A DNA stretch of 64,000 bases from Mesorhizobium sp. SOD10 (GTDB lineage Bacteria > Pseudomonadota > Alphaproteobacteria > Rhizobiales > Rhizobiaceae). The stretch covers positions 186,001-250,000 of the forward strand of contig CCNA01000002.1 of the NCBI GenBank assembly GCA_000824805.1. The letters run 5' to 3'. The notes under the pieces are model-generated. The model was not told the origin of the DNA and made no database searches. It saw nothing but the letters and a program-made list of their open reading frames with translations. This document shows, one piece after another, positions 1 through 64,000 of this stretch (positions are counted from its first letter, which is position 1; each line of letters begins with the position of its first letter). Made by a program: the position numbers and the translations under genes.

Positions 1-2
1 CA

Positions 3-809
3 CCCGAGGCGGTCGCCGGCTTGCGCGAGGCCATGCATCTCAACGATCCGGCGATCCTGCGCTTCCTTCGCTGGCTTCTCGGTCTGCTCCGTGGCGACCT
101 CGGCACCTCCTATGCCAATCAGATGCCGGTCGCGGCGCTCATCGGCGGGCGCTTCGTCAACACCATGAAGCTCGCCGGCATCACCACGCTGATCTCGGTC
201 CCACTGGCACTGACGCTCGGCATCACGGCAGCGATGCTGCGCGGCTCGCTCTATGACCGTACCGTCACGGTGCTGTCGATCGGCGTCATCTCGGTGCCGG
301 AGTTCATGGTCGCGACGCTGGCGGTCCTGCTCTTCGCCGTCTATCTCAGGTGGCTGCCGGCGCTGTCTTCGGTCAACGAGGCGCATTCGCTTGCGGATCT
401 CGTGCGCATCTATGCGATGCCTGTGATCACGCTCACCTTCGTCATCTCCGCCCAGATGATCCGCATGACCCGCGCCGCGGTGATCGAAACGCTCTCCACG
501 CCGTATGTGGAGATGGCGCTTCTCAAAGGCGCCTCGCGCAGCCGCATGGTGCTCAGGCACGCGCTTCCCAACGCGCTCGGTCCGATCGTCAACGCGGTCG
601 CGCTCTCGCTGTCCTATCTGGTCGGCGGCGTCATCATCGTGGAGACGATCTTCAACTATCCCGGCATCGCCAAGCTGATGGTCGATGCGGTCGCGACCCG
701 CGACCTCCCGCTGATCCAGAGCTGCGCGATGATCTTCTGTCTCGGCTATCTCCTGCTCATCACGGCCGCCGACGTCATCGCCATCATGTCCAACCCGAGG
801 CTCAGATGA
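3..809 (+). CDS. Peptide-type ABC transporter permease, DppB/OppB family (5' truncated)
   Basis: Inner-membrane permease of a dipeptide/oligopeptide/nickel-type ABC importer. The frame is open to the window edge; residues read upstream of the first possible internal start (PEAVAGLREAMHLNDP) match the usual DppB region before the second membrane segment, so the N-terminus lies outside the window. Several hydrophobic segments are visible, and an EAA-type loop (EMALLKGASRSRMVLRHALP, about residues 161-180 of the visible part) is the contact site for the ATPase. The stop overlaps the start of the next permease as ATGA, indicating one operon. The substrate-binding protein is expected just upstream. 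Substrate cannot be read from the permease; the neighbouring amine-oxidation genes make a modified amino acid, opine or small peptide plausible (inference). Confidence 0.93.
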   Translation, partial: PEAVAGLREAMHLNDPAILRFLRWLLGLLRGDLGTSYANQMPVAALIGGRFVNTMKLAGITTLISVPLALTLGITAAMLRGSLYDRTVTVLSIGVISVPEFMVATLAVLLFAVYLRWLPALSSVNEAHSLADLVRIYAMPVITLTFVISAQMIRMTRAAVIETLSTPYVEMALLKGASRSRMVLRHALPNALGPIVNAVALSLSYLVGGVIIVETIFNYPGIAKLMVDAVATRDLPLIQSCAMIFCLGYLLLITAADVIAIMSNPRLR

Positions 810-1657
810 GAGTGGCGCGCGTGGCATCCTCCCGACGGTCCTTCCTGGGCCACAGCTACAACCTCGTCGGCATCGCGGCCTCGTTGGTCATCCTGGCGTG
901 GACGCTCGTCGCGATCTTCGCGCCCTACATCATCCCTCATCCGATCGGCGACATCGTCGACGACGACTATTTCGGCCCGATGCGTCAGGGGCTATGGCTC
1001 GGTTCCGACTATCTGGGCCGCGACATGCTCTCCAGGGTTCTCATGGGCGCACGCTACACTGTCGGCATCTCGCTCGCCGCCGTCTCCATTGCCTGCTTCT
1101 CGGGCGTCGTGCTCGGCATGATCGCTGCCGTCACCGGCGGCTGGCTCGACACTTGCCTTAGCCGCTTCCTCGACGCGATGAACTCCATCCCCAGCAAGCT
1201 GTTCGGCCTGGTGGTTGTCGCGGCGGTCGGCTCATCGATCCCGGTGCTGATCCTGACGCTTGCAGTGATCTATATCCCCGGCGCGTACCGGTTCGCGCGG
1301 GCGCTCGCGGTCAACATCAACACGATGGATTTCATGACCGTCGCCCGCGTCCGCGGCGAAAGCACGGCCTATCTGATCGGGTCCGAGATCCTGCCCAACA
1401 TCATCCGCCCAGTGCTCGCCGATTTCGGCCTGCGCTTCGTCTTCATCGTGCTTCTGCTCTCCGGCCTTTCCTTCCTCGGGCTAGGCCTGCAGCCTCCCTT
1501 GGCCGACTGGGGCGCGCTGGTACGCGAGAACATCGGCGGTCTGCCCTTCGCGGCTCCGGCCGTCATCGTGCCCTCGCTGGCGATCGCCAGCCTAACCATC
1601 AGCGTCAATCTCTTAATCGACAACCTGCCGCAGAAGATCAGGGACCGGGACGCATGA
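806..1657 (+). CDS. Peptide-type ABC transporter permease, DppC/OppC family
   Basis: Second inner-membrane permease of the same importer, 283 aa. The ATG at 806 overlaps the TGA of the upstream permease (ATGA), which fixes the start; a longer open frame upstream only shadows that gene. Typical DppC features are present: an N-terminal membrane segment, then LGSDYLGRDMLSRVLMGAR (around residue 65-85), and an EAA loop near residues 175-200 (VARVRGES...LPNIIRP). About six membrane segments. The stop overlaps the ATPase gene start, again as ATGA, so the three genes are translationally coupled. Confidence 0.94.
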   Translation: MRVARVASSRRSFLGHSYNLVGIAASLVILAWTLVAIFAPYIIPHPIGDIVDDDYFGPMRQGLWLGSDYLGRDMLSRVLMGARYTVGISLAAVSIACFSGVVLGMIAAVTGGWLDTCLSRFLDAMNSIPSKLFGLVVVAAVGSSIPVLILTLAVIYIPGAYRFARALAVNINTMDFMTVARVRGESTAYLIGSEILPNIIRPVLADFGLRFVFIVLLLSGLSFLGLGLQPPLADWGALVRENIGGLPFAAPAVIVPSLAIASLTISVNLLIDNLPQKIRDRDA

Positions 1658-3309
1658 GCAATCTCGTCGAGATCAGGAAGCTGAGGATCGAGGCGACGAC
1701 CGACGCCGGACGCCTGGTTGAGATCATCAAGGGCGTCAGCCTCGACATCGCCGACGGCGAGATCGTCGCCCTTATCGGCGAGAGCGGCTCCGGCAAGACA
1801 ACGGTGGCGCTCTCGCTCATGGGCCACGCGCGGCCCGGCTGCCGCATCACCGGCGGTGAGATCAACGTGAACGGCAAGAACATGGCCGCGCTTCCCGAAA
1901 AGGAACGCGCCAAGTGCCGCGGCACCGACATTGCCTATGTTCCGCAAAGTGCCGCCGCCGCCTTCAACCCATCCTCCACGATCATGGAGCAGGTGATCGA
2001 GGTGACGCGCATCCACAAGCTGATGCCGCCCGAGCAGGCGCGAAAGCGAGCTGTCGAGCTGTTCCGTGCTCTGTCGCTGCCGGACCCGCAAGGGATTGGC
2101 GCACGCTATCCGCACCAGGTTTCGGGCGGGCAATTGCAGCGCCTGGCGGCAGCCATGGCGCTGATCGGCGATCCCAAGCTGGTCATCTTCGACGAGCCGA
2201 CGACGGCCCTCGACGTGACGACGCAGATCGACGTGCTGAAGGCGTTCAAGTCGGTCATGAAGGCCGGCGGGATAGCGGGTGTCTATGTTTCCCATGACCT
2301 CGCGGTCGTTGCCCAGATCGCCGACCGCATCGTGGTGCTTAAGGGCGGCGAAGTGCAGGAGACAGGCACGACGGCCGAAATCCTTTCGGCTGCCCAGCAT
2401 CCCTATACACGGGAATTGCTAGCCGCTTTCGAGCCGAAGTCGAGGCAAATACGGGCCGATGAAGATTCCAGACCAAAACCGCTGCTTCGCATCGACAATC
2501 TGATGGCCGGATATGGCCCGGTGAAACGTAACGGGCAGCCGGTTATCCGCGCGGTCGATTCCGTCAGCCTAGTCGTGGAGAAGGGCCGCAATCTCGGCGT
2601 CATCGGCGAGTCCGGCTGCGGAAAATCGACGCTGGCGCGCGCCATCGCAGGCATTCATCCGGCGGCGACCGGCGATATCGTCTTCGATGGCAAGGCGCTG
2701 GAGCGCGCCGCCGGGAAACGCACTCGCGACCAGCTGCGCGAGATGCAGATCGTCTTCCAATACGCCGATACCGCGCTCAATCCCGCCAAGCCCATCGAGG
2801 ACATCATCTCGCGACCGCTGACCTTCTATCACGGGCTCGACAGGCAAGCGCGCTCGAAGCGGGTCGACGAACTGCTCGACATGGTGCGCCTGCCAAGGGC
2901 GCTGCGCTACCGTCATCCTTCCGAGCTTTCAGGCGGGCAGAAGCAGCGTGTGAACTTCGCGCGCGCTCTCGCGGCATCGCCCAAGCTCATTATCTGCGAC
3001 GAAATCACCTCGGCCCTCGACACGGTTGTGGCCTCGGCCGTGATCGAGCTGCTCAAGGAGCTGCAGCGCGAACTGGGACTGTCCTACATCTTCATCAGTC
3101 ACGACCTCTCGGTCGTCGAAGCCATCTGCGACCAGATCATGGTCATGTACAAGGGGGAGCGGGTGGAACAGATCACGCCCGACAAGGTGAAGGCGCCGAC
3201 CCATCCCTACTCCAAGCTTCTGTTCTCTTCCGTGCCGAAGCTCGATCCGACATGGCTCGACGGCCTCGTCCGCGACCCCGAGCTCGTCAACCAGTACGGC
3301 CACCGCTGA
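1654..3309 (+). CDS. ABC transporter ATP-binding protein, DppD-DppF fusion
   Basis: Cytoplasmic energising subunit, 551 aa, carrying two complete ABC domains in one chain where many systems use separate DppD and DppF. Domain 1: Walker A GESGSGKTT (about residue 42), signature VSGGQLQR, Walker B LVIFDEPTTALD. Domain 2: Walker A GESGCGKST (about residue 318), signature LSGGQKQR, Walker B LIICDEITSALD, with Ile-Thr where most paralogs have Pro-Thr or Pro-Val. Both switch histidines (VSHDLAVV, ISHDLSVV) are present, so both sites look competent. The C-terminal extension of each half resembles the oligopeptide-transporter tail. The start overlaps the upstream stop (ATGA). The 92 bp to the convergent lrp-type gene hold no clear terminator. 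Confidence 0.94.
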   Translation: MSNLVEIRKLRIEATTDAGRLVEIIKGVSLDIADGEIVALIGESGSGKTTVALSLMGHARPGCRITGGEINVNGKNMAALPEKERAKCRGTDIAYVPQSAAAAFNPSSTIMEQVIEVTRIHKLMPPEQARKRAVELFRALSLPDPQGIGARYPHQVSGGQLQRLAAAMALIGDPKLVIFDEPTTALDVTTQIDVLKAFKSVMKAGGIAGVYVSHDLAVVAQIADRIVVLKGGEVQETGTTAEILSAAQHPYTRELLAAFEPKSRQIRADEDSRPKPLLRIDNLMAGYGPVKRNGQPVIRAVDSVSLVVEKGRNLGVIGESGCGKSTLARAIAGIHPAATGDIVFDGKALERAAGKRTRDQLREMQIVFQYADTALNPAKPIEDIISRPLTFYHGLDRQARSKRVDELLDMVRLPRALRYRHPSELSGGQKQRVNFARALAASPKLIICDEITSALDTVVASAVIELLKELQRELGLSYIFISHDLSVVEAICDQIMVMYKGERVEQITPDKVKAPTHPYSKLLFSSVPKLDPTWLDGLVRDPELVNQYGHR

Positions 3310-3401
3310 GCGACAGCCTGAGCATCTCGTTGCAAAGCGGACTGTAGGCGGATAGCACGCGTGGATCGATGACGGGGCCTTGTTTGAGGAAAACGGCCGC
3401 C

Positions 3402-3878
3402 TCACATTGGGAAGAGGCTGGGCAGCGGCATGTGCGATTTGACGATGGGAGATTTCAGCACCACGAAGCTGAAATATTTGTCGATGCCGATGTCCATATC
3501 GGTCAGCCGCTCCATGATAGTCTGGTATTCGCCGATGCCGGCGGTCACGAATTTCATCAGGTAATCGTAACCACCCGACACGAGATGGCATTCGATAACC
3601 TGGTCGATCTTCTCCACGACAGCGAGAAAGCGGGCGAAATCCACTTGGCGGTGGTTCTTCAAGGTGATTTCGGTGAACACGGTCAGTGTCTGCCCGAGCT
3701 TGCCTATGTTGACCTGCGCCGAATAGCCTTCGATGTAACCTTCCGATTGGAGCTTCTTGACCCGCATCAGGCAAGGGCTCGGCGACAGATGCACCAGATC
3801 GGCCAGTTCGACATTGGTGATGCGGCCGTTCTTCTGCAATTCGTGCAGAATCTTGATGTCGATCCGATCCAGTTTCAC
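3402..3878 (-). CDS. Lrp/AsnC family transcriptional regulator
   Basis: DNA-binding regulator of the leucine-responsive family, 158 aa from the chosen GTG at 3878. That start gives VKLDRIDIKILHELQKNGR, the standard family beginning, and has GGAG seven bases upstream; the longer open frame to 3965 adds atypical sequence. The N-terminal helix-turn-helix (about residues 1-60, including ITNVELADLVHLSPSPCLMRVKKL) is followed by the alpha/beta RAM effector domain (LVSGGYDYLMKFVTAGIGEYQTIMERL). It is divergent from an FAD amine oxidase, with a near-consensus Lrp box between them, so local control of that oxidase in response to an amino-acid ligand is likely. PutR- and BkdR-type regulators are the nearest functional analogues; the ligand is not determinable. 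Confidence 0.92.
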   Translation of the reverse strand: MKLDRIDIKILHELQKNGRITNVELADLVHLSPSPCLMRVKKLQSEGYIEGYSAQVNIGKLGQTLTVFTEITLKNHRQVDFARFLAVVEKIDQVIECHLVSGGYDYLMKFVTAGIGEYQTIMERLTDMDIGIDKYFSFVVLKSPIVKSHMPLPSLFPM

Positions 3879-3903
3879 AGCCGTCTCCGAAGAAAGCGCG
3901 CCA

Positions 3904-3918
3904 CAGCATAAAATGCTG
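3904..3918. promoter_or_regulatory. Candidate Lrp-type operator
   Basis: A perfect 6-bp palindrome with an AAA centre, CAGCATAAAATGCTG. By eye it agrees at 13 of 15 positions with the E. coli Lrp consensus YAGHAWATTWTDCTR. It lies 26 bp upstream of the lrp-type GTG and about 185 bp upstream of the divergent oxidase, so autoregulation is the most direct reading, with possible control of the oxidase through additional sites. Confidence 0.6.
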
Positions 3919-4101
3919 CCGCGATAATTGCCAATGACACTACCACAGCCCGCCGGTCTGTCCATCAGGGCGGATGCCTCTTTGAAACGCAGCGGCTCCC
4001 GATTTTAACCGGGCTGGCGGAATAAAATTCTGCCTCGACCCCAACTGCAGCAGCGGCTGCCTGCGCAACGCGCTAAATTGGCGCTTCAAGGTGGAGAGAT
4101 C

Positions 4102-5424
4102 ATGCGCGCGCCGCTGCAGCAAATCGAAACGTCCGGCGAACTGCCACAATCCGCGGATGCGGTGGTGATCGGAGGCGGCATCGTCGGCGTCTTCGCGGCC
4201 TATTACCTGGCGCGGCGCGGCATGAAGGTCGCGCTTGTCGAGAAGGGACGCATCGGCGCCGAGCAGTCCTGCAGGAATTGGGGATGGTGCCGCCAGCAGA
4301 ACCGCGACGCCCGCGAGCTGCCGATGGCGACTCGCAGCCTCGATCTGTGGGAGCGTTTTGCGGCCGAAACCGGCGAGGACACCGGCTTCCGCCGCTGCGG
4401 TCTTCTCTATCTGAGCAATGACGAGGCGGAACTGGCCGGCTGGGCGCGCTGGCGCGACTTCGCCAAGACGGCCGGCGTCACCACGCATATGCTTGACAGC
4501 GCTGCGGCCAGCGAGCGGGGCCGCGCCACCGGCCGCACCTGGAAGGGCGGCGTCTTCTCGCCGACCGATGGCACCGCCGATCCGTCCCGGGCCGCGCCCG
4601 CGGTCGCCCGCGCCATCATCCAGCTCGGCGGCAGCGTGCACCAGAGTTGCGCCGCGCGCGGCATCGAGACCGAAGGCGGCCGCCTGAGCGGCGTGGTCAC
4701 GGAAAGCGGAATGATCCGCACGAAGATGGCTGTGGTGGCGGGCGGCGCTTGGGCGTCCTCCTTTTGCCGACAGTTGGGCTTTCGTTTTCCGCAGGCATCG
4801 ATCCGCTCCTCCATCCTGTCGGTCTCGCCCGGGGCGAAGGGCCTGCCGGATGCGCTGCATACGGCGAAGATCTCGGTCACGCGTCGCGGCGACGGCTACA
4901 CGCTCGCCATAAGCGGACGCGGTCGCGTGGACGTGACGCCGCAGCAGCTGCGCTTTTCCCCGCAGTTCGTCCCAATGTTCCTGAAGCGCTGGCGCAGCCT
5001 CGCGCCCGGCGGCCTCCAGGGAATTCGCTCGGGGCACGAAACCCTCAAACGCTGGCGGCTCGACCAGCCGACGCCGATGGAGCGAATGCGCATCCTCGAT
5101 CCGGTTCCGGATCGGGCGACTATCCGCCTGACGCACGCCCGGGCGCTCGAGCTGTTGCCGGCGCTCAGGCAGACCAGGATCAGCGCGGCCTGGGCCGGCT
5201 ATATCGACAGCACGCCGGACGGCGTGCCGGCCATCGGCGGGATAGATACCGTTCCAGGTTTCTTCCTGGCCGCCGGGTTTTCGGGGCACGGCTTCGGCAT
5301 CGGGCCCGGGGCCGGTCACCTCGTCGCCGATCTTGTGACCGGGTCGCAACCGATCGTCGATCCGACGTCCTACGATCCGCGGCGCTTCGATGCTTCGGCT
5401 TGGGGCAAGGTCGCCGACTTCTAG
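4102..5424 (+). CDS. FAD-dependent amine/D-amino-acid oxidoreductase (DadA/DAO family)
   Basis: Flavoprotein of 440 aa that should oxidise a secondary or D-amino acid or similar amine. The ATG at 4102 follows GGAGAG at a good distance; an in-frame TTG at 4078 is less likely. A Rossmann motif VVIGGGIVGVFAA (about residues 19-31) binds FAD, and the C-terminal DAO signature includes AAWAGYIDSTPDGVPAIGG and GFSGHGFGIGPGAGHLVADL. The stretch SCRNWGWCRQQNRD near residue 57 resembles a sub-family seen in rhizobial catabolic loci. It is convergent with the hcnB-like gene (26 bp between stops) and divergent from the Lrp regulator. It may act alone or as the beta subunit for the HcnA/HcnB-like pair; a second candidate beta subunit is at 12284. 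Confidence 0.9.
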   Translation: MRAPLQQIETSGELPQSADAVVIGGGIVGVFAAYYLARRGMKVALVEKGRIGAEQSCRNWGWCRQQNRDARELPMATRSLDLWERFAAETGEDTGFRRCGLLYLSNDEAELAGWARWRDFAKTAGVTTHMLDSAAASERGRATGRTWKGGVFSPTDGTADPSRAAPAVARAIIQLGGSVHQSCAARGIETEGGRLSGVVTESGMIRTKMAVVAGGAWASSFCRQLGFRFPQASIRSSILSVSPGAKGLPDALHTAKISVTRRGDGYTLAISGRGRVDVTPQQLRFSPQFVPMFLKRWRSLAPGGLQGIRSGHETLKRWRLDQPTPMERMRILDPVPDRATIRLTHARALELLPALRQTRISAAWAGYIDSTPDGVPAIGGIDTVPGFFLAAGFSGHGFGIGPGAGHLVADLVTGSQPIVDPTSYDPRRFDASAWGKVADF

Positions 5425-5450
5425 GACTAAGCGTAGCTTGCACAATCGCA

Positions 5451-6818
5451 TCAGCTCTCCTGGAGAAAGGCGCCGATGGGCGCCGGCCGGACAGGGGCCT
5501 GTCCGCGGAACCGTCCCACCGCGCCCGGCGTACAGCCGGCCCGCGTCGCGACGAGCTCGACGGCGGCCAATTGGCAATAGCGTCCCTGGCAGCGCCCCAT
5601 GCCGGCGCGTGAAAGCGACTTCACCCTATTGGCGTCGCCGCCGCCCAAATCCGCGCTCTCGCGCACGGCTCCTGCCGTAACGTTCTCGCAGCGGCAAACG
5701 ATCGCCTCGTCGGGAAGTGTTCGCACCATCGCGACTGGCCAAGGAAACGCACAGGCCAACCCGCGGGCAAAGCGCTCGAGCCGCGCGAGCTTGCGCAGGT
5801 CGGCGCTGACGGAAGGCGCCGGACGCCCGAGATCGGCAAGACACGCAGTCGCGGCAAGGCGCCCGGCCACTTCCGCGCCGTCCGCTCCGAGAAGACGCAC
5901 TCCGTCGCCGGCAAGATAGACGCCGTTGCCCGCCCGACCCATCTCGTCGGCCTTCGGCAGCCATTGCCGCCACTGCTCGTCATAGGCGAAGGCGCATCCA
6001 GCAAGGTCGGCCAGATGCGTCTCCGCCCGCAGGTGCCAACCCATGCCGATCATGTCGCATGCGGTGATTCGCTCGCGGTCGCCGGCGTCGCGCCAGCGCA
6101 GCGCCGTCACCCCCGATGCGCCGGCCTCGATCCGCTCCAGCCGAACGCCCGCGTGATAGCGGCCGCCGAGCATCGCCCGCAGCGCCAGCCCGCGCAGCGC
6201 GATGATTGGGCGGGCGGAAAGTCCCCAGAACCCCTGCATCTGCCGGTGCCAGGGGGAGGTGTCGAGTACCGCCGCCACATCCGCTCCAGCCTTGAGGAGT
6301 TGCGCACCGACCAGCGTCAGCAAAGGCCCCGATCCCATCAGGACAATCCGCCGCCCGAGCGCCACGCCCTGCGCCTTGAGCGCGATCTGCGCCGCGCCGA
6401 GGCTGTAGACGCCGGCGTTCTGCCAGCCGGGGATCGGAGCCATCCGGTCGGACGCTCCGGTGGCAAGGATCAGGCGGTCATAGCCGATCACCTGCACGCC
6501 GCCCTCCCCCAGCACATGCAGCCGCCCCTCATGCACGGCGATGACCGAGCTGCGCGCGCAATAAGTGAGCCGCCCTTCTTCGGCCAGCCTGTCGAAGTGC
6601 ACGTGCAGTGCGCGCGCCTTCGCCGCCTCGGACCCGTAGAGCTGCTCCGGCGTGCGGAGAAACCCTGCCGGCGGGCGGCGATAGATCTGCCCGCCCGCCC
6701 GATTGGCCTCGTCGATCACCACCGGGTGAAGCCGGGCCTCTACAAGCGTTGCGGCGGCCCTTATGCCGGCGGGACCGGCGCCCACGATCACGATCCGCGG
6801 CGCTTGTGGCTCGCTCAC
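5451..6818 (-). CDS. FAD/NAD(P)-binding oxidoreductase with C-terminal [2Fe-2S] domain (HcnB/OoxA-like alpha subunit)
   Basis: Protein of 455 aa related to the alpha subunit of hydrogen cyanide synthase, opine oxidase and D-hydroxyproline dehydrogenase. An N-terminal dinucleotide fold IVIVGAGPAGIRAA (residues 9-22), a second nucleotide-binding region (RRIVLMGSGPLLTLVGAQLL), and a BFD-like iron-sulfur domain with Cys375, Cys377, Cys410 and Cys415 are visible. It starts with GTG overlapping the TGA of the upstream [2Fe-2S] gene (GTGA), so it is translationally coupled and last in the hyuA-hyuB-hcnA-hcnB-like operon. Known heterotrimers of this kind pass electrons from a DadA-type subunit through FAD, FMN and Fe-S centres; the same role is inferred here. 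The substrate is unknown. Confidence 0.9.
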   Translation of the reverse strand: MSEPQAPRIVIVGAGPAGIRAAATLVEARLHPVVIDEANRAGGQIYRRPPAGFLRTPEQLYGSEAAKARALHVHFDRLAEEGRLTYCARSSVIAVHEGRLHVLGEGGVQVIGYDRLILATGASDRMAPIPGWQNAGVYSLGAAQIALKAQGVALGRRIVLMGSGPLLTLVGAQLLKAGADVAAVLDTSPWHRQMQGFWGLSARPIIALRGLALRAMLGGRYHAGVRLERIEAGASGVTALRWRDAGDRERITACDMIGMGWHLRAETHLADLAGCAFAYDEQWRQWLPKADEMGRAGNGVYLAGDGVRLLGADGAEVAGRLAATACLADLGRPAPSVSADLRKLARLERFARGLACAFPWPVAMVRTLPDEAIVCRCENVTAGAVRESADLGGGDANRVKSLSRAGMGRCQGRYCQLAAVELVATRAGCTPGAVGRFRGQAPVRPAPIGAFLQES

Positions 6819-7117
6819 GGCCAGTTCTCCGGCGGCGTCGTGCGCAATCGCATGCCTTCAGCGACAGGCGTTGTACAGGCGCGCAGGCGCGATCCTTCCT
6901 CCTGCCACACCCAGCAATCCTGGCAGGCACCCATGAGGCAAAAGCCGGCGCGCGGTTCGGCTCCGAACTCTGACTTTCGCAGCGCGCGGCCCGATGCCAG
7001 CATGGCGGTCAGCACAGTGTCGCCCGCCAGTGCGCCGCGGATCTCACCGTCAAGAAGGAACTGCACCTCTGCCCGGTCGCGCTCGGCCAGCCGGACGATG
7101 CGGCCGGCCGCGATCAT
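6815..7117 (-). CDS. [2Fe-2S] ferredoxin-like subunit (HcnA/OoxC-like gamma subunit)
   Basis: Small electron-carrying subunit of 100 aa. The ATG at 7117 overlaps the TGA of hyuB (ATGA), which decides the start against a longer open frame. Cysteines 60, 65, 68 and 81 form the C-x4-C-x2-C-x12-C pattern of plant-type [2Fe-2S] subunits in HcnA and D-hydroxyproline dehydrogenase gamma subunits. It lies between hyuB and the hcnB-like gene and overlaps both, so stoichiometric expression of the HcnA/HcnB-like pair is implied. It is expected to sit in a membrane-associated or cytoplasmic dehydrogenase with the HcnB-like protein and one of the two DadA-type proteins nearby. Confidence 0.9.
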   Translation of the reverse strand: MIAAGRIVRLAERDRAEVQFLLDGEIRGALAGDTVLTAMLASGRALRKSEFGAEPRAGFCLMGACQDCWVWQEEGSRLRACTTPVAEGMRLRTTPPENWP

Positions 7118-9108
7118 TCCGCAGCCTCCCGCGCCGCACGAGGACGAGGCAGCTCGGGAAACCGTTCGCAGACCGCATCGAAGGCCGCCTGTACGCCTTC
7201 CGGCCCGGAACGCCCCTTCATGCGGCGGAAGATCTCCGTCTTGGCAAAGAACCGCCAATGGATCGGCAAGGCATCCAGCAGAGCGTGGAGCCGGTCATAG
7301 GCAGCTCGTGTCCACCGCGCTTCGTAGCCTTCGCGCTCCGGACCGAAATGGAAATGGCCGGTGGACGACTTGTGCCGCGCGCGCAATTGCTCCGTCGCCT
7401 GCTCGTCCACCTCGCCGCCGCGGATGACGACGCCGTAGTCGCGCTCGGCCGAGGCCTGCGAGATATAGCCGCGCCGCACATCCTGCGCGACCCGCCTGGG
7501 CTCGCGCCGATGCGGGTCGCCGCGCCCGCCGCCGCCGGCGGAGCGGATCTCAAGCACGTCGCCGGGCTGCAGGACCGCGGTGTCGATGTTGCCCAGCCGC
7601 CGCTCATGCTCGGTCCCCGGATTGACGACCATGTCCGACAGGCCGGCCGCCTTGCCGCCCAGCACACCCCAGGGACGGAAGAAGCTGCGGTCGCGGTTGC
7701 GCGCGGTAATCCGGGAGTCGGGGGCAAAGACGCGAAAGGCCATCTCGGTAGCCAGCCCGCCGCGCCAACGGCCCGCACCGCCGCTGTCACGGGCGAGCCC
7801 GTATTTCACGAACTCGACCGGAGTCTCGGTCTCGGTGATCTCGATCGGCGTGTTCTTGAGATAGGCGGCATCGGCGCCCGACCCATTGGTGCCATCGCGA
7901 TGCGGCATCGCGCCGCCGCCGCCGACCACCGGGTTCACCGCTGCGATGACGGTCCTGCTGGTGCGCTCGTCGGTGGTCATGACGTTGACGATGCAGTTGT
8001 TGCCGGCCGGAGCCGCGGGCAGCCGCTCAGGCACCGCCTGCGAAAAAGCGCCGAATATGACCGAGCGCAGCCGGGCGCAGGTGAGCGAGCGCATGCCGAC
8101 GGCAGCAGGGTGGACCGGGTTAAGCACCGAACCTTGCGGCGTGATGCAGGTGAACGGCCGGGTGAGGCCTGTGTTGAGCAGGATCTTCGGGTTGAGCGTG
8201 TAGAGCACGTAGTAGACGCCGACGAGCAACATCGTGTGGCGCGGGTCACCGCCCGAAGGGACGTTGAGCGAGGAGCCGAGCTGCGGATCGGAACCGGTGA
8301 AGTCGAGCACCGCTTCGTCGCCCCTGATCGTCAGTGTCAGCTTCAGCCGGCAGGGATTGGCCTCGACCGAATCCTCGTCGGCGTAATCGGCGAATTCCCA
8401 GGTGCCGTCAGGCATGGAACGCAGCACGTCGCGCGCCTGCGCCTCCGCATGGTCGAGGAGAGCGGAGACGCCTTCGATGAAGCCGGATTTGCCGAACTTC
8501 TTCACCATCGCCAGAATCTTGCGCTCGCCGGTGTTGAGCGCGCCAACCAGCGCCTTGATGTCGCCGATGTTGAGGTCGGGCTTGCGCACATTGGTGCTCA
8601 TGATCCTGAGGATCGTCTCGTCGAAGACGCCTTCCCTCACCAGCTTCATCGGCGGAAAGCGGATGCCTTCCTGATGGATCTCGGTCAGCGCGCGGCTGAG
8701 CGAGGCCGGCACCGCGCCACCCATGTCGGTGTTGTGGATGTGCCCGCCGGTCCAGGCGACGATCTCGCCGTCGACGAAAACCGGCTTCCACAGATGAGTG
8801 TCGGGCGCATGCGTGGCGACGTGGCCGGAATAGGGATCGTTGGTGAAGGCGACATCCCCCGGCCGGTAGTCATCGACCATGGCGATGGCGCGGTGGTAGG
8901 AAAGCCCCGGATACCAGGTGGCGCCGAGTTCCATCGGCACGGCGAAGGTCGCGCCGGAGCGGTCCATCAGCATGACCGTGAAGTCCTGTGTCTCCTTGAC
9001 GAAGGCGGAGTGCGCGGTGCGGTGCAGCGTGTGCGCCATGTTCTCGGCGGCCGCGCGGGCGTGGTTTGCGAGAACCTGAAGGTTTGTCCGGTCAAACAAG
9101 ACAGTCAC
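7114..9108 (-). CDS. hyuB: Hydantoinase B/5-oxoprolinase subunit (HyuB family)
   Basis: Beta subunit of an ATP-dependent amidohydrolase of the N-methylhydantoinase/5-oxoprolinase/acetone carboxylase superfamily, 664 aa. Family hallmarks are visible: the N-terminal block LANHARAAAENMAHTLHRTA, then FTNDPYSGHVATHAPD, GGHIHNTDMGG, and the C-terminal glycine-rich SAGGGGRGDPHRREP. It starts at a GTG overlapping the HyuA TGA (GTGA) and ends overlapping the [2Fe-2S] gene (ATGA). HyuA and HyuB together hydrolyse a cyclic amide using ATP; which ring (hydantoin, N-methylhydantoin, 5-oxoproline or other) cannot be told from sequence. Coupling to a dehydrogenase pair suggests that the opened product is oxidised. 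Confidence 0.93.
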   Translation of the reverse strand: MTVLFDRTNLQVLANHARAAAENMAHTLHRTAHSAFVKETQDFTVMLMDRSGATFAVPMELGATWYPGLSYHRAIAMVDDYRPGDVAFTNDPYSGHVATHAPDTHLWKPVFVDGEIVAWTGGHIHNTDMGGAVPASLSRALTEIHQEGIRFPPMKLVREGVFDETILRIMSTNVRKPDLNIGDIKALVGALNTGERKILAMVKKFGKSGFIEGVSALLDHAEAQARDVLRSMPDGTWEFADYADEDSVEANPCRLKLTLTIRGDEAVLDFTGSDPQLGSSLNVPSGGDPRHTMLLVGVYYVLYTLNPKILLNTGLTRPFTCITPQGSVLNPVHPAAVGMRSLTCARLRSVIFGAFSQAVPERLPAAPAGNNCIVNVMTTDERTSRTVIAAVNPVVGGGGAMPHRDGTNGSGADAAYLKNTPIEITETETPVEFVKYGLARDSGGAGRWRGGLATEMAFRVFAPDSRITARNRDRSFFRPWGVLGGKAAGLSDMVVNPGTEHERRLGNIDTAVLQPGDVLEIRSAGGGGRGDPHRREPRRVAQDVRRGYISQASAERDYGVVIRGGEVDEQATEQLRARHKSSTGHFHFGPEREGYEARWTRAAYDRLHALLDALPIHWRFFAKTEIFRRMKGRSGPEGVQAAFDAVCERFPELPRPRAAREAAE

Positions 9109-11186
9109 TCCGGGAAGGTCAGCAGAAGGTTGAGATGACGGTCGACGCGTGCCTGCGTTCCCGCAGGTATGGCGAAGGTGGTGTCTTCCTGCACCACCAC
9201 GGCCGGCCCGCTGAACGTGCTGCCGGGCACCAGGTTCTGCCGGTCGTGAAGGTCGACGGTCTCGACGCTGAGGCCCGTGTAGACGGGCAGCCCGCGCACT
9301 GGCGCGGCCGGAGCATCGATCTCGTCGGTCTCCGGAAAGGACAGGGCCGGACCTGCGCCTATCGCCGACAGCCGGACATTCACAAGCTCGATCGCGCCGT
9401 CCGGGTCGTGGAAATCGTAAAGCCGCTCGTGGGTGCGGTGGAAGGCCTGCTCGATCGCGGTCATGTCACCTTCGGCCAGCCATTTCGGCGAAAGGACGAC
9501 CTCGATCTCATAGCTCTGCCCGACATAGCGCATGTCGCAGGAGAGGCAGAGTTGCGCGGCCGCGTCGTGTCCCTGCGCCGCGAGCCAGTCGCGGCCCTCT
9601 TGGGCAAGTGCCTCGAACGCCTCGCGGATCATGGGGAGCGATGCGCCCGTCAACGGGCTGAAGATGGTGCGGATGAAGTCGCCGCGCAGATCGGCCACCA
9701 GCCCGCCCAGCGCCGACACCACGCCCGGGCGGCGCGGCGCAAGGACGCGCTTCATGCCGAGTTCGCGGGCAAGGAAGGCGCCGAGCATCGGGCCGCCGCC
9801 GCCGAAGGGCATCAGCGTGAAATCGCGCAGGTCGACGCCGGCGCGCGAGGCGAGCTTCTCGACCTCGACGAACATCTCCGACACCGCGATATCCAGGATC
9901 GCCTGGGCCGTCTGCTCGACCGGGCGGCCGAGCCGCGCGGCAAGCTCGCCGACCGCGCGATGCGCCAGGCCCGTATCGATCCTGAGCTGGCCATAGGCCA
10001 TCTCGCTGTGACCGAGCCATCCGCACACGACCATGGCGTCCGTCACCGTCGCCTGCTCGCCGCCACGACCATAGCATGCCGGTCCCGGCGTCGAACCGGC
10101 CGACTCCGGCCCGACACGCAGCACCCCTTGCGCGTCGACGCTGGCGATCGAGCCGCCGCCGATGCCGATCGAGCTCACCGACACCGACGGGATATGGAGC
10201 GGAAACTCGCCGATCAGCTCGCCGGTGCCGAACTGCGCCTCGCCGCCTATGATGAGGGCGAAGTCGGCCGAGGTCCCGCCGATGTCGAGGGTAAGAACCT
10301 TGTCCTCGCCTGCCTGACGCGCCAGCCACGAGGCGCCGATGACCCCGGAGGCCGTTCCCGACAAAAGCATGTTCACGCAGGCACGCTTGCCTTCGGCGGC
10401 GTTCATCAGCCCGCCGTTCGACTTCGTCAGCATCGGGCGGGCCGGCACACCGCGATCCTTCAGCCGCGCTTCCAACGCCGTCAGATAGCCGGCGACGCGC
10501 GGATGGACATAGCCGTTCAGGATGGCGGTCGAACTGCGCTCGTATTCGCGGATGACCGGCCAGACCTCGGCCGAAGTGGAGACGAAGAGGTTCGGCGCAA
10601 GACGCGCGATTGCAGCTTTGACCGCAGCTTCCTGCGCGGCGTTGCGCCAGGAATGGAGGAAGGCGACGATGATCCCTTGCGCCCCGTTCGCTTTCGCTGC
10701 CGCGACCGCGCTTTCCACCGCCGCCATATCCGGCGCTCGCGATTCGCTGCCATCGGCACGCATGCGAGCCGGAATGCCGAAGACCATATCGCGCGCGATC
10801 AGCGGGTCCGGCCGCGCGCAGAACAGCGAATACATGTCCGGCATGCGAAGCCGCGCGAGCTCGATCACGTCCTCGAAGCCGGCATTGGTGAACAGCGCGA
10901 GCGGCGCGCCCTTGCGCTGGATGATGGTGTTGATGCCGATGGTCGTGCCGTGCACGAAGCGCGTCATGCGGGTGGGATCGAAACCTTCGCGTTCCGCCAG
11001 CAGGGCGAGGCCCGTCATCAACTCGGCGCCCGGATCTTCCGGCGTCGTCAGCACCTTCAGCGAGGCGACGCGCCCGGACTTTGCCTCGAGCGCGCAGAAA
11101 TCGATGAAGGTCCCTCCGATATCGACGCCGACCTTCCAGTCAGCCCCGTTCCGCGCCTCATCCGCGCTTACGATGGCACCGTCCAT
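9105..11186 (-). CDS. hyuA: Hydantoinase A/5-oxoprolinase subunit (HyuA family)
   Basis: ATP-binding alpha subunit of the same amidohydrolase, 693 aa. The actin-fold phosphate motifs are clear: VGVDIGGTFIDF (residues 19-30) and LTLDIGGTSADFALI (about residue 300), with the adenosine region GGGGPMLGAFLARELGM further on. The ATG at 11186 is preceded by GGGAGA. It is first in a four-gene operon with hyuB and the hcnA/hcnB-like genes. About 90 bp upstream is the stop of a LysR gene; a motif shared with the lysR-dadA intergenic region overlaps that stop, which suggests LysR control. Confidence 0.94.
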   Translation of the reverse strand: MDGAIVSADEARNGADWKVGVDIGGTFIDFCALEAKSGRVASLKVLTTPEDPGAELMTGLALLAEREGFDPTRMTRFVHGTTIGINTIIQRKGAPLALFTNAGFEDVIELARLRMPDMYSLFCARPDPLIARDMVFGIPARMRADGSESRAPDMAAVESAVAAAKANGAQGIIVAFLHSWRNAAQEAAVKAAIARLAPNLFVSTSAEVWPVIREYERSSTAILNGYVHPRVAGYLTALEARLKDRGVPARPMLTKSNGGLMNAAEGKRACVNMLLSGTASGVIGASWLARQAGEDKVLTLDIGGTSADFALIIGGEAQFGTGELIGEFPLHIPSVSVSSIGIGGGSIASVDAQGVLRVGPESAGSTPGPACYGRGGEQATVTDAMVVCGWLGHSEMAYGQLRIDTGLAHRAVGELAARLGRPVEQTAQAILDIAVSEMFVEVEKLASRAGVDLRDFTLMPFGGGGPMLGAFLARELGMKRVLAPRRPGVVSALGGLVADLRGDFIRTIFSPLTGASLPMIREAFEALAQEGRDWLAAQGHDAAAQLCLSCDMRYVGQSYEIEVVLSPKWLAEGDMTAIEQAFHRTHERLYDFHDPDGAIELVNVRLSAIGAGPALSFPETDEIDAPAAPVRGLPVYTGLSVETVDLHDRQNLVPGSTFSGPAVVVQEDTTFAIPAGTQARVDRHLNLLLTFPE

Positions 11187-11264
11187 GAGCCGTTCTCCCG
11201 ATTAGCCAACCGAAAGCTGGCACGGCTGGACGGCGCGCGTCCAAGACGTATAAGGGGCACGGAT

Positions 11265-11280
11265 ATAAGTCTTGCTTATG
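11265..11280. promoter_or_regulatory. Candidate LysR operator, copy A (upstream of hyuA)
   Basis: The sequence ATA-N6-GCTTATG overlaps the lysR stop codon and lies about 80-95 bp upstream of hyuA. The same motif with identical spacing occurs on the other side of lysR at 12191. Within it, ATAAG and CTTAT are inverted, as in many LysR sites. Confidence 0.5.
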
Positions 11281-12181
11281 CCTTGGCGCGATGGTCGCCG
11301 AGAACGGCCGAACAAGCCGCGCGGATTTCATCGCGCATCATCTCGTCGGCCCGCGAAAGGGCCCGTGCGCGCGAGGTCAGCAGCGCGATCGGAAATTCCG
11401 GCCCCGCCGCAAGCGGCCTGACGGCGAGCCCGGCGAACTGATGCCATGGCAGCAGCGCATCGACCAGACCGATGCCCAAGCCGGCCTGGACGAAGCCGAC
11501 CGCGGATATGGATGCATCGATCTCGAGCAACGGCGAAAGCGCCACACCCTGCGCGCGGGCTGCGTGAGCCAGCTCGTCGGCAGGGCGGGTGTTTCCGCGA
11601 TAGGAGATCAACTCCTCTCCGGCGAGGTCGGCAAGCGTCAGCTCGGTTTTCATGGCCAACGCATGCCCGGCGGGCAACAGGCAAGCGAAGCCGATGCTGC
11701 CGATCACCTCGGCCTCGATGTCGGGAGGCAGGCGATCGTCCATGGCCACGCCGAGGCTGGCATCCCCGGCGCGCAGCATGTCGACGATCGCGGCGATCGG
11801 GGCGCTATGGGAACGCAGCAATATATTGGGATGCTGCGCCCGGAACCCGGTGAACGCGCGCGGCAGTATAGCCATGGCCGGCGGCGGAGACGCCGCAACC
11901 CGCACCAGCCCGGCGCGCCCCAGCCGCAGATCCGTGGTCTTGCGGCGCAGCCCGTCCAGCCCCGCCGACAGCCTCTCGGCATCGGGGAATATCTCGAGCG
12001 CATCCGGGGTCGGCCGCAGCCGGCCCTTGACCCGCTCGAACAGCGTGAAGCCGAGTTCGTCCTCGGTGTGAAGCAGGATTTGGCTGAGCGCAGGCTGGGA
12101 GATGTTCAACATCCGTGCCGCGGCGGTCACGGTGCCCGCGCGCATGACGGCGATGAACACTTCCAATTGCCGGGCCCGCAT
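11276..12181 (-). CDS. LysR family transcriptional regulator
   Basis: LysR-type regulator of 301 aa. The ATG at 12181 gives MRARQLEVFIAVMRAGTVTA, the normal family beginning; a much longer open frame runs upstream into the divergent oxidase and is not credible. The helix-turn-helix covers about residues 17-45 (AARMLNISQPALSQ), followed by the effector-binding domain, where a SYRGNTR stretch marks the second subdomain. It sits between the hyuA operon and a divergent DadA-type gene, with one copy of a shared ATA-N6-GCTTATG motif on each side, so it probably regulates both transcripts and itself. The inducer is unknown. Confidence 0.93.
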   Translation of the reverse strand: MRARQLEVFIAVMRAGTVTAAARMLNISQPALSQILLHTEDELGFTLFERVKGRLRPTPDALEIFPDAERLSAGLDGLRRKTTDLRLGRAGLVRVAASPPPAMAILPRAFTGFRAQHPNILLRSHSAPIAAIVDMLRAGDASLGVAMDDRLPPDIEAEVIGSIGFACLLPAGHALAMKTELTLADLAGEELISYRGNTRPADELAHAARAQGVALSPLLEIDASISAVGFVQAGLGIGLVDALLPWHQFAGLAVRPLAAGPEFPIALLTSRARALSRADEMMRDEIRAACSAVLGDHRAKA

Positions 12182-12190
12182 TGTCACTCC

Positions 12191-12206
12191 ATAGGTAAAG
12201 CTTATG
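12191..12206. promoter_or_regulatory. Candidate LysR operator, copy B (lysR/dadA-like intergenic)
   Basis: ATA-N6-GCTTATG embedded in the palindrome CCATA-N9-TATGG (12189-12207). It is 10 bp upstream of the lysR start and 78 bp upstream of the divergent oxidase, the usual position for an autoregulating LysR site that also activates a divergent target. It matches copy A at 11265. Confidence 0.55.
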
Positions 12207-12283
12207 GACCTTGCCCAAACCGATCTTTGACGCAATGCCGCGGCGCCGACAAGATGGCGGCATCCAAGGATCAAGGAACGACT

Positions 12284-13402
12284 ATGGATGTAATCGTGCT
12301 GGGCGGCGGACTGATGGGGACGGCTTCGGCCTACTTCCTTGCCAGACGCGGCGCTCGCGTGACACTGATCGAGCGCAACCGGATCGGTACTGGAGCGACC
12401 GTCGCCTCCTTCGGCAACATCCGCCGCACGGGGCGTCATCTCACCCAGCTTCCGCTGGCTCACCGCTCGCTCAAGCTCTGGGGTGAGGCCGGGAAGATGC
12501 TCGGCCGCGACGTGGAATTCCGCGCCACCGGTCATCTCCGGCTAATCTTCGATGAAGGCAGTCTTGCCGACATGCGAGCCTATGCCCAAGCCGCGCAGCC
12601 CTGGGGGCTTGAGTTGGAGGAGCTTGGGCCGCGCGAAATCCGTTCCCGTTTTCCTGGCCTCGGGCCCGAGGCGATCGCGGCCTCGTTCTCTCCGCATGAC
12701 GGCAGCGGCAATCCCCGCCTGATCGCGCCGGCCTTTGCCGAGGCCGCCCTCAAGCTGGGCGCGCAAATGATCGAGGAAGCCCAGGTCGAAAAGATCGAGG
12801 GAACCGCTTCCGGTTTCCTCGTCGCCACCTCAAAGGGTTCATTCGCGGCCGAATGCCTGCTCAACACCGCAGGCGCTTGGGGCGCGCGCATCGCCGCGCT
12901 GTTCGGCGAACAGGTTCCGCTCGATGCCCGCGGCCCACAGATGGGTGTGACCGAGCCGCTGCCGCATCGCATCCTGCCGGTGGTCGGCATCTGGACGCGC
13001 GACAAGGACTGCGGCGCCTATCTGCGTCAGGTCGAGCGCGGCAACATCGTCTTCGGCGGCGCGGCCGAAAGGGTGGCCGTGGACCTCGATCCGGGCCATG
13101 CGGCCGCTGATCCCATACGCCTTCCGATGCAACTGCGCGCCGTTGCGCGATTGCTGCCGTCAATCGCGAAGGTCGCTGTCATCCGCACCTGGTCCGGTTG
13201 CGAAGGCTATGTGCGCGACATGCTGCCAGTCATGGGTCGCTCGGCGACGACGCCGGGCCTGTTCCACGCCTTCGGCTTCTGCGGACATGGCTTCCAGCTC
13301 GGCCCGGGCGTGGGCGATGCCATGGCCGAGCTCATGGTGACCGGCCGCTGCGAAACACCGCTCGACGATTTCAGGGTGGATCGCTTCGGCCGCGGAGCCT
13401 AA
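12284..13402 (+). CDS. FAD-dependent amine oxidoreductase (DadA/DAO family), second copy
   Basis: Flavoprotein of 372 aa with an N-terminal FAD fold VIVLGGGLMGTASAYFLARR (residues 3-22) starting almost at the Met, as in glycine/sarcosine oxidases and HcnC. The ATG at 12284 follows AAGGA at normal spacing. C-terminal landmarks are RTWSGCEGYVRDMLPVMG and GFCGHGFQLGPGVGDAMAEL. It diverges from lysR and is likely LysR-controlled, which makes it the better candidate for the beta subunit of the HcnA/HcnB-like complex than the Lrp-linked oxidase at 4102. It could also be an independent sarcosine- or D-amino-acid-type oxidase. Confidence 0.9.
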   Translation: MDVIVLGGGLMGTASAYFLARRGARVTLIERNRIGTGATVASFGNIRRTGRHLTQLPLAHRSLKLWGEAGKMLGRDVEFRATGHLRLIFDEGSLADMRAYAQAAQPWGLELEELGPREIRSRFPGLGPEAIAASFSPHDGSGNPRLIAPAFAEAALKLGAQMIEEAQVEKIEGTASGFLVATSKGSFAAECLLNTAGAWGARIAALFGEQVPLDARGPQMGVTEPLPHRILPVVGIWTRDKDCGAYLRQVERGNIVFGGAAERVAVDLDPGHAAADPIRLPMQLRAVARLLPSIAKVAVIRTWSGCEGYVRDMLPVMGRSATTPGLFHAFGFCGHGFQLGPGVGDAMAELMVTGRCETPLDDFRVDRFGRGA

Positions 13403-14121
13403 CGAAGCGATTTGATAACGATTGGCTTCCTCAAGACGTAGCGGTGACCGCTTTTAGGAAACACAGAGTTCACCGCCACGGCCGATACGAGACGCAAAGC
13501 GCGTCTACACTCGATGCCTCCCAAATTGTCCTAAACCAAAACTTCTATCCCACTTTGTCCATAAGCCCCCGCAGTTCGGGCCGAGGCGCGACCCAGAGGC
13601 GATGCTGAAGTATAGAACTAAGGGCCCCTCCCCGAGTTCTGCAGCCACTGGTCTCGGGCCGTCATCGTGCGGTCCTTCTAGCGAGCCTTAGAGCCGCCCC
13701 TCCCGCAGAAGAAAACGGAGGAAAGTAGAACATTCGTGCGCACAGATGTGCACACGCCATACAACTAAGTCTCTGAAATAATCAGATAATTTACCCAGTC
13801 CTCGATGGTTGCTACCGGTATGGAATAGTTTCCCGTCGGGCTCGGTATATGCGGCATCGAGGTGAAGTTTGTGCGCGCTCGCCATTTTGGAGAATTTCCG
13901 GGTGCTCAAGCACAGCGTCAGGCGTTGGCGTGCGCGAGACAAACGTGAGCGCAGGAATATCTTCGCAGACCCGCTCGCGACCGAAAATTCTGCCGGTAGG
14001 ACCCGGGATCCCGCTGCCCCATCTCCCAAGCTGGGTCGCTTCCGCAGAGCATGTCGATCGACAGGACGATTTCCGGCCATTGTCGGCCGGATTGCGGAAA
14101 TCAACGTGAAGCAAAGTCAAC
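13403..14121. other. 719-bp stretch with no recognisable gene
   Basis: No open frame here resembles a known protein. Base composition is mixed, with AT-richer patches near 13500-13560 and 13740-13830 compared with the flanking coding DNA. A minus-strand open frame at 13688-14104 contains no recognisable motif. This is where the catabolic cluster ends and may be a decayed remnant or a junction; no repeats or integrase remains were found. Confidence 0.5.
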
Positions 14122-14739
14122 ATGAAGCCGCTGACGGTCCGATGGCGATCGATCCCTTCCGCATTCGCAGGTGAACGACATGAATTCCGAAGGGTCGCCC
14201 GGATTCCCGAAAGTCCGCCGCCGGTCGGACGTCGACTGCAATCCGTCCTCGTCCTTTTCATCCTTACAACCGCGCTGATCTCGATACCCGCACCGATGGC
14301 CGGGCTGCGGGCGGAGGGCGGAACTCTTCCACTACCGCGCTTCGTCTCGCTGAAAGCCTCATCCGCCAACCTGCGCGTCGGACCGGGCACCGGCTACGAC
14401 ATCCAATGGGTCATGACACGCCCGGGCATCCCGCTGGAGATCTATCAGCAATATGGCAATTGGCGCCGCGTGAGGGACTGGGAGGGAACCACCGGATGGA
14501 TCTTCGGACCGCTCCTGTCCGGGCGAAGAACGGGGATTGTCGCTCCTTGGGCGAAGAACAAGGTTGCGTTGCGCAACAAGCCGGCAATCGACGGTCGCAT
14601 CACCGCGTGGCTCGAGCCTCGCGTCCGAGTCAAGCTGACACGGTGTGACGGGAAGTGGTGCGCTGTCGCGCTGAGGGAGGCGTCCGGCTTCGTCAAACAA
14701 ACCGACTTGTGGGGCGTCTATCCCGATGAAGTGCTTTAA
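14122..14739 (+). CDS. Secreted bacterial SH3-domain protein (SH3_4/DUF1058 type)
   Basis: Protein of about 205 aa with a basic N-terminus and one hydrophobic segment (SVLVLFILTTALISIPAPMA, about residues 41-60) acting as signal peptide or anchor. Two SH3_4-type repeats follow: the first around SLKASSANLRVGPGTGYDIQ to WRRVRDWEGTTGWIFGPLLS, the second around KVALRNKPAI to FVKQTDLWGVYP. Such proteins are periplasmic and probably bind cell-wall material. The start is uncertain: no strong ribosome site precedes the ATG at 14122, and the N-terminal 35 residues are not family-like. Confidence 0.8.
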   Translation: MKPLTVRWRSIPSAFAGERHEFRRVARIPESPPPVGRRLQSVLVLFILTTALISIPAPMAGLRAEGGTLPLPRFVSLKASSANLRVGPGTGYDIQWVMTRPGIPLEIYQQYGNWRRVRDWEGTTGWIFGPLLSGRRTGIVAPWAKNKVALRNKPAIDGRITAWLEPRVRVKLTRCDGKWCAVALREASGFVKQTDLWGVYPDEVL

Positions 14740-14827
14740 CGGGATGGCTCAAATGCAAGCAAAGGCCCGCAGGCATCGGCCGAAGGCCGACGCTCCGCCA
14801 ACACCCGGCGTCGCGGGCGTGCAGGTA

Positions 14828-15130
14828 CTAACGTCTCAAGGCGTAGACATTGTCCATCGACGCGCCACCCAGCGGCAGCGCCATGTCGTCGTCAAGCAGC
14901 CGGGTGATGCGAGCAAAGCCGACAAAGGCTTTCCGCGCCTCCTCGGCCGACATCTTGCCCGCCATTGCCGCCGCGCAGCAATTCAGCGCGCATTGGTAAA
15001 CCGGTCCGCGCCGTCCCGTCGGCCACTTCCGCAGGAACACCATCGCTTCGGAGACGCTATCGACCTCCTCCACAGGATATCCCTGCCCACGCGCAATTCG
15101 CACTGGGGTAAAGAAATGCAAGCGATCCAT
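14828..15130 (-). CDS. DUF982 domain protein
   Basis: Small cytoplasmic protein of 100 aa in the rhizobial DUF982 family, recognisable from the opening PVRIARGQGYPVEEVDSVSEA, then FLRKWPTGRRGPVYQCALNC and AAMAGKMSAEEARKAFVGFA. GGGAGGA precedes the ATG at good spacing. Function is unknown; these genes occur in many copies in Mesorhizobium and Rhizobium. It converges with the SH3 protein and diverges from the NCS1 permease. Confidence 0.85.
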   Translation of the reverse strand: MDRLHFFTPVRIARGQGYPVEEVDSVSEAMVFLRKWPTGRRGPVYQCALNCCAAAMAGKMSAEEARKAFVGFARITRLLDDDMALPLGGASMDNVYALRR

Positions 15131-15436
15131 AATTTTCCTCCCGGTCGACCGCAGTGCAGTCGAACTCCATCAAACGCACGTCTCGAGAATTCGTTCCAAA
15201 CAAATTTGGTTGCCGACGGAAAAAATTTGGAACCGCCGGCCCGCGCCTGAGATGCGAGAAGGCATCTGACGACTCGGCTCGCCTCAGGCTGGAGCCATCG
15301 GATAAGAGCGATTCTCGTTGAATATCTTTAAGGCGAAAGCCGGCAAATGGATTGCTTGCCGGTTCCCCAGCGTCAGGCTTAACCTCCGCGGTCAAACGCG
15401 TGAGGGCGCGTTCTTTTGCAAAGGGGAACACTTGCA
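15131..15436 (+). other. 306-bp intergenic region holding the NCS1 permease leader
   Basis: The divergent promoters of the DUF982 gene and the NCS1 permease must lie here. It contains several short perfect inverted repeats, listed separately. No small open frame with a ribosome site was identified. Confidence 0.5.
15245..15296 (+). promoter_or_regulatory. Structured leader with alternative hairpins upstream of NCS1 permease
   Basis: GCCTGAG (15245-15251) can pair with CTCAGGC (15283-15289), enclosing GATGC/GCATC (15251-15266). An alternative stem, GGCTC (15276-15280) with GAGCC (15292-15296), would break the first. A further stem CCGGCAA/TTGCCGG lies at 15340-15362. Mutually exclusive stems are typical of attenuators or riboswitches, but no known aptamer was recognised. 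Confidence 0.35.
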
Positions 15437-16894
15437 ATGACTATTCAAGGCGCATCGCCTGACCTCTACAATGAGGATCTGGCTCCCGCAACGGTCAGGA
15501 ACTGGGGACCGTTTTCGATCTTCAACGTCTGGACCTCGGACGTCCACAGCCTCTGGGGGTACTATCTGGCGGCCAGCCTGTTTCTGTTCTGCGGCGGCTT
15601 CGTCAACTTCATCATCGCCATCGGCATCGGCTCGCTGATCATCTACGGCCTGATGAACCTGGTCGGCTATGCCGGTGTGAAGACCGGCCTGCCCTACCCC
15701 GTGCTTGCCCGCGCCTCCTTCGGCATCTGGGGCGCCAACGTCCCGGCTCTGGTGCGTGCCATCGTCGCCTGCTTCTGGTACGGCGCCCAGACGGCCGCGG
15801 CGTCGGGCGCGATCGTCGCGCTGCTGACGCGCCTGCAATGGTTCGACGAGTTCAACAAGAGCTCGCACATGCTCGGCCATTCCACCCTCGAGGTGATCTG
15901 CTTCGTCATCATCTGGGCGCTGCAGCTGCTGATCATCCAGAAGGGCATGGAAACCGTGCGCCGCTTCCAGGATTGGGCTGGCCCGGCCGTCTGGGTCATG
16001 ATGCTGATCCTGGCCATCTATCTTTGCGTGAAGTCGGGCGCCTTCGCGTTCACCAGCGACATCCCGATGGACGTGCTGCTGGACAAGACCAAGGATGCCG
16101 GCGTTCCGGGCGAGCCTGGCTCCTGGACCGCCCTGTTCGCGGTGGCCGCCATCTGGGTCACCTATTTCTCGGCGCTCTATCTCAATTTCTGCGACTTCGC
16201 CCGCTACGCGCCGGACAATGCAGCGCTGCGCAAGGGCAACATCTGGGGCCTGCCGGTCAACCTCATCCTGTTCTCGCTGGTTGCCGGAGTCACCACGATC
16301 GCCGCCTATGACGTCTACCACGAGGTGCTGCTGCATCCCGACCAGATCTCGGCCAAGTTCGACAGCTGGTTCCTGGCGGCTCTCGCCGCGCTGACCTTCG
16401 CGGTGGCGACGCTGGGTATCAATGTCGTGGCGAATTTCGTCTCGCCGGCCTTCGACTTCTCCAACGTCTTCCCGCGCCAGATCGACTTCAAGAAGGGCGG
16501 CTACATCGCGGCGCTGATCGCCTTGGTGCTCTATCCCTTCGCGCCATGGGAAGGCAGCGCCGCTTCCTTCGTCAACATCATCGGCGCGACGATGGGACCG
16601 ATCTTCGGCGTGATGATGGTCGATTATTACCTGATCCGCAAAAGCGAGATCGACGTCGCGGCGCTCTATCGCGAGGACGGCGAGTTCCGTTTCCAGAGCG
16701 GCTGGCATGTCAACGCCTTCATCGCTGCCGGCATCGGCGCCATCTTCTCCTCGATCCTGCCCAACTTCACCAACTGGCTGCCGTCCTGGTGGGGCGTCTA
16801 TGGCTGGTTCTTCGGCGTGGCGATCGCAGGCGCCGTCTACTATGTGCTGCGCACGATGGCGCTGGGCGCAGGCGCCAGAACGGCGAAGGCCTGA
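15437..16894 (+). CDS. NCS1 family nucleobase/allantoin/hydantoin:cation symporter
   Basis: Inner-membrane transporter of 485 aa with about twelve hydrophobic segments. The opening NEDLAPATVRNWGPFSIFNVW and the following SDVHSLWGYYLAASLFL are hallmarks of the NCS1 family (cytosine permease, allantoin permease, Mhp1 hydantoin permease). The ATG at 15437 follows AAAGGGGA. Its location about 2 kb from hyuA/hyuB makes a hydantoin- or allantoin-type substrate worth testing, but the intervening genes are unrelated and purine or pyrimidine bases are equally possible. The 3' end abuts an inverted repeat shared with the convergent DUF1697 gene. Confidence 0.92.
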   Translation: MTIQGASPDLYNEDLAPATVRNWGPFSIFNVWTSDVHSLWGYYLAASLFLFCGGFVNFIIAIGIGSLIIYGLMNLVGYAGVKTGLPYPVLARASFGIWGANVPALVRAIVACFWYGAQTAAASGAIVALLTRLQWFDEFNKSSHMLGHSTLEVICFVIIWALQLLIIQKGMETVRRFQDWAGPAVWVMMLILAIYLCVKSGAFAFTSDIPMDVLLDKTKDAGVPGEPGSWTALFAVAAIWVTYFSALYLNFCDFARYAPDNAALRKGNIWGLPVNLILFSLVAGVTTIAAYDVYHEVLLHPDQISAKFDSWFLAALAALTFAVATLGINVVANFVSPAFDFSNVFPRQIDFKKGGYIAALIALVLYPFAPWEGSAASFVNIIGATMGPIFGVMMVDYYLIRKSEIDVAALYREDGEFRFQSGWHVNAFIAAGIGAIFSSILPNFTNWLPSWWGVYGWFFGVAIAGAVYYVLRTMALGAGARTAKA

Positions 16895-16899
16895 AACAA

Positions 16900-16953
16900 G
16901 GCAGTAGGCAGTAGGGATTAGGCAATAGAAAATGCTGCCTACTGCCTACTGCC
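16900..16953. repeat. GGCAGTA-heptamer inverted repeat, copy 1 (bidirectional terminator-like)
   Basis: The left arm GGCAGTAGGCAG (16900-16911) is perfectly complementary to CTGCCTACTGCC (16935-16946), with one more TACTGCC unit following. The arms are built from tandem heptamers. It sits between convergent genes and supplies the last codons and TAG stop of the DUF1697 gene. A relative is at 34030-34068. Confidence 0.8.
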
Positions 16954-17484
16954 GACCATCTCGGCGAGGCGACGCACTGTGTTCCAATTGCGCGACGTGC
17001 CGACGCCGAAGCGCTTGTGATTGGCCGCGGCGAGCAGTCGTGAGCTCGGCCGCTCGCGGGAGAAGACAAGCCAGATATCGCCGTCGACCCAAAGCACTCT
17101 CTCATCGTCAGCGGCATGGGCCTGGAGCGCTTCGACGGCATCCGCCGACACCGGCTCGCGCATCACGCGCACCGCGACCTGATCGGCCGAAGCGGCGGAT
17201 TCGCCCGGAAACGGATTGGCTGCAGCAAGCTTGAGCCAGTCCTCGGCGCCGCGCACGATGATGTCGACATGGCGGCCGAAGGTCTTTTCGAAGGCCTTTT
17301 CCAGCCGCTGCTCAAGCTTTGAGATGTCGCCCGCCCGCGCCTCGAAAACCAGATTGCCGGTCGCGACCAGCGTGCGGACGTTTTTCAACCCCAGCTTCTC
17401 GGCCATGGCCTTGAGGTCGGCCATGACCACCCGCCGCCCCTCGCCCAGGACGATGCTGTAGAGCAGCGCGACATAAGTTTGCAT
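16939..17484 (-). CDS. DUF1697 family protein
   Basis: Cytoplasmic protein of 181 aa. Family features are YVALLYSIVLGEGRRVVMADL at the N-terminus, LKNVRTLVATGNLVFEA, and NPFPGES in the middle. The ATG at 17484 is chosen over a TTG two codons upstream. Function is unknown. The C-terminus (GSRQ-stop) is encoded inside a heptamer inverted repeat, so the natural end of the protein may have been changed by insertion or spread of that element. Confidence 0.85.
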   Translation of the reverse strand: MQTYVALLYSIVLGEGRRVVMADLKAMAEKLGLKNVRTLVATGNLVFEARAGDISKLEQRLEKAFEKTFGRHVDIIVRGAEDWLKLAAANPFPGESAASADQVAVRVMREPVSADAVEALQAHAADDERVLWVDGDIWLVFSRERPSSRLLAAANHKRFGVGTSRNWNTVRRLAEMVGSRQ

Positions 17485-17506
17485 GGCCAATGTGCCGGCT
17501 GGTTGC

Positions 17507-19147
<1,641 letters not shown>

Positions 19148-19224
19148 TTAACGCGGCCTGATTGATTCCGCCAGAGAAAAAACCGCCGCGAAGGCTTTTT
19201 CCCAAAATGGCGCCGGGGCCTCCA

Positions 19225-19273
19225 GAGCATGATCCCGAAAAGTGGAAACCGGTTTTCGGGAAAGATCATGCTC
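19225..19273. repeat. Rhizobial intergenic palindrome (RIME-like)
   Basis: GAGCATGATC (19225-19234) pairs with GATCATGCTC (19264-19273), enclosing CCCGAAAA/TTTTCGGG (19234-19241 and 19253-19260). Elements of this kind are abundant in Mesorhizobium, Brucella and relatives. It lies between pyrG and the L,D-transpeptidase terminator. Confidence 0.85.
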
Positions 19274-19307
19274 CAACAAGGAACAGCCCTTGGATTCGGT
19301 CAAAACA

Positions 19308-19332
19308 AAAGGGCCGGCGATGCCGGCCCTTT
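19308..19332 (-). terminator. Rho-independent terminator of the L,D-transpeptidase gene
   Basis: An 11-bp stem AAAGGGCCGGC/GCCGGCCCTTT with a three-base loop, followed on the minus strand by TTTTGTTTTG. It lies 20 bp beyond the transpeptidase stop. Confidence 0.85.
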
Positions 19333-19352
19333 CGGCAGTTTGATGGAAGCGG

Positions 19353-20474
19353 TCAGATAATCACAACCTTGGTGCCGATCTTGACACGGCTATAGAGGTC
19401 CATGACGTGCTCATTGATCATGCGGAAGCAGCCATTGGAGGCACTGGTTCCGATCGTCTGCGGCGCGATGGTGCCGTGGATGCGCAGATGCGTGTCCTTC
19501 TTGCCGTCATAGAGGTAGATAGCGCGCGCGCCGAGCGGGTTCTCGCCACCGCCGGGCATGCCGTCCTTGTACTGGCCGTAATGTTTCGGCTCGCGCTTCT
19601 GCATGTCGAGCGTCGGGATCCAGCGCGGCCATTCCTGCTTGTCGCCGACCGCCACGGTGCCCTTGAACTGCAGGCCCTCGCGGCCGACGGCGATGGCGTA
19701 GCGACGCGCTGTCGAATAGCTCTCGACCAGATAGAGGCGACGCGCGTTGGTGTCGATGACGATGGTGCCCGGCTCGTAGCCCGAGAAGGAAACATCCTGC
19801 GGCACGAATTCCGGTTTCACCTTGAAGGGGCGCTTGGCCTCCTTCTTGGCAAGGGCGGAATCGAGCGCCCGGGTTTCGGGCAGATAGTTGATCGAGGTGA
19901 CGGAGGAACCGCCGAACAGGCCGGCGAACAGCCCGCCGCTGCTCGTCTGCTTCTGGCCGGGGTTCTCGCTGCGCAACTCGCCATTGTTGCCCGTGGCTGT
20001 GATGTTCATCGCCTCGGCCGGGATCGGCTCGGCGGTCTGGATCGGCTCAACTGGCATCAGCGGCTCGATGATCTTGATGGTCTTCTTATTGGCAGGCTTG
20101 GCGTCGGCGACTTCGGCCGGAGCAGCGCCGCCGTTCTTCCTCGCGAGCCATTCCTGGCGCGCGGCGTCCGCCTTGGCCTTCGCCGCCTCACGCATCGCCA
20201 TCTTGCGAGCCTCGAGCGCCTTCTGCTTGGCGGCTTCCTTGTCCGCCGCGATCTTGGCCTCGAGCTTGCTGATCTGCGCGAGATCGTCCGGAGTCGGGTT
20301 TTTCTTCTTCTTGAGGAGCCTCAGCTGCGATGCGTCGCTCTTGGCGGCGACAGGAACTGCGTCGGTCCTCTCAACCGACGGGGAAGTGGCCAGATTTGCC
20401 GGTCCGGCAAAGGCCGAGGAACCCATGCCGAGGACGGCACAGAATCCCAGAAGGATGAAGCTGCGAAGCTGCAT
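19353..20474 (-). CDS. L,D-transpeptidase (YkuD/ErfK family), exported
   Basis: Periplasmic enzyme of 373 aa that forms 3-3 peptidoglycan cross-links or attaches proteins to the wall. The ATG at 20474 gives a signal peptide (MQLRSFILLGFCAVLGMGSSAFAG). A charged Ala/Lys-rich, probably coiled-coil segment spans about residues 45-120, and the YkuD domain fills the C-terminal 150 residues, with catalytic His333 and Cys349 in HGTIAPQTIGTSASNGCFRM. Its gene lies between pyrG and secG with its own strong terminator. Confidence 0.93.
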   Translation of the reverse strand: MQLRSFILLGFCAVLGMGSSAFAGPANLATSPSVERTDAVPVAAKSDASQLRLLKKKKNPTPDDLAQISKLEAKIAADKEAAKQKALEARKMAMREAAKAKADAARQEWLARKNGGAAPAEVADAKPANKKTIKIIEPLMPVEPIQTAEPIPAEAMNITATGNNGELRSENPGQKQTSSGGLFAGLFGGSSVTSINYLPETRALDSALAKKEAKRPFKVKPEFVPQDVSFSGYEPGTIVIDTNARRLYLVESYSTARRYAIAVGREGLQFKGTVAVGDKQEWPRWIPTLDMQKREPKHYGQYKDGMPGGGENPLGARAIYLYDGKKDTHLRIHGTIAPQTIGTSASNGCFRMINEHVMDLYSRVKIGTKVVII

Positions 20475-20686
20475 GGCGAAGATCCGATTGTTCAGTGCAA
20501 GTTGCCCACGGCGTCGCCCGGCGCCCCCCAAGGACGCCGAAAAGTGCCGCGCGCAATCTATAGTCGATGGGCTGTCGTCGCCTCAAGCTGAGGCAGGCGC
20601 TACGCCCAGTTGAATCTTCGTGATGGGCGCGCATTTGCCGCGACTGTGTTCAAAGAACAACAGATCGCGGCCCGATGCTTGTCCGG

Positions 20687-21199
20687 CTACTGGTTCGGGA
20701 CCTGCGGGGTGACCGGCAGGGTGACGCCATTGTTTGCCGGCGGCGTGGCCGGATTCGCGGGCGCCGGCGCAGCCGGAGCGGGCGTCGTTGCCGGGGCCGG
20801 CGGGGTCGCGCCATTGGCGAGCGGCGTGGTCGTCGCCGTGCCGCCTGACGGAGCCGTGCTGCCGGCCGGAGCCACGGGCTTGGAGGTGCCCACCGGCCCG
20901 TTGGAACCCGGCAGCTGGTTGAGCACGCCGTTGCCCTGGCCGGACGTCGCCGGACGGTCGAGAATGTCGATCGGCTTCTCGCCGTAGCGGGCAAGGATCG
21001 ACAGCGCCAGCGATGTTACGAAGAAGGCCGCAGCCAGGATTGCGGTGGCGCGGGTCAGCGCGTTGGCGGCGCCGCGCGCGGTCATGAAGCCGGAACCGCC
21101 GCCGATGCCCAGGCCGCCGCCTTCGGAGCGCTGCAGCAGCACCACGCCGACAAGGGCGAGCACGACCATGAGGTGGATGACGATCAGTACGGTTTCCAT
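20687..21199 (-). CDS. secG: Preprotein translocase subunit SecG
   Basis: Inner-membrane component of the SecYEG channel, 170 aa. Two membrane helices (about residues 3-22 and 52-72) flank the conserved cytoplasmic LLQRSEGGGLGIGGGSGFMTARG. The last 80 residues form a Pro/Ala/Thr-rich tail absent from the 110-aa E. coli protein; such tails are common in rhizobial SecG but variable. The gene is alone on the minus strand, next to tpiA. Confidence 0.95.
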   Translation of the reverse strand: METVLIVIHLMVVLALVGVVLLQRSEGGGLGIGGGSGFMTARGAANALTRATAILAAAFFVTSLALSILARYGEKPIDILDRPATSGQGNGVLNQLPGSNGPVGTSKPVAPAGSTAPSGGTATTTPLANGATPPAPATTPAPAAPAPANPATPPANNGVTLPVTPQVPNQ

Positions 21200-21360
21200 A
21201 ATTTATCCTGGCGAGGCCGAGCGCTGCCGCGCATACGACCGGTGTTTTGGAGGCGGCTCCTTACAATGCTTTGGCGGCATTTCCAAGCCCGTGGCCGGGA
21301 ATATGGGAAGCAATGCGGCCATTACAACGATTTAGGCCGCGCGAGCCTGGGCGACGGTCG

Positions 21361-22128
21361 CTAAGCGATGTTCATATAGGCTTCCGCAATCGCCAGAAAG
21401 TCGGCTGCCTTGAGGCTGGCGCCGCCGACCAGCGCACCATCGACGTTCTCGACGCCGAGAAGCTCCACCGCATTGGAGGGCTTGACCGAGCCCCCGTAAA
21501 GAATGCGCATCTTCGCCGCGGCATCGCCCAGCGACCCCGTCAGCTTGCCGCGGATATGCGCATGCGCCTCGGCTACGTCGGCCGCGGTCGGGGTCAGGCC
21601 GGTGCCGATCGCCCAGACCGGCTCATAGGCAATGATGGTGTTGGCCGCGGTCGCGCTGGTCGGAACCGACCCTTCGAGCTGACGCGACAGGACATCAAGC
21701 GTGGCGCCCGCCTCGCGCTCGGCCCGCGTTTCGCCGATGCAGATGATGGCCACAAGCCCCGCCCGCCAGGCGGCCGATGCCTTGGCATGCACGATGGCAT
21801 CATTGTCGCCGAACAGCTCGCGACGCTCCGAATGGCCGACGATCACGTGGCTTGCGCCGGCATCCTTGAGCATCTCGGCCGAAATCTCGCCGGTGAAGGC
21901 GCCGCTCTCCTTGGGATGGCAATCCTCTCCCCCGGCCCGCACCGGCGTGCGCGACAGGATCTCGGCGGCGCGCTGGAGCAAGGTCGCCGGCACGCACACC
22001 AGGGCTTCGGTCTCCGCGTCGAGTCCGCTCATGAACCCGTTGCCGATCGACCGCAGCTCGTTGAGCGAGGCGCTGGTGCCGTTCATTTTCCAGTTGCCGG
22101 CGACAAGCGGGCGGATTCCAGGGGTCAT
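21361..22128 (-). CDS. tpiA: Triosephosphate isomerase
   Basis: Glycolytic and gluconeogenic enzyme interconverting glyceraldehyde 3-phosphate and dihydroxyacetone phosphate; 255 aa. The ATG at 22128 gives [17 protein letters not shown] with the catalytic Lys in NWKMN; the catalytic His is in VGHSERR and Glu in [11 protein letters not shown]. The phosphate-binding [11 protein letters not shown] is near the end. The gene is divergent from ppiD across 143 bp. Confidence 0.97.
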
Positions 22129-22271
22129 GGGGCGCGTTCTCCGAGCGACGTTAAGCAGCGCCCTCACTACCAAAATCAGGTCACAAAGCAATCGACAGTG
22201 GGCCGGAAGGGCGCTATTGCGCTTGTTTCACACTCGGCGCGTGCGAAAATGCGCAAAAATCGGAAGTATGC

Positions 22272-24167
22272 ATGCTTGGTATATTGAGAAGCGCGGCGGG
22301 CACTTGGGTCGCGAAGGCGTTGCTGTCCTTGCTGGTGGTGAGCTTCCTCGCCTGGGGCGCGACCACGCGCATGGTGGGTGGCGTGCTGGGCGGTCATCAC
22401 GCGGTGATCACGGCCGGCGGCACCGAGGTCTCGATTAACGAGTACCGCCTCGCCTATGACCGCCAGCTCAGCCTTCTGTCGCAGCAATATGGCCAGCGCG
22501 TCACCCAGGAGCAGGCCAAGCTGCTCGGCGTCGACAACCAGGTGCTGGCGCAGCTCGTTTCGGGCGCCGTGCTCGACGAGCAGGCGCGCAAGCTAGGGCT
22601 CGGCCTTTCCAAGGACCGGCTGGCCGAGCTGACGCGCGAGGATCCCGCGTTCAAGGGCCCCAGCGGCCAGTTCGATCGCCGGACCTTCGAATATCTCCTG
22701 CGCCAGCTCGGCATGCGGCCTGAGGACTATCTCAAGAACCGTGCGCAGGTAGCCGTGCGCCAGCAGATCGTCGAGGCGATCTCCGACGGCCTGAAGGTGC
22801 CGCAGACGTTCCTGAAGGCGGTCTCGCTCTATCGCGGCGAGGATCGCACGATCGACTATCTAGTGCTGCCAAAGAGGCTGGTGCAGCCGATTGAGGCGCC
22901 GTCCGACAGCGCCATCAACGCCTATTTCGACGCCAACAAGAAGAACTATGCCGCGCCGGAATACCGCAAGTTCTCCTATATCCGGCTGGAGCCGCAGGAT
23001 ATCGCGGATCCGTCCGCGGTGACCGACAGCCAAGTCAGCGAGGACTACAACAAGAACATCGCGCGCTACACGACGCCCGAGATGCGCACCATCGAGCAGC
23101 TGGTGTTCAAGACGCCGGATGCGGCCAAGGCGGCCTACGATTCGCTGAAGGCAGGCGCCACTTTCGACAAGCTCATCACCGCCGAAGGCAAGACGCCGGC
23201 CGACACGCTGCTGGGCACGTTGTCGAAGGACAAGATCGCCGACAAGGCGATCGCCGATGCGGCTTTCTCGCTCAATGCCAATGAGGTCAGCCCAGTCGTC
23301 CAGGGCGCCTTCGGTCCCGTGCTCTTGCGCGTCACCGAGATCAAGCCGCAGGTGGTGAAGCCGCTTTCGGAAGTGTCCGCCCAGATCCGCAAGGACCTGG
23401 CGCTCGGCGAAGCAAGCCGCATCCTGCTCGACGTCCATGACAGCTATGAGGACACCCGCGCCTCAGGCGCCTCGCTTGCCCAAGCCGCCGAGAAGCTGAA
23501 GCTCAAGGTTGTCACCATCGACGCCATCGACCGTACGGGCCAGCGGCCGGACGGCACGATTGTCAACGACCTGCCGGAATCGGCCACGCTGATCAAGTCG
23601 GTGTTCGCGGCCGAGCCCAACACCGAGAACGAGGGCCTGACCACCGCGGACAATGGCTTTGTCTTCTACGAGGTGCAGTCGATCACGCCGGCGCGCGACC
23701 GCGCGCTGGACGAAGTCCGCAAGAAGGTCGTGGCCGACTGGACGGAGGCCGAGACCGACAAGCGGCTCGACGCGAAGGCTAAGGGGCTGGAGAAGCGCCT
23801 CAAGGCCGGCACCACGCTCGACGTCATCGCCGGCGAGCTCAAGCTGGAGAAACAAACCAAGCGTGGCCTTAAGCGCGAAGCCGACGATGCCGATTTTGGC
23901 AAGGAGGGTGCTGCGGCGATGTTCGGCGTCGGAGAAGGCGGTACCGGTTTGATCCCCTCGCCCACCGGCGACGGCCAGATCCTGTTCAAGGTTGCCGAGG
24001 TCTTCGAGCCGGCAGGCGCCGACGGCAGCGCGGTGCCGGAAGACGCGCAGAAATCCTTCGGCGCCGGCATGTCCGACGACCTGCTCGACCAGCTGGTGGC
24101 GCAGCTGCAATCGCAATATGACGTTCGCATCGACCCGAACGCCGTTTCGCAAGCACAGACACGATGA
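22272..24167 (+). CDS. ppiD: Peptidyl-prolyl isomerase PpiD-like (SurA_N/parvulin)
   Basis: Membrane-anchored periplasmic folding factor of 631 aa. One N-terminal membrane helix ([19 protein letters not shown], about residues 14-32) is followed by a SurA_N-like chaperone region and a PpiC-type rotamase region near residues 240-380 ([35 protein letters not shown]). Typical PpiD layout and length. It overlaps trpD by four bases (ATGA), an arrangement repeated in rhizobia where ppiD heads the trpDC-moaC-moeA-lexA run. Confidence 0.92.
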
Positions 24168-25174
24168 GCGCGCTGAAGACACACATAGCCAAGGTTGCCA
24201 CCGGCACCGCGCTTTCCTTCGAGGAAGCGCGCGAGGCGTTCGACATCATCATGTCGGGCGACGCGACGCCCGGCCAGATCGGCGGCTTCCTGATGGCGCT
24301 GCGCGTGCGCGGCGAGACCGTGAGCGAGATATCCGGCGCGGTGGCGACGATGCGCGCCAAGATGCTGCGTGTCGAGGCGCCGCACGGCGCCATCGACATC
24401 GTCGGCACCGGCGGCGACAATTCGCACTCGGTCAACATCTCGACCGCTTCGGCCTTCGTCATCGCCGCCGCCGGCGTGCCGGTCGCCAAGCATGGCAATC
24501 GCGGCCTGTCCTCGCTGACCGGCTCCGCCGATGTGCTGACCGCGCTGGGCGTCAAGATCGATATCTCGCCGGAGATGATCGGCCGCTGCATCCACGAAGC
24601 CGGGGTCGGCTTTATGTTCGCGCCGGCGCATCATCCGGCGATGAAGCATGTCGGGCCGACCCGCGTCGAGCTCGGCACCCGTACCATCTTCAACCTGCTC
24701 GGGCCGTTGTCGAACCCGGCCGGCGTCAGCCGCCAGATGGTGGGCGTCTTCCTGCCGGAGTGGATCATGCCGGTGGCCGAGACGCTGAAGGCGCTGGGCG
24801 CCGATCACGCCTGGGTCGTCCATGGCGACGGTTATGACGAGATCACCACGACGGGCGAAACCCAGGTGGCGGAGCTTGCCGGCGGCGAGATCCGCAGCTT
24901 CACCCTGACGCCGGAAGCCGTCGGGTTGAAGCGGCACAGCAAGGAAGAGCTGCGCGGCGGCGACGCGGCCTACAACGCCAAGGAATTGCGCGATATGCTG
25001 GGCGGAGCGGCCGGCGCCTACCGCGACACAGTGCTGATGAATGCCGGCGCCGGGCTGGTCGTGGCCGGCAAGGTGACGACTTTGGCCGACGGCATCGCGG
25101 CGGCGGCGCAAGCGATCGACAGCGGCCGCGCGCTCGGCGTGCTGGACAAGCTCGTCGAGATTTCGAACGGATAA
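24164..25174 (+). CDS. trpD: Anthranilate phosphoribosyltransferase
   Basis: Second step of tryptophan synthesis, joining anthranilate to PRPP; 336 aa. The PRPP-binding motif [14 protein letters not shown] is at about residues 80-93, with [17 protein letters not shown] following and [19 protein letters not shown] near 160. The ATG overlaps the ppiD stop. trpC follows after four bases, so the two are one unit. Confidence 0.98.
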
Positions 25175-25178
25175 GACC

Positions 25179-25991
25179 TTGTCGGACATCCTGCGCAAGA
25201 TCGAAGCCTACAAGCGCGAAGAGATCGCCGCCGCGAAGCTCGCCGTGCCGTTCGCCGAGATCAAGGCGAAAGCCAGGGACGCCGAGCCGCCGCGCGGCTT
25301 CCTCGCGGCACTCGAAGCCAAGCGCCGGGCCGGCGGTTTCGCGCTGATCGCCGAGATAAAGAAGGCCAGCCCTTCCAAGGGGCTGATCCGCGCCGATTTC
25401 GATCCACCGGCGCTCGCTAGGGCCTATCAGAAAGGTGGCGCAGCCTGTCTTTCGGTGCTGACCGATGCGCCGTCTTTCCAGGGCGCTCCGGAATTTCTGA
25501 CCAATGCGCGCAAGGCGGTGTCTCTGCCCGCGTTGCGTAAGGATTTTCTGTTCGACCCTTATCAGGTCTACGAGGCCCGCGCCTGGGGCGCGGACGCCAT
25601 CCTGATCATCATGGCAAGCGTTGACGATGCCCTGGCGAGCGAATTGGAAGCGACCGCGTTCGAACTCGGGATGGACGCGCTGATCGAGGTGCATGACGAG
25701 GCCGAAACGGAGCGCGCGCTAAAATTGTCGTCGCGGCTGATCGGAATCAACAACCGCAATTTGCGGACCTTCGAGACCAGGCTTGAGACTTCCGAGCGGG
25801 TGGCGCCGATGGTGCCGGGCGGCTACCTGCTGGTCAGCGAAAGCGGCATCTTCACCCACGACGACTGCCTCAGGATGCAAAAGACCGGCATCGGCGCCTT
25901 CCTGGTCGGCGAGAGCCTGATGCGGCAGGCGGATGTGGCCGCGGCGACCGAGCTTCTGCTGACAGGCAAGGCGGCGGCTGAGGCCATCTGA
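25179..25991 (+). CDS. trpC: Indole-3-glycerol phosphate synthase
   Basis: Ring-closing step of tryptophan synthesis; 270 aa TIM barrel, monofunctional (no fused TrpF). It starts at TTG four bases after trpD, giving [20 protein letters not shown], the standard rhizobial N-terminus. Catalytic features: [32 protein letters not shown], and the phosphate site VSESGI. moaC begins one base after the stop. Confidence 0.97.
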
Positions 25992-25992
25992 G

Positions 25993-26469
25993 ATGGCCCT
26001 CACCCATCTCGGCGCCAAGGGCGAAGCCAACATGGTCGATGTCGGCGACAAGGCCGAGACAACACGCACCGCGATCGCCGAAGGCTTTGTCTCGATGCAG
26101 CCGGAAACGCTGGAGATGATTCTCGCCGGCGACGCCAAGAAGGGCGATGTGCTGGGCACAGCGCGCATCGCCGGCATCATGGCGGCGAAGAGGACGCATG
26201 AGTTGATCCCGCTTTGCCATCCGCTGCTTCTCACCAAAGTGGCCGTCGAGATCGAGCCGGACCGCGCGCTGCCCGGCCTCAGGGTCACCGCGCTTGCCCG
26301 CGTCACCGGCAAGACCGGCGTGGAGATGGAGGCGCTGACCGCCGCTTCGGTCGCCTGCCTCACCATCTACGACATGGCCAAGGCGGCGGACCGTGGCATG
26401 GTGATTTCCGGTATCCGGCTGGTCGAAAAGACCGGCGGCAAGTCGGGCGACTACAAGGCGGGTGCCTGA
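25993..26469 (+). CDS. moaC: Cyclic pyranopterin monophosphate synthase
   Basis: Early step of molybdenum cofactor synthesis; 158 aa, normal size. Motifs include [18 protein letters not shown], the active-site region LIPLCHPL, and the C-terminal [20 protein letters not shown]. The ATG follows the trpC stop by one base and the TGA overlaps the moeA ATG (TGATG), so the genes form a tight operon linking tryptophan and molybdopterin functions, as in other rhizobia. Confidence 0.97.
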
Positions 26470-27674
26470 TGGCCCTCGTTCCAGTCGCCGAAGCGCTCGA
26501 ACGCTTGCTCGACGGCGCAGCACCTTTGCCGGGCGAGAGCGTTCCGCTGGCGGACGCGGCCGGGCGGGTTCTGGCGGAACCGGTTGTGGCGCTGCGCACC
26601 CAGCCGCCCTTCAACGCCTCGGCGATGGACGGCTACGCCGTACGCTCCGCCGATGTTGCTTCTGCGCCGGCGCAACTGGAGGTCATAGGCATGGCGCCCG
26701 CCGGGCGCGGCTTTTCCGGGACTGTCGGCGAAGGCCAGGCGGTGCGCATCTTCACCGGCGCACCGCTGCCTGAAGGCGCGGACACCATCGTCATCCAGGA
26801 AAACGTCCGCGATCTCGGCAACCGCCAGATCGAGGTGACGGAGCCGACGGCCGAAGCACGCAATGTGCGCCGCCGCGGGCTCGACTTCGTCCAAGGCGAC
26901 GTGGTGCTCGAAAAGGGCCGCGTGCTCGACGCGGCGGCCCTTTCGCTTGCAGCCTCGGCCAACCATCCCGCCTTGAATGTCGTGCGCCGGCCGCTGGTCG
27001 CGATCATCGCCACCGGCGATGAACTGTTGCCGCCGGGCAGCGCGCTCGGCCCCGATCAGATCATTTCGTCCAACGCCTATGGCGTTGCCGCCGCCGCCCA
27101 GTCGGTCGGCGCGCGTGCGCTCGACCTCGGCATCGCCGCCGATCGCAAGGAAGCGATCGCGGCGCTGGTCCGGAAAGCAGTCGAGGCGAACGCCGATGTC
27201 ATCGTCACGCTCGGCGGCGCCTCGGTCGGCGACCACGACCTGATCCATGACGTGCTGACCGGTGAGGGCATGCGGCTCGACTTCTGGAAGATCGCCATGC
27301 GCCCCGGCAAACCGCTGATGTTCGGCCGGCTTGGCAATGTCCGCTGCATCGGCCTGCCCGGCAACCCGGTGGCGAGCATCGTCTGCTCGCAGCTCTTCCT
27401 GAAGCCGCTGCTTGCCCGGCTCGGCGGCCGCGACCACAGGCAGGACCTGCGAACGGCCCGGCTGGGCGCAGCGATGCAGGCCAACGACCTCAGGCAGGAC
27501 TATGTGCGCGCCGTCATACGCGAGGACGCCGGCACGCTCGTCGCGACCCCGTTCGGCATCCAGGACTCCTCGATGCTCAGAACGCTCGCCGACGCCAACG
27601 GCCTGATCGTGCGCGAGCCCTTCGCGCCGGCAGCCGAGACCGGCGCCGAATGCAGCGTTCTGATGTTACGCTGA
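26469..27674 (+). CDS. moeA: Molybdopterin molybdenumtransferase
   Basis: Inserts molybdenum into adenylated molybdopterin; 401 aa. It begins at the ATG within the TGATG overlap with moaC. Motifs: [16 protein letters not shown] (about residue 46), the MoCF-type signature [18 protein letters not shown] (about residue 245), and [16 protein letters not shown]. The gene ends 116 bp before lexA; that gap contains the SOS box. Confidence 0.97.
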
Positions 27675-27714
27675 ACAAATCGTCAACGAATTCACTAAAC
27701 TTTAAACGGTTGCG

Positions 27715-27729
27715 GAACACAACTGGAAC
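27715..27729 (+). promoter_or_regulatory. LexA binding site (alphaproteobacterial SOS box)
   Basis: GAAC-ACAACTG-GAAC, a perfect match to the alphaproteobacterial GAAC-N7-GAAC consensus, 61 bp upstream of the lexA start. A weaker GTTC-N7-GTTT follows at 27741-27755. Autoregulation of lexA is expected. Confidence 0.88.
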
Positions 27730-27790
27730 AGATAGTGTTTGTTCTGGGTTTGTTTTTCTGATTCTGGTTTCAGAACCCGTGGGGGCCGCC

Positions 27791-28531
27791 ATGCTGACGC
27801 GCAAACAACATGAACTTCTGATGTTCATCCACGAAAGGCTGAAGGAAAGCGGGATTCCGCCGTCTTTCGACGAGATGAAGGAAGCGCTCGACCTCGCCTC
27901 CAAGTCCGGCATCCACCGGCTGATCACGGCGTTGGAGGAACGCGGTTTCATTCGCCGGCTGCCGAACCGGGCGCGCGCGCTGGAGGTGCTGCGCCTGCCC
28001 GACTCGATCGCTCCCGGCCTCAACGCGGCGAAGAAGTTTTCGCCAAGCGTCATCCAGGGCAGCCTGGGTCAGAACAATCTCAGCCGTCAGGTCAAGCCGG
28101 CTGCGCCCTCGCGCGCCCCGACGCCGAGCAACGACGACGATGCCGGCTCGGCCGTATCCATTCCGGTGATGGGTCGCATCGCCGCCGGTGTGCCGATCGA
28201 CGCCATCCAGCACCAGACGCATTCGATCACGGTGCCGCCGGACATGATCGCCGGCGGCGAGCATTATGCGCTGGAGGTCAAAGGCGACTCGATGATCGAG
28301 GCCGGCATTTTCGACGGCGACACCGTCATCATCCGCAACGCCAACACGGCAAGCCCAGGCGAGATCGTCGTGGCGCTGGTCGATGATGAGGAAGCGACGC
28401 TCAAGCGCTTCCGCCGCAAGGGTGCCTCGATCGCGCTAGAAGCCGCCAATCCGGCCTACGAGACCCGCATCTTCGGACCGGATCGGGTGAAGGTGCAGGG
28501 CAAGCTCGTCGGGTTGATCCGCCGCTATTGA
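27791..28531 (+). CDS. lexA: LexA repressor
   Basis: SOS-response repressor of 246 aa. The ATG at 27791 gives [21 protein letters not shown] winged helix-turn-helix spans residues 1-65; the S24 peptidase domain has the Ala132-Gly133 cleavage site, catalytic Ser167 (GDSM) and Lys205. The linker (residues 75-120) is longer than in E. coli, as is usual in rhizobia. A perfect SOS box lies upstream. The 3' end overlaps the convergent comEC gene by 7 bases. Confidence 0.98.
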
Positions 28532-30984
28532 TCCGGTTGCGAAGGTTTCGCATCCGTCCGCTCAGGCTTTTGATAAGGCGGCAGTCCTCTCGCCTCGCGA
28601 GTATACGTGCGCTGTTCGTGCCAAGGCCGGTACGGCTGCTCGACAGCATATTGGATAGCCGGCCTCGCGGTTGCCGATTGCGGATCGAAGAAGACGGCGG
28701 CGCTGCCGTCGCGCGCCAACTGCCGCTTGGTGACGACGAGCACCCGCGGATCGCGGCAGGGATTGTAGGCGGTGGCATCGTTGATGACGACGAGGTCGGC
28801 GAAGCCGCAGGCCGGCCGGGCGCTGTCGCGGGTTTCGGCGAGTGCGACAATGGCGCCGGACGGATGCCGGCCGATGCAAAGATCACCCGTGCAGTAGAAG
28901 GGCGAGCCGGGCGGCAGATCGACGGGATCGACGATGTCCAGGGCATCTTTGGCGAACGTCTCCGGCGGCACGATTTCCTCGGCTTTCAGCGCCCGTTTCC
29001 AGTTGTCGGTGGTGAATTCGTTGGAGCGTGCGCGATTGACGGCAAGCTCGCCACCGCCGATCGGCATCGCCACCAGATGCGCGTCCTCCGAAATGAGCAC
29101 GTCCGGCGTGCGGACATGCGGAATGGCCAGCAGCGCGGCAAGCGCGAAGGGAACGGCGGCAAGCCTCAGCCAGGTGGTGGCCATTGTCGCAATGACCAGC
29201 GCGATCGTCGCCAGCAGCACCGACTGGATCGAGATCAGCCCGACGGCGTCGACCGGTGAGCGTTCGGAAATCCATGCCGAAATGGCGATCATCGCCGTCA
29301 GTCCCTTGCCCATCACAAAGAGGAACGGGCCGTCGAAACCGAAAGGCATGGCCAGCGCGCTCAACACGGCAAACGGCATGACGATCAGTGAGACGATCGG
29401 CATGACCGCCAGATTGGCGAGCAGGCTGAGGGGCGACACGCGCTGGAAATGCCAGATCGCAAACAGCAATGTCGCGCTGCCCGCGATGAGCGACGTCACG
29501 GCGGCGCCGCTTACGCCAAGCACCAGTTTTCGCGACAGGAATCCGAGGAATGAACGCTTTGCCGGCGGCGCGATCGTTTTGCCGGCGCGATAGTCGGCAA
29601 AGCCGGCATAGGCGCCAACCAGGGCGGCGGTGGCGGCGAAGGACATCTGGAAACTCGGGCCGACCACCTCGTGCGGCGAGACGAGGATCACCGCGATAGC
29701 CGAGATCGCCAGGTTGCGCATCGTGAGCGCCGCACGGTCGAAGAGCACGGCGGCAAGCATCACGGCGAGCATGATGAAGCTTCGCTCGGCCGCCACCACG
29801 ATGCCGGAGATGACGAGGTAAGCGGCGATCGAGATGAGCGCGATTCCGGCGGCATATTTCTTCACCGGCCGGCGCGAGGAGAAATCCGGAAGCAGCGCGA
29901 AGGCGCCGCGCAAAAGGACCATGATCGTGCCGGCGACCAGCGCCATGTGCAGGCCGGAGATCGAGATGATGTGGTAGATGCCGGTGCGCCGCATCGACTC
30001 GTTGATCGCTTCCGGAATGCCGGCGCGCACGCCGACGATCAGCGCCGCCGCGATCTCGCCCTCGGACCCGCCTATGCTGCTCCTGATGTGATCGGCGATC
30101 CCTTCGCGCGCGTTTTCGACTGCCGAGGCGACGCGCGCGCCGAAAGGCGCCTCCACCGGCGCAACCAGCTTCGGGTCGCCCAGGAAAAAGCCGCTGCCGC
30201 CGATGCCGGCAAAATAGCTGTCGAAGGAAAAGTCGTAGCTGTCCGGCCGAACCGGGCCCGTCGGCGGCAGCAGCTTGGCATAGCCGGTCAGCATCGATCC
30301 GGCCGTCATGCCGGGCGGGATCCTGCGCGCCGACAGCCTGACGCGGTCCGGCGCGTAACGCAGCTTCGGATGGTCCGTGGAAATAAGGTCGATGGTCAGC
30401 CTGACACGGCCGTTGGCCATCGCCTCCGCGGTGACGAGCCGGCCCGTCAGCCTTGTCTGGATTTCCGACCCCAGCATCGGGGTCGCCATTCGCCAGGTCT
30501 CCACCTTGGCCGCGAGAAAGCCCAAGGCGCAGAAAAGCGTTGCCATGAACAGAAGATGCGTTCTCTGCCAGGAGCGCGAGACCGCCGCGCAGACAGCCAT
30601 CAGCGCCACCGCCGCAAGCGGCCTGTAGAGATCCGGCTCGGTGCTCAGCGAAAAGTAATAGATGACACCGGCGGCCAGAAACACCGGCACCAGCAGAAAG
30701 CCGACGCCACGATCGAGCTCGGTGGTGGCAGCGACTGCAACGCTTCGGCGCAGCGCAGGAAGCGAAACGCGGCCAAGCTGTTTGCGAATCCTGCTGACGA
30801 CGGCTGTTGGCGAGGCCGACTGTAGCGCACCGCCACCGGGCGGCGGCAGCTCGGCGGGTGGATGGAGTTCCGGAAGCGAAAGCGGCGCTTCTTCAGTGGA
30901 CGCGGCATGAGCAAACATCAGGCGCTCGCTGACGCCTGCTGTCGTTCCCCCGCCCTCCTTCGCGCCCCGGCCACGTCCAGCCAT
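28525..30984 (-). CDS. comEC: ComEC/Rec2 family DNA-uptake membrane protein
   Basis: Polytopic inner-membrane protein of 819 aa resembling the channel for single-stranded DNA in natural transformation. A DUF4131-like N-terminal region is followed by the Competence domain, marked by [20 protein letters not shown] and [18 protein letters not shown] (around residues 310-345), with many membrane segments up to about residue 620. The C-terminal 190 residues occupy the place of the metallo-beta-lactamase domain but show no HxHxDH metal motif, as in other rhizobial forms. It is divergent from gltX. Confidence 0.9.
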
Positions 30985-31085
30985 CGGGTCTGCCCCTTGC
31001 GCCCCAGACCGCCTATGCTACATGAACGCCGGTCGCGTGGAAGCCCGCGCGAAATGTGCCGTTTCAGTGCTTCTTCGAGAGTTCC

Positions 31086-32510
31086 ATGTCCGACAAGGTC
31101 GTCACACGTTTTGCCCCCTCGCCAACAGGCTACCTGCATATTGGCGGCGCGCGCACGGCACTGTTCAATTGGCTTTATGCCAAGCACACCGGCGGCACGA
31201 TGCTTTTGCGTATCGAGGACACCGATCGCGAGCGCTCCACCGAGGCCGCTACGGCCGCCATTCTCGAAGGTCTGACCTGGCTTGGCCTGTCCTGGGATGG
31301 TGACGCCGTCTCGCAGTTCGAACGTGCGCCGCGCCATCGCGAGGTGGCCGAGGAGCTCGTGCGCATGGGCAAGGCCTATTACAGCTACGAGACGCCTGCG
31401 GAACTGGAGGCGATGCGCGAGGCAGCTAGAGCCAAGGGTTTGCCGCCGCGTTACAACGGCCAGTGGCGCGACCGCGATCCGTCCGAGGCTCCGGCCGGCG
31501 TCAAGGGCGCCATCCGCATCAAGGCGCCGACCGAGGGCGAGACGGTCGTGCAGGACCGCGTGCAGGGCGAAGTGCGGTTTCCCAACAAGGATCTCGACGA
31601 TTTCATCATCCTGCGTTCGGACGGCAACCCGACCTATATGCATGCCGTCGTCGTGGACGACCACGATATGGGCGTCACCCATATCATCCGCGGCGATGAC
31701 CACCTGACCAACGCCGCGCGCCAGACGGTGATCTACAACGCCATGGGATGGGCGGTGCCGTCGATGTCGCACATCCCGCTGATCCACGGCGCCGACGGCG
31801 CCAAGCTGTCGAAGCGGCATGGCGCGCTCGGCGTCGAGGCCTATCGCGCCATGGGCTATCTGCCGGAAGCCCTGCTCAACTATCTGGCGCGGCTCGGCTG
31901 GAGCCATGGCGACGACGAGGTGATGTCGATCAAGGATATGATCGCCTGGTTCGATATCGGCGACGTCAACAAGGGCGCTGCCCGCTTCGACTTCGCCAAG
32001 CTCGAGGCGCTGAACGGCGTGCATATGCGCAAGATGGACGATCGCGCGCTGTTCGATATCTTCGTCGCCACTCTGCCCTATCTCGAGGGCGGTCCGGCGC
32101 TTGCCGCAAAGCTCGACGACAAGCGCAAGGCGCAACTGCTTGCCGCCATGCCCGGCCTCAAGGAGCGGGCCAAGACCCTGGTCGAGCTGGTCGACGGCGC
32201 GGCTTTCCTGTTCGCCGAGCGGCCCTTGCCGCTGGACGAGAAGGCGGCGGGCTTGCTGAGCGCCGATGCGCGCGCGATTCTGCGCGGCGCGCATGTCGCA
32301 TTGTCTTCCATCCAAGGCGACTGGAGCGCCGCTTCGGCGGAGGCTTCGATCCGCGAATTTGCGCAGGCCGGCGGGCACAAGCTCGGCGCGGTGGCCCAGC
32401 CGCTCAGAGCCGCGCTGACCGGCCGCAGCACCTCGCCCGGCGTGTTCGACGTGCTGGCCGTGCTGGGCCGCCAGGAAAGCCTGGCAAGGATTGGAGATCA
32501 AATCGATTAG
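31086..32510 (+). CDS. gltX: Glutamyl-tRNA synthetase
   Basis: Class I aminoacyl-tRNA synthetase charging tRNA-Glu (and tRNA-Gln in organisms using the transamidation route); 474 aa. The ATG at 31086 gives [20 protein letters not shown]; the HIGH-type motif is HIGG and the KMSKS-type motif is KLSKR (about residue 240). A longer frame from 31056 adds non-conserved residues. Its own promoter should lie in the 100 bp shared with divergent comEC. Confidence 0.97.
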
Positions 32511-32691
32511 GAGCGAACTGGCCCAAGAAGATTGGCATTGAAAGGTGTGTTTCGCAGTGCAACATTAGGCCTTGGCCCAATCTGGCACGCGCCTCCTAAA
32601 ATGCGGTGGCAAGTTCGCGCATTCCGGTGATTTCGACGTGTCGTTTGCAGGAATTGCCTTGCCGGCATGAGGAACATAAAGGAGTTTGGGA

Positions 32692-34020
32692 ATGAGCGAA
32701 GCTGCGACAAAATTGGAACCTGGCGGCAAGGCGCACGAGTCGACCGCCAGGCTCGAACTCGCCGGCAAGACGCATGAGTTCAAGGTGCGAAGCGGGTCGA
32801 CCGGGCCTGACGTCATCGATATCGGCGCGCTCTACAGCACCACCGGCGCCTTCACCTACGATCCGGGCTTCACGTCGACGGCGAGCTGCGAGTCGGCAAT
32901 CACCTTCATCGACGGCGATGCCGGCATCCTGCTGCATCGCGGCTATCCGATCGACCAGCTTGCCGAACATGGCGACTTCCTCGAGGTCTGCTATCTGCTG
33001 CTCTACGGTGAATTGCCGACCAAGGCGCAGAAGGAGGATTTCGATTATCGCGTGACGCGCCACACCATGGTGCACGAGCAGATGTCGCGCTTCTTCACCG
33101 GCTTCCGTCGCGACGCCCATCCGATGGCCGTGATGTGCGGCGTGGTCGGCGCGCTGTCGGCCTTCTATCACGACTCGACCGATATCTCGGATCCGTATCA
33201 GCGCATGGTCGCCTCGATGCGCCTGATCGCCAAGATGCCGACCATCGCGGCGATGGCCTACAAATACCATATCGGCCAGCCCTTCATTTATCCGAAGAAC
33301 GATCTCGGCTTCGCGGCCAATTTCCTGCACATGTGCTTTGCCGTGCCGTGCGAGGAGTACAAGATCAATCCGGTGCTGGCGCGCGCGATGGAGCGCATCT
33401 TCATCCTCCACGCCGACCATGAGCAGAACGCCTCGACCTCGACAGTTCGTCTCGCCGGCTCTTCCGGAGCCAATCCGTTCGCCTGCATCGCCGCCGGCAT
33501 CGCCTGTCTTTGGGGCCCGGCGCATGGCGGCGCCAACGAAGCCGCGCTGAACATGCTGGGCGAGATCGGCCATGTCGACCACATCCCGGAGTTCATTGCC
33601 CGCGCCAAGGACAAGAACGACCCGTTCCGGCTGATGGGCTTCGGCCATCGCGTCTACAAGAACTACGATCCGCGCGCCAAGATCATGCAGAAGACCGCGC
33701 ATGAGGTGCTGGGCGAGCTCGGCATCAAGGACGATCCGCTGCTCGACATCGCGATGGAGCTTGAGAAGATCGCGCTGACCGACGAATATTTCATCGCCAA
33801 GAAGCTCTATCCAAATGTCGATTTCTATTCCGGCATCACGCTGAAGGCGCTCGGCTTCCCCACCACCATGTTCACCGTGCTGTTCGCGGTCGCGCGCACC
33901 GTCGGCTGGATCGCCCAGTGGAAGGAAATGATCGAGGACCCGCACCAGAAGATCGGCCGCCCGCGCCAGCTCTACACCGGCGCCACGGAACGCGATTACG
34001 TGCCGATCGCAAAGAGATAG
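32692..34020 (+). CDS. gltA: Citrate synthase
   Basis: First TCA-cycle enzyme, condensing acetyl-CoA and oxaloacetate; 442 aa, hexameric type by length. AAAGGAG precedes the ATG at 32692. Active-site regions: [19 protein letters not shown], the catalytic His in [13 protein letters not shown], and [13 protein letters not shown] with the second His. The stop is followed directly by the second heptamer inverted repeat, which separates it from convergent lpxB. Confidence 0.98.
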
Positions 34021-34029
34021 GGAATAGTG

Positions 34030-34068
34030 AGTAGGCAGTAGAAAGAGAGGCCTACTGCCTACTGCCTA
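34030..34068. repeat. GGCAGTA-heptamer inverted repeat, copy 2 (bidirectional terminator-like)
   Basis: AGTAGGCAGTAG (34030-34041) is perfectly complementary to CTACTGCCTACT (34052-34063), followed by GCCTA. It lies between convergent gltA and lpxB and provides the Arg-Gln-TAG end of lpxB, exactly as copy 1 does for the DUF1697 gene. Confidence 0.8.
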
Positions 34069-35225
34069 CACCCCATCACCACCTCCGCCGCGATCTCGCC
34101 CGAGGGCTGCTCGGTCGCCATGCGCCGGGCGATCTCGGCAAAGCCCGCCTTTTGCCATGCCCGCACGCCGGTGTCGGCGAACAGGGCTTCCAACTGCCTG
34201 GCGAGATTTTCCGGACGGACATACTGGTCATAAAACTCCGGAACCAGCGCACGGTCGGAAATGAGGTTGGGCAGCAGCGCCGACCACGTCGTCACCATAT
34301 GCTGCAGGAGCTGGCGCGCGATCGGGTCGAGCTTGTAGCAGGACACCATCGGAACGCCGGCAAGCGCCAGCTCGAGCGAAACCGTTCCGGACGCGATCAA
34401 CGCCGCATCGGCCTTGCCGAAGGCCTGCCATTTGCGCTCCGGCTCCGTGATGATTTCGGGCTTGTCGTCCCAACTGGCAACAGAGGCCTTCACCAGCTCG
34501 GAGACATGCGGCACCGTCGGTAAGAGCAGGCGCAGACTATGGCCGCGTTGACGCAGCGCCGACATTGCCTTGCCGAAGGGTTCTATCAGCCGGCGGACCT
34601 CGCCGCGGCGCGAGCCGGGCAGCACCAGCACCGTCTTGACGCGGTCGTCGGAGAGATCGCGCGGCTGGCTCTGCGCCTTGGCGGCGCCGAGCACACCCGG
34701 ATCCTGCGTCAGCCGGTGACCGACATAAGTGCCAGGCGGTCCGCCGAGACGGGCAAGCGCCTTCACCTCGAACGGCAGGATGCACAGGATATGGTCGACA
34801 TACGGCTTCATCGCCACCGCCCTGCCCGGCCGCCACGCCCATACGCTCGGGCAGACATAATGGACGATCGGGATGGCCGGCGCTGCCGCGCGGACCTTTT
34901 TCGCGACGCGCAGCGAAAAGTCCGGACTGTCGATGGTGACGAGGCAATCAGGCCGCTCGGCCGCGATCGTCGCCGCCGTCTGGTTGATCCGGCGCATCAG
35001 CCGCGGCAGGTCGCGCAGCACCGCGCTGAAGCCCATCAGCGCGATCTCGCTGCCCTCGAAAAGCGGCGTCAGCCCCAGTTGCTGCAGATGCCGTCCGCCA
35101 ATGCCCACAAGTTGCACCTCGCGACCGGTCGTGCGCTGGAGCGCGCGCACGATGTCGGCGCCGAGCAGATCGCCGGATTCCTCGCCGGCGACGATCGCGA
35201 TCTTGAGCGGCTTGTCAGCGACCAT
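34059..35225 (-). CDS. lpxB: Lipid-A-disaccharide synthase
   Basis: Glycosyltransferase joining lipid X and UDP-2,3-diacylglucosamine into the lipid A disaccharide; 388 aa, peripheral to the inner membrane. The ATG at 35225 has GGGGAG upstream and overlaps the lpxI stop by 11 bases; a start at 35240 is possible. Family motifs: AGEESGDLLGADIVRAL, YVCPSVWAWRPGRA, LPGSRRGEV, and ASGTVSLELALAGVPMVSCYK. The final Cys-Arg-Gln is encoded within a repeat. Last gene of the lpxD-fabZ-lpxA-lpxI-lpxB series. Confidence 0.97.
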   Translation of the reverse strand: MVADKPLKIAIVAGEESGDLLGADIVRALQRTTGREVQLVGIGGRHLQQLGLTPLFEGSEIALMGFSAVLRDLPRLMRRINQTAATIAAERPDCLVTIDSPDFSLRVAKKVRAAAPAIPIVHYVCPSVWAWRPGRAVAMKPYVDHILCILPFEVKALARLGGPPGTYVGHRLTQDPGVLGAAKAQSQPRDLSDDRVKTVLVLPGSRRGEVRRLIEPFGKAMSALRQRGHSLRLLLPTVPHVSELVKASVASWDDKPEIITEPERKWQAFGKADAALIASGTVSLELALAGVPMVSCYKLDPIARQLLQHMVTTWSALLPNLISDRALVPEFYDQYVRPENLARQLEALFADTGVRAWQKAGFAEIARRMATEQPSGEIAAEVVMGCRQ

Positions 35226-36132
35226 TTGCCGGCTCCCCATTGGTCAGCTCCGTTGCAGGCAAGCCGACGATGAACAGCCCAAGCGCGTTGGCGCGTTCCA
35301 GCGTTTCAGGTCCTTCCAGAATGAGCGAGCGGCCAGCTTCCAGGGCAATGCCGGCCAGTCCGGCGGCATGCGCGGCCTCGACCGTCAGGGGGCCGATCGA
35401 GGGCAGGTCCGCGCGCAGCTCCTGGCCGGGTTTGGCGCATTTGACAAGGACGCCGCGCGTCTTGCCGGCAAGCCTGCCATGGCCGCGCAATTGCCTCGTC
35501 CGCTCGAGCAGCGCGGCGGTGCCCTCCACCCCCTCGAGCGCTATCGCCCGCCCGCCGATCGCGATCGCCGCCTGCCCGATGTCCAGCGCGCCGATGGCCT
35601 TGGCCGCCGCGCGGCCGGCCTCGATATCAAGCCAATCCGATTGCTTTGGCGCCGTGGCCGTCAGCGTGCCTTTGCCGGCGGCGAGTTCCGGCACGACCTC
35701 ATGCGCGCCGACGACCGTGATGCCGCGCTTCTCCAATCCGCGCGTGACCACCTTCAAAAGCCCGTCGTCGCCGCGCGCCAGCGCCATGATCACGGAAGGG
35801 ATTATCGCCAGCAGGCCGAGGGTCGGACGGATCCTGGCTAGCCGTGGTCTGCGGCGGATCTCGCCGGCAAGGACCAGATGGCTGATATTCCGGCGTTTCA
35901 GCAACGGAACCAGCGAACCGACATCTTCCAGCGCGAGGGTCGCCTGTTCATACCCCGCAAAGTCCGCTTCGCGATCGACCTCGCCTTCGGCCATGATGAT
36001 GAAAGGCGAATATCCCTGCCGCTTCAGGCCTTCTGCCACTTCGACCGGCAGGCTGCCGCCGCCGGCAATGATGCCGACCTTGGAGCCGGGCGCGAGTACA
36101 AGCCGTGTTTCGGCGGGCTCAGCCCTCGTCAT
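35215..36132 (-). CDS. lpxI: UDP-2,3-diacylglucosamine pyrophosphatase LpxI
   Basis: Hydrolyses UDP-2,3-diacylglucosamine to lipid X, the step done by LpxH in E. coli; 305 aa. The DUF1009 family is recognisable by VGIIAGGGSLPVEVAEGLKR near the N-terminus, then LVLAGEIRRRP and a C-terminal IGPLTVEAAHAAGLAGIALE. The chosen ATG at 36132 overlaps lpxA by 14 bases; Met codons 2-8 residues upstream are alternatives and no strong ribosome site decides between them. Its place between lpxA and lpxB is standard for alphaproteobacteria. Confidence 0.95.
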   Translation of the reverse strand: MTRAEPAETRLVLAPGSKVGIIAGGGSLPVEVAEGLKRQGYSPFIIMAEGEVDREADFAGYEQATLALEDVGSLVPLLKRRNISHLVLAGEIRRRPRLARIRPTLGLLAIIPSVIMALARGDDGLLKVVTRGLEKRGITVVGAHEVVPELAAGKGTLTATAPKQSDWLDIEAGRAAAKAIGALDIGQAAIAIGGRAIALEGVEGTAALLERTRQLRGHGRLAGKTRGVLVKCAKPGQELRADLPSIGPLTVEAAHAAGLAGIALEAGRSLILEGPETLERANALGLFIVGLPATELTNGEPANGR

Positions 36133-36967
36133 CGCCATCATTGTCGTCGCCGCCACCGCCCCTCAGCGGCGGCATGGTATAGTGCCGCTTGCCGGGGCTG
36201 GCGATGAAGTCGATCATCTTCATGGCGGCGGGAGACGAGGAGGCGAATTCCGCCCTGGCAAGCTTGATATTTTCGGCGACGCTGCGGGAGCGGTCGAAAA
36301 TCGACCGATAAACCTTGCGCAACAGGTAGATTTCCGAGCGAGGCAGGCCGGAACGCTTGAGCCCGATGATGTTGAGGCCGCGCAAATTGGCGCGATTGCC
36401 GGCGGCGATCGCATAGGGAATGATATCGCCGACGACCGCCGAGCAACCGCCGATAAAGGCATTGTCGCCGACGCGCACGAACTGGTGAATGGCGGTCAGG
36501 CCGCCGATATAGACGTTGTCGCCGATCTCGCAGTGGCCGCCGAGCGTCGCGCCATTGGCGAAGGTGGCGTTCTTGCCGACGACGCAATCATGGGCGATGT
36601 GGGCGTAGGCGAGGAAATTGCCGTTGTCGCCGACACTCGTCTCCCCACGGCTGGAATCGGTGCCGACATGCATCGTGACGCCTTCGCGTATGGTGCAGTT
36701 CTCGCCGATGACGAGCGTGGTGCGCCCGCCCTTATGCTTGGTGTTCTGCGGCGGCGCGCCGAGCGTCGCCATCGGATAGACCTTCGTCCCTGCTCCGACG
36801 GTCGTGGCGCCCATTACCGACACATGGCTGACCAGTTCGACACGGTCGGAGAGAATTGCATCGGCGCTGACATGGCAGAAGGGTCCAATGTGGACGCCTT
36901 TGCCGAGCCGGGCTCCTTCTTCGACGACCGAGGAAGGATGAATGGATGTCTCGACTTTCATGAGCAT
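36119..36967 (-). CDS. lpxA: Acyl-ACP--UDP-N-acetylglucosamine O-acyltransferase
   Basis: First committed step of lipid A synthesis; 282 aa left-handed beta-helix protein. Hexapeptide repeats run from about residue 8 to 190 (for example IHPSSVVEEGARLGKGVHIG); the catalytic His is in LAYAHIAHDCVVG, and the C-terminal helical domain begins near residue 200. The start may be the ATG at 36967 or the one two codons later. The C-terminus is Gly/Asp-rich (GGGGDDNDGDDEG). Confidence 0.97.
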   Translation of the reverse strand: MLMKVETSIHPSSVVEEGARLGKGVHIGPFCHVSADAILSDRVELVSHVSVMGATTVGAGTKVYPMATLGAPPQNTKHKGGRTTLVIGENCTIREGVTMHVGTDSSRGETSVGDNGNFLAYAHIAHDCVVGKNATFANGATLGGHCEIGDNVYIGGLTAIHQFVRVGDNAFIGGCSAVVGDIIPYAIAAGNRANLRGLNIIGLKRSGLPRSEIYLLRKVYRSIFDRSRSVAENIKLARAEFASSSPAAMKMIDFIASPGKRHYTMPPLRGGGGDDNDGDDEG

Positions 36968-36976
36968 TTCAAATCG

Positions 36977-37438
36977 TCAGCCGGTAACCATCATGGCCGA
37001 CACCTCGGCTTCGGCGGCCTTCGCGCCATCTACCATCGCCTCGCAGGCGAATTTCAGCAGATTGCCGCGCTTCTTGATCTTTTTGACATGGATCCTGAGC
37101 TGATCGCCCGGAACCACCGGTTTGCGGAATTTCGCGTTGTCGATGGTCATGAAATAAACCAGCGAGGGCTTTTCCGTGTTGAGGCTGCGAATGCAGATGG
37201 CGCCCGCGGTCTGGGCCATGGCCTCGATGATGAGCACGCCGGGCATGACCGGCTGCTGGGGAAAATGGCCCTGGAAATGCGGCTCGTTGATGGTCACGTT
37301 CTTGATGCCGACGGCGGAGTCGTCGCCATCGATCTCGACGATGCGATCGATCAGCAGGAACGGATAGCGGTGCGGCAGGAGCTTCATAAGCCCCATGATG
37401 TCGACCGCCTCGAGTGTCGTTGCCACCATGTCAGCCAT
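36977..37438 (-). CDS. fabZ: 3-hydroxyacyl-ACP dehydratase FabZ
   Basis: Hot-dog-fold dehydratase of fatty acid elongation, 153 aa. Catalytic His is in [12 protein letters not shown] and Glu in [20 protein letters not shown]. The ATG at 37438 overlaps the lpxD stop by 8 bases. Grouping with lpxA and lpxD balances use of hydroxyacyl-ACP between fatty acids and lipid A. Confidence 0.97.
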
Positions 37439-38486
37439 TTCCGTCGCCTTGCTTGCGCGTCCTGGCCATCTTGCGCAGCATCGCAATCTCGCGCATGGCT
37501 TCCGCCATGGGCTGCGCCGGGTAACCTCCCCAGACCTCGCCTGCCGGCACGTTGTTCATGAATCCACTTCTCGCAGCAAGCTTGGCCCCAGGCCCGATGG
37601 TCAGATGATCGGCGAGGCCGACACCGCCACCCATGGTGACGTTGTCGCCGACGACGACGGAACCGGAGATACCCGAAAGCCCGGCTATAATGCAATTGCG
37701 GCCGATGCGAACATTGTGGGCGATCTGCACGAGATTGTCGATCTTGGTGCCTTGGCCGATGATGGTGTCGGACATCGCGCCGCGGTCGACGGTCGAATTG
37801 GAGCCGATCTCGACATCGTCCTGGATGATGACGCGGCCGATCTGCGGCACGCGTTCAGGTCCTTTGGCGCCGCCGACGAAGCCGAAACCGTCCTGGCCGA
37901 TCCGGGCGCCACCGTGGATTATGACGCGATTGCCGACAAGCGCATATTGGACGCTGGCGCCGGGACCGATGAAGCCGTCGCGGCCGATCTGGCAGGACCG
38001 GCCGACAACGGCGTGGGGCGCAACGACCGTGCCGCTGCCGATGGACACGCCGGGGCCGATCACTGCCCCGGCCTCGACGATCGCTCCGTCCTCAATATGC
38101 GCGGACGGATCGATGAACGCATGCGCCGATATGCCGGTTTCTCCGGTCATTGGCCCCGGAGTCGCGGCTTGCGGAAACAACAGGCGGCCGACCATCGCGA
38201 AAGCCTGTTGCGGGCGCGGATGCATGAGCACGGCCATGCCGGGAGGCGCCTTGCTGGCAAAATCGGCAGGGCACAGGACCGCAGCCGCCCTGAGCAACGG
38301 CATAAGCGCGAAATTGCGCTTGCCGTCGACAAAGACGAGCGCGCCATTGCCACCTTCATTTGCTGGAGCCAACGCCTCGATGGCAATTTCGGCCTGAGCG
38401 GAATCGAGCAGGCTGGCGCCGGTCAGATTCGCGACCTCGCCAGCCGTATACCGGCGTGAAGGCGCGAAGAACACCGGATCGGTCAT
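37431..38486 (-). CDS. lpxD: UDP-3-O-(3-hydroxyacyl)glucosamine N-acyltransferase
   Basis: Third step of lipid A synthesis, adding the N-linked acyl chain; 351 aa. The N-terminal uridine-binding domain (about residues 1-100) precedes a hexapeptide beta-helix from about residue 110. The catalytic His is in the stretch [13 protein letters not shown], and an extended [19 protein letters not shown] loop is typical. The C-terminal helical region ends in [12 protein letters not shown]. It starts 77 bp after the bamA stop, in the same direction. Confidence 0.97.
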
Positions 38487-38563
38487 TCCAGAAGCAATAT
38501 CCAGCTGGGTCGGATCAGTCCACTCCGGGCCGTCAGCCGGCCCGGAACGATCGCAACCACGAA

Positions 38564-40933
38564 TTAGAAGCGGGTCGCGATACCGAAGTTAAATTCCTGC
38601 ACGTCGTCGGTCGGCTCTTTCTTGACCGGGATCGCATAGTCGATGCGGATCGGGCCGAACGGCGAAGCCCACATCAGGCCGACGCCGACCGAGGCGCGAA
38701 GCTTCATGCCCACAGACGACTGATCGACCAAGCTCGGATCAAGCTTGTTGCCGTAAAGGGTTGCCGCATCGGCAAATACCGCACCGCGCAAACCGAAGCT
38801 CTCCGGAATGACTGGGAGCGGGAACTGAGCCTCCGCCGAAGCATTGAAATAAGTTGTACCGCCGAGATGATCGCCCGCCCCGTTGCTATCGACTGGACCG
38901 ATACCCCCATATTCGAAACCGCGGATCATGCGGTCATTGCTCTGGAAGTGGTCAAAGATGCGCAGATCACCATTGCCGTAGCCGGCAATGTACCCGGCGC
39001 CGCCCGAGACGAGGCCGACAAGGTCAAGCTGCTCCGACAAGGTCTCATAGACGCTCGCACGCCCAGTCACCTTCACCCACTTGGCATCGCCGCCGAGGCC
39101 GGCAAATTCGGTGGTACCGGTGATGTAGAGACCCTCATGCGGGTTCTTCATGTCGTCGATAGTGTTATAGACAAGGCCCAGGCTGACCGATGACTTCAAC
39201 CACGGGCTTTCAGCGACGCCGTCCCTGATAGCCTGAGAGATCGTGCACTTGGACGGGTCGTAGACTCCGCTGGTCAAGCAGCCATCGGCGATCGAATACT
39301 TCTCTTGCGAGATATTGTACGCCAGTTGCGTTGAAATGCTGTCGGTGATCGGCAGGCCGAAGCGAATGGTCGCGCCGGTGACGTCGGTGTCGTAGTGGCT
39401 GTATTCGCGGGTCGACTTGTAGATGTCGAAGCCCGCGGCGATGCGCCGGCCGAGGAAATAAGGCTCGGTGAAGGAAATGGCGAAGTCGCGCGAATGCTTG
39501 CCGCCGCCGGCCGAGAGCTTGATGTACTGGCCACGGCCGAGGAAGTTGCGCTCCGTGATCGAGCCCTCGATCGACGGGCCGGGCGTGTCGCCGCCGGTCG
39601 AATAGCCGGCGCCAACGGAGAATTCACCGGTCGACTTCTCGACCACGGTGACCACCAGCACGACCTGGTCAGGCGCCGAGCCCGGAACAGTCGAAATGTC
39701 GACGGACTGGAAGTAGTCGAGGTTTTCCAGCCGCTTCTTCGCGCGCTGGATGAGAACCTGATTGAAGGCGTCGCCCTCGCTGACATCGAATTCGCGACGG
39801 ATGACATAGTCGCGCGTGCGGTCGTTGCCGCGGATTTCGATGCGCTCGATATAGGCCTTGGTGCCCTGGTCGATGGTGTAGACGACCGAGATGGTGTGGT
39901 TCTCGAAATTGCGATCGCCGCGCGGCGTCACCTGGGCGAAGGCATAGCCCGAACCCGCGACCTTCTCGGTCAAGGCGACGATCGTATCCTCGACGTCCTT
40001 GGCGTTGTAGACGTCGCCCTTATGGGTTTCGACGACCGATTCCAGCGACTTCGAATCGACCTCGGGGATGGTGCTTTCCACGCTGACGTCGCCGAATGTG
40101 TAGCGATCGCCTTCCTGCACGGTGATGGTGACCGTGTATTTGTTGGTGGCGTCGTCAAGCTCGCCGACGGCGGAGACGACCTGGAAGTCGGCATAGCCGT
40201 GATTGTAGTAGAAACGGCGCAGCAACTCCTGGTCGGCGCGCAGCTTATCCTCGTCATAGACATCGTCGCGCAGCACGAAGGACAACCAAGACGAGCGCTT
40301 GGTGTTGATGACGTCCGACAGACGCCGGCTGGAAAAAGCGTGGTTGCCGACGAAATTGATCGCCGCGATCTGGGTGCGGCCGCCTTCGTTGATGTTGAAG
40401 ACCACGTTCACGCGGTTGTCGCCGAGATCCATGATCTGCGTGGTCACTGCGGCGTCGTCGCGGCCAATGCGCTTGTAGGCCGTCTTGATCGCCTCGACAT
40501 CGGCGTCCAGCGTCTGCTGCGAGAAGGTCGCGCGCGGCTTCAGCTGGATACCCATCTGAAGCGCGTTGTCCTTGATCTTCTTGTTACCCTGGAACAGGAC
40601 CTGATTGACGACCTTGTACTCGGAAACCTTGACCACCAGGGTCGAGCCGACCTGGTTGATCTGAACGTCCGAGAACAGCCCGGTGCCGAACAGCGCCTTG
40701 ACGGCGTCATCGATATCGGAGCTGGAGAAAGGCTTACCCGGCTTGATCGAGATGTAATTGCGGATCGTCTCGGCATCGACGCGCTGGTTGCCGCTGACCT
40801 CGACCCGCGAAATGACCGCGGCTTCGGCCACGGATGTGGCGGCCAACTGCACTGCGAGCGCGCCTGGCACGACCAGAGCGGCGGACAAAGCCGCCGCGGA
40901 AGCGGCGCTCAAAAACTTGGATGCTGCCTTCAT
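38564..40933 (-). CDS. bamA: Outer membrane protein assembly factor BamA
   Basis: Central outer-membrane beta-barrel insertase, 789 aa. The ATG at 40933 (AAAGG upstream) gives a signal peptide ([14 protein letters not shown] to SVAEA). Five POTRA domains follow to about residue 430, the first starting [20 protein letters not shown], then the 16-strand barrel with the VRGF-type motif [11 protein letters not shown] and ending in an aromatic residue (FGIATRF). Order rseP-bamA-lpxD is conserved. A 7-bp inverted repeat lies about 105 bp upstream. Confidence 0.98.
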
Positions 40934-41036
40934 CGGGCTTTTGTACCTTTTTCTCGTAGTCCCCACGGCGAGAAAACCGGACGTGCGGTATTTTCCCTTA
41001 CCGTATTAACCGGATTTTCCCTACACGCAAGGCTCC

Positions 41037-41061
41037 CGGTTAATTTGTATTTACTTAACCG
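41037..41061. promoter_or_regulatory. Inverted repeat upstream of bamA
   Basis: CGGTTAA (41037-41043) and TTAACCG (41055-41061) separated by 11 AT-rich bases, 104 bp upstream of the bamA start. The TTAA elements recall CtrA-type sites, but the spacing (11 rather than 7) does not fit the consensus. Another TTAACCGG lies at about 41006. Confidence 0.35.
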
Positions 41062-41151
41062 TATCGCGTGGCTTTCGCGTCACGCATATCCCCACGCATG
41101 GTAAACGGCATCTCAATATGATCGGAGCTGAAGCCAAATTTCTTCATGATT

Positions 41152-42294
41152 TCAGCACCCAAACAGATCGTTCCAAAAGACGAAGCCCATGAAGCCGAGA
41201 ACCAGGAACAGCCCTGTCCGGTAGGCCATCTCCATCATTCGCTCCGAAACGGGTCGCCTTATGACGGCCTCCACGCCGTAGAACAACAGGTGGCCGCCGT
41301 CGAGAGGGGGAATCGGGAGGAGATTGAGAAATCCTATTCCGACTGACAGAAATGCAACAAGCTGCACGAGCCACTCGAAGCCGAGCTTGGCCGCCTGGCC
41401 CGACATCTTCGCGATCTTGATCGGACCGCCCAGCTGGCACTTGTCCTCGCGTCCAAGCGCAAAGCGCTGCAGGAACTGTCCCGTGCGCTCGATCACGTGT
41501 CCGGTTTCCTCGACCGCCGCCACCACGGCGCCGGCCGGCGTATAGGAGATCAGGCGCGGCTGGCCGAGCTCGGCGTTGTTGACGACGCCGATCACTGCGA
41601 CCTTGACCTTGTTGCCCAGCGCATCCTGCTGCTCCATGGGCTCCGGGGTCGCCGTAACGTGGATTTCCTTGCCGTCGCGCAGCATGGTGAAGGTGATGGG
41701 GTCGCCTGCCCGGCCTGAAACCAGCCGCTGCACATCGGCGAAGGTCTCAACCTTGCTGCCGTCGACTTTGACGAATCGGTCGCCCGGCTGGATTCCAGCT
41801 TTCTGCGCCGGGCTGCCGGCGGTGACTTCGGCCACCGTCGGCTCCAGGACCGGGCGGCCATAGAGGGAAAACAGCACCGCAAACACGGCAATCGTCAGCA
41901 GGAAATTGAACATCGGACCCGCGACGACGGTGGCGGCGCGCTTCCAGATGGGTTGCGTATGAAAGGCGACCTCGCGCTCGGCTTCCGTCAGCGATTCGAG
42001 CTCTTCCGTGTTCGGCTGACTCGACGTCGCATTCATGTCGCCGACGAATTTGACGTAGCCGCCAAGCGGAATGGCGCAAAACTTCCAGCGCGTGCCGCGG
42101 CGGTCGTGAAAACCGAAGAGCTCAGGGCCGAAGCCGATGGAAAAAGCCTTCACGCCGATGCCGCACCAGCGGCCGATCAGATAGTGGCCCATCTCGTGGA
42201 CGAACACGACAACGGTCAGCACGAACAGAAACGGCACGAGCGTGCCAAGGACGAAGCCTTGTGTGCTGAAAACCGCGTGCAAGATGTCGTTCAA
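41152..42294 (-). CDS. rseP: Site-2 intramembrane metalloprotease RseP
   Basis: Inner-membrane zinc protease that cleaves anti-sigma factors and signal peptides within the membrane; 380 aa. Metal ligands His33-Glu34-x2-His37 are in VHEMGH, the third ligand in LLPIPPLDGGHLLF near residue 330; one clear PDZ domain is at about residues 120-210 (AGSPAQKAGIQPGDRFVKVDG). The start is a TTG at 42294 with GAGGG six bases upstream; the nearby ATG at 42299 runs into a stop. Confidence 0.96.
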   Translation of the reverse strand: MNDILHAVFSTQGFVLGTLVPFLFVLTVVVFVHEMGHYLIGRWCGIGVKAFSIGFGPELFGFHDRRGTRWKFCAIPLGGYVKFVGDMNATSSQPNTEELESLTEAEREVAFHTQPIWKRAATVVAGPMFNFLLTIAVFAVLFSLYGRPVLEPTVAEVTAGSPAQKAGIQPGDRFVKVDGSKVETFADVQRLVSGRAGDPITFTMLRDGKEIHVTATPEPMEQQDALGNKVKVAVIGVVNNAELGQPRLISYTPAGAVVAAVEETGHVIERTGQFLQRFALGREDKCQLGGPIKIAKMSGQAAKLGFEWLVQLVAFLSVGIGFLNLLPIPPLDGGHLLFYGVEAVIRRPVSERMMEMAYRTGLFLVLGFMGFVFWNDLFGC

Positions 42295-42398
42295 GTCATG
42301 CCCTCAAATTCGCCCACGCGCGACATTCCACCGCGACTGTGGCATCAATCCGGGCGAATCCGTGGCGCGCGCCATTTTTCGCCCTGCTGCTGCGTCGT

Positions 42399-43214
42399 TC
42401 AGTTTGGAAACAGCCCCGATGCCGGATGCTCGGCGCCCGCCGCGATCCAGCCCATGACGTACAGCGCGAACGCGGCCGCGACAAGCCCGTCCACCCTATC
42501 CATGACGCCGCCATGGCCGGGAATGAGATTGCTGGAATCCTTGGCGCCGTGCCGGCGCTTGACCCATGATTCGAAGAGGTCGCCGATCTGCGAAACGATC
42601 GAGAGCGCCAGCGCGACCAAGCCAAGCTGGACGAGATTGCCGGCGCCGGCCACGATTGCGAGCAAAACTCCGGCGATAACGCCGCCGACCGCGCCGCCCA
42701 GCGCGCCGCTCTGCGTCTTGCCGGGCGAGATCGACGGCGCGAGCTTTGGGCCGCCGACGGCGCGACCGACGAAATAAGCCGCTATGTCGGTCGCCCAGAC
42801 CACGGCGAACAGGAAGAGAATCGCAATCAGCCCGGAATGATTGTCGTCGCGGAGATAGGCGAGCGAAAAGCCGGAAAGAGCCGCGTAGGCCACCCCGGAG
42901 GCTTCCCACGGCGCAGTCCCCCTGCTCCGGGCGGCAATGGCCACGACCGCGACCAGGATCGCAACGAGGAGCAGCAGCCACAAGGCCGGCAGGCCGGCGA
43001 TCAGCGCGACAATGAAGATCAGAATCAGTGCTTCCGGCAGGAAGCCGAGCGCCGCGCCGTTGCCGGGGCGCGCCATGCGCGTCCATTCGTAGAAGATCAG
43101 CGCAGCGATTCCCCCGCAGAACAGCCGGAACAGCCATCCGCCGAGCCAGGTGAGCCCAAGCGTCAGAGCCGCCATCACGACGGCCGAGATGACGCGCTGC
43201 TGGAGGTTGCTCAT
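42399..43214 (-). CDS. cdsA: Phosphatidate cytidylyltransferase
   Basis: Makes CDP-diacylglycerol, precursor of membrane phospholipids; 271 aa with about eight membrane segments. The C-terminal signature is present (KDSSNLIPGHGGVMDRVDGL). It follows uppS by 12 bases, and rseP begins about 100 bp downstream. Confidence 0.96.
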   Translation of the reverse strand: MSNLQQRVISAVVMAALTLGLTWLGGWLFRLFCGGIAALIFYEWTRMARPGNGAALGFLPEALILIFIVALIAGLPALWLLLLVAILVAVVAIAARSRGTAPWEASGVAYAALSGFSLAYLRDDNHSGLIAILFLFAVVWATDIAAYFVGRAVGGPKLAPSISPGKTQSGALGGAVGGVIAGVLLAIVAGAGNLVQLGLVALALSIVSQIGDLFESWVKRRHGAKDSSNLIPGHGGVMDRVDGLVAAAFALYVMGWIAAGAEHPASGLFPN

Positions 43215-43226
43215 GCGCAGCGGCGC

Positions 43227-43946
43227 CTAAAGCGCGACATCGCGGGCAGCGAGCCCGCCGAAGCGTCGTTCACGGCCGGCAAAGTCGCGCAAGGCGTCTG
43301 CCAGATGCTCGCGGCTGAAGTCCGGCCAATAGCAGGGCAGGAAGACAAGTTCGCTATAGGCGGCCTGCCAGAGAAGGAAGTTCGACAGCCTGAGCTCGCC
43401 GCTGGTCCGGATCACCAGTTCGGGATCGGGAACGCCCTTTGTGTCGAGCGACGCTGCGAAGCTTTCGGCTGTGATCGCCTCGCTCGCCATATCGCCGCGT
43501 GCGACGGCTTCCGCCAGCTTGCGAGCCGTACGCACGATCTCGTCGCGGCCACCATAGTTGAAGGCGATCACCAGCGTCAGCGCCTCATTGTCGGCGGTCA
43601 GCGATTCGGCCTCCTGCAGCAGGCCCCGGATGTCGGCCTGCAGACCTTCCTTGTCGCCGATTACTCTCACCCGCACCCCGTTCTGGTGTAGTTCGGCGAG
43701 ATCGCGGCGGATGAACAGCTTCAAAAGACCCATAAGGTCGCTGACCTCGGATTTCGGCCGCGACCAGTTCTCCGAGGAGAATGCGTAGACGGTCAGATAG
43801 GAGATGCCGAGCTCGGGCGCGGCGCGGACAGTCTGGCGCAGGGCCTCGACGCCGGCGCGATGACCGGCAAGGCGCGGCAGACCGCGCGCCTTGGCCCAGC
43901 GTCCGTTTCCATCCATGATGATCGCGACATGCGCGGGCGTTGCCAT
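43227..43946 (-). CDS. uppS: Isoprenyl transferase (undecaprenyl diphosphate synthase)
   Basis: cis-prenyltransferase producing the lipid carrier for peptidoglycan and polysaccharides; 239 aa. Catalytic Asp is in [17 protein letters not shown]; further family motifs are [21 protein letters not shown] and [20 protein letters not shown]. It lies 30 bp downstream of frr in the same direction. Confidence 0.97.
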
Positions 43947-43976
43947 AGTCTCGCTTTCGAGCCGGAAATCCCGACC

Positions 43977-44531
43977 CTAAACCTGCATGATTTCAGCTTC
44001 CTTATCGGAAAGCAGGTGATCGATGGTGCTGATCATCTCGTCGGTCAGCTTCTGGACCTGGTCGGACCGCTTGCGCTGATCGTCTTCGCTGATGGTGCCG
44101 TCCTTCTCAGCCTTCTTGAGGAAATCCATCCCGTCGCGGCGGACATGGCGCACCGCGACGCGCGCGTTCTCGGCATAGCCGTGCGAGATCTTGACCAGTT
44201 CCTTGCGGCGCTGCTCGTTGAGCTCGGGCAGCGGAATCCGGAGCGTGGTGCCGTCGACGATCGGGTTAAAGCCCAGATTGGCTTCGCGGATGGCGCGGTC
44301 GACAGCGCTGACCATCGACTTGTCCCAGACCGATACCGAAATCATGCGCGGCTCCGGCACCGAGACATTGGCGACCTGGTTGATCGGCATTGCCGTGCCG
44401 TAGGCCTGCACCTGGACGGCGTCGAGCAGGTTGCTGGAGGCACGGCCGGTGCGCAGCGAGGCCAGGTCGTGCTTGAAGGCGGCGATCGCCCCGTCCATGC
44501 GTCGCTTCAGGTCTTCATACTCGCCACTCAT
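43977..44531 (-). CDS. frr: Ribosome recycling factor
   Basis: Splits post-termination ribosomes together with EF-G; 184 aa, standard length. The ATG at 44531 is six bases after GAGGAG; the ATG two codons upstream is too close to it. Typical segments: [40 protein letters not shown], and the C-terminal [20 protein letters not shown]. Confidence 0.98.
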
Positions 44532-44620
44532 GATCATCTCCTCGACCCGTTCGCCGGGTTCACTGTTTCTAACGTTGTTCGGTCGCGGTTCCGTAGTCGC
44601 TTGACGGATCCCGGCGCCTG

Positions 44621-45343
44621 TTACTTGTCCGTGACGACCGTGCAATGGCCGCCGCCCCTCAGAATATCGCCGAAACCACCTTTTTCGTGGATCGAATAGA
44701 CGATTATCGGAATGTTGTTTTCGCGCGCAAGTGCAATCGCGGCGGTGTCCATGATTGCAAGCCCGCGTTTGATGACTTCGGCGTGACTGATGCGGTCGAA
44801 GCGGACCGCGTTCGGATCCTTCTTGGGGTCGGCCGAATAGACCCCGTCGACCTGCGTGCCCTTGAAGAGCGCATCGGCGCCGATCTCCGCGGCGCGAAGC
44901 GCGGCGGCCGAATCGGTGGTGAAGAATGGATTGCCGGTGCCGCCGGCGAAGATGACCACCTTGCCTTGGTTCATGTAGGCTGTCGCCTGGCGCTGCGAAA
45001 AACTCTCGCAAAGTTCTGGCATGGCGATCGCCGAAAGCACGACGGCGTCGACGCCGATCTTGTTGAGCGAGGTGCGCAACGCCAGCGAATTGATCACGGT
45101 GGCAAGCATGCCCATGTGGTCGCCGGTGACGCGGTCGCCGCCCTTGGAGGCGACGGCCACGCCGCGAAAAATGTTGCCGCCGCCGATGACGACACCGACT
45201 TCCACGCCCAGCGCGCGCGCCTCGGCGATGTCGGCGGCGATGCGGTCGACCACGGAGACATCGATGCCGAAATGCTGCTCGCCCATCAACGCTTCGCCGG
45301 ACGCTTTCAGCACGACACGTCGATAGAGGGGCTTCACCGTCAT
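44621..45343 (-). CDS. pyrH: Uridylate kinase
   Basis: Phosphorylates UMP to UDP; 240 aa hexamer-type bacterial enzyme. Motifs: [38 protein letters not shown], and [20 protein letters not shown]. It normally follows tsf directly, but here 2.9 kb with three other genes intervene. frr follows 89 bp downstream. Confidence 0.98.
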
Positions 45344-45433
45344 CTCATTCCTCGAAATCTCGGCGCGGCAAATTTGGAGGCAAAACCGCCTCCGCTTGAT
45401 CCGGCGATGCTGTCATGACGGGTTGACCCGATA

Positions 45434-45470
45434 CACGAAGGGCGCGGCGATGTCACGCCGCGCCCTCGTG
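45434..45470. terminator. Strong GC-rich hairpin between aldo/keto reductase and pyrH
   Basis: A 15-bp stem with one bulged A: CACGA-A-GGGCGCGGCG pairs with CGCCGCGCCC-TCGTG around a six-base loop. There is no clear T-tract on either strand, so it may be a weak terminator or a transcript-stabilising hairpin isolating pyrH from the upstream gene. Confidence 0.55.
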
Positions 45471-45509
45471 CAAAATTCTAGGCTTTTTCGGTCAGTTGCC
45501 GTCTTTTGA

Positions 45510-46619
45510 TCAGTTACTTGAGATGCTGACCGCCTCGCCCTCGATCATGACCGGAGGCGAATAGCCGACCGGCTTGTCGCCGGTGACGGCACCGCCCGTC
45601 ACGCGCACCTGGATCTCGGAACCGAAATAGGAGTGCGGGAACGGCGCCGGCGTGGCGCTGACCTTTTCCAGCCGCGCGCGAAGCTCTGCTGGAACTGAAA
45701 AATCGAGCGCGCCAAGATTGTCCTCGAGCTGGCCGAGCTTCGTCGCTCCGAGGATGACGGAGGCGACGCCTGGCTGCGTCGCCACCCAGTTGAGCGCGAC
45801 CTGGGCCATGCTGCGGCCAAGCTCGACCGCCACTTTTTCGAGTTCCGCCACGATCGCCCAGTTGTGGTCGCTGAACTTCTGGAAACCGGGATGCGTGGTG
45901 TTGCGGAAACCGTCGAGACGCCCGGCATTTCCGGCTTGGGTCGGCTTGTATTTGCCGCTGAGCAATCCGCTGGCCAGCGGGCTCCACACCATGATGCCCG
46001 CGCCATGACGGGTGCCGAACGGCACATATTCATGTTCGATCGCGCGCTCGGCGAGCGAATATTCGAGCTGCAGCGCCGAGACCGGCTCATAGCCGCGCAG
46101 TTCGGCGATCGCCTGGGCGCCGCCGGCATACCAGGCCGGCACGTCGGAGAGGCCGATATGGCGCACCTTGCCGGCGCGAACGAGGTCGTCCAGCGTGCGC
46201 AGCACCTCCTCGGCCGGGGTGATCCTGTCCCAGACATGCAGAAGGTAAAGGTCGATACAGTCGGTGCCGAGCCGTTTCAGCGAGGCGTCCACGGCCCGCA
46301 TGATGTTCTTGCGGCCGTTGCCGCCGGCATTCGGATTGCCGGCCTCGGAATTCATGGTGAATTTGGTGGCGATCACCGCCTTGTCGCGCAGGCCACGCTC
46401 GGCGACGAACTCGCCGAGCCAGGTCTCGGCGGTGCCGCCTGTGTAGAGGTCAGCCGTGTCGAAGAAGTTGCCGCCCGCTTCGACATAGGCGTCGAACATC
46501 GCGCGCGCGGTGTCCCTGTCCGCGCCCCAGCCCCACTCGGTGCCGAAGGTCATGGTGCCGAGCGCCAGCCGGCTGACGCGCAGGCCGCTGTTGCCAAGCG
46601 TATAATAGGTCATGGTCAT
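45510..46619 (-). CDS. Aldo/keto reductase
   Basis: NADPH-dependent oxidoreductase of the AKR superfamily, 369 aa. The ATG at 46619 has GGAAGA six bases upstream; it is followed by MTYYTLGNSGLRVSRLALGT. Catalytic Asp and Tyr are in FFDTADLYTGG, Lys in IATKFT and His in YLLHVWDRITP; cofactor binding is marked by SVILGATKLGQLEDNL. The C-terminal ~45 residues are an extra tail (SYFGSEIQVRVTGGAV). It follows the NTF2-like gene by 35 bp, and a divergent LysR gene may control both. Confidence 0.92.
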   Translation of the reverse strand: MTMTYYTLGNSGLRVSRLALGTMTFGTEWGWGADRDTARAMFDAYVEAGGNFFDTADLYTGGTAETWLGEFVAERGLRDKAVIATKFTMNSEAGNPNAGGNGRKNIMRAVDASLKRLGTDCIDLYLLHVWDRITPAEEVLRTLDDLVRAGKVRHIGLSDVPAWYAGGAQAIAELRGYEPVSALQLEYSLAERAIEHEYVPFGTRHGAGIMVWSPLASGLLSGKYKPTQAGNAGRLDGFRNTTHPGFQKFSDHNWAIVAELEKVAVELGRSMAQVALNWVATQPGVASVILGATKLGQLEDNLGALDFSVPAELRARLEKVSATPAPFPHSYFGSEIQVRVTGGAVTGDKPVGYSPPVMIEGEAVSISSN

Positions 46620-46654
46620 GGTGGTCTTCCGATTCTGAACTGATTTGCGGCCGG

Positions 46655-47182
46655 TCACTGGCCGGAGGTCGCCTTGACCCAGGGATTTCCGCGCTCATGC
46701 GTCATGCGGAAGGTGAAGCCGTCGACTTTCCAGCCGTCAGCCGAGCGCGTCAGGTGGTGCTCGTAGGTGCCCCAGACTTCCCAGAGCGGGTCGCCATTGC
46801 CTTCCATCCGATTCCAGGCATAGCCGTTGGAGCGGACGGTCGCGGCATCGGCTTCGAGCGCAACCTGATGGTTGGTGCGCAGATGCAGGCTGGTCTTGCT
46901 GCCCTTGAGGTTGCTCGCCCAGGCGCCGATCAGTTCATCGGACGCGATGTTGGCCGCAGGCTGTCCGGACAGGCTGCTGAAATCGGCGGTGACACGCTCG
47001 GCGAAATAGCTGCGCGCCAGCTTCCAATCCTGCGCATCCACCGCCCGGTCGATGGCATCGGCGATGCGGATAACGGCGCGCTCGTCGGCAAGGGCCTGCC
47101 AGCCGGTTGGTTCTGCGCCGCCCGCATCAACGGGCGCCAGCGCCATGCCTGCTGCCAAAGTTACATATCTCAACGCGTTCAT
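46655..47182 (-). CDS. Exported NTF2/SnoaL-like protein
   Basis: Protein of 175 aa with a probable signal peptide (MNALRYVTLAAGMALAPVDAGG). AAGGAG precedes the ATG at 47182. The body fits the SnoaL/NTF2-like fold: an AIDRAVDAQDWKLARSYFAE start and HHLTRSADGWKVDGFTFR end, as in small-molecule isomerase or hydrolase-like proteins. No catalytic assignment is possible. It is the first gene of a pair with the aldo/keto reductase and is divergent from a LysR regulator across a 115-bp region with a clear palindrome. Confidence 0.82.
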   Translation of the reverse strand: MNALRYVTLAAGMALAPVDAGGAEPTGWQALADERAVIRIADAIDRAVDAQDWKLARSYFAERVTADFSSLSGQPAANIASDELIGAWASNLKGSKTSLHLRTNHQVALEADAATVRSNGYAWNRMEGNGDPLWEVWGTYEHHLTRSADGWKVDGFTFRMTHERGNPWVKATSGQ

Positions 47183-47253
47183 GTCGTTTTCTCCTTGGCC
47201 ATCAGCCCGCCGCCGACGTGTTGACGACAATATGGGCCAGTCTGCTGGCGTCG

Positions 47254-47291
47254 ATAATATTGCATTGTTCGCAAACACTGTGCGATATTAT
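47254..47291. promoter_or_regulatory. Candidate LysR operator between NTF2-like gene and lysR
   Basis: ATAATATTGCA (47254-47264) and TGCGATATTAT (47281-47291) form an 11-bp inverted repeat with one mismatch and a 16-bp spacer. The right arm ends 6 bp before the lysR ATG. It is the only AT-rich palindrome in the 115-bp divergent region. Confidence 0.65.
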
Positions 47292-47297
47292 TCATGA

Positions 47298-48224
47298 ATG
47301 GATCGCGACCTTCTCACACACCTGCCGGTCATCGTCGCCGTGGCGCGGCGCGGCGGCTTCGCGCTTGCCGCGGCTGAACTGGGCATGAGCCCGTCCGCTG
47401 TCAGCCATGCCGTTCGGCTGGTGGAAGAGCGCATCGGCCAGCCGCTTTTTGCCCGCACAACGCGCAGCGTCTCGCTGACGGAAGCCGGCAAGGCGCTGGT
47501 CGAAACCGCGGCCCCAGCGCTCCAGGACATCGCCGAGCGGATGGACCGCATCCGTGGCGTGAAGGGAAGGCCGGCCGGCCTGCTCAGGATCAATGCCTCC
47601 AACATAGCGATCCCCCTGGCTGTGACGCCGGTGGTCGCGGCCATGGCCGAACGCTATCCCGATGTGACGGTCGAGATCGTTGCCGACCAGGGGCTGATCG
47701 ATATCGTCGGCGAAGGTTTCGACGCCGGCATCCGGCTGGGTGAAATGATCGCGCAGGACATGGTCACCGTCAGGATGACGCCGCCGTTCAAAGCCGTGAT
47801 CGTCGCCTCTCCCGCCTATGTCGGAAAGCACGGCCGTCCGCGCGGCGTGGCCGATCTCGCCAATCACAACTGCATCGGCTACCGCCTGGTTCGGTCCGGC
47901 GCGCTTTACCGCTGGGACCTGAACGACAACGGCAAGGACATCGTCGTCGAAGCGCGCGGCACAGCCATCGTCACGGATTCGCTTGGCGCCATCGATCTGG
48001 CGCTGACCGGCGTCGGGCTTGCCTACGTCTTCGAACCGCTGGTGCGCGCCGACCTTGCCGCAGGCCGCCTCATCCAAATCCTGCCGCAGACGGCGATCGA
48101 GGAGCCCGGCCTCTTCCTCTATTTCCCGCGCCGCGCATCGATGGCGCCGAAGCTCAGGGCCTTTATCGACACCGCACAAGAAATCGGCCGGGCATCCATG
48201 CGGACACCCGGCCGAGTTGCCTGA
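47298..48224 (+). CDS. LysR family transcriptional regulator
   Basis: Regulator of 308 aa, AaeR/DsdC-like in general layout. The N-terminal helix-turn-helix (GGFALAAAELGMSPSAVSHA, residues 19-38) is followed by RPAGLLRINASNIAIPLAVT, typical of the LysR subgroup that controls adjacent oxidoreductase genes. Divergent from the NTF2-like/aldo-keto pair. It ends 53 bp before convergent tsf. Confidence 0.92.
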   Translation: MDRDLLTHLPVIVAVARRGGFALAAAELGMSPSAVSHAVRLVEERIGQPLFARTTRSVSLTEAGKALVETAAPALQDIAERMDRIRGVKGRPAGLLRINASNIAIPLAVTPVVAAMAERYPDVTVEIVADQGLIDIVGEGFDAGIRLGEMIAQDMVTVRMTPPFKAVIVASPAYVGKHGRPRGVADLANHNCIGYRLVRSGALYRWDLNDNGKDIVVEARGTAIVTDSLGAIDLALTGVGLAYVFEPLVRADLAAGRLIQILPQTAIEEPGLFLYFPRRASMAPKLRAFIDTAQEIGRASMRTPGRVA

Positions 48225-48245
48225 GCTCGTGAGCTCTTCACCTCA

Positions 48246-48268
48246 AGGGAAACGCTAAGCGCTCCCCT
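48246..48268. terminator. Hairpin between convergent lysR and tsf
   Basis: AGGGAAACGC and GCGCTCCCCT form a ten-pair stem including two G-U pairs with a three-base loop. No T-tract follows, so terminator function is only suggested by position. Confidence 0.4.
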
Positions 48269-48277
48269 GGATCGGAG

Positions 48278-49198
48278 CTATTTCTTGACCGCGGCAGCGA
48301 CTTCCGCCGCGAAATCGGTCGTTTCCTTTTCGATGCCCTCGCCCAGCGCGTAACGCAGATAGGCGGTGATCTTCGCCGGAGCGCCGATCTCCTTCTCGGC
48401 ATCCTTCAGCGCCTTCTCGACGGTGATGTCGGGATTGAGCACGAAGGCCTGCTTCAAAAGCACGACCTCTTCGTAGAACTTGCGCAGGCGGCCTTCCACC
48501 ATCTTCTCGATGATGGCTTCCGGCTTGCCCGACTGGCGCGCCTGATCGGAGAAGATCGCCTTCTCGCGCTCGACCAGCGCCGGGTCGACTTCCTCGGCGG
48601 TCAGCGCGACCGGGTTGCTGGCGGCGACATGCATCGCCACCTGGCGGGCAAAGGCGTTGGCCGCGTGCTCGTTGCCCGTGGTCTCGATCGCCACCAGCAC
48701 GCCGAGCTTGCCGAGGCCGTCCGCAACCGCATTGTGGACATAGGTCGCCACCACGCCATGCGGCACGGTGAGCTTGGCCGAACGGCGGAAGCCCATGTTC
48801 TCGCCGATGGTGCCGACCGCGTCCTTGATGGTCTCGGTGACCGACTTGTCGGAACCCGGATACTTGGCGGCGGCCACGGCCTCGGTCGTGCCATAGGCGA
48901 GCGCGACCTTGGCGACGTTGGCGACGATTTCCTGGAAGGCCGCATTGCGGGCGACGAAGTCGGTCTCGGAATTGACCTCGACAATCGCGGCTTCACGCAC
49001 GCCGGCGTCGACGCCGATCAGGCCCTCGGCGGCGGTGCGGCCTGCCTTCTTGTCGGCCTTCGAGATACCCTTCTTGCGCAGCCAGTCGACGGCCGCTTCC
49101 ATGTCGCCGTTGGTCTCGTTCAACGCCGCCTTGCAGTCCATCATGCCCGCGCCGGTCAAGTCGCGGAGTTCTTTGACCTGTGCAGCCGAAATCGTCAT
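48278..49198 (-). CDS. tsf: Translation elongation factor Ts
   Basis: Nucleotide exchange factor for EF-Tu; 306 aa. The N-terminal UBA-like region starts [19 protein letters not shown] and the signature [16 protein letters not shown] is at about residue 77. It lies 121 bp downstream of rpsB in the same direction. Confidence 0.98.
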
Positions 49199-49295
49199 TG
49201 TCGCCTCTTTGTTTCAAATGCGCCGACGCACCAACCGGGACTCGGGTGATGCGCTCGGCAAAAGCGCTTTAGCGCGCCAACTTATTGGAAAGATG

Positions 49296-49316
49296 AAGGC
49301 CGGGCTCCGGCCTTCC
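49296..49316 (-). terminator. Attenuator-like hairpin between rpsB and tsf
   Basis: A perfect 9-bp stem GAAGGCCGG/CCGGCCTTC with a three-base loop, 3 bp past the rpsB stop. The following minus-strand sequence is only moderately T-rich (ATCTTTCC), consistent with partial termination that would lower tsf relative to rpsB. Confidence 0.55.
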
Positions 49317-49319
49317 TTA

Positions 49320-50099
49320 TCAAGCTTCCGGAGCTTCCGCAGCCGGAGTGTCGAGCGCCGGCTCGACCGGAGCCTCGGCCGAAGCGCCGATGTCGACACC
49401 GAGCGCACCCTGCTGGCGGGCGATGCCGTCGATGGCGGCCTTGGCGATCAGGTCGCAATAGAGCTGGATGGCGCGGGCCGCGTCGTCATTGCCGGGGATC
49501 GGGAAGTCGATCTTGTCCGGGTCGCAGTTCGAATCGATGATGGCCACGACCGGGATGCCGAGGCGCTTGGCCTCGAGGATGGCGATCGCTTCCTTGTTGG
49601 TGTCGATGACGAACATCAGGTCCGGCGTCGAGCCCATGTCCTTGATGCCGCCGAGAGCCTTGTTGAGCTTCTCGCGCTCGCGGTCGAGGTTCAGGCGCTC
49701 CTTCTTGGTGAGGCCCTGGGCCTCGCCGGCCAGCGTCTCGTCGAGCTTGCGCAGGCGCTGGATCGAGTTCGAGATCGTCTTCCAGTTGGTGAGCATACCG
49801 CCCAGCCAGCGCGAGTTGACATAGTACTGGGCCGAACGCTGCGCGGCGTCGGCGACGATGTCGGACGCCTGGCGCTTGGTGCCGACGAACAGCACGCGGC
49901 CGCCCTTGGCGACGGTGTCGGACACCTGCTTCAGAGCCTGGTGCAGCAGCGGCACCGTTTGCGACAGGTCGATGATGTGGATGTTGTTGCGGGCGCCATA
50001 GATGTAGGGCGCCATCTTCGGGTTCCAGCGGTGGGTCTGGTGGCCGAAGTGAACACCAGCTTCCAAAAGCTGGCGCATGCTGAAATCTGGCAGAGCCAT
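49320..50099 (-). CDS. rpsB: 30S ribosomal protein S2
   Basis: Small-subunit ribosomal protein, 259 aa. AAGGA precedes the ATG. Family motifs: [43 protein letters not shown], and IVDSNCDP-like [20 protein letters not shown]. The C-terminal Glu/Ala/Pro-rich tail is common in this group. A promoter and structured leader lie upstream. Confidence 0.98.
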
Positions 50100-50121
50100 T
50101 CTTTAGTTCCTTTCCGGTTGG

Positions 50122-50171
50122 CCTCCACGGACACAGGCATTTCGGACGGGATGTCCTGATGCCACCGGAGG
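50122..50171 (-). promoter_or_regulatory. Nested hairpin in the rpsB leader (candidate S2 autoregulatory element)
   Basis: Three nested perfect stems: CCTCC/GGAGG (outer), GGCAT/ATGCC (middle) and GGAC/GTCC (inner) around a five-base loop. The element occupies the 5' UTR of rpsB, ending about 20 bases before the start codon. S2 controls its own mRNA in E. coli, so this is a reasonable candidate, but no alignment was made. Confidence 0.55.
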
Positions 50172-50226
50172 TTTCCGCCGGATTTCTCCCGGGCAGACAC
50201 CAAAGTCCGTGTGTGGAATGAGCGCG

Positions 50227-50255
50227 GATATAGAGGGGAAGTCCCATAAACGCAA
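50227..50255 (-). promoter_or_regulatory. Sigma-70-type promoter for rpsB
   Basis: On the minus strand TTGCGT is followed 17 bases later by TATATC, giving an expected leader of about 120 bases. Good fit for a rhizobial housekeeping promoter. Confidence 0.65.
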
Positions 50256-50301
50256 GCAGGGCACCGGAAAACGCCCTCGCCTGCGGCGATCCGCCCAAAT
50301 C

Positions 50302-50580
50302 TCAGCGTTTTACCTTGCCGTTCGGCACCCTGACGCGGCGAAAGATCGCGACGATCTCCTCGCGGCTGCATTCGATGGCGCCAAGCCGGACCGCGCGGTC
50401 GCGCTCGAAGCCGGTGATGTCGTAATGCGGCGCCGAGGTCTTCGGCGGTCCCTGATAGGAGGAAAGCTTGAGGCCGAGCTCGGCGGCGAAGCGGTGCAAC
50501 TCATCCGTGTCGTCGGCAAGGAGATGGCACCAGCGGTGGCCGGCCCATTTCCAGATCGCCGCGTCGACATAGACCGCCAT
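50302..50580 (-). CDS. DUF4031 family protein
   Basis: Small protein of 92 aa starting MAVYVDAAIWKWAGHRWCHL, the DUF4031 hallmark, followed by LADDTDELHRFAAELGL and PHYDITGFERDRAVRLGAI. Function unknown. The start is clear: no other Met is near. It lies upstream of the rpsB promoter on the same strand. Confidence 0.88.
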   Translation of the reverse strand: MAVYVDAAIWKWAGHRWCHLLADDTDELHRFAAELGLKLSSYQGPPKTSAPHYDITGFERDRAVRLGAIECSREEIVAIFRRVRVPNGKVKR

Positions 50581-50663
50581 CAGGCCCGCCGCACTTCGTC
50601 ATCCCGACACATGGCGAGTTGAAACCAGGCTTGCAAGCCTGATCGCCTGCCGTCGGGGCGCTG

Positions 50664-51494
50664 CTATTTCGAAGCGGGGCAAGGCTTGGTCTGGTCGAAC
50701 AGCGACAGGTTCACCAGCTTGCCGGTCATCGAGAAGTCGCCATAGTCCATGACGAGGTCGCGCGTGATGCCATTCTCGTGCAGCTTGAAGCTGATCCGGT
50801 ATTCCGGCACCTCCTCGCCGCTTTTGTCGGTATCGTCGAAATAGGCGATGTCGACCGGCCAGTATTTGTCGGAGGCGAGCTTGGCTAGTGCCGGCGCTTC
50901 CGGATCCGCCTTGTCGGCATCGGTCTTCTTGCCGACGATGACGGTGGTGGTCATCACCTTGTTGGCGTCCTCCGAACCGTCGAACAGATTGGTCTGGTAG
51001 AAATTTTCGCCCTTCTCGGCTTTGCCGATCAGCTCGACCAGATGCTGGGTCGGAAACTGCGTGGCGGCGAGCTCGAGGCTGCTCTTCTCCGGCTTGTCGA
51101 TATCGACCTTGAGCCCCTTCGCCTCCCTGGTGGCCGTGCCTTTGACCTCCTTGTCGAGGTTTTGGTCGACAAAGGATTTCGTAACGAAGGAAAAGGTCTT
51201 GCCCTCAGCGTCCTCGAAAGTCGTCGTCTGCTGGTCGGTCAGCCTGGTGTTGTCGTTGGTGACGATCTGGGTGACGAAGCGGAACTTGACTGTATAGCCT
51301 TCGCAGGCGGAGCCATTGAACTCGTAGACCATGCGGCCGGTGATGCCGGTGATGCCTGAACGGTCGGAAGCCTTGTTGAGCGTCAGATCGTAGACCGCGC
51401 GGTGCGCCTGCAGCGCGGGCACCGCAAAGGCCGGCGCCATTGGGAACGCAGCCGAAAGGCAGGCGGCGGCGAGAAAAAGGCGCGTTGCGCGCAT
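50664..51494 (-). CDS. eipB: Cell-envelope integrity protein, EipB family (DUF1849)
   Basis: Periplasmic beta-spiral protein of 276 aa needed for envelope integrity in Brucella. The ATG at 51494 gives a signal peptide (MRATRLFLAAACLSAAFPMAPAFA). The mature start VPALQAHRAVYDLTL and the two cysteines in SACEGYTVKFRF and TKPCPASK match the conserved disulfide pair of the family. Longer upstream frames are not family-like. It diverges from ridA across 137 bp. Confidence 0.9.
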   Translation of the reverse strand: MRATRLFLAAACLSAAFPMAPAFAVPALQAHRAVYDLTLNKASDRSGITGITGRMVYEFNGSACEGYTVKFRFVTQIVTNDNTRLTDQQTTTFEDAEGKTFSFVTKSFVDQNLDKEVKGTATREAKGLKVDIDKPEKSSLELAATQFPTQHLVELIGKAEKGENFYQTNLFDGSEDANKVMTTTVIVGKKTDADKADPEAPALAKLASDKYWPVDIAYFDDTDKSGEEVPEYRISFKLHENGITRDLVMDYGDFSMTGKLVNLSLFDQTKPCPASK

Positions 51495-51631
51495 GCGTTG
51501 CTCCGATCGTCGCGGCTGAGGGCAGCCGCAGGGAAACATGGTCCAGCTTAAAAAAAGTCGTGGCGGAAGCGAGGCAAAAATAGCAATTTCGGCCCGGCCA
51601 ACGCGGCGTCTTCCAGCAATAGGGAAAACCA

Positions 51632-52096
51632 ATGAGCGAAACAATCGAAAAGCGGCTAAGCGATCTTGGCGTCACCATCCCGGCCGCCGCCGCGCCCGCC
51701 GCAAATTATGTGCCCTATTGTCGCACCGGCAACACGCTTTTTACCGCCGGGCAGTTGCCGCTGAAGGACGGCAAGCTGCAGGCAAGCGGGCTGCTCGGCC
51801 GCGACATCGACACCGCCGCCGGCAAGGAAGGCGCGAAATTCTGTGCCATCAACATCCTGGCGCAGGCCAAGGCAGCGCTGGGCGACCTCGAAAAGATCCG
51901 CCGCCTGGTCAAGATCACCGTCTTCGTGGCCTCGGCGCCTGATTTCGTCGAGCAGCATCTGGTCGCCAACGGCGCCTCCGACTTTCTGGTCGCGGCACTG
52001 GGCGAGCGCGGCAAGCACGCCCGCTCCGCCGTCGGCACCGCCTCGCTGCCGCTCAACGCCGCGGTCGAGATCGAAGCGATCTTCGAAGTCGAGTGA
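51632..52096 (+). CDS. RidA/YjgF family protein
   Basis: Trimeric enamine/imine deaminase-like protein of 154 aa. Recognised from NTLFTAGQLPLKDGKLQASG, NILAQAKAALGDLEKIRRLV and the C-terminal ARSAVGTASLPLNAAVEIEA with the substrate-binding Arg. It belongs to the longer RidA subgroup with an N-terminal extension. It lies 8 bp before the GDPD gene. Confidence 0.93.
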   Translation: MSETIEKRLSDLGVTIPAAAAPAANYVPYCRTGNTLFTAGQLPLKDGKLQASGLLGRDIDTAAGKEGAKFCAINILAQAKAALGDLEKIRRLVKITVFVASAPDFVEQHLVANGASDFLVAALGERGKHARSAVGTASLPLNAAVEIEAIFEVE

Positions 52097-52104
52097 GGCT
52101 TAAG

Positions 52105-52833
52105 ATGACCGATCTGTCCTGGCTGATCGCGCGACCTGTCGCGCATCGCGGCTTCCACGACATGAACAAGACCCGCTGGGAGAACACGTTGTCGGCCTTC
52201 GCCGCGGCGGCCGAGCGCGGCTACGCCATCGAATGCGACGTGCATATCTCGTCGGACGGCGTCCCGGTCATCATCCACGACGGCGAGCTGAAACGGCTGA
52301 CCGGCCAGGACGGATTCGTCTGGCAGCGCACCGCGGCCGAGCTGGGGACGCTCAGGATCGGCGGCACGAAGGACCGCGTGCCGACGCTCAAGGAAGCGCT
52401 CGACCTGATCGACGGCCGCGTGCCGCTGGTGGTCGAGCTGAAAGGCGTTCCCGGGCATGACGCGGGGCTGGTGGCAAGCGTCGGCCGGCTCCTCAAGCGC
52501 TACAGGGGCAAGGTGGCGATCATGTCGTTCGATCATTGGCTGATCCGCGATTTTGCCAAGGATGCGCCGGGCATCCCCGGCGGGCTGACCGCCTATGGCA
52601 AAGACAACCAGTTGATCGAGGCGCATTTCGCCATGCTCGCGCACGACCTCGCCTTCACCTCCTACGCCGCCGGTGACCTGCCGAACCCCTTCGTCAGCTT
52701 CGTGCGCGAGAAGCTGAAGATGCCCGTCATCACCTGGACCGTGCATGACCAGCCGGCGGTCGACCTCACCTTCAAATATGCCGACCAGATGACCTTCGAG
52801 GGCTTCGAACCCGATCTGGTGAAAGTCGCCTGA
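52105..52833 (+). CDS. Glycerophosphodiester phosphodiesterase
   Basis: UgpQ-type cytoplasmic enzyme of 242 aa releasing glycerol 3-phosphate from phospholipid head-group diesters. The ATG at 52105 follows the RidA stop by 8 bp. Catalytic residues are in PVAHRGFHDMNKT, ENTLSAFAAAAERGYAIECD and the second His in VIIHDGELKRLTGQ; VPLVVELKG carries the next metal ligand. Confidence 0.95.
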   Translation: MTDLSWLIARPVAHRGFHDMNKTRWENTLSAFAAAAERGYAIECDVHISSDGVPVIIHDGELKRLTGQDGFVWQRTAAELGTLRIGGTKDRVPTLKEALDLIDGRVPLVVELKGVPGHDAGLVASVGRLLKRYRGKVAIMSFDHWLIRDFAKDAPGIPGGLTAYGKDNQLIEAHFAMLAHDLAFTSYAAGDLPNPFVSFVREKLKMPVITWTVHDQPAVDLTFKYADQMTFEGFEPDLVKVA

Positions 52834-52887
52834 GGCGGTGCCTGAAACGTGACTTGTAGCAGCCTTGAGGACGCTTAAATAAGCCCC

Positions 52888-54102
52888 ATGGATCAAGGCG
52901 ACGACGACGATGGACGGGCAGCGAACGCGGATTATGCGATCCGCATAGCGGCGGGCATCGGAGCCTTCACCTGCGAGGAATGGGACGGCTTTGCCGGCAC
53001 CACGCGCGGCGATCAAGAAAACGGCTACAACCCGCTGGTTTCCTTCGCTTTTCTGAGCGCCTTGGAGGACTCCGGCTGCGCTGTCCGGCGCACCGGCTGG
53101 CAGGGCCATCACCTGCGGCTGGAAACGGCGCAAGGCAGGCTTCTCGGCGCCGTCCCTTGTTATCTCAAGTCGCACAGCCAGGGGGAATATGTCTTCGACC
53201 ATGGCTGGTCGGATGCCTTCGAGCGCGCCGGCGGGCGCTACTATCCCAAGCTGCAATGCTCGGTGCCGTTCACGCCGGTCACCGGCCCTCGCCTGCTGGT
53301 CAGCAAAGGTGAGAATCAAGGTGCCGTGAAGGCCGGCCTCGCCGAAGGCCTGAAGCTCGTGACCGACAAGCTCGGCGTCTCTTCCGCGCATGTCACCTTC
53401 GCCACCGAGCCCGATGTCGCGACGCTGGAAGCGGCCGGCTTCCTGCACCGCACCGACCAGCAGTTCCACTTCTTCAACGAGGGCTTTTCAACCTATGACG
53501 ACTTCCTCGCCACGCTTGCCTCGCGCAAGCGCAAGGCGATGAAGAAGGAACGCCGCGAGGCGCTTGTCGACGGCATCTCAATCGACTGGCTGACCGGCAA
53601 GGACATCACCGAAAGCGCCTGGGACGATTTCTTCGCCTTCTATATGGATACCGGCGGCCGCAAATGGGGCCGACCCTATCTCAACCGGCAGTTCTTCTCG
53701 CTGATCGGCGAGCGCATGGCCGACGACATTCTGCTGGTAATGGCAAAGCGAAACGGCCGCTACATCGCCGGCGCCATCAACTTCATCGGCTCCGACGCGC
53801 TCTACGGTCGCAACTGGGGCTGCATCGAGGATCACCCCTTTCTTCATTTCGAGGTCTGCTACCATCAGGCGATCGATTTCGCCATCGAGCGCAAGCTCAA
53901 GGTGGTGGAGGCAGGCGCGCAGGGCGAGCACAAGCTGGCCCGCGGCTACCGGCCCGTGACCATGCATTCGGCGCACTACATCTCGCATCCCGGTCTACGC
54001 AATGCCGTCGCCGACTATCTCAGGCGCGAGCGGCGCGAGGTCGAGCGCATGGGCGAATATCTCGAAGAGCACACGCCCTTCCGCAAGGACCTCGCGGAAT
54101 AG
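52888..54102 (+). CDS. FemAB/GNAT-like acyltransferase (PF04339-type)
   Basis: Cytoplasmic protein of 404 aa, annotated in relatives as peptidogalycan biosynthesis or GNAT family. Recognisable features are NPLVSFAFLSALEDSGCA, GAVPCYLKSHSQGEYVFDHG, YYPKLQCSVPFTPVTGPRLL (residues about 110-130), and the C-terminal EVCYHQAIDFAIERKLKVVE plus GAQGEHKLARGYRPV. Two tandem GNAT-like folds are expected. The substrate is unknown. Confidence 0.88.
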   Translation: MDQGDDDDGRAANADYAIRIAAGIGAFTCEEWDGFAGTTRGDQENGYNPLVSFAFLSALEDSGCAVRRTGWQGHHLRLETAQGRLLGAVPCYLKSHSQGEYVFDHGWSDAFERAGGRYYPKLQCSVPFTPVTGPRLLVSKGENQGAVKAGLAEGLKLVTDKLGVSSAHVTFATEPDVATLEAAGFLHRTDQQFHFFNEGFSTYDDFLATLASRKRKAMKKERREALVDGISIDWLTGKDITESAWDDFFAFYMDTGGRKWGRPYLNRQFFSLIGERMADDILLVMAKRNGRYIAGAINFIGSDALYGRNWGCIEDHPFLHFEVCYHQAIDFAIERKLKVVEAGAQGEHKLARGYRPVTMHSAHYISHPGLRNAVADYLRRERREVERMGEYLEEHTPFRKDLAE

Positions 54103-54262
54103 GCGGACCGTCGGGTCTCGCGGTCAGTGCGGCCTTCCCGCAAATCGGCGCTCATGCAATACCAGGGCGCGCGTTGCGGCATGGTCGATCTCGCCTGAGC
54201 GCCTTGCCGCCCATCGGCGGCTTCGCTACACCGGACGGCGAACGCAATTGGGAGTGTCACCC

Positions 54263-54691
54263 ATGGTCGAAGCCTACGATCCCGGCAACATCTTCGCCAA
54301 AATCCTGCGCGGCGAGATCCCCTCGCATCGCGTCTATGAGGACGACACGGTCGTCGCCTTCATGGATGTGATGCCGCAAGGCACAGGCCACACGCTGGTG
54401 GTGCCCAAGGCGCCGTCGCGCAACATGCTCGACGCCGATCCGGCAACGTTCGGACCATTGTTCGGCGTCGTGCAGAAGATTGCGGTCGCGGTGAAAAAAG
54501 CCTTCAACGCCGACGGCGTCACCGTCATGCAGTTCAACGAGCCGGCTTCCGGCCAAACCGTCTACCATCTGCATGTCCACGTCGTCCCGCGCTTCGAGGG
54601 CGTGCCGTTGAAGCCGCATTCCGGCCAGATGGAGAAGCCGGAGGTGCTGGCCGAGAATGCCGACAAAATCCGCGTCGCGCTTGATGCCTGA
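54263..54691 (+). CDS. HIT family hydrolase
   Basis: Histidine-triad nucleotide-binding protein of 142 aa. The triad His102-x-His104-x-His106 is in YHLHVHVVPR; the N-terminus NIFAKILRGEIPSHRVYEDD is typical of HinT-like proteins that hydrolyse AMP-amine or dinucleoside polyphosphate bonds. The ATG at 54263 is chosen by family length; the open frame upstream lies over non-coding sequence. It is convergent with the PAP2 gene (2 bp between stops). Confidence 0.94.
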   Translation: MVEAYDPGNIFAKILRGEIPSHRVYEDDTVVAFMDVMPQGTGHTLVVPKAPSRNMLDADPATFGPLFGVVQKIAVAVKKAFNADGVTVMQFNEPASGQTVYHLHVHVVPRFEGVPLKPHSGQMEKPEVLAENADKIRVALDA

Positions 54692-54693
54692 CC

Positions 54694-55662
54694 TCAGCCG
54701 GCGGTGGCGGCTCCGGCCTCGATGTCCGGGGTTGAAGTTCGGCGTGCCGCCTTTTCACGTGTGGGGCGACGCTCCTCGGCGTCGAACACCAAAAGGCCCA
54801 GGCGCCAGGATATGAAGGTGATCAGCGTGCCGCCGAACACGTCCATCAAATTATGCCCGCCATGGATGAGGATTGCCGGCAAAAGCGCGGTGTTGACGGC
54901 GATAATCGGGTAGCGCAACGGCCTGTAGGGCCACAGCACGATGAGCGACATCAGCGCCATGACCGTATGGAACGAAGGAAAGCCGATGAGCCCCGTCGTC
55001 TTCAGCGACGAGACATCCTTGACGCCCTCGACAAGAAGGCGGTTCAGTTCGGCCCCATAAGCGGAGTTGACCACCGGCCGCACGATACGGTCGACCTCGG
55101 GAGCCAGTGTCCAATAAGCCGAGGCGCCGCTCGACGGAAACAGCGCCCAGCAGAAGAAGGTGATCAGCGACGCAAACACCAATGCGAGCGCCCCGGCATG
55201 CAACCGCCGCCGGTCATTCGCCAAGCCGAGTAACAAAAGGCTCAGCAATATCTGGATCAGCGTCAGGGTATAGATTTGCCTCAGAACGTCCGAAAGCAGC
55301 GGATATTGGGAAATCCAGGCGCAGGCGGCCGGCCAGGAGTAACCGAACCAGGCGTCCATCCGCACCAGCATCGCGTCGATGGGCGCCGCAGGCCGCGGCA
55401 GGAGCAAGATGTTGAAAATCGACGCTGGCACGGAATAGAGGATGAACAGCGGCAACATATGCGCGGTGATCGCGATCCGCTCATCCTTGCGCACATGACG
55501 ATAGAATTGGCCGACCGCCACCATTGCCGGGGCAAACAGGATGGCAAATCGATAATCATCCAGCGAGACGGTAACGCCCTTGTCCCAAGCCAGGAACGCG
55601 CAGACGACCGTCAGTGCGAGGCTGACGGTCAGGATAATTCGTTCGGCGGGCAGAAAAATCAT
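54694..55662 (-). CDS. PAP2-superfamily membrane phosphatase/transferase
   Basis: Polytopic inner-membrane protein of 322 aa with about eight hydrophobic segments. The C-terminal PAP2_3-type motifs are present: GFPSFHTVMALMSLIVLWPY and ILIHGGHNLMDVFGGTLITF, carrying the two catalytic histidines and Asp. This branch includes inositol-phosphoryl transferases and lipid phosphatases, so a role in membrane or surface lipid modification is likely; the substrate cannot be given. Confidence 0.88.
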   Translation of the reverse strand: MIFLPAERIILTVSLALTVVCAFLAWDKGVTVSLDDYRFAILFAPAMVAVGQFYRHVRKDERIAITAHMLPLFILYSVPASIFNILLLPRPAAPIDAMLVRMDAWFGYSWPAACAWISQYPLLSDVLRQIYTLTLIQILLSLLLLGLANDRRRLHAGALALVFASLITFFCWALFPSSGASAYWTLAPEVDRIVRPVVNSAYGAELNRLLVEGVKDVSSLKTTGLIGFPSFHTVMALMSLIVLWPYRPLRYPIIAVNTALLPAILIHGGHNLMDVFGGTLITFISWRLGLLVFDAEERRPTREKAARRTSTPDIEAGAATAG

Positions 55663-55873
55663 ACCGCGTACGATGCCAAAATTGCGTTAATCCGCGGTGA
55701 AAGCGAGGCAAGCGAGCCGACTGCCAGCCGCACGCAGTTGCGCTCAACCAGTCACGCATGCACCAATGTCCGGAAGGAATGTCTCCTGGATCGCCGCGGC
55801 GATGCTCGACTTCCCGAGCGCGGCGCGCCGTTGATGATCTGTCCGGCTTCCAAGCGGTGCTTCCTTCAAACGA

Positions 55874-55899
55874 AAAAGGCCCCGTTCCCGGGGCCTTTT
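55874..55899 (-). terminator. Rho-independent terminator of clpA
   Basis: AAAAGGCCCCG/CGGGGCCTTTT stem with a four-base loop, followed on the minus strand by TTTTTCGTTTG. It lies 20 bp downstream of the clpA stop. The rest of 55663-55919 shows nothing else. Confidence 0.88.
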
Positions 55900-55919
55900 G
55901 TATTTCAAGCGAGCGCTTG

Positions 55920-58385
55920 TCAGCCCTTGCGCGGCAGTTGCGGCACAAGGCTGCGTTTGTTGCCGTCCTTGCCCTTCGGCTCCGGCTTCTGCGCCACCGC
56001 CTTCTTGGGCGCCGGCTTCTTGGCCAGCGCCTTTTTCGGCTTCGGCGCGTCTTCCGGCTCTTCCTTCTTCGGCCGCACGGGCGACTCGTCGGCGAGCGAT
56101 TCGAGCTTCAGGCCGGACTCGCCGGTTTCCTTCTTCTCGACGGTGACGCGCACCGTGCCGCCCTTCTTGAGCTTGCCGAACAGCACTTCGTCGGCCAGCG
56201 GCTTCTTGATGTGCTCCTGGATGACGCGGCCGAGCGGACGCGCACCCATGCGCTCGTCATAACCCTTGTCGGCCAGCCAGGCGATCGCGTCCGGCGACAG
56301 GTCGAAGGTGACGCCGCGCTCGGAAAGCTGGGCCTCGAGCTGCATGACGAACTTCTGCACCACCTGATGGATCACCGGCACCGGTAGCGAGCCGAACGGG
56401 ATGATCGCATCCAGACGGTTGCGGAACTCCGGCGTGAACAGCCGGTTGATCGCCTCGACGTCGTCGCCTTCGCGCTTGGTCGAGCCGAAACCGATCGCCG
56501 CGCGCTGCGCATCCGAGGCGCCCGCATTGGTGGTCATGATCAGGATCACGTTGCGGAAGTCGATCTGCTTGCCGTTGTGGTCGGTCAGCTTGCCGTGGTC
56601 CATCACCTGCAATAGGATGTTGAACAGGTCCGGGTGCGCCTTCTCGACTTCGTCCAGCAGCAGCACGCAATGCGGATGCTGGTCGACGCCGTCGGTGAGC
56701 AGACCGCCCTGGTCGAAGCCGACATAGCCGGGAGGCGCGCCGATCAGCCGCGAGACGGTGTGGCGCTCCATGTATTCCGACATGTCAAAGCGGATCAGCT
56801 CGACGCCGAGCGAGGCGGCAAGCTGCTTGGCCACTTCCGTCTTGCCGACGCCTGTCGGGCCCGAGAACAGGTAGGAGCCGATCGGCTTCTCCGGTTCGCG
56901 CAGGCCGGCGCGCGCCAGCTTGATCGCCGAGGTCAGCGCGGTGATCGCGGTGTCCTGGCCGTAGACGACGCGCTTCAGCTCGACATCGAGGCCCTGCAGC
57001 ACCTTCTCGTCGTCGGCCGAAACCGTCTTCGGCGGGATGCGCGCCATGGTGGCGATCGTCGCCTCGATCTCCTTGATGCCGATCGTCTTCTTGCGCTTGG
57101 CCTCAGGTACCAGCATTTGCGAGGCGCCGGTCTCGTCGATCACGTCGATCGCCTTGTCCGGCAGCTTGCGATCGCTGATGTAACGGGCCGACAGCTCCAC
57201 CGAGGCCTTGATCGCCTCGCTGGTGTAGCGGACCTTATGGAACTCCTCGAAATAGGGCTTCAGGCCCTTCATGATCTCGATGGCATCCTCGATGGTCGGC
57301 TCGTTGACGTCGATCTTCTGGAAGCGCCGCACCAGCGCGCGGTCCTTCTCGAAGAACTGGCGGAACTCCTTGTAAGTGGTCGAGCCGATGCAGCGAATGG
57401 CGCCGGACGACAGCGCCGGCTTCAGAAGGTTCGACGCATCCATGGCGCCGCCCGAAGTGGCGCCGGCCCCGATCACGGTGTGGATCTCGTCGATGAACAG
57501 CACCGCGCCCGGATAGTCCTCGAGTTCCTTGACGACCTGCTTCAGCCGCTCCTCGAAGTCGCCGCGATAGCGTGTGCCGGCCAAGAGCGTGCCCATGTCG
57601 AGCGCGAAGATGGTGGCGTCCTGCAGCACTTCCGGCACGTCACCCTCGACGATGCGCTTGGCCAGCCCTTCGGCGATCGCCGTCTTGCCGACGCCCGGGT
57701 CGCCGACATAGAGCGGGTTGTTCTTGGAACGGCGGCACAGCACCTGGATGGTGCGGTTGATCTCGCTGTCGCGGCCGATCAGCGGGTCGATCTTGCCGGC
57801 GCGCGCCTTGTTGTTGAGGTTGATGCAGTAGGCCGTCAAGGCGTCCTGCTGCTTCTTCTTGCCGCCCTCTTCCTGCGGCTCGGAGCCGTTCGGGCCGCCC
57901 TGCTCGTCCTCGGCACCGCGCGGCGTGCGCGATTCCGAAGCGCCCGGGCGCTTGGCGATGCCATGCGAGATGTAGTTGACCGCGTCGTAGCGGGTCATCT
58001 GCTGTTCCTGCAGGAAATAGGCGGCGTGGCTCTCGCGCTCGGCGAAGATGGCGACGAGCACATTGGCGCCGGACACTTCCTCGCGGCCGGACGACTGCAC
58101 ATGGATCACGGCGCGCTGGATGACGCGCTGGAAGCCTGCCGTCGGCTTCGAATCCTCGTCGTAACCGGTGACGAGGTTGTCGAGCTCGGTGTCGATATAG
58201 GTGAGAACGGTATGCTTGAGCTCGTCGAGATCGACGTTGCAGGCGCGCATGACGGCGGCTGCCTCGGTGTCGTCGATCAGGGCGAGCAGCAAGTGTTCGA
58301 GCGTCGCATACTCATGATGCCGCTCGTTGGCGAATGTCAGCGCCTGATGTAGCGCCTTTTCCAGGCCTTGGGAGAAAGCCGGCAT
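55920..58385 (-). CDS. clpA: ATP-dependent Clp protease ATP-binding subunit ClpA
   Basis: Hexameric unfoldase feeding ClpP; 821 aa. The N-terminal double Clp-N domain ([19 protein letters not shown]) is followed by two AAA+ modules: Walker [10 protein letters not shown] and Walker [10 protein letters not shown], then GPTGVGKTE and [13 protein letters not shown]. The ClpP-docking IGF loop is near residue 630 ([12 protein letters not shown]). The last ~70 residues form a Lys/Pro/Ala-rich tail absent in the 758-aa E. coli protein. It lies 6 bp downstream of clpS. Confidence 0.97.
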
Positions 58386-58391
58386 GTTACC

Positions 58392-58796
58392 TCACTTCTT
58401 CTCCATCACGCATTGCAGCGGATGCTGATTCTGTCGGGCGAAATCCATGACCTGGGACACTTTGGTCTCGGCCACCTCGAATGTGTAGACGCCGCACTCG
58501 CCCACTCCATGATTGTGGACATGAAGCATGATGCGTGTGGCGGCTTCGCGGTCCTTTTGGAAAAAGCGTTCCAGGACATGAACGACGAACTCCATCGGAG
58601 TGTAGTCGTCATTCAGGATGAGGACCCGGTAGAGGCTGGGCTTCTTGGTCTTGGTTTTGGTGCGCGTGATGACAGCGGTGCCGCGACCGAGATCGTTGCG
58701 GTCTCCGTCACCTTGCATTCGCACCACGTTCGCCGTGGCAGTCAAACCGATCGTCACGCAGTCCAGCCTTTTCGAATCCTCATGCGAGTTCAACAT
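58392..58796 (-). CDS. clpS: ClpS adaptor protein
   Basis: Delivers N-degron substrates to ClpA. From the ATG at 58796 it is 134 aa; an internal ATG at 58718 (MQGDGDRND, 108 aa) fits the usual length of rhizobial ClpS and may be the true start, since neither has a strong ribosome site. Conserved segments: [40 protein letters not shown] and the end [12 protein letters not shown]. The order clpS-clpA is standard. Confidence 0.93.
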
Positions 58797-58920
58797 GTAG
58801 GTTCTCGATGGACGATTTTAAGCCCTTCTGTTTAGCTGACAATATGGCTAGGTGAGCAAACCTCAGCGAATTTTCTCAATCGTGAATGCGGCAAGGTCCA
58901 TCGGGTTGCGATCGCGCATA

Positions 58921-58957
58921 AAAAAACCGGCCGCGTTTCCGCGACCGGGTCCTTTTT
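58921..58957 (-). terminator. Rho-independent terminator of the phasin gene
   Basis: An imperfect stem CCGG-c-CGCG/CGCG-a-CCGG around TTTC, followed on the minus strand by TTTTTT. It lies about 38 bp past the phasin stop. Confidence 0.75.
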
Positions 58958-58994
58958 GCAGGCCGGCTGGCCGTATCAGCAGTGGTCCGGCGAA

Positions 58995-59324
58995 TTACTT
59001 CGCCTTGGCGACCACCGATTCGAACGGCTTGTAGGCTTCCTTGGCGAGCTCGGCATAGAGGTTGCCGATCTTGCTGGCCTCGGCCACGAAGCTCTCATAG
59101 CTCTGCTTGGCGTAATCGGTCTGGATCTCGATGGCCTTCTCGATCGACTTGGCCGAGAACAGCTTCTCGAAGGCGGCGCTGCCGGCCTCGAAGCTCTTCT
59201 TGGTGTATTCGCCGGCTTCGGTGGCGATTGCCTGCGCGCCGTTGGTGAGCGAGGCAAAGCTCTTCAGCCCGGTGTCGGCGAGCTCCTTGCCGTATTTGGT
59301 GAAGTCCTCGTAGGTCTGGGTCAT
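58995..59324 (-). CDS. Phasin family protein
   Basis: Polyhydroxyalkanoate granule-coating protein of 109 aa, mostly helical. The ATG at 59324 (AAGGGAA upstream) gives MTQTYEDFTKYGKELADTGL; Phasin_2 features include the amphipathic stretch AFEKLFSAKSIEKAIEIQTD and SYESFVAEASKIGNLYAELA. Two near-identical palindromes 22 bp apart lie 47-83 bp upstream, the probable operators of the PHA-responsive repressor PhaR. Confidence 0.9.
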   Translation of the reverse strand: MTQTYEDFTKYGKELADTGLKSFASLTNGAQAIATEAGEYTKKSFEAGSAAFEKLFSAKSIEKAIEIQTDYAKQSYESFVAEASKIGNLYAELAKEAYKPFESVVAKAK

Positions 59325-59370
59325 TTCATATTTCCCTTGGTTGAAACGCCCTTTTTGCCCCGGGGCGCCC

Positions 59371-59407
59371 TTGTGCAATGCACCTCAATATATTGTGCAA
59401 TGCACAA
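59371..59407. promoter_or_regulatory. Tandem palindromes upstream of phasin (candidate PhaR operators)
   Basis: TTGTGCAATGCAC occurs at 59371-59383 and again at 59393, where it extends to the full palindrome TTGTGCAATGCACAA (59393-59407). The copies start exactly 22 bp apart, two helical turns, so a repressor would bind the same face twice. TGC/GCA half-sites are known for PhaR in Paracoccus and Rhodobacter. Confidence 0.65.
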
Positions 59408-59506
59408 AAGTCAAGAATCCCTTGGCGCGCAGGGCCTCCAGCGCCGGCGTCCAGTAAAATTCGATTAAAGAGAAACTCGATTTGCCGAAAAATGGTGAAC
59501 GCGGCG

Positions 59507-59529
59507 GTTACCATAAACGGATTGGTAAC
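59507..59529. promoter_or_regulatory. Inverted repeat upstream of the D,D-carboxypeptidase gene
   Basis: GTTACCA (59507-59513) and TGGTAAC (59523-59529) are perfect 7-bp arms with a 9-bp spacer, about 84 bp upstream of the GTG start. Its regulator is unknown. Confidence 0.4.
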
Positions 59530-59612
59530 GCTGAGCGCGATAGCTTGGCCGGAAGCGAGGCAGGCACTCCCTTGGCCGCCTCCGGGGCAACGAAAATTCA
59601 GGGTAAGTAACG

Positions 59613-61028
59613 GTGCGTCAGGCGTTGTCGGGCTTCGTCTCCAAATCCTCATTCTCCTTCAAGGCGCTCATGGTTGCCGCGCTCGCGTTGACGATTGTCG
59701 CCGCCGATGTCGCGTCGGCTCTTGCCGCAAAGTCCGCGGCCATCGTCGTCGATGCCAAGACCGGCAAGGTGCTTTACTCGGCCGACGCCAACGGCCGGCG
59801 CTATCCGGCCTCGCTGACCAAGATGATGACGCTTTACCTCACCTTCGAGGCGCTGGCGAAAGGCAGGATCAGCAAGAACACGCCGGTGCCGTTCTCGGCG
59901 CATGCCGCGTCCGAGCCGCCGACCAAGCTCGGCGTGCGCGCCGGCGGCTCGGTCCCGGTCGAGACCGCGATCCTATCGATGGTGACGAAGTCGGCCAACG
60001 ACTCGGCGACCGCGCTGGGCGAGCTGCTCGGCGGCACCGAGGATAATTTCGCCCGCATGATGACGGCCAAGGCGCGCCAGCTCGGCATGAACGGCACCGT
60101 CTTCCGCAACGCCAACGGCCTGCCCGACCCGGGCCAGTTCACCACGGCGCACGACATGGCGATGCTGGGCATCGCGCTGCGCGAGCACTTCCCGCAATAT
60201 TACGGCTATTTCTCGCAGCGCTCGTTCCTGTATGGCCGCCAGCGCATCAACGGCCACAACCGCTTGCTTGGCCGCATCAAGGGCGTCGACGGCATCAAGA
60301 CCGGCTATACCCGCGCCTCGGGCTATAATCTCGTCTCCTCCGTCGCCGATGGCGACCGCCGCCTCGTCGCGGTGGTGATGGGCGGCACTTCCGGCCGCAG
60401 CCGCGACAACCAGATGGCCACGCTGATCAACACTTATCTGCCGCGTGCCTCGACGCGCGGCGGCGGCGATCTCATCGCCAAGGGCAACGACAATCAGATC
60501 AAGACGTTGGCCAAGGTCTTCTTGCCCAAGCATGACGCGCCGACGCCGGACGCCAAGCCGGCAACGGACGACACCGTCGTTGCCTCAGCCGATGATGTCC
60601 AGGACGATACCCAGCAGGTCGCGGAAGAGACCAAGCCGGTGCTCAAGGCCCGGAAAGTCAAGACTGTCGCGATAGCAGCCATGGCGCCGGCCCCCAAATC
60701 CGAGGACACCAGCGTCGCCGCCTATGCCGAACCGGCGCCTGCCGCGCCCGCGATCGATCCGGTCAAGACGTCGTCGCTGCCGTCGGGCTGGGTGGTCCAG
60801 GTCGCTTCCTCGCCCACGAAGTCGGGGGCTCAGAGCCTGCTCGACCAGACCGCCAAGCAGGCGCCGAAGATCCTGGCCGACGCTTCCGGCTTCACCGTCG
60901 CCTTCGACAAGAACGGCACCACCTACTACCGCGCCCGCTTCGGCGGCTTCGGCTCGAAGGACGCCGCCTGGAAGGCCTGCGATGCGCTGAAGCGTAAGAA
61001 AATCTCGTGCTACGCCGTCGAGCAGTAG
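59613..61028 (+). CDS. D-alanyl-D-alanine carboxypeptidase with C-terminal SPOR domain
   Basis: Periplasmic penicillin-binding protein of 471 aa trimming peptidoglycan stem peptides. A signal peptide (about residues 15-39) precedes the S11 peptidase domain with Ser67-Leu-Thr-Lys70, Ser127-Ala-Asn129 and Lys229-Thr-Gly231. A low-complexity Ala/Pro/Lys linker spans about residues 300-385, then a SPOR domain (GWVVQVASSPTKSGAQSLLD to KKISCYAVEQ) that should bind denuded glycans and target the protein to the septum. It starts at GTG 59613. DacC-like. Confidence 0.93.
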   Translation: MRQALSGFVSKSSFSFKALMVAALALTIVAADVASALAAKSAAIVVDAKTGKVLYSADANGRRYPASLTKMMTLYLTFEALAKGRISKNTPVPFSAHAASEPPTKLGVRAGGSVPVETAILSMVTKSANDSATALGELLGGTEDNFARMMTAKARQLGMNGTVFRNANGLPDPGQFTTAHDMAMLGIALREHFPQYYGYFSQRSFLYGRQRINGHNRLLGRIKGVDGIKTGYTRASGYNLVSSVADGDRRLVAVVMGGTSGRSRDNQMATLINTYLPRASTRGGGDLIAKGNDNQIKTLAKVFLPKHDAPTPDAKPATDDTVVASADDVQDDTQQVAEETKPVLKARKVKTVAIAAMAPAPKSEDTSVAAYAEPAPAAPAIDPVKTSSLPSGWVVQVASSPTKSGAQSLLDQTAKQAPKILADASGFTVAFDKNGTTYYRARFGGFGSKDAAWKACDALKRKKISCYAVEQ

Positions 61029-61071
61029 GCGGTTGTTGAAATCTCCCGGAAGGTACCGGCGTCGAAGGAGA

Positions 61072-61770
61072 CTAATCGTGATTGGAGAGCAAGATGTCCT
61101 TGGCTTCATTGATCCGCGCCGCCAGGACAGACGTGCCACCGACGTCGGCGTTCAGGCGCTGCATCAGGCGGCGGTGCGCCTTGCGGATATCCGCCGCGGC
61201 AGCCCCCGCTTCAAGACCAAGGATCTTGTAGGCCTCCTCCTTAGTCATGGCGCCCGCACCTGGCGCAACACCCAGCCCTTCGCCACCGTGCGGCTGCGCG
61301 TCCTTGCGCCAGACGGGAAAACGGCCGTCAAGATACGTCTCTAAAAGCTGCCGGCTCTCCAGATCGGGGCTGAGCTCGCCATGAAGCTGGCGCAGGTCGG
61401 TCAGCCCCATAGCCCCAAGCATCTTGCCTTCATAACGCCCGGCGAGAACGAGCCCCTCGAGCCTGCCGCTGTCATGGTCGAGGTCCATTTCGAGCGCCGC
61501 GGTGCGCACCGTCGAGTGCTTGGACGCCGCCGCTCTTGCCGCCGGCCGCCTCGTCCGTATCCAGCCGACCCAGGCCAGCGCTGCGAGCACAAGCAGTCCG
61601 CCGATCAGGCTGCGGCCGAAGATCAACATCGGCGCGCCAATCAGCCCAAGGAAGGCGGGGCCAAGCGATCTGAGACTGTCGGCCATCCTTGCCGCATCCG
61701 CGCGCACAAAGAGCAACGCGGCGCCGAAAAGCACCACGAGCACCGCTGCCAAAGCGAGGATCACGCCCAT
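61072..61770 (-). CDS. Membrane protein with C-terminal J-like domain lacking HPD
   Basis: Protein of 232 aa with two hydrophobic segments at the N-terminus (residues 2-22 and 39-70) and a C-terminal J-type domain from residue 175 (MTKEEAYKILGLEAGAAAAD to ARINEAKDILLSN). This resembles the Tim14/Pam18-like J proteins of alphaproteobacteria. The HPD motif essential for stimulating Hsp70 is replaced by Asn-Ala-Asp (residues 207-209, in RLNADVGG), so it may be inactive or regulatory, as in Pam16-like proteins. Confidence 0.87.
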   Translation of the reverse strand: MGVILALAAVLVVLFGAALLFVRADAARMADSLRSLGPAFLGLIGAPMLIFGRSLIGGLLVLAALAWVGWIRTRRPAARAAASKHSTVRTAALEMDLDHDSGRLEGLVLAGRYEGKMLGAMGLTDLRQLHGELSPDLESRQLLETYLDGRFPVWRKDAQPHGGEGLGVAPGAGAMTKEEAYKILGLEAGAAAADIRKAHRRLMQRLNADVGGTSVLAARINEAKDILLSNHD

Positions 61771-61892
61771 CGATTAGCACCGCCATAGAAATGACCGAGC
61801 ATAGAAATAGGATGGGACCGAGGATGGGCGCTTGCAAGTCCCACATTGGGCGAGCCGAAGGGCCAGCGCCGCGCGAGAAGCGCCAAGCGACG

Positions 61893-62330
61893 CTAGAGCA
61901 GGCCGAGTTCGGCGAGTTCCAACCTGAGCTTCGGCGGCATCTCGGCGAGAGCCGCCCTGCCCTTTCCGAGATCGGCCGGCGCGTCAGCAGGCTTCAGGTA
62001 ACGCCAGCCCTGGAAGGCGCGCCGCGGCTGCCAGTCGGTACGCACCACCTCGGGATCGAGCACCAGATGACAGCGGCCGATCCCTTCATCGTCGGTGAAG
62101 GGCCTGATCTCGGTGATCAGCTGCCGGCACTGCACGCTGCCCTTGATCACCCAATAAAGCGAACCGCCATCGGTGATCTCGCTGCCGCGCGTCGGCACCA
62201 TGCGGGTGGTGTGCCAGTGCTCGGCCGGCTCGCCGGCACGACGCCGCTCGTCGAGACGGAAGGCGATCCACTCTTCGAGGTCCTCGACGCTGTCGCAGCC
62301 GACGCACAGTTTGATGAGATTGAGTGACAT
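61893..62330 (-). CDS. DUF1489 family protein
   Basis: Alphaproteobacterial protein of unknown function, 145 aa. Hallmarks: NLIKLCVGCDSVEDLEEW at the N-terminus, then HTTRMVPTRGSEITDGGSLYW and QPRRAFQGWRYLKPADAPAD. The start is clear at 62330. It lies 85 bp downstream of the serine deaminase gene on the same strand. Confidence 0.92.
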   Translation of the reverse strand: MSLNLIKLCVGCDSVEDLEEWIAFRLDERRRAGEPAEHWHTTRMVPTRGSEITDGGSLYWVIKGSVQCRQLITEIRPFTDDEGIGRCHLVLDPEVVRTDWQPRRAFQGWRYLKPADAPADLGKGRAALAEMPPKLRLELAELGLL

Positions 62331-62415
62331 GCCCCAAGATTTAGCCGCAAGGGTTGACGCGTCAACGTCTTGAGCGACTTCTCCACAGGGCCAGCCTCGG
62401 ATCTCGGGTAAGACC

Positions 62416-63819
62416 TCAGCACTCGACGACGTTGACCGCCAGCCCGCCGAGGCTGGTTTCCTTGTACTTCTCGTTCATATCGAGGCCGGTCTGGCGCATG
62501 GTCTCGATCGCGGCGTCGAGCGGCACGAAATGCGTGCCATCGCCCTTGATGGCCAGAGAGGCGGCCGTCACGGCCTTCACCGCGCCCAGAGCATTGCGCT
62601 CGATGCAGGGCACCTGCACGAGGCCGCCGACCGGATCGCAGGTCATGCCGAGATGATGCTCGAGCGCGATCTCGGCGGCGTTCTCCACCTGCTCGGGCGT
62701 GCCGCCCATCACGGCGCAGAGACCTGCCGCCGCCATTGCCGAAGCCGAACCCACCTCGCCCTGGCATCCGACTTCAGCGCCCGAAATCGAGGCGTTCGAT
62801 TTGATGATGCCGCCGACGGCGGCGGCCGTCAGCAGGAAGTCGCGGATGCTCGGCTGGTCGGCCTCGGGATGGAAATGCAGCCAGTAGCGCAGCACCGCCG
62901 GCAGCGTGCCGGCCGCGCCGTTGGTCGGCGCCGTCACCACGCGCCCGCCGGCGGCGTTCTCCTCGTTGACCGCCATCGCGTAGATCGACAGCCAGTCATT
63001 GGCGAGCAGAGGATTGGGCCGGTTCTGCTGCCACTGTTCCTGCAGCTTGTCGTGCAGTTGCCGCGCGCGGCGGCGCACTTTCAGCCCGCCCGGCATGACG
63101 CCGTCCTGCGACAGGCCGCGATCGATGCAGCCTTTCATGGCGCCCCAGATCGCGTCGAGGCCGGCATCGAGCTCCTCGCGCGACATATGCTTTTCCTCGT
63201 TGGCGCGCTTCATCTCGGCGATCGAAAGCCCGCTTTTTGCCGCCATCGCCAGCATCTCGACGGCATTCTTGAACGGGTACGGCACCTTCTTGCCTTCGGT
63301 CGTCACCGAGCCCTTGGCCTTCATGCGCTGCAGCTCTTCCTCGGAAACGACGAAGCCGCCGCCGATCGAATAATAGATGCGCTTGAGCAGCAGCCGGTCG
63401 GATGCGTCATAGGCATAGAAGGCCATGCCGTTGGCATGGCCGGTCAGCGGCGTCTTGCGGTCGAGCACGAGATCCTTGGCGGGATCGAAACGATAAGTCG
63501 GATGCCCAGGCGGTGAAATCCGCTTCTCCGCGCCGATGCGGGCGACGATGCCGTCGGCCTCGTCCGGATCGACCGTCTGCGGCATCTGGCCTGCCAGGCC
63601 GAGCATGACGGCACGGTCCGAGCCGTGGCCGATGCCGGTATAGGCGAGCGAGCCATGCAGGCTGGCGCCTATGCGGTCGACTTTCACGCCCGCCGGCCGC
63701 GGCCAGTCGCCGGCCAGGATCTCGTCCAGGAAACGGCGCGCGGCCGTCATCGGTCCCATCGTGTGCGAACTCGACGGGCCGATGCCGATCTTGAACAGGT
63801 CGAAAACCGAAAGGAACAC
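62416..63819 (-). CDS. sdaA: L-serine ammonia-lyase (iron-sulfur type)
   Basis: Single-chain [4Fe-4S] L-serine deaminase converting serine to pyruvate and ammonia; 467 aa. The GTG at 63819 gives [20 protein letters not shown], the expected beginning, with AGGAG 11 bases upstream. The N-terminal beta domain carries [13 protein letters not shown] and the C-terminal alpha domain the cluster cysteines in [20 protein letters not shown] and [19 protein letters not shown] longer frame upstream is not family-like. Confidence 0.95.
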
Positions 63820-63897
63820 GGGGCCGTTGTCTCCTGGAGGCCGATCAAGACTTACATATAGGAATCCCCGCGATTTTTCCGATGTTTTGCATGGCAC

Positions 63898-64000
63898 GGC
63901 GCGGCGGCTGCCGACCTTGTTTGCTCCGCCAGCGACATCGCAATGCCGGCGCCTCGAGCGCCCGTCGAAGCACCGGCTCGGCCCGTGTTACAAGAAGTCA
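63898..64000. other. Window end without a recognisable feature
   Basis: The last ~100 bases contain the upstream region of the serine deaminase gene. No start codon with a convincing ribosome site or open frame was identified. Confidence 0.3.

Follow-up and report, generated by a model that had tools for sequence, protein, structure and literature searches.

The promoter of a phasin gene in Mesorhizobium sp. SOD10 carries two copies of a short palindromic sequence, a strong one in the spacer between the −35 and −10 elements and a weaker one over the predicted transcription start, and we are highly confident that PhaR (AniA), a repressor that senses PHB, uses both as its operators. The window analysed here is a stretch of 64,000 nucleotides of this genome. 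What we observe directly is the sequence of the sites, their promoter geometry and conservation, the presence of phaR in the genome and the agreement with PhaR sites in the literature; PhaR binding, repression and release by PHB in Mesorhizobium sp. SOD10 would follow by analogy with Sinorhizobium meliloti, B. diazoefficiens and R. eutropha. An operator pair of this type is ordinary in kind, PhaR sites at phasin promoters having already been published, and as a prediction it is well supported in the present case. What is possibly new is the pair of promoter positions used in Mesorhizobium and a DUF1127-like gene with twin sites.

Two unequal palindromes in the phasin promoter

The interval 59371–59407, read directly from the window, is cttgtgcaatgcacctcaatatattgtgcaatgcacaaaag. 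The 13-mer TTGTGCAATGCAC starts at 59371 and again at 59393, an offset of exactly 22 bp, and the copy at 59393–59407 is extended to TTGTGCAATGCACAA, a perfect 15-bp palindrome whose arms of seven paired bases flank a single central base. An earlier note on this DNA had described these two copies, one of them extended to a full palindrome, and both the window sequence and a shuffle test bear the description out; it left unremarked that the sites are unequal, the first copy (59371) differing from the full palindrome at two of the 14 specified positions. When up to two mismatches are allowed, TTGTGCANTGCACAA matches the window twice, at the two copies, against a mean of 0.14 matches in shuffled sequence and with none of 100 shuffles reaching two. 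Chance is no explanation for the two copies. Across the 6.5-Mb genome the exact 13-mer occurs three times, twice at 59371 and 59393, and the reversed control pattern gives no occurrence.

The features of the locus are, in order along the window:

58927..58948, minus strand: terminator-like hairpin 3' of the phasin gene (consensus scan; two in the region against 1.3 in shuffles, a weak signal)
58995..59324, minus strand: phasin gene, 109 aa, the putatively regulated gene (PF09361, 82.3 bits, E 3.2e-23)
59371..59385: weaker predicted PhaR operator, slot D, over the predicted start, minus-strand AGGTGCATTGCACAA (matrix score 13.1, third in the window)
59387..59392, minus strand: −10 element TATATT (promoter scan; TANNNT at a spacer of 16–18 in 78/80 loci, best 80 of 221)
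59393..59407: strong predicted PhaR operator TTGTGCAATGCACAA, slot S, in the −35/−10 spacer (matrix score 26.7, best in the window; in 80/80 related loci, best 80 of 221)
59409..59414, minus strand: −35 element TTGACT (promoter scan; TTGAC before the S site in 80/80 loci, best 80 of 221)
59613–61028, plus strand: divergent D-alanyl-D-alanine carboxypeptidase gene, sharing the intergenic region (PF00768)

The PF09361 match agrees with the earlier note in making the gene downstream of the repeats a phasin. The list of open reading frames has an upstream TTG (59378) for it; the ATG at 59324 agrees with its relatives. A promoter scan before the gene returned one candidate, TTGACT-16-TATATT (59414–59387), with 10 of 12 consensus matches, compared with 0.3 in shuffles. 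Along the minus strand the −35 element is followed by one base, the 15-bp palindrome, the −10 element, one more base and the weaker site. The perfect palindrome occupies the −35/−10 spacer, and the weaker copy overlaps the predicted start, whose position is deduced from the −10 element.

PhaR as the predicted binder

We scored sites with a symmetrised matrix made from 16 published S. meliloti PhaR (AniA) sites, taken from promoters listed as bound efficiently by PhaR in the accessible part of PMC12542648. The matrix omits four exoH sites from the published 'Efficient' rows, and its acyP row is the reverse of rpoE8. Its three top-scoring positions in the window are the palindrome (26.7), a site before gltA (16.4) and the weaker copy (13.1). 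The perfect palindrome also fits the YGCRNYGCR core of the S. meliloti PhaR consensus, given as WNWD2NYGCRNYGCRNH2WNW in the part of PMC12542648 available; the B. diazoefficiens consensus given in the corresponding part of PMC6201568 is TGCRNYGCASMA. The genome encodes one PhaR (PF07879, E 1.8e-29), and the protein combines PF07879 with PF05233.

The accessible text of both papers describes PhaR as binding such sites at phasin promoters and as being released by PHB in vitro (PMC12542648, PMC6201568). In S. meliloti, mutation of the palindromes abolished the shift, and either copy alone was enough for binding in EMSA, according to the same portion of PMC12542648. We infer repression by PhaR, and do so strongly, from the matrix ranks, the promoter geometry and the presence of the sites in 80 of 80 genus loci (best 80 of 221) and in 161 of 165 phasin regions. 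The earlier note had named PhaR as the most likely binder, which draws good support from the fit to the published consensus, the single phaR gene and the recurrence of a site at those 161 of 165 regions.

The published arrangements resemble the one found here and differ from it in detail. At S. meliloti phaP1 and phaP2 (PMC12542648, in part), as in Mesorhizobium, two palindromic PhaR sites with the YGCRNYGCR core lie near the −35 element; there they flank it, with starts 18 and 28 bp apart by coordinates, whereas here they lie in the spacer and on the predicted start, 22 bp apart. Likewise, B. diazoefficiens phaP1 has two PhaR boxes, footprinted in that organism, the proximal one in the spacer region, although its boxes flank the −35 element with 17 nt between them and, unlike here, no PhaR site at the start is reported in the accessible parts of PMC6201568 and PMC10888616. 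R. eutropha phaP1 (PMC12849132, in part) also has palindromic PhaR sites, centred on a single base, and one of them lies around the transcription start, but its partner site lies directly upstream of the −35 element, an arrangement that is the commonest outside the order in our survey. All three arrangements fit the promoter slots described below. A limited search of the accessible literature on PhaR phasin promoters did not find the spacer-plus-start arrangement. In the same literature listings, PMC9230146 mentions both DUF1127 and PhaR, and PMC6305480 and PMC2864759 each mention Mesorhizobium, phasin and PhaR together.

By analogy with these systems, when the cell holds little PHB, PhaR would sit on the palindrome in the −35/−10 spacer and on the weaker copy over the start, and the occupied operators would shut RNA polymerase out of the phasin promoter. 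Once PHB granules began to form, the polymer would draw PhaR away and the operators would empty, whereupon phasin would be made and would coat the granules.

Conservation of the sites in the genus and the class

The genus loci are the best 80 of 221 matches, of which 78 are titled Mesorhizobium and 78 are distinct over the last 100 bp. Among these best 80, the spacer site TTGTGC[AG]N[CT]GCACAA is present in all, starting 7 bp (65 loci) or 8 bp (15 loci) after the start of TTGAC. All of the same 80 have a further site 22 bp (61 loci), 21 (13), 23 (5) or 20 (1) past the spacer site; it was taken as the best site in the 15–30 bp range, with no score threshold, and scores from 3.9 to 18.0. Its TGCACAA end is kept in 80 of 80 (best 80 of 221), and its outer left arm is poorly kept.

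Beyond these loci, a site scoring at least 14 precedes 161 of 165 phasin regions (23 from the genus, 73 from the order and 69 from the class); 154 reach 18 and 142 reach 20, and 50 symmetric column permutations of the matrix reach an average of 0.82 of the 165 regions, 3 at maximum. The order set comprises 73 regions from 73 genomes among the matches listed, the main order search having matched 95 of 121 genomes, and the class set comprises 69 regions from 57 genomes, some with two, again among the matches listed, the class search having matched 89 of 142.

In a search of 41 relatives, phaR was found in 35 and this phasin in 34; every genome with the phasin also has phaR, one of them (G005) by a partial match. 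Four of the 165 phasin regions have no site at the threshold of 14, and phaR is present in two of the genomes concerned (G250, G052) and absent from the other two (G107, G059). This phaR-less control does not separate cleanly, as G107 has twin sites at another phasin. One locus (L057) is siteless only because the scan ended 650 bp short of the match; a separate scan saw a site (18.2) at the edge. Against the PhaR reading stands G250, which has phaR and a phasin but no site of at least 14 (best 8.2).

The twin sites of G107 (L084) score 20.8 and 18.8, are 59 bp apart and precede a phasin in a 290-contig draft with no PF07879 match. The draft may simply not include phaR, or the motif may be read by another protein.

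Promoter slots and the spacing of the sites

Measured from TTGAC, most sites start in one of three slots that appear to be anchored to the core promoter: U, upstream of the −35 element, at −24 to −20; S, in the spacer, at +7 to +12; and D, over the start, at +24 to +46. A few start at +1 or elsewhere, and lineages fill different pairs of slots. Genus regions carry S+D in 15 of 23 cases and S alone above a threshold of 13 in 8 of 23. Order regions with TTGAC (n = 62) carry mostly U+S (37), then U+S+D (8), U+D (5), S+D (4) and others (8), and class regions with TTGAC (n = 60) carry mostly U+D (37), then U (9), D (7) and others (7); these counts leave out ten order and six class regions that have sites but no TTGAC near.

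The earlier note had taken the 22-bp offset as a sign of helical phasing and cooperative binding. That selection fixed the spacing to let two PhaR oligomers bind cooperatively on one face of the helix is, in our judgement, unlikely, although several observations agree with it. The spacing stays within 20–23 bp in 80 of 80 loci (best 80 of 221); with turns computed at 10.5 bp, the mean spacing is 21.0 bp for S–D (n = 27, 2.00 turns) and 31.1 bp for U–S (n = 45, 2.97 turns); and the DUF1127-like gene described below keeps 20–21 bp in 23 of 23 loci. Help between sites has also been published: at B. diazoefficiens phaP1, a shift required at least 1 µM PhaR in place of 0.5 µM once one of the two boxes had been changed (accessible parts of PMC6201568 and PMC10888616), and a cooperative effect is reported, in the text available, for R. 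eutropha phaP3.

Against such selection, U–D pairs in the class have a mean spacing of 58.6 bp (n = 39, 5.58 turns; mode 56–59 bp), about half a turn out of phase. The phasing test compared spacing variance with that of shuffled pairs, and no test within a group was significant (S–D: order 0.077, genus 0.20; U–S: 0.26; U–D: order 0.11, class 0.82). Pooled S–D variance lies below that of shuffled pairs (P 0.002), a value that mixes lineages; all these P values are descriptive, as the sequences are related. Moreover, in S. meliloti the sites start 18 bp apart at phaP1 and 28 bp apart at phaP2 by their coordinates, and either copy alone sufficed in EMSA (PMC12542648, in part). As spacing follows the promoter slots and the pair met most often elsewhere in the class is about half a turn off, helical phasing is not a general rule; neither slot positions nor permutation within groups upheld it, and the earlier claim is unsupported as stated. 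Cooperative phasing is not needed to account for the 22 bp, while some help between the sites is possible.

Taking promoter slots as what sets the spacing, we lean slightly towards a wider picture, in which a three-slot grammar governs PhaR operators at alphaproteobacterial phasin promoters, lineages swap the two slots they fill but keep the regulatory link itself, Mesorhizobium uses the spacer and start positions, and the DUF1127-like gene and probably nitrate-assimilation genes are under PhaR as well.

PHA genes and other PhaR-like sites in the genome

The genome has one phaC and three phasins (this one and the C45 and C60 phasins), and phaR adjoins two genes resembling phaA and phaB by their translations. 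The earlier note had looked to other PHA genes for further copies of the motif, and this held in part. The C45 phasin has two strong sites (26.2 and 24.1) 19 bp apart and the phaR/phaAB intergenic region has one weak site (16.2), whereas the matrix scan of the fetched stretches found no site at phaC or at the C60 phasin. S. meliloti is described similarly in the accessible part of PMC12542648: phbC lacks a site there, and the motifs at phaR/phbAB stay below the threshold.

A second predicted target in the window is the citrate synthase gene:

32550..32564 (matrix match at 32547): predicted PhaR site TTTCGCAGTGCAACA, some 130 bp upstream of gltA (score 16.4, second in the window)
32692..34020, plus strand: gltA, citrate synthase (PF00285, E 1.6e-140)

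S. meliloti gltA is listed as a predicted direct PhaR target, with sites at 128 and 66 from the ATG (PMC12542648 Table 3, from the part available); these sites, predicted only and with binding untried in that study, stood outside the training set of the matrix.

Under a first-order Markov background, some one site of at least 20 is expected in 6.5 Mb; the fetched stretches contain 14 besides the window's own, but they were picked for a palindrome match and are thus not a random sample. The stretches scanned are part of the matches listed with up to two mismatches.

The DUF1127-like gene (PF06568, E 6.4e-4, 19.8 bits, under the curated cut-off of 23.3) has twin PhaR-like sites (L016 2955–2990; L216–L238). 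A search of 25 genus genomes gave 23 loci of this gene, and all 23 have the pair, spaced 21 bp apart in 21 loci and 20 bp in two. A perfect palindrome (L006 2978–2992; L191–L207) also lies behind a NasS-like gene, about 540–590 bp before a nitrate-transporter-like gene; the call as nitrate genes draws on what is encoded nearby, namely an ANTAR regulator and a binding protein of the NMT1 type. This palindrome is kept (17.7–27.2) in 14 of 17 loci, a count that leaves out eight further loci with distant transporters; of the remainder, one has no upstream sequence, one has weak sites elsewhere and one has none. NasT (ANTAR) hairpin sites have a six-base loop, which the odd-length centre of the nitrate-gene palindrome does not give, and a NasT hairpin is therefore less likely at this site.

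PhaR-like sites were also seen before an acyltransferase-3 gene (L018 2988–3002, 23.5), before an HlyD-type gene (L008 2982–2996, 22.6) and between a DeoR-type regulator and an aldolase-dehydrogenase gene that is RhaD-like by its domains (L019 3007–3021, 21.3). By gene type alone the HlyD-type case parallels blr7872 of B. diazoefficiens (PMC6201568, in part), and by domains alone the DeoR-type/RhaD-like case parallels rhaD/rhaR of S. meliloti (PMC12542648, in part).

Two further strong palindromes, L009 2992–3006 (24.0) and L010 3016–3030 (24.2), have no evident regulated gene, the latter lying behind its nearest gene.

Other readings of the sites

Palindromes of this type are common among repressors, and a repressor other than PhaR with a similar palindrome might use the sites. 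The twin sites of G107, a genome with no PF07879 match, would agree with this, as would the strong palindromes at genes with no obvious PHA link; those of L009 and L010, which stand before no evident gene with such a link, count against the PhaR reading. We nevertheless regard another repressor as very unlikely, as a matrix built from the PhaR sites of another genus finds phasin promoters class-wide and gltA besides.

Since the sites lie in an intergenic region shared with the divergent D-alanyl-D-alanine carboxypeptidase gene, they could in principle control that gene and not the phasin. This is highly improbable and was rejected on distance and conservation: the sites lie on the phasin −35/−10 elements and predicted start, at least 206 bp from the start codon of the carboxypeptidase gene, and phasin genes throughout the class are preceded by sites of the same kind.

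A chance repeat, or a hairpin acting in RNA, has a next to negligible claim, favoured by nothing beyond the ability of the palindrome to form a short hairpin and opposed by the shuffle and permutation tests and by conservation in 80 of 80 loci (best 80 of 221), and the hairpin role is rejected because the strong palindrome lies 5' of the predicted start and would thus not be transcribed from the phasin promoter.

Implications

With PhaR as the predicted binder, the PHB-titrated PhaR switch extends, by inference, to the phasin genes of Mesorhizobium, and a simpler rule takes the place of helical phasing, namely that the sites are anchored to the core promoter. The twin sites of the DUF1127-like gene offer a lead on a small protein family without an assigned function. 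If true, PhaR control of this gene and of the nitrate genes would connect PHB stores with nitrogen uptake and with a small protein that is so far uncharacterised.
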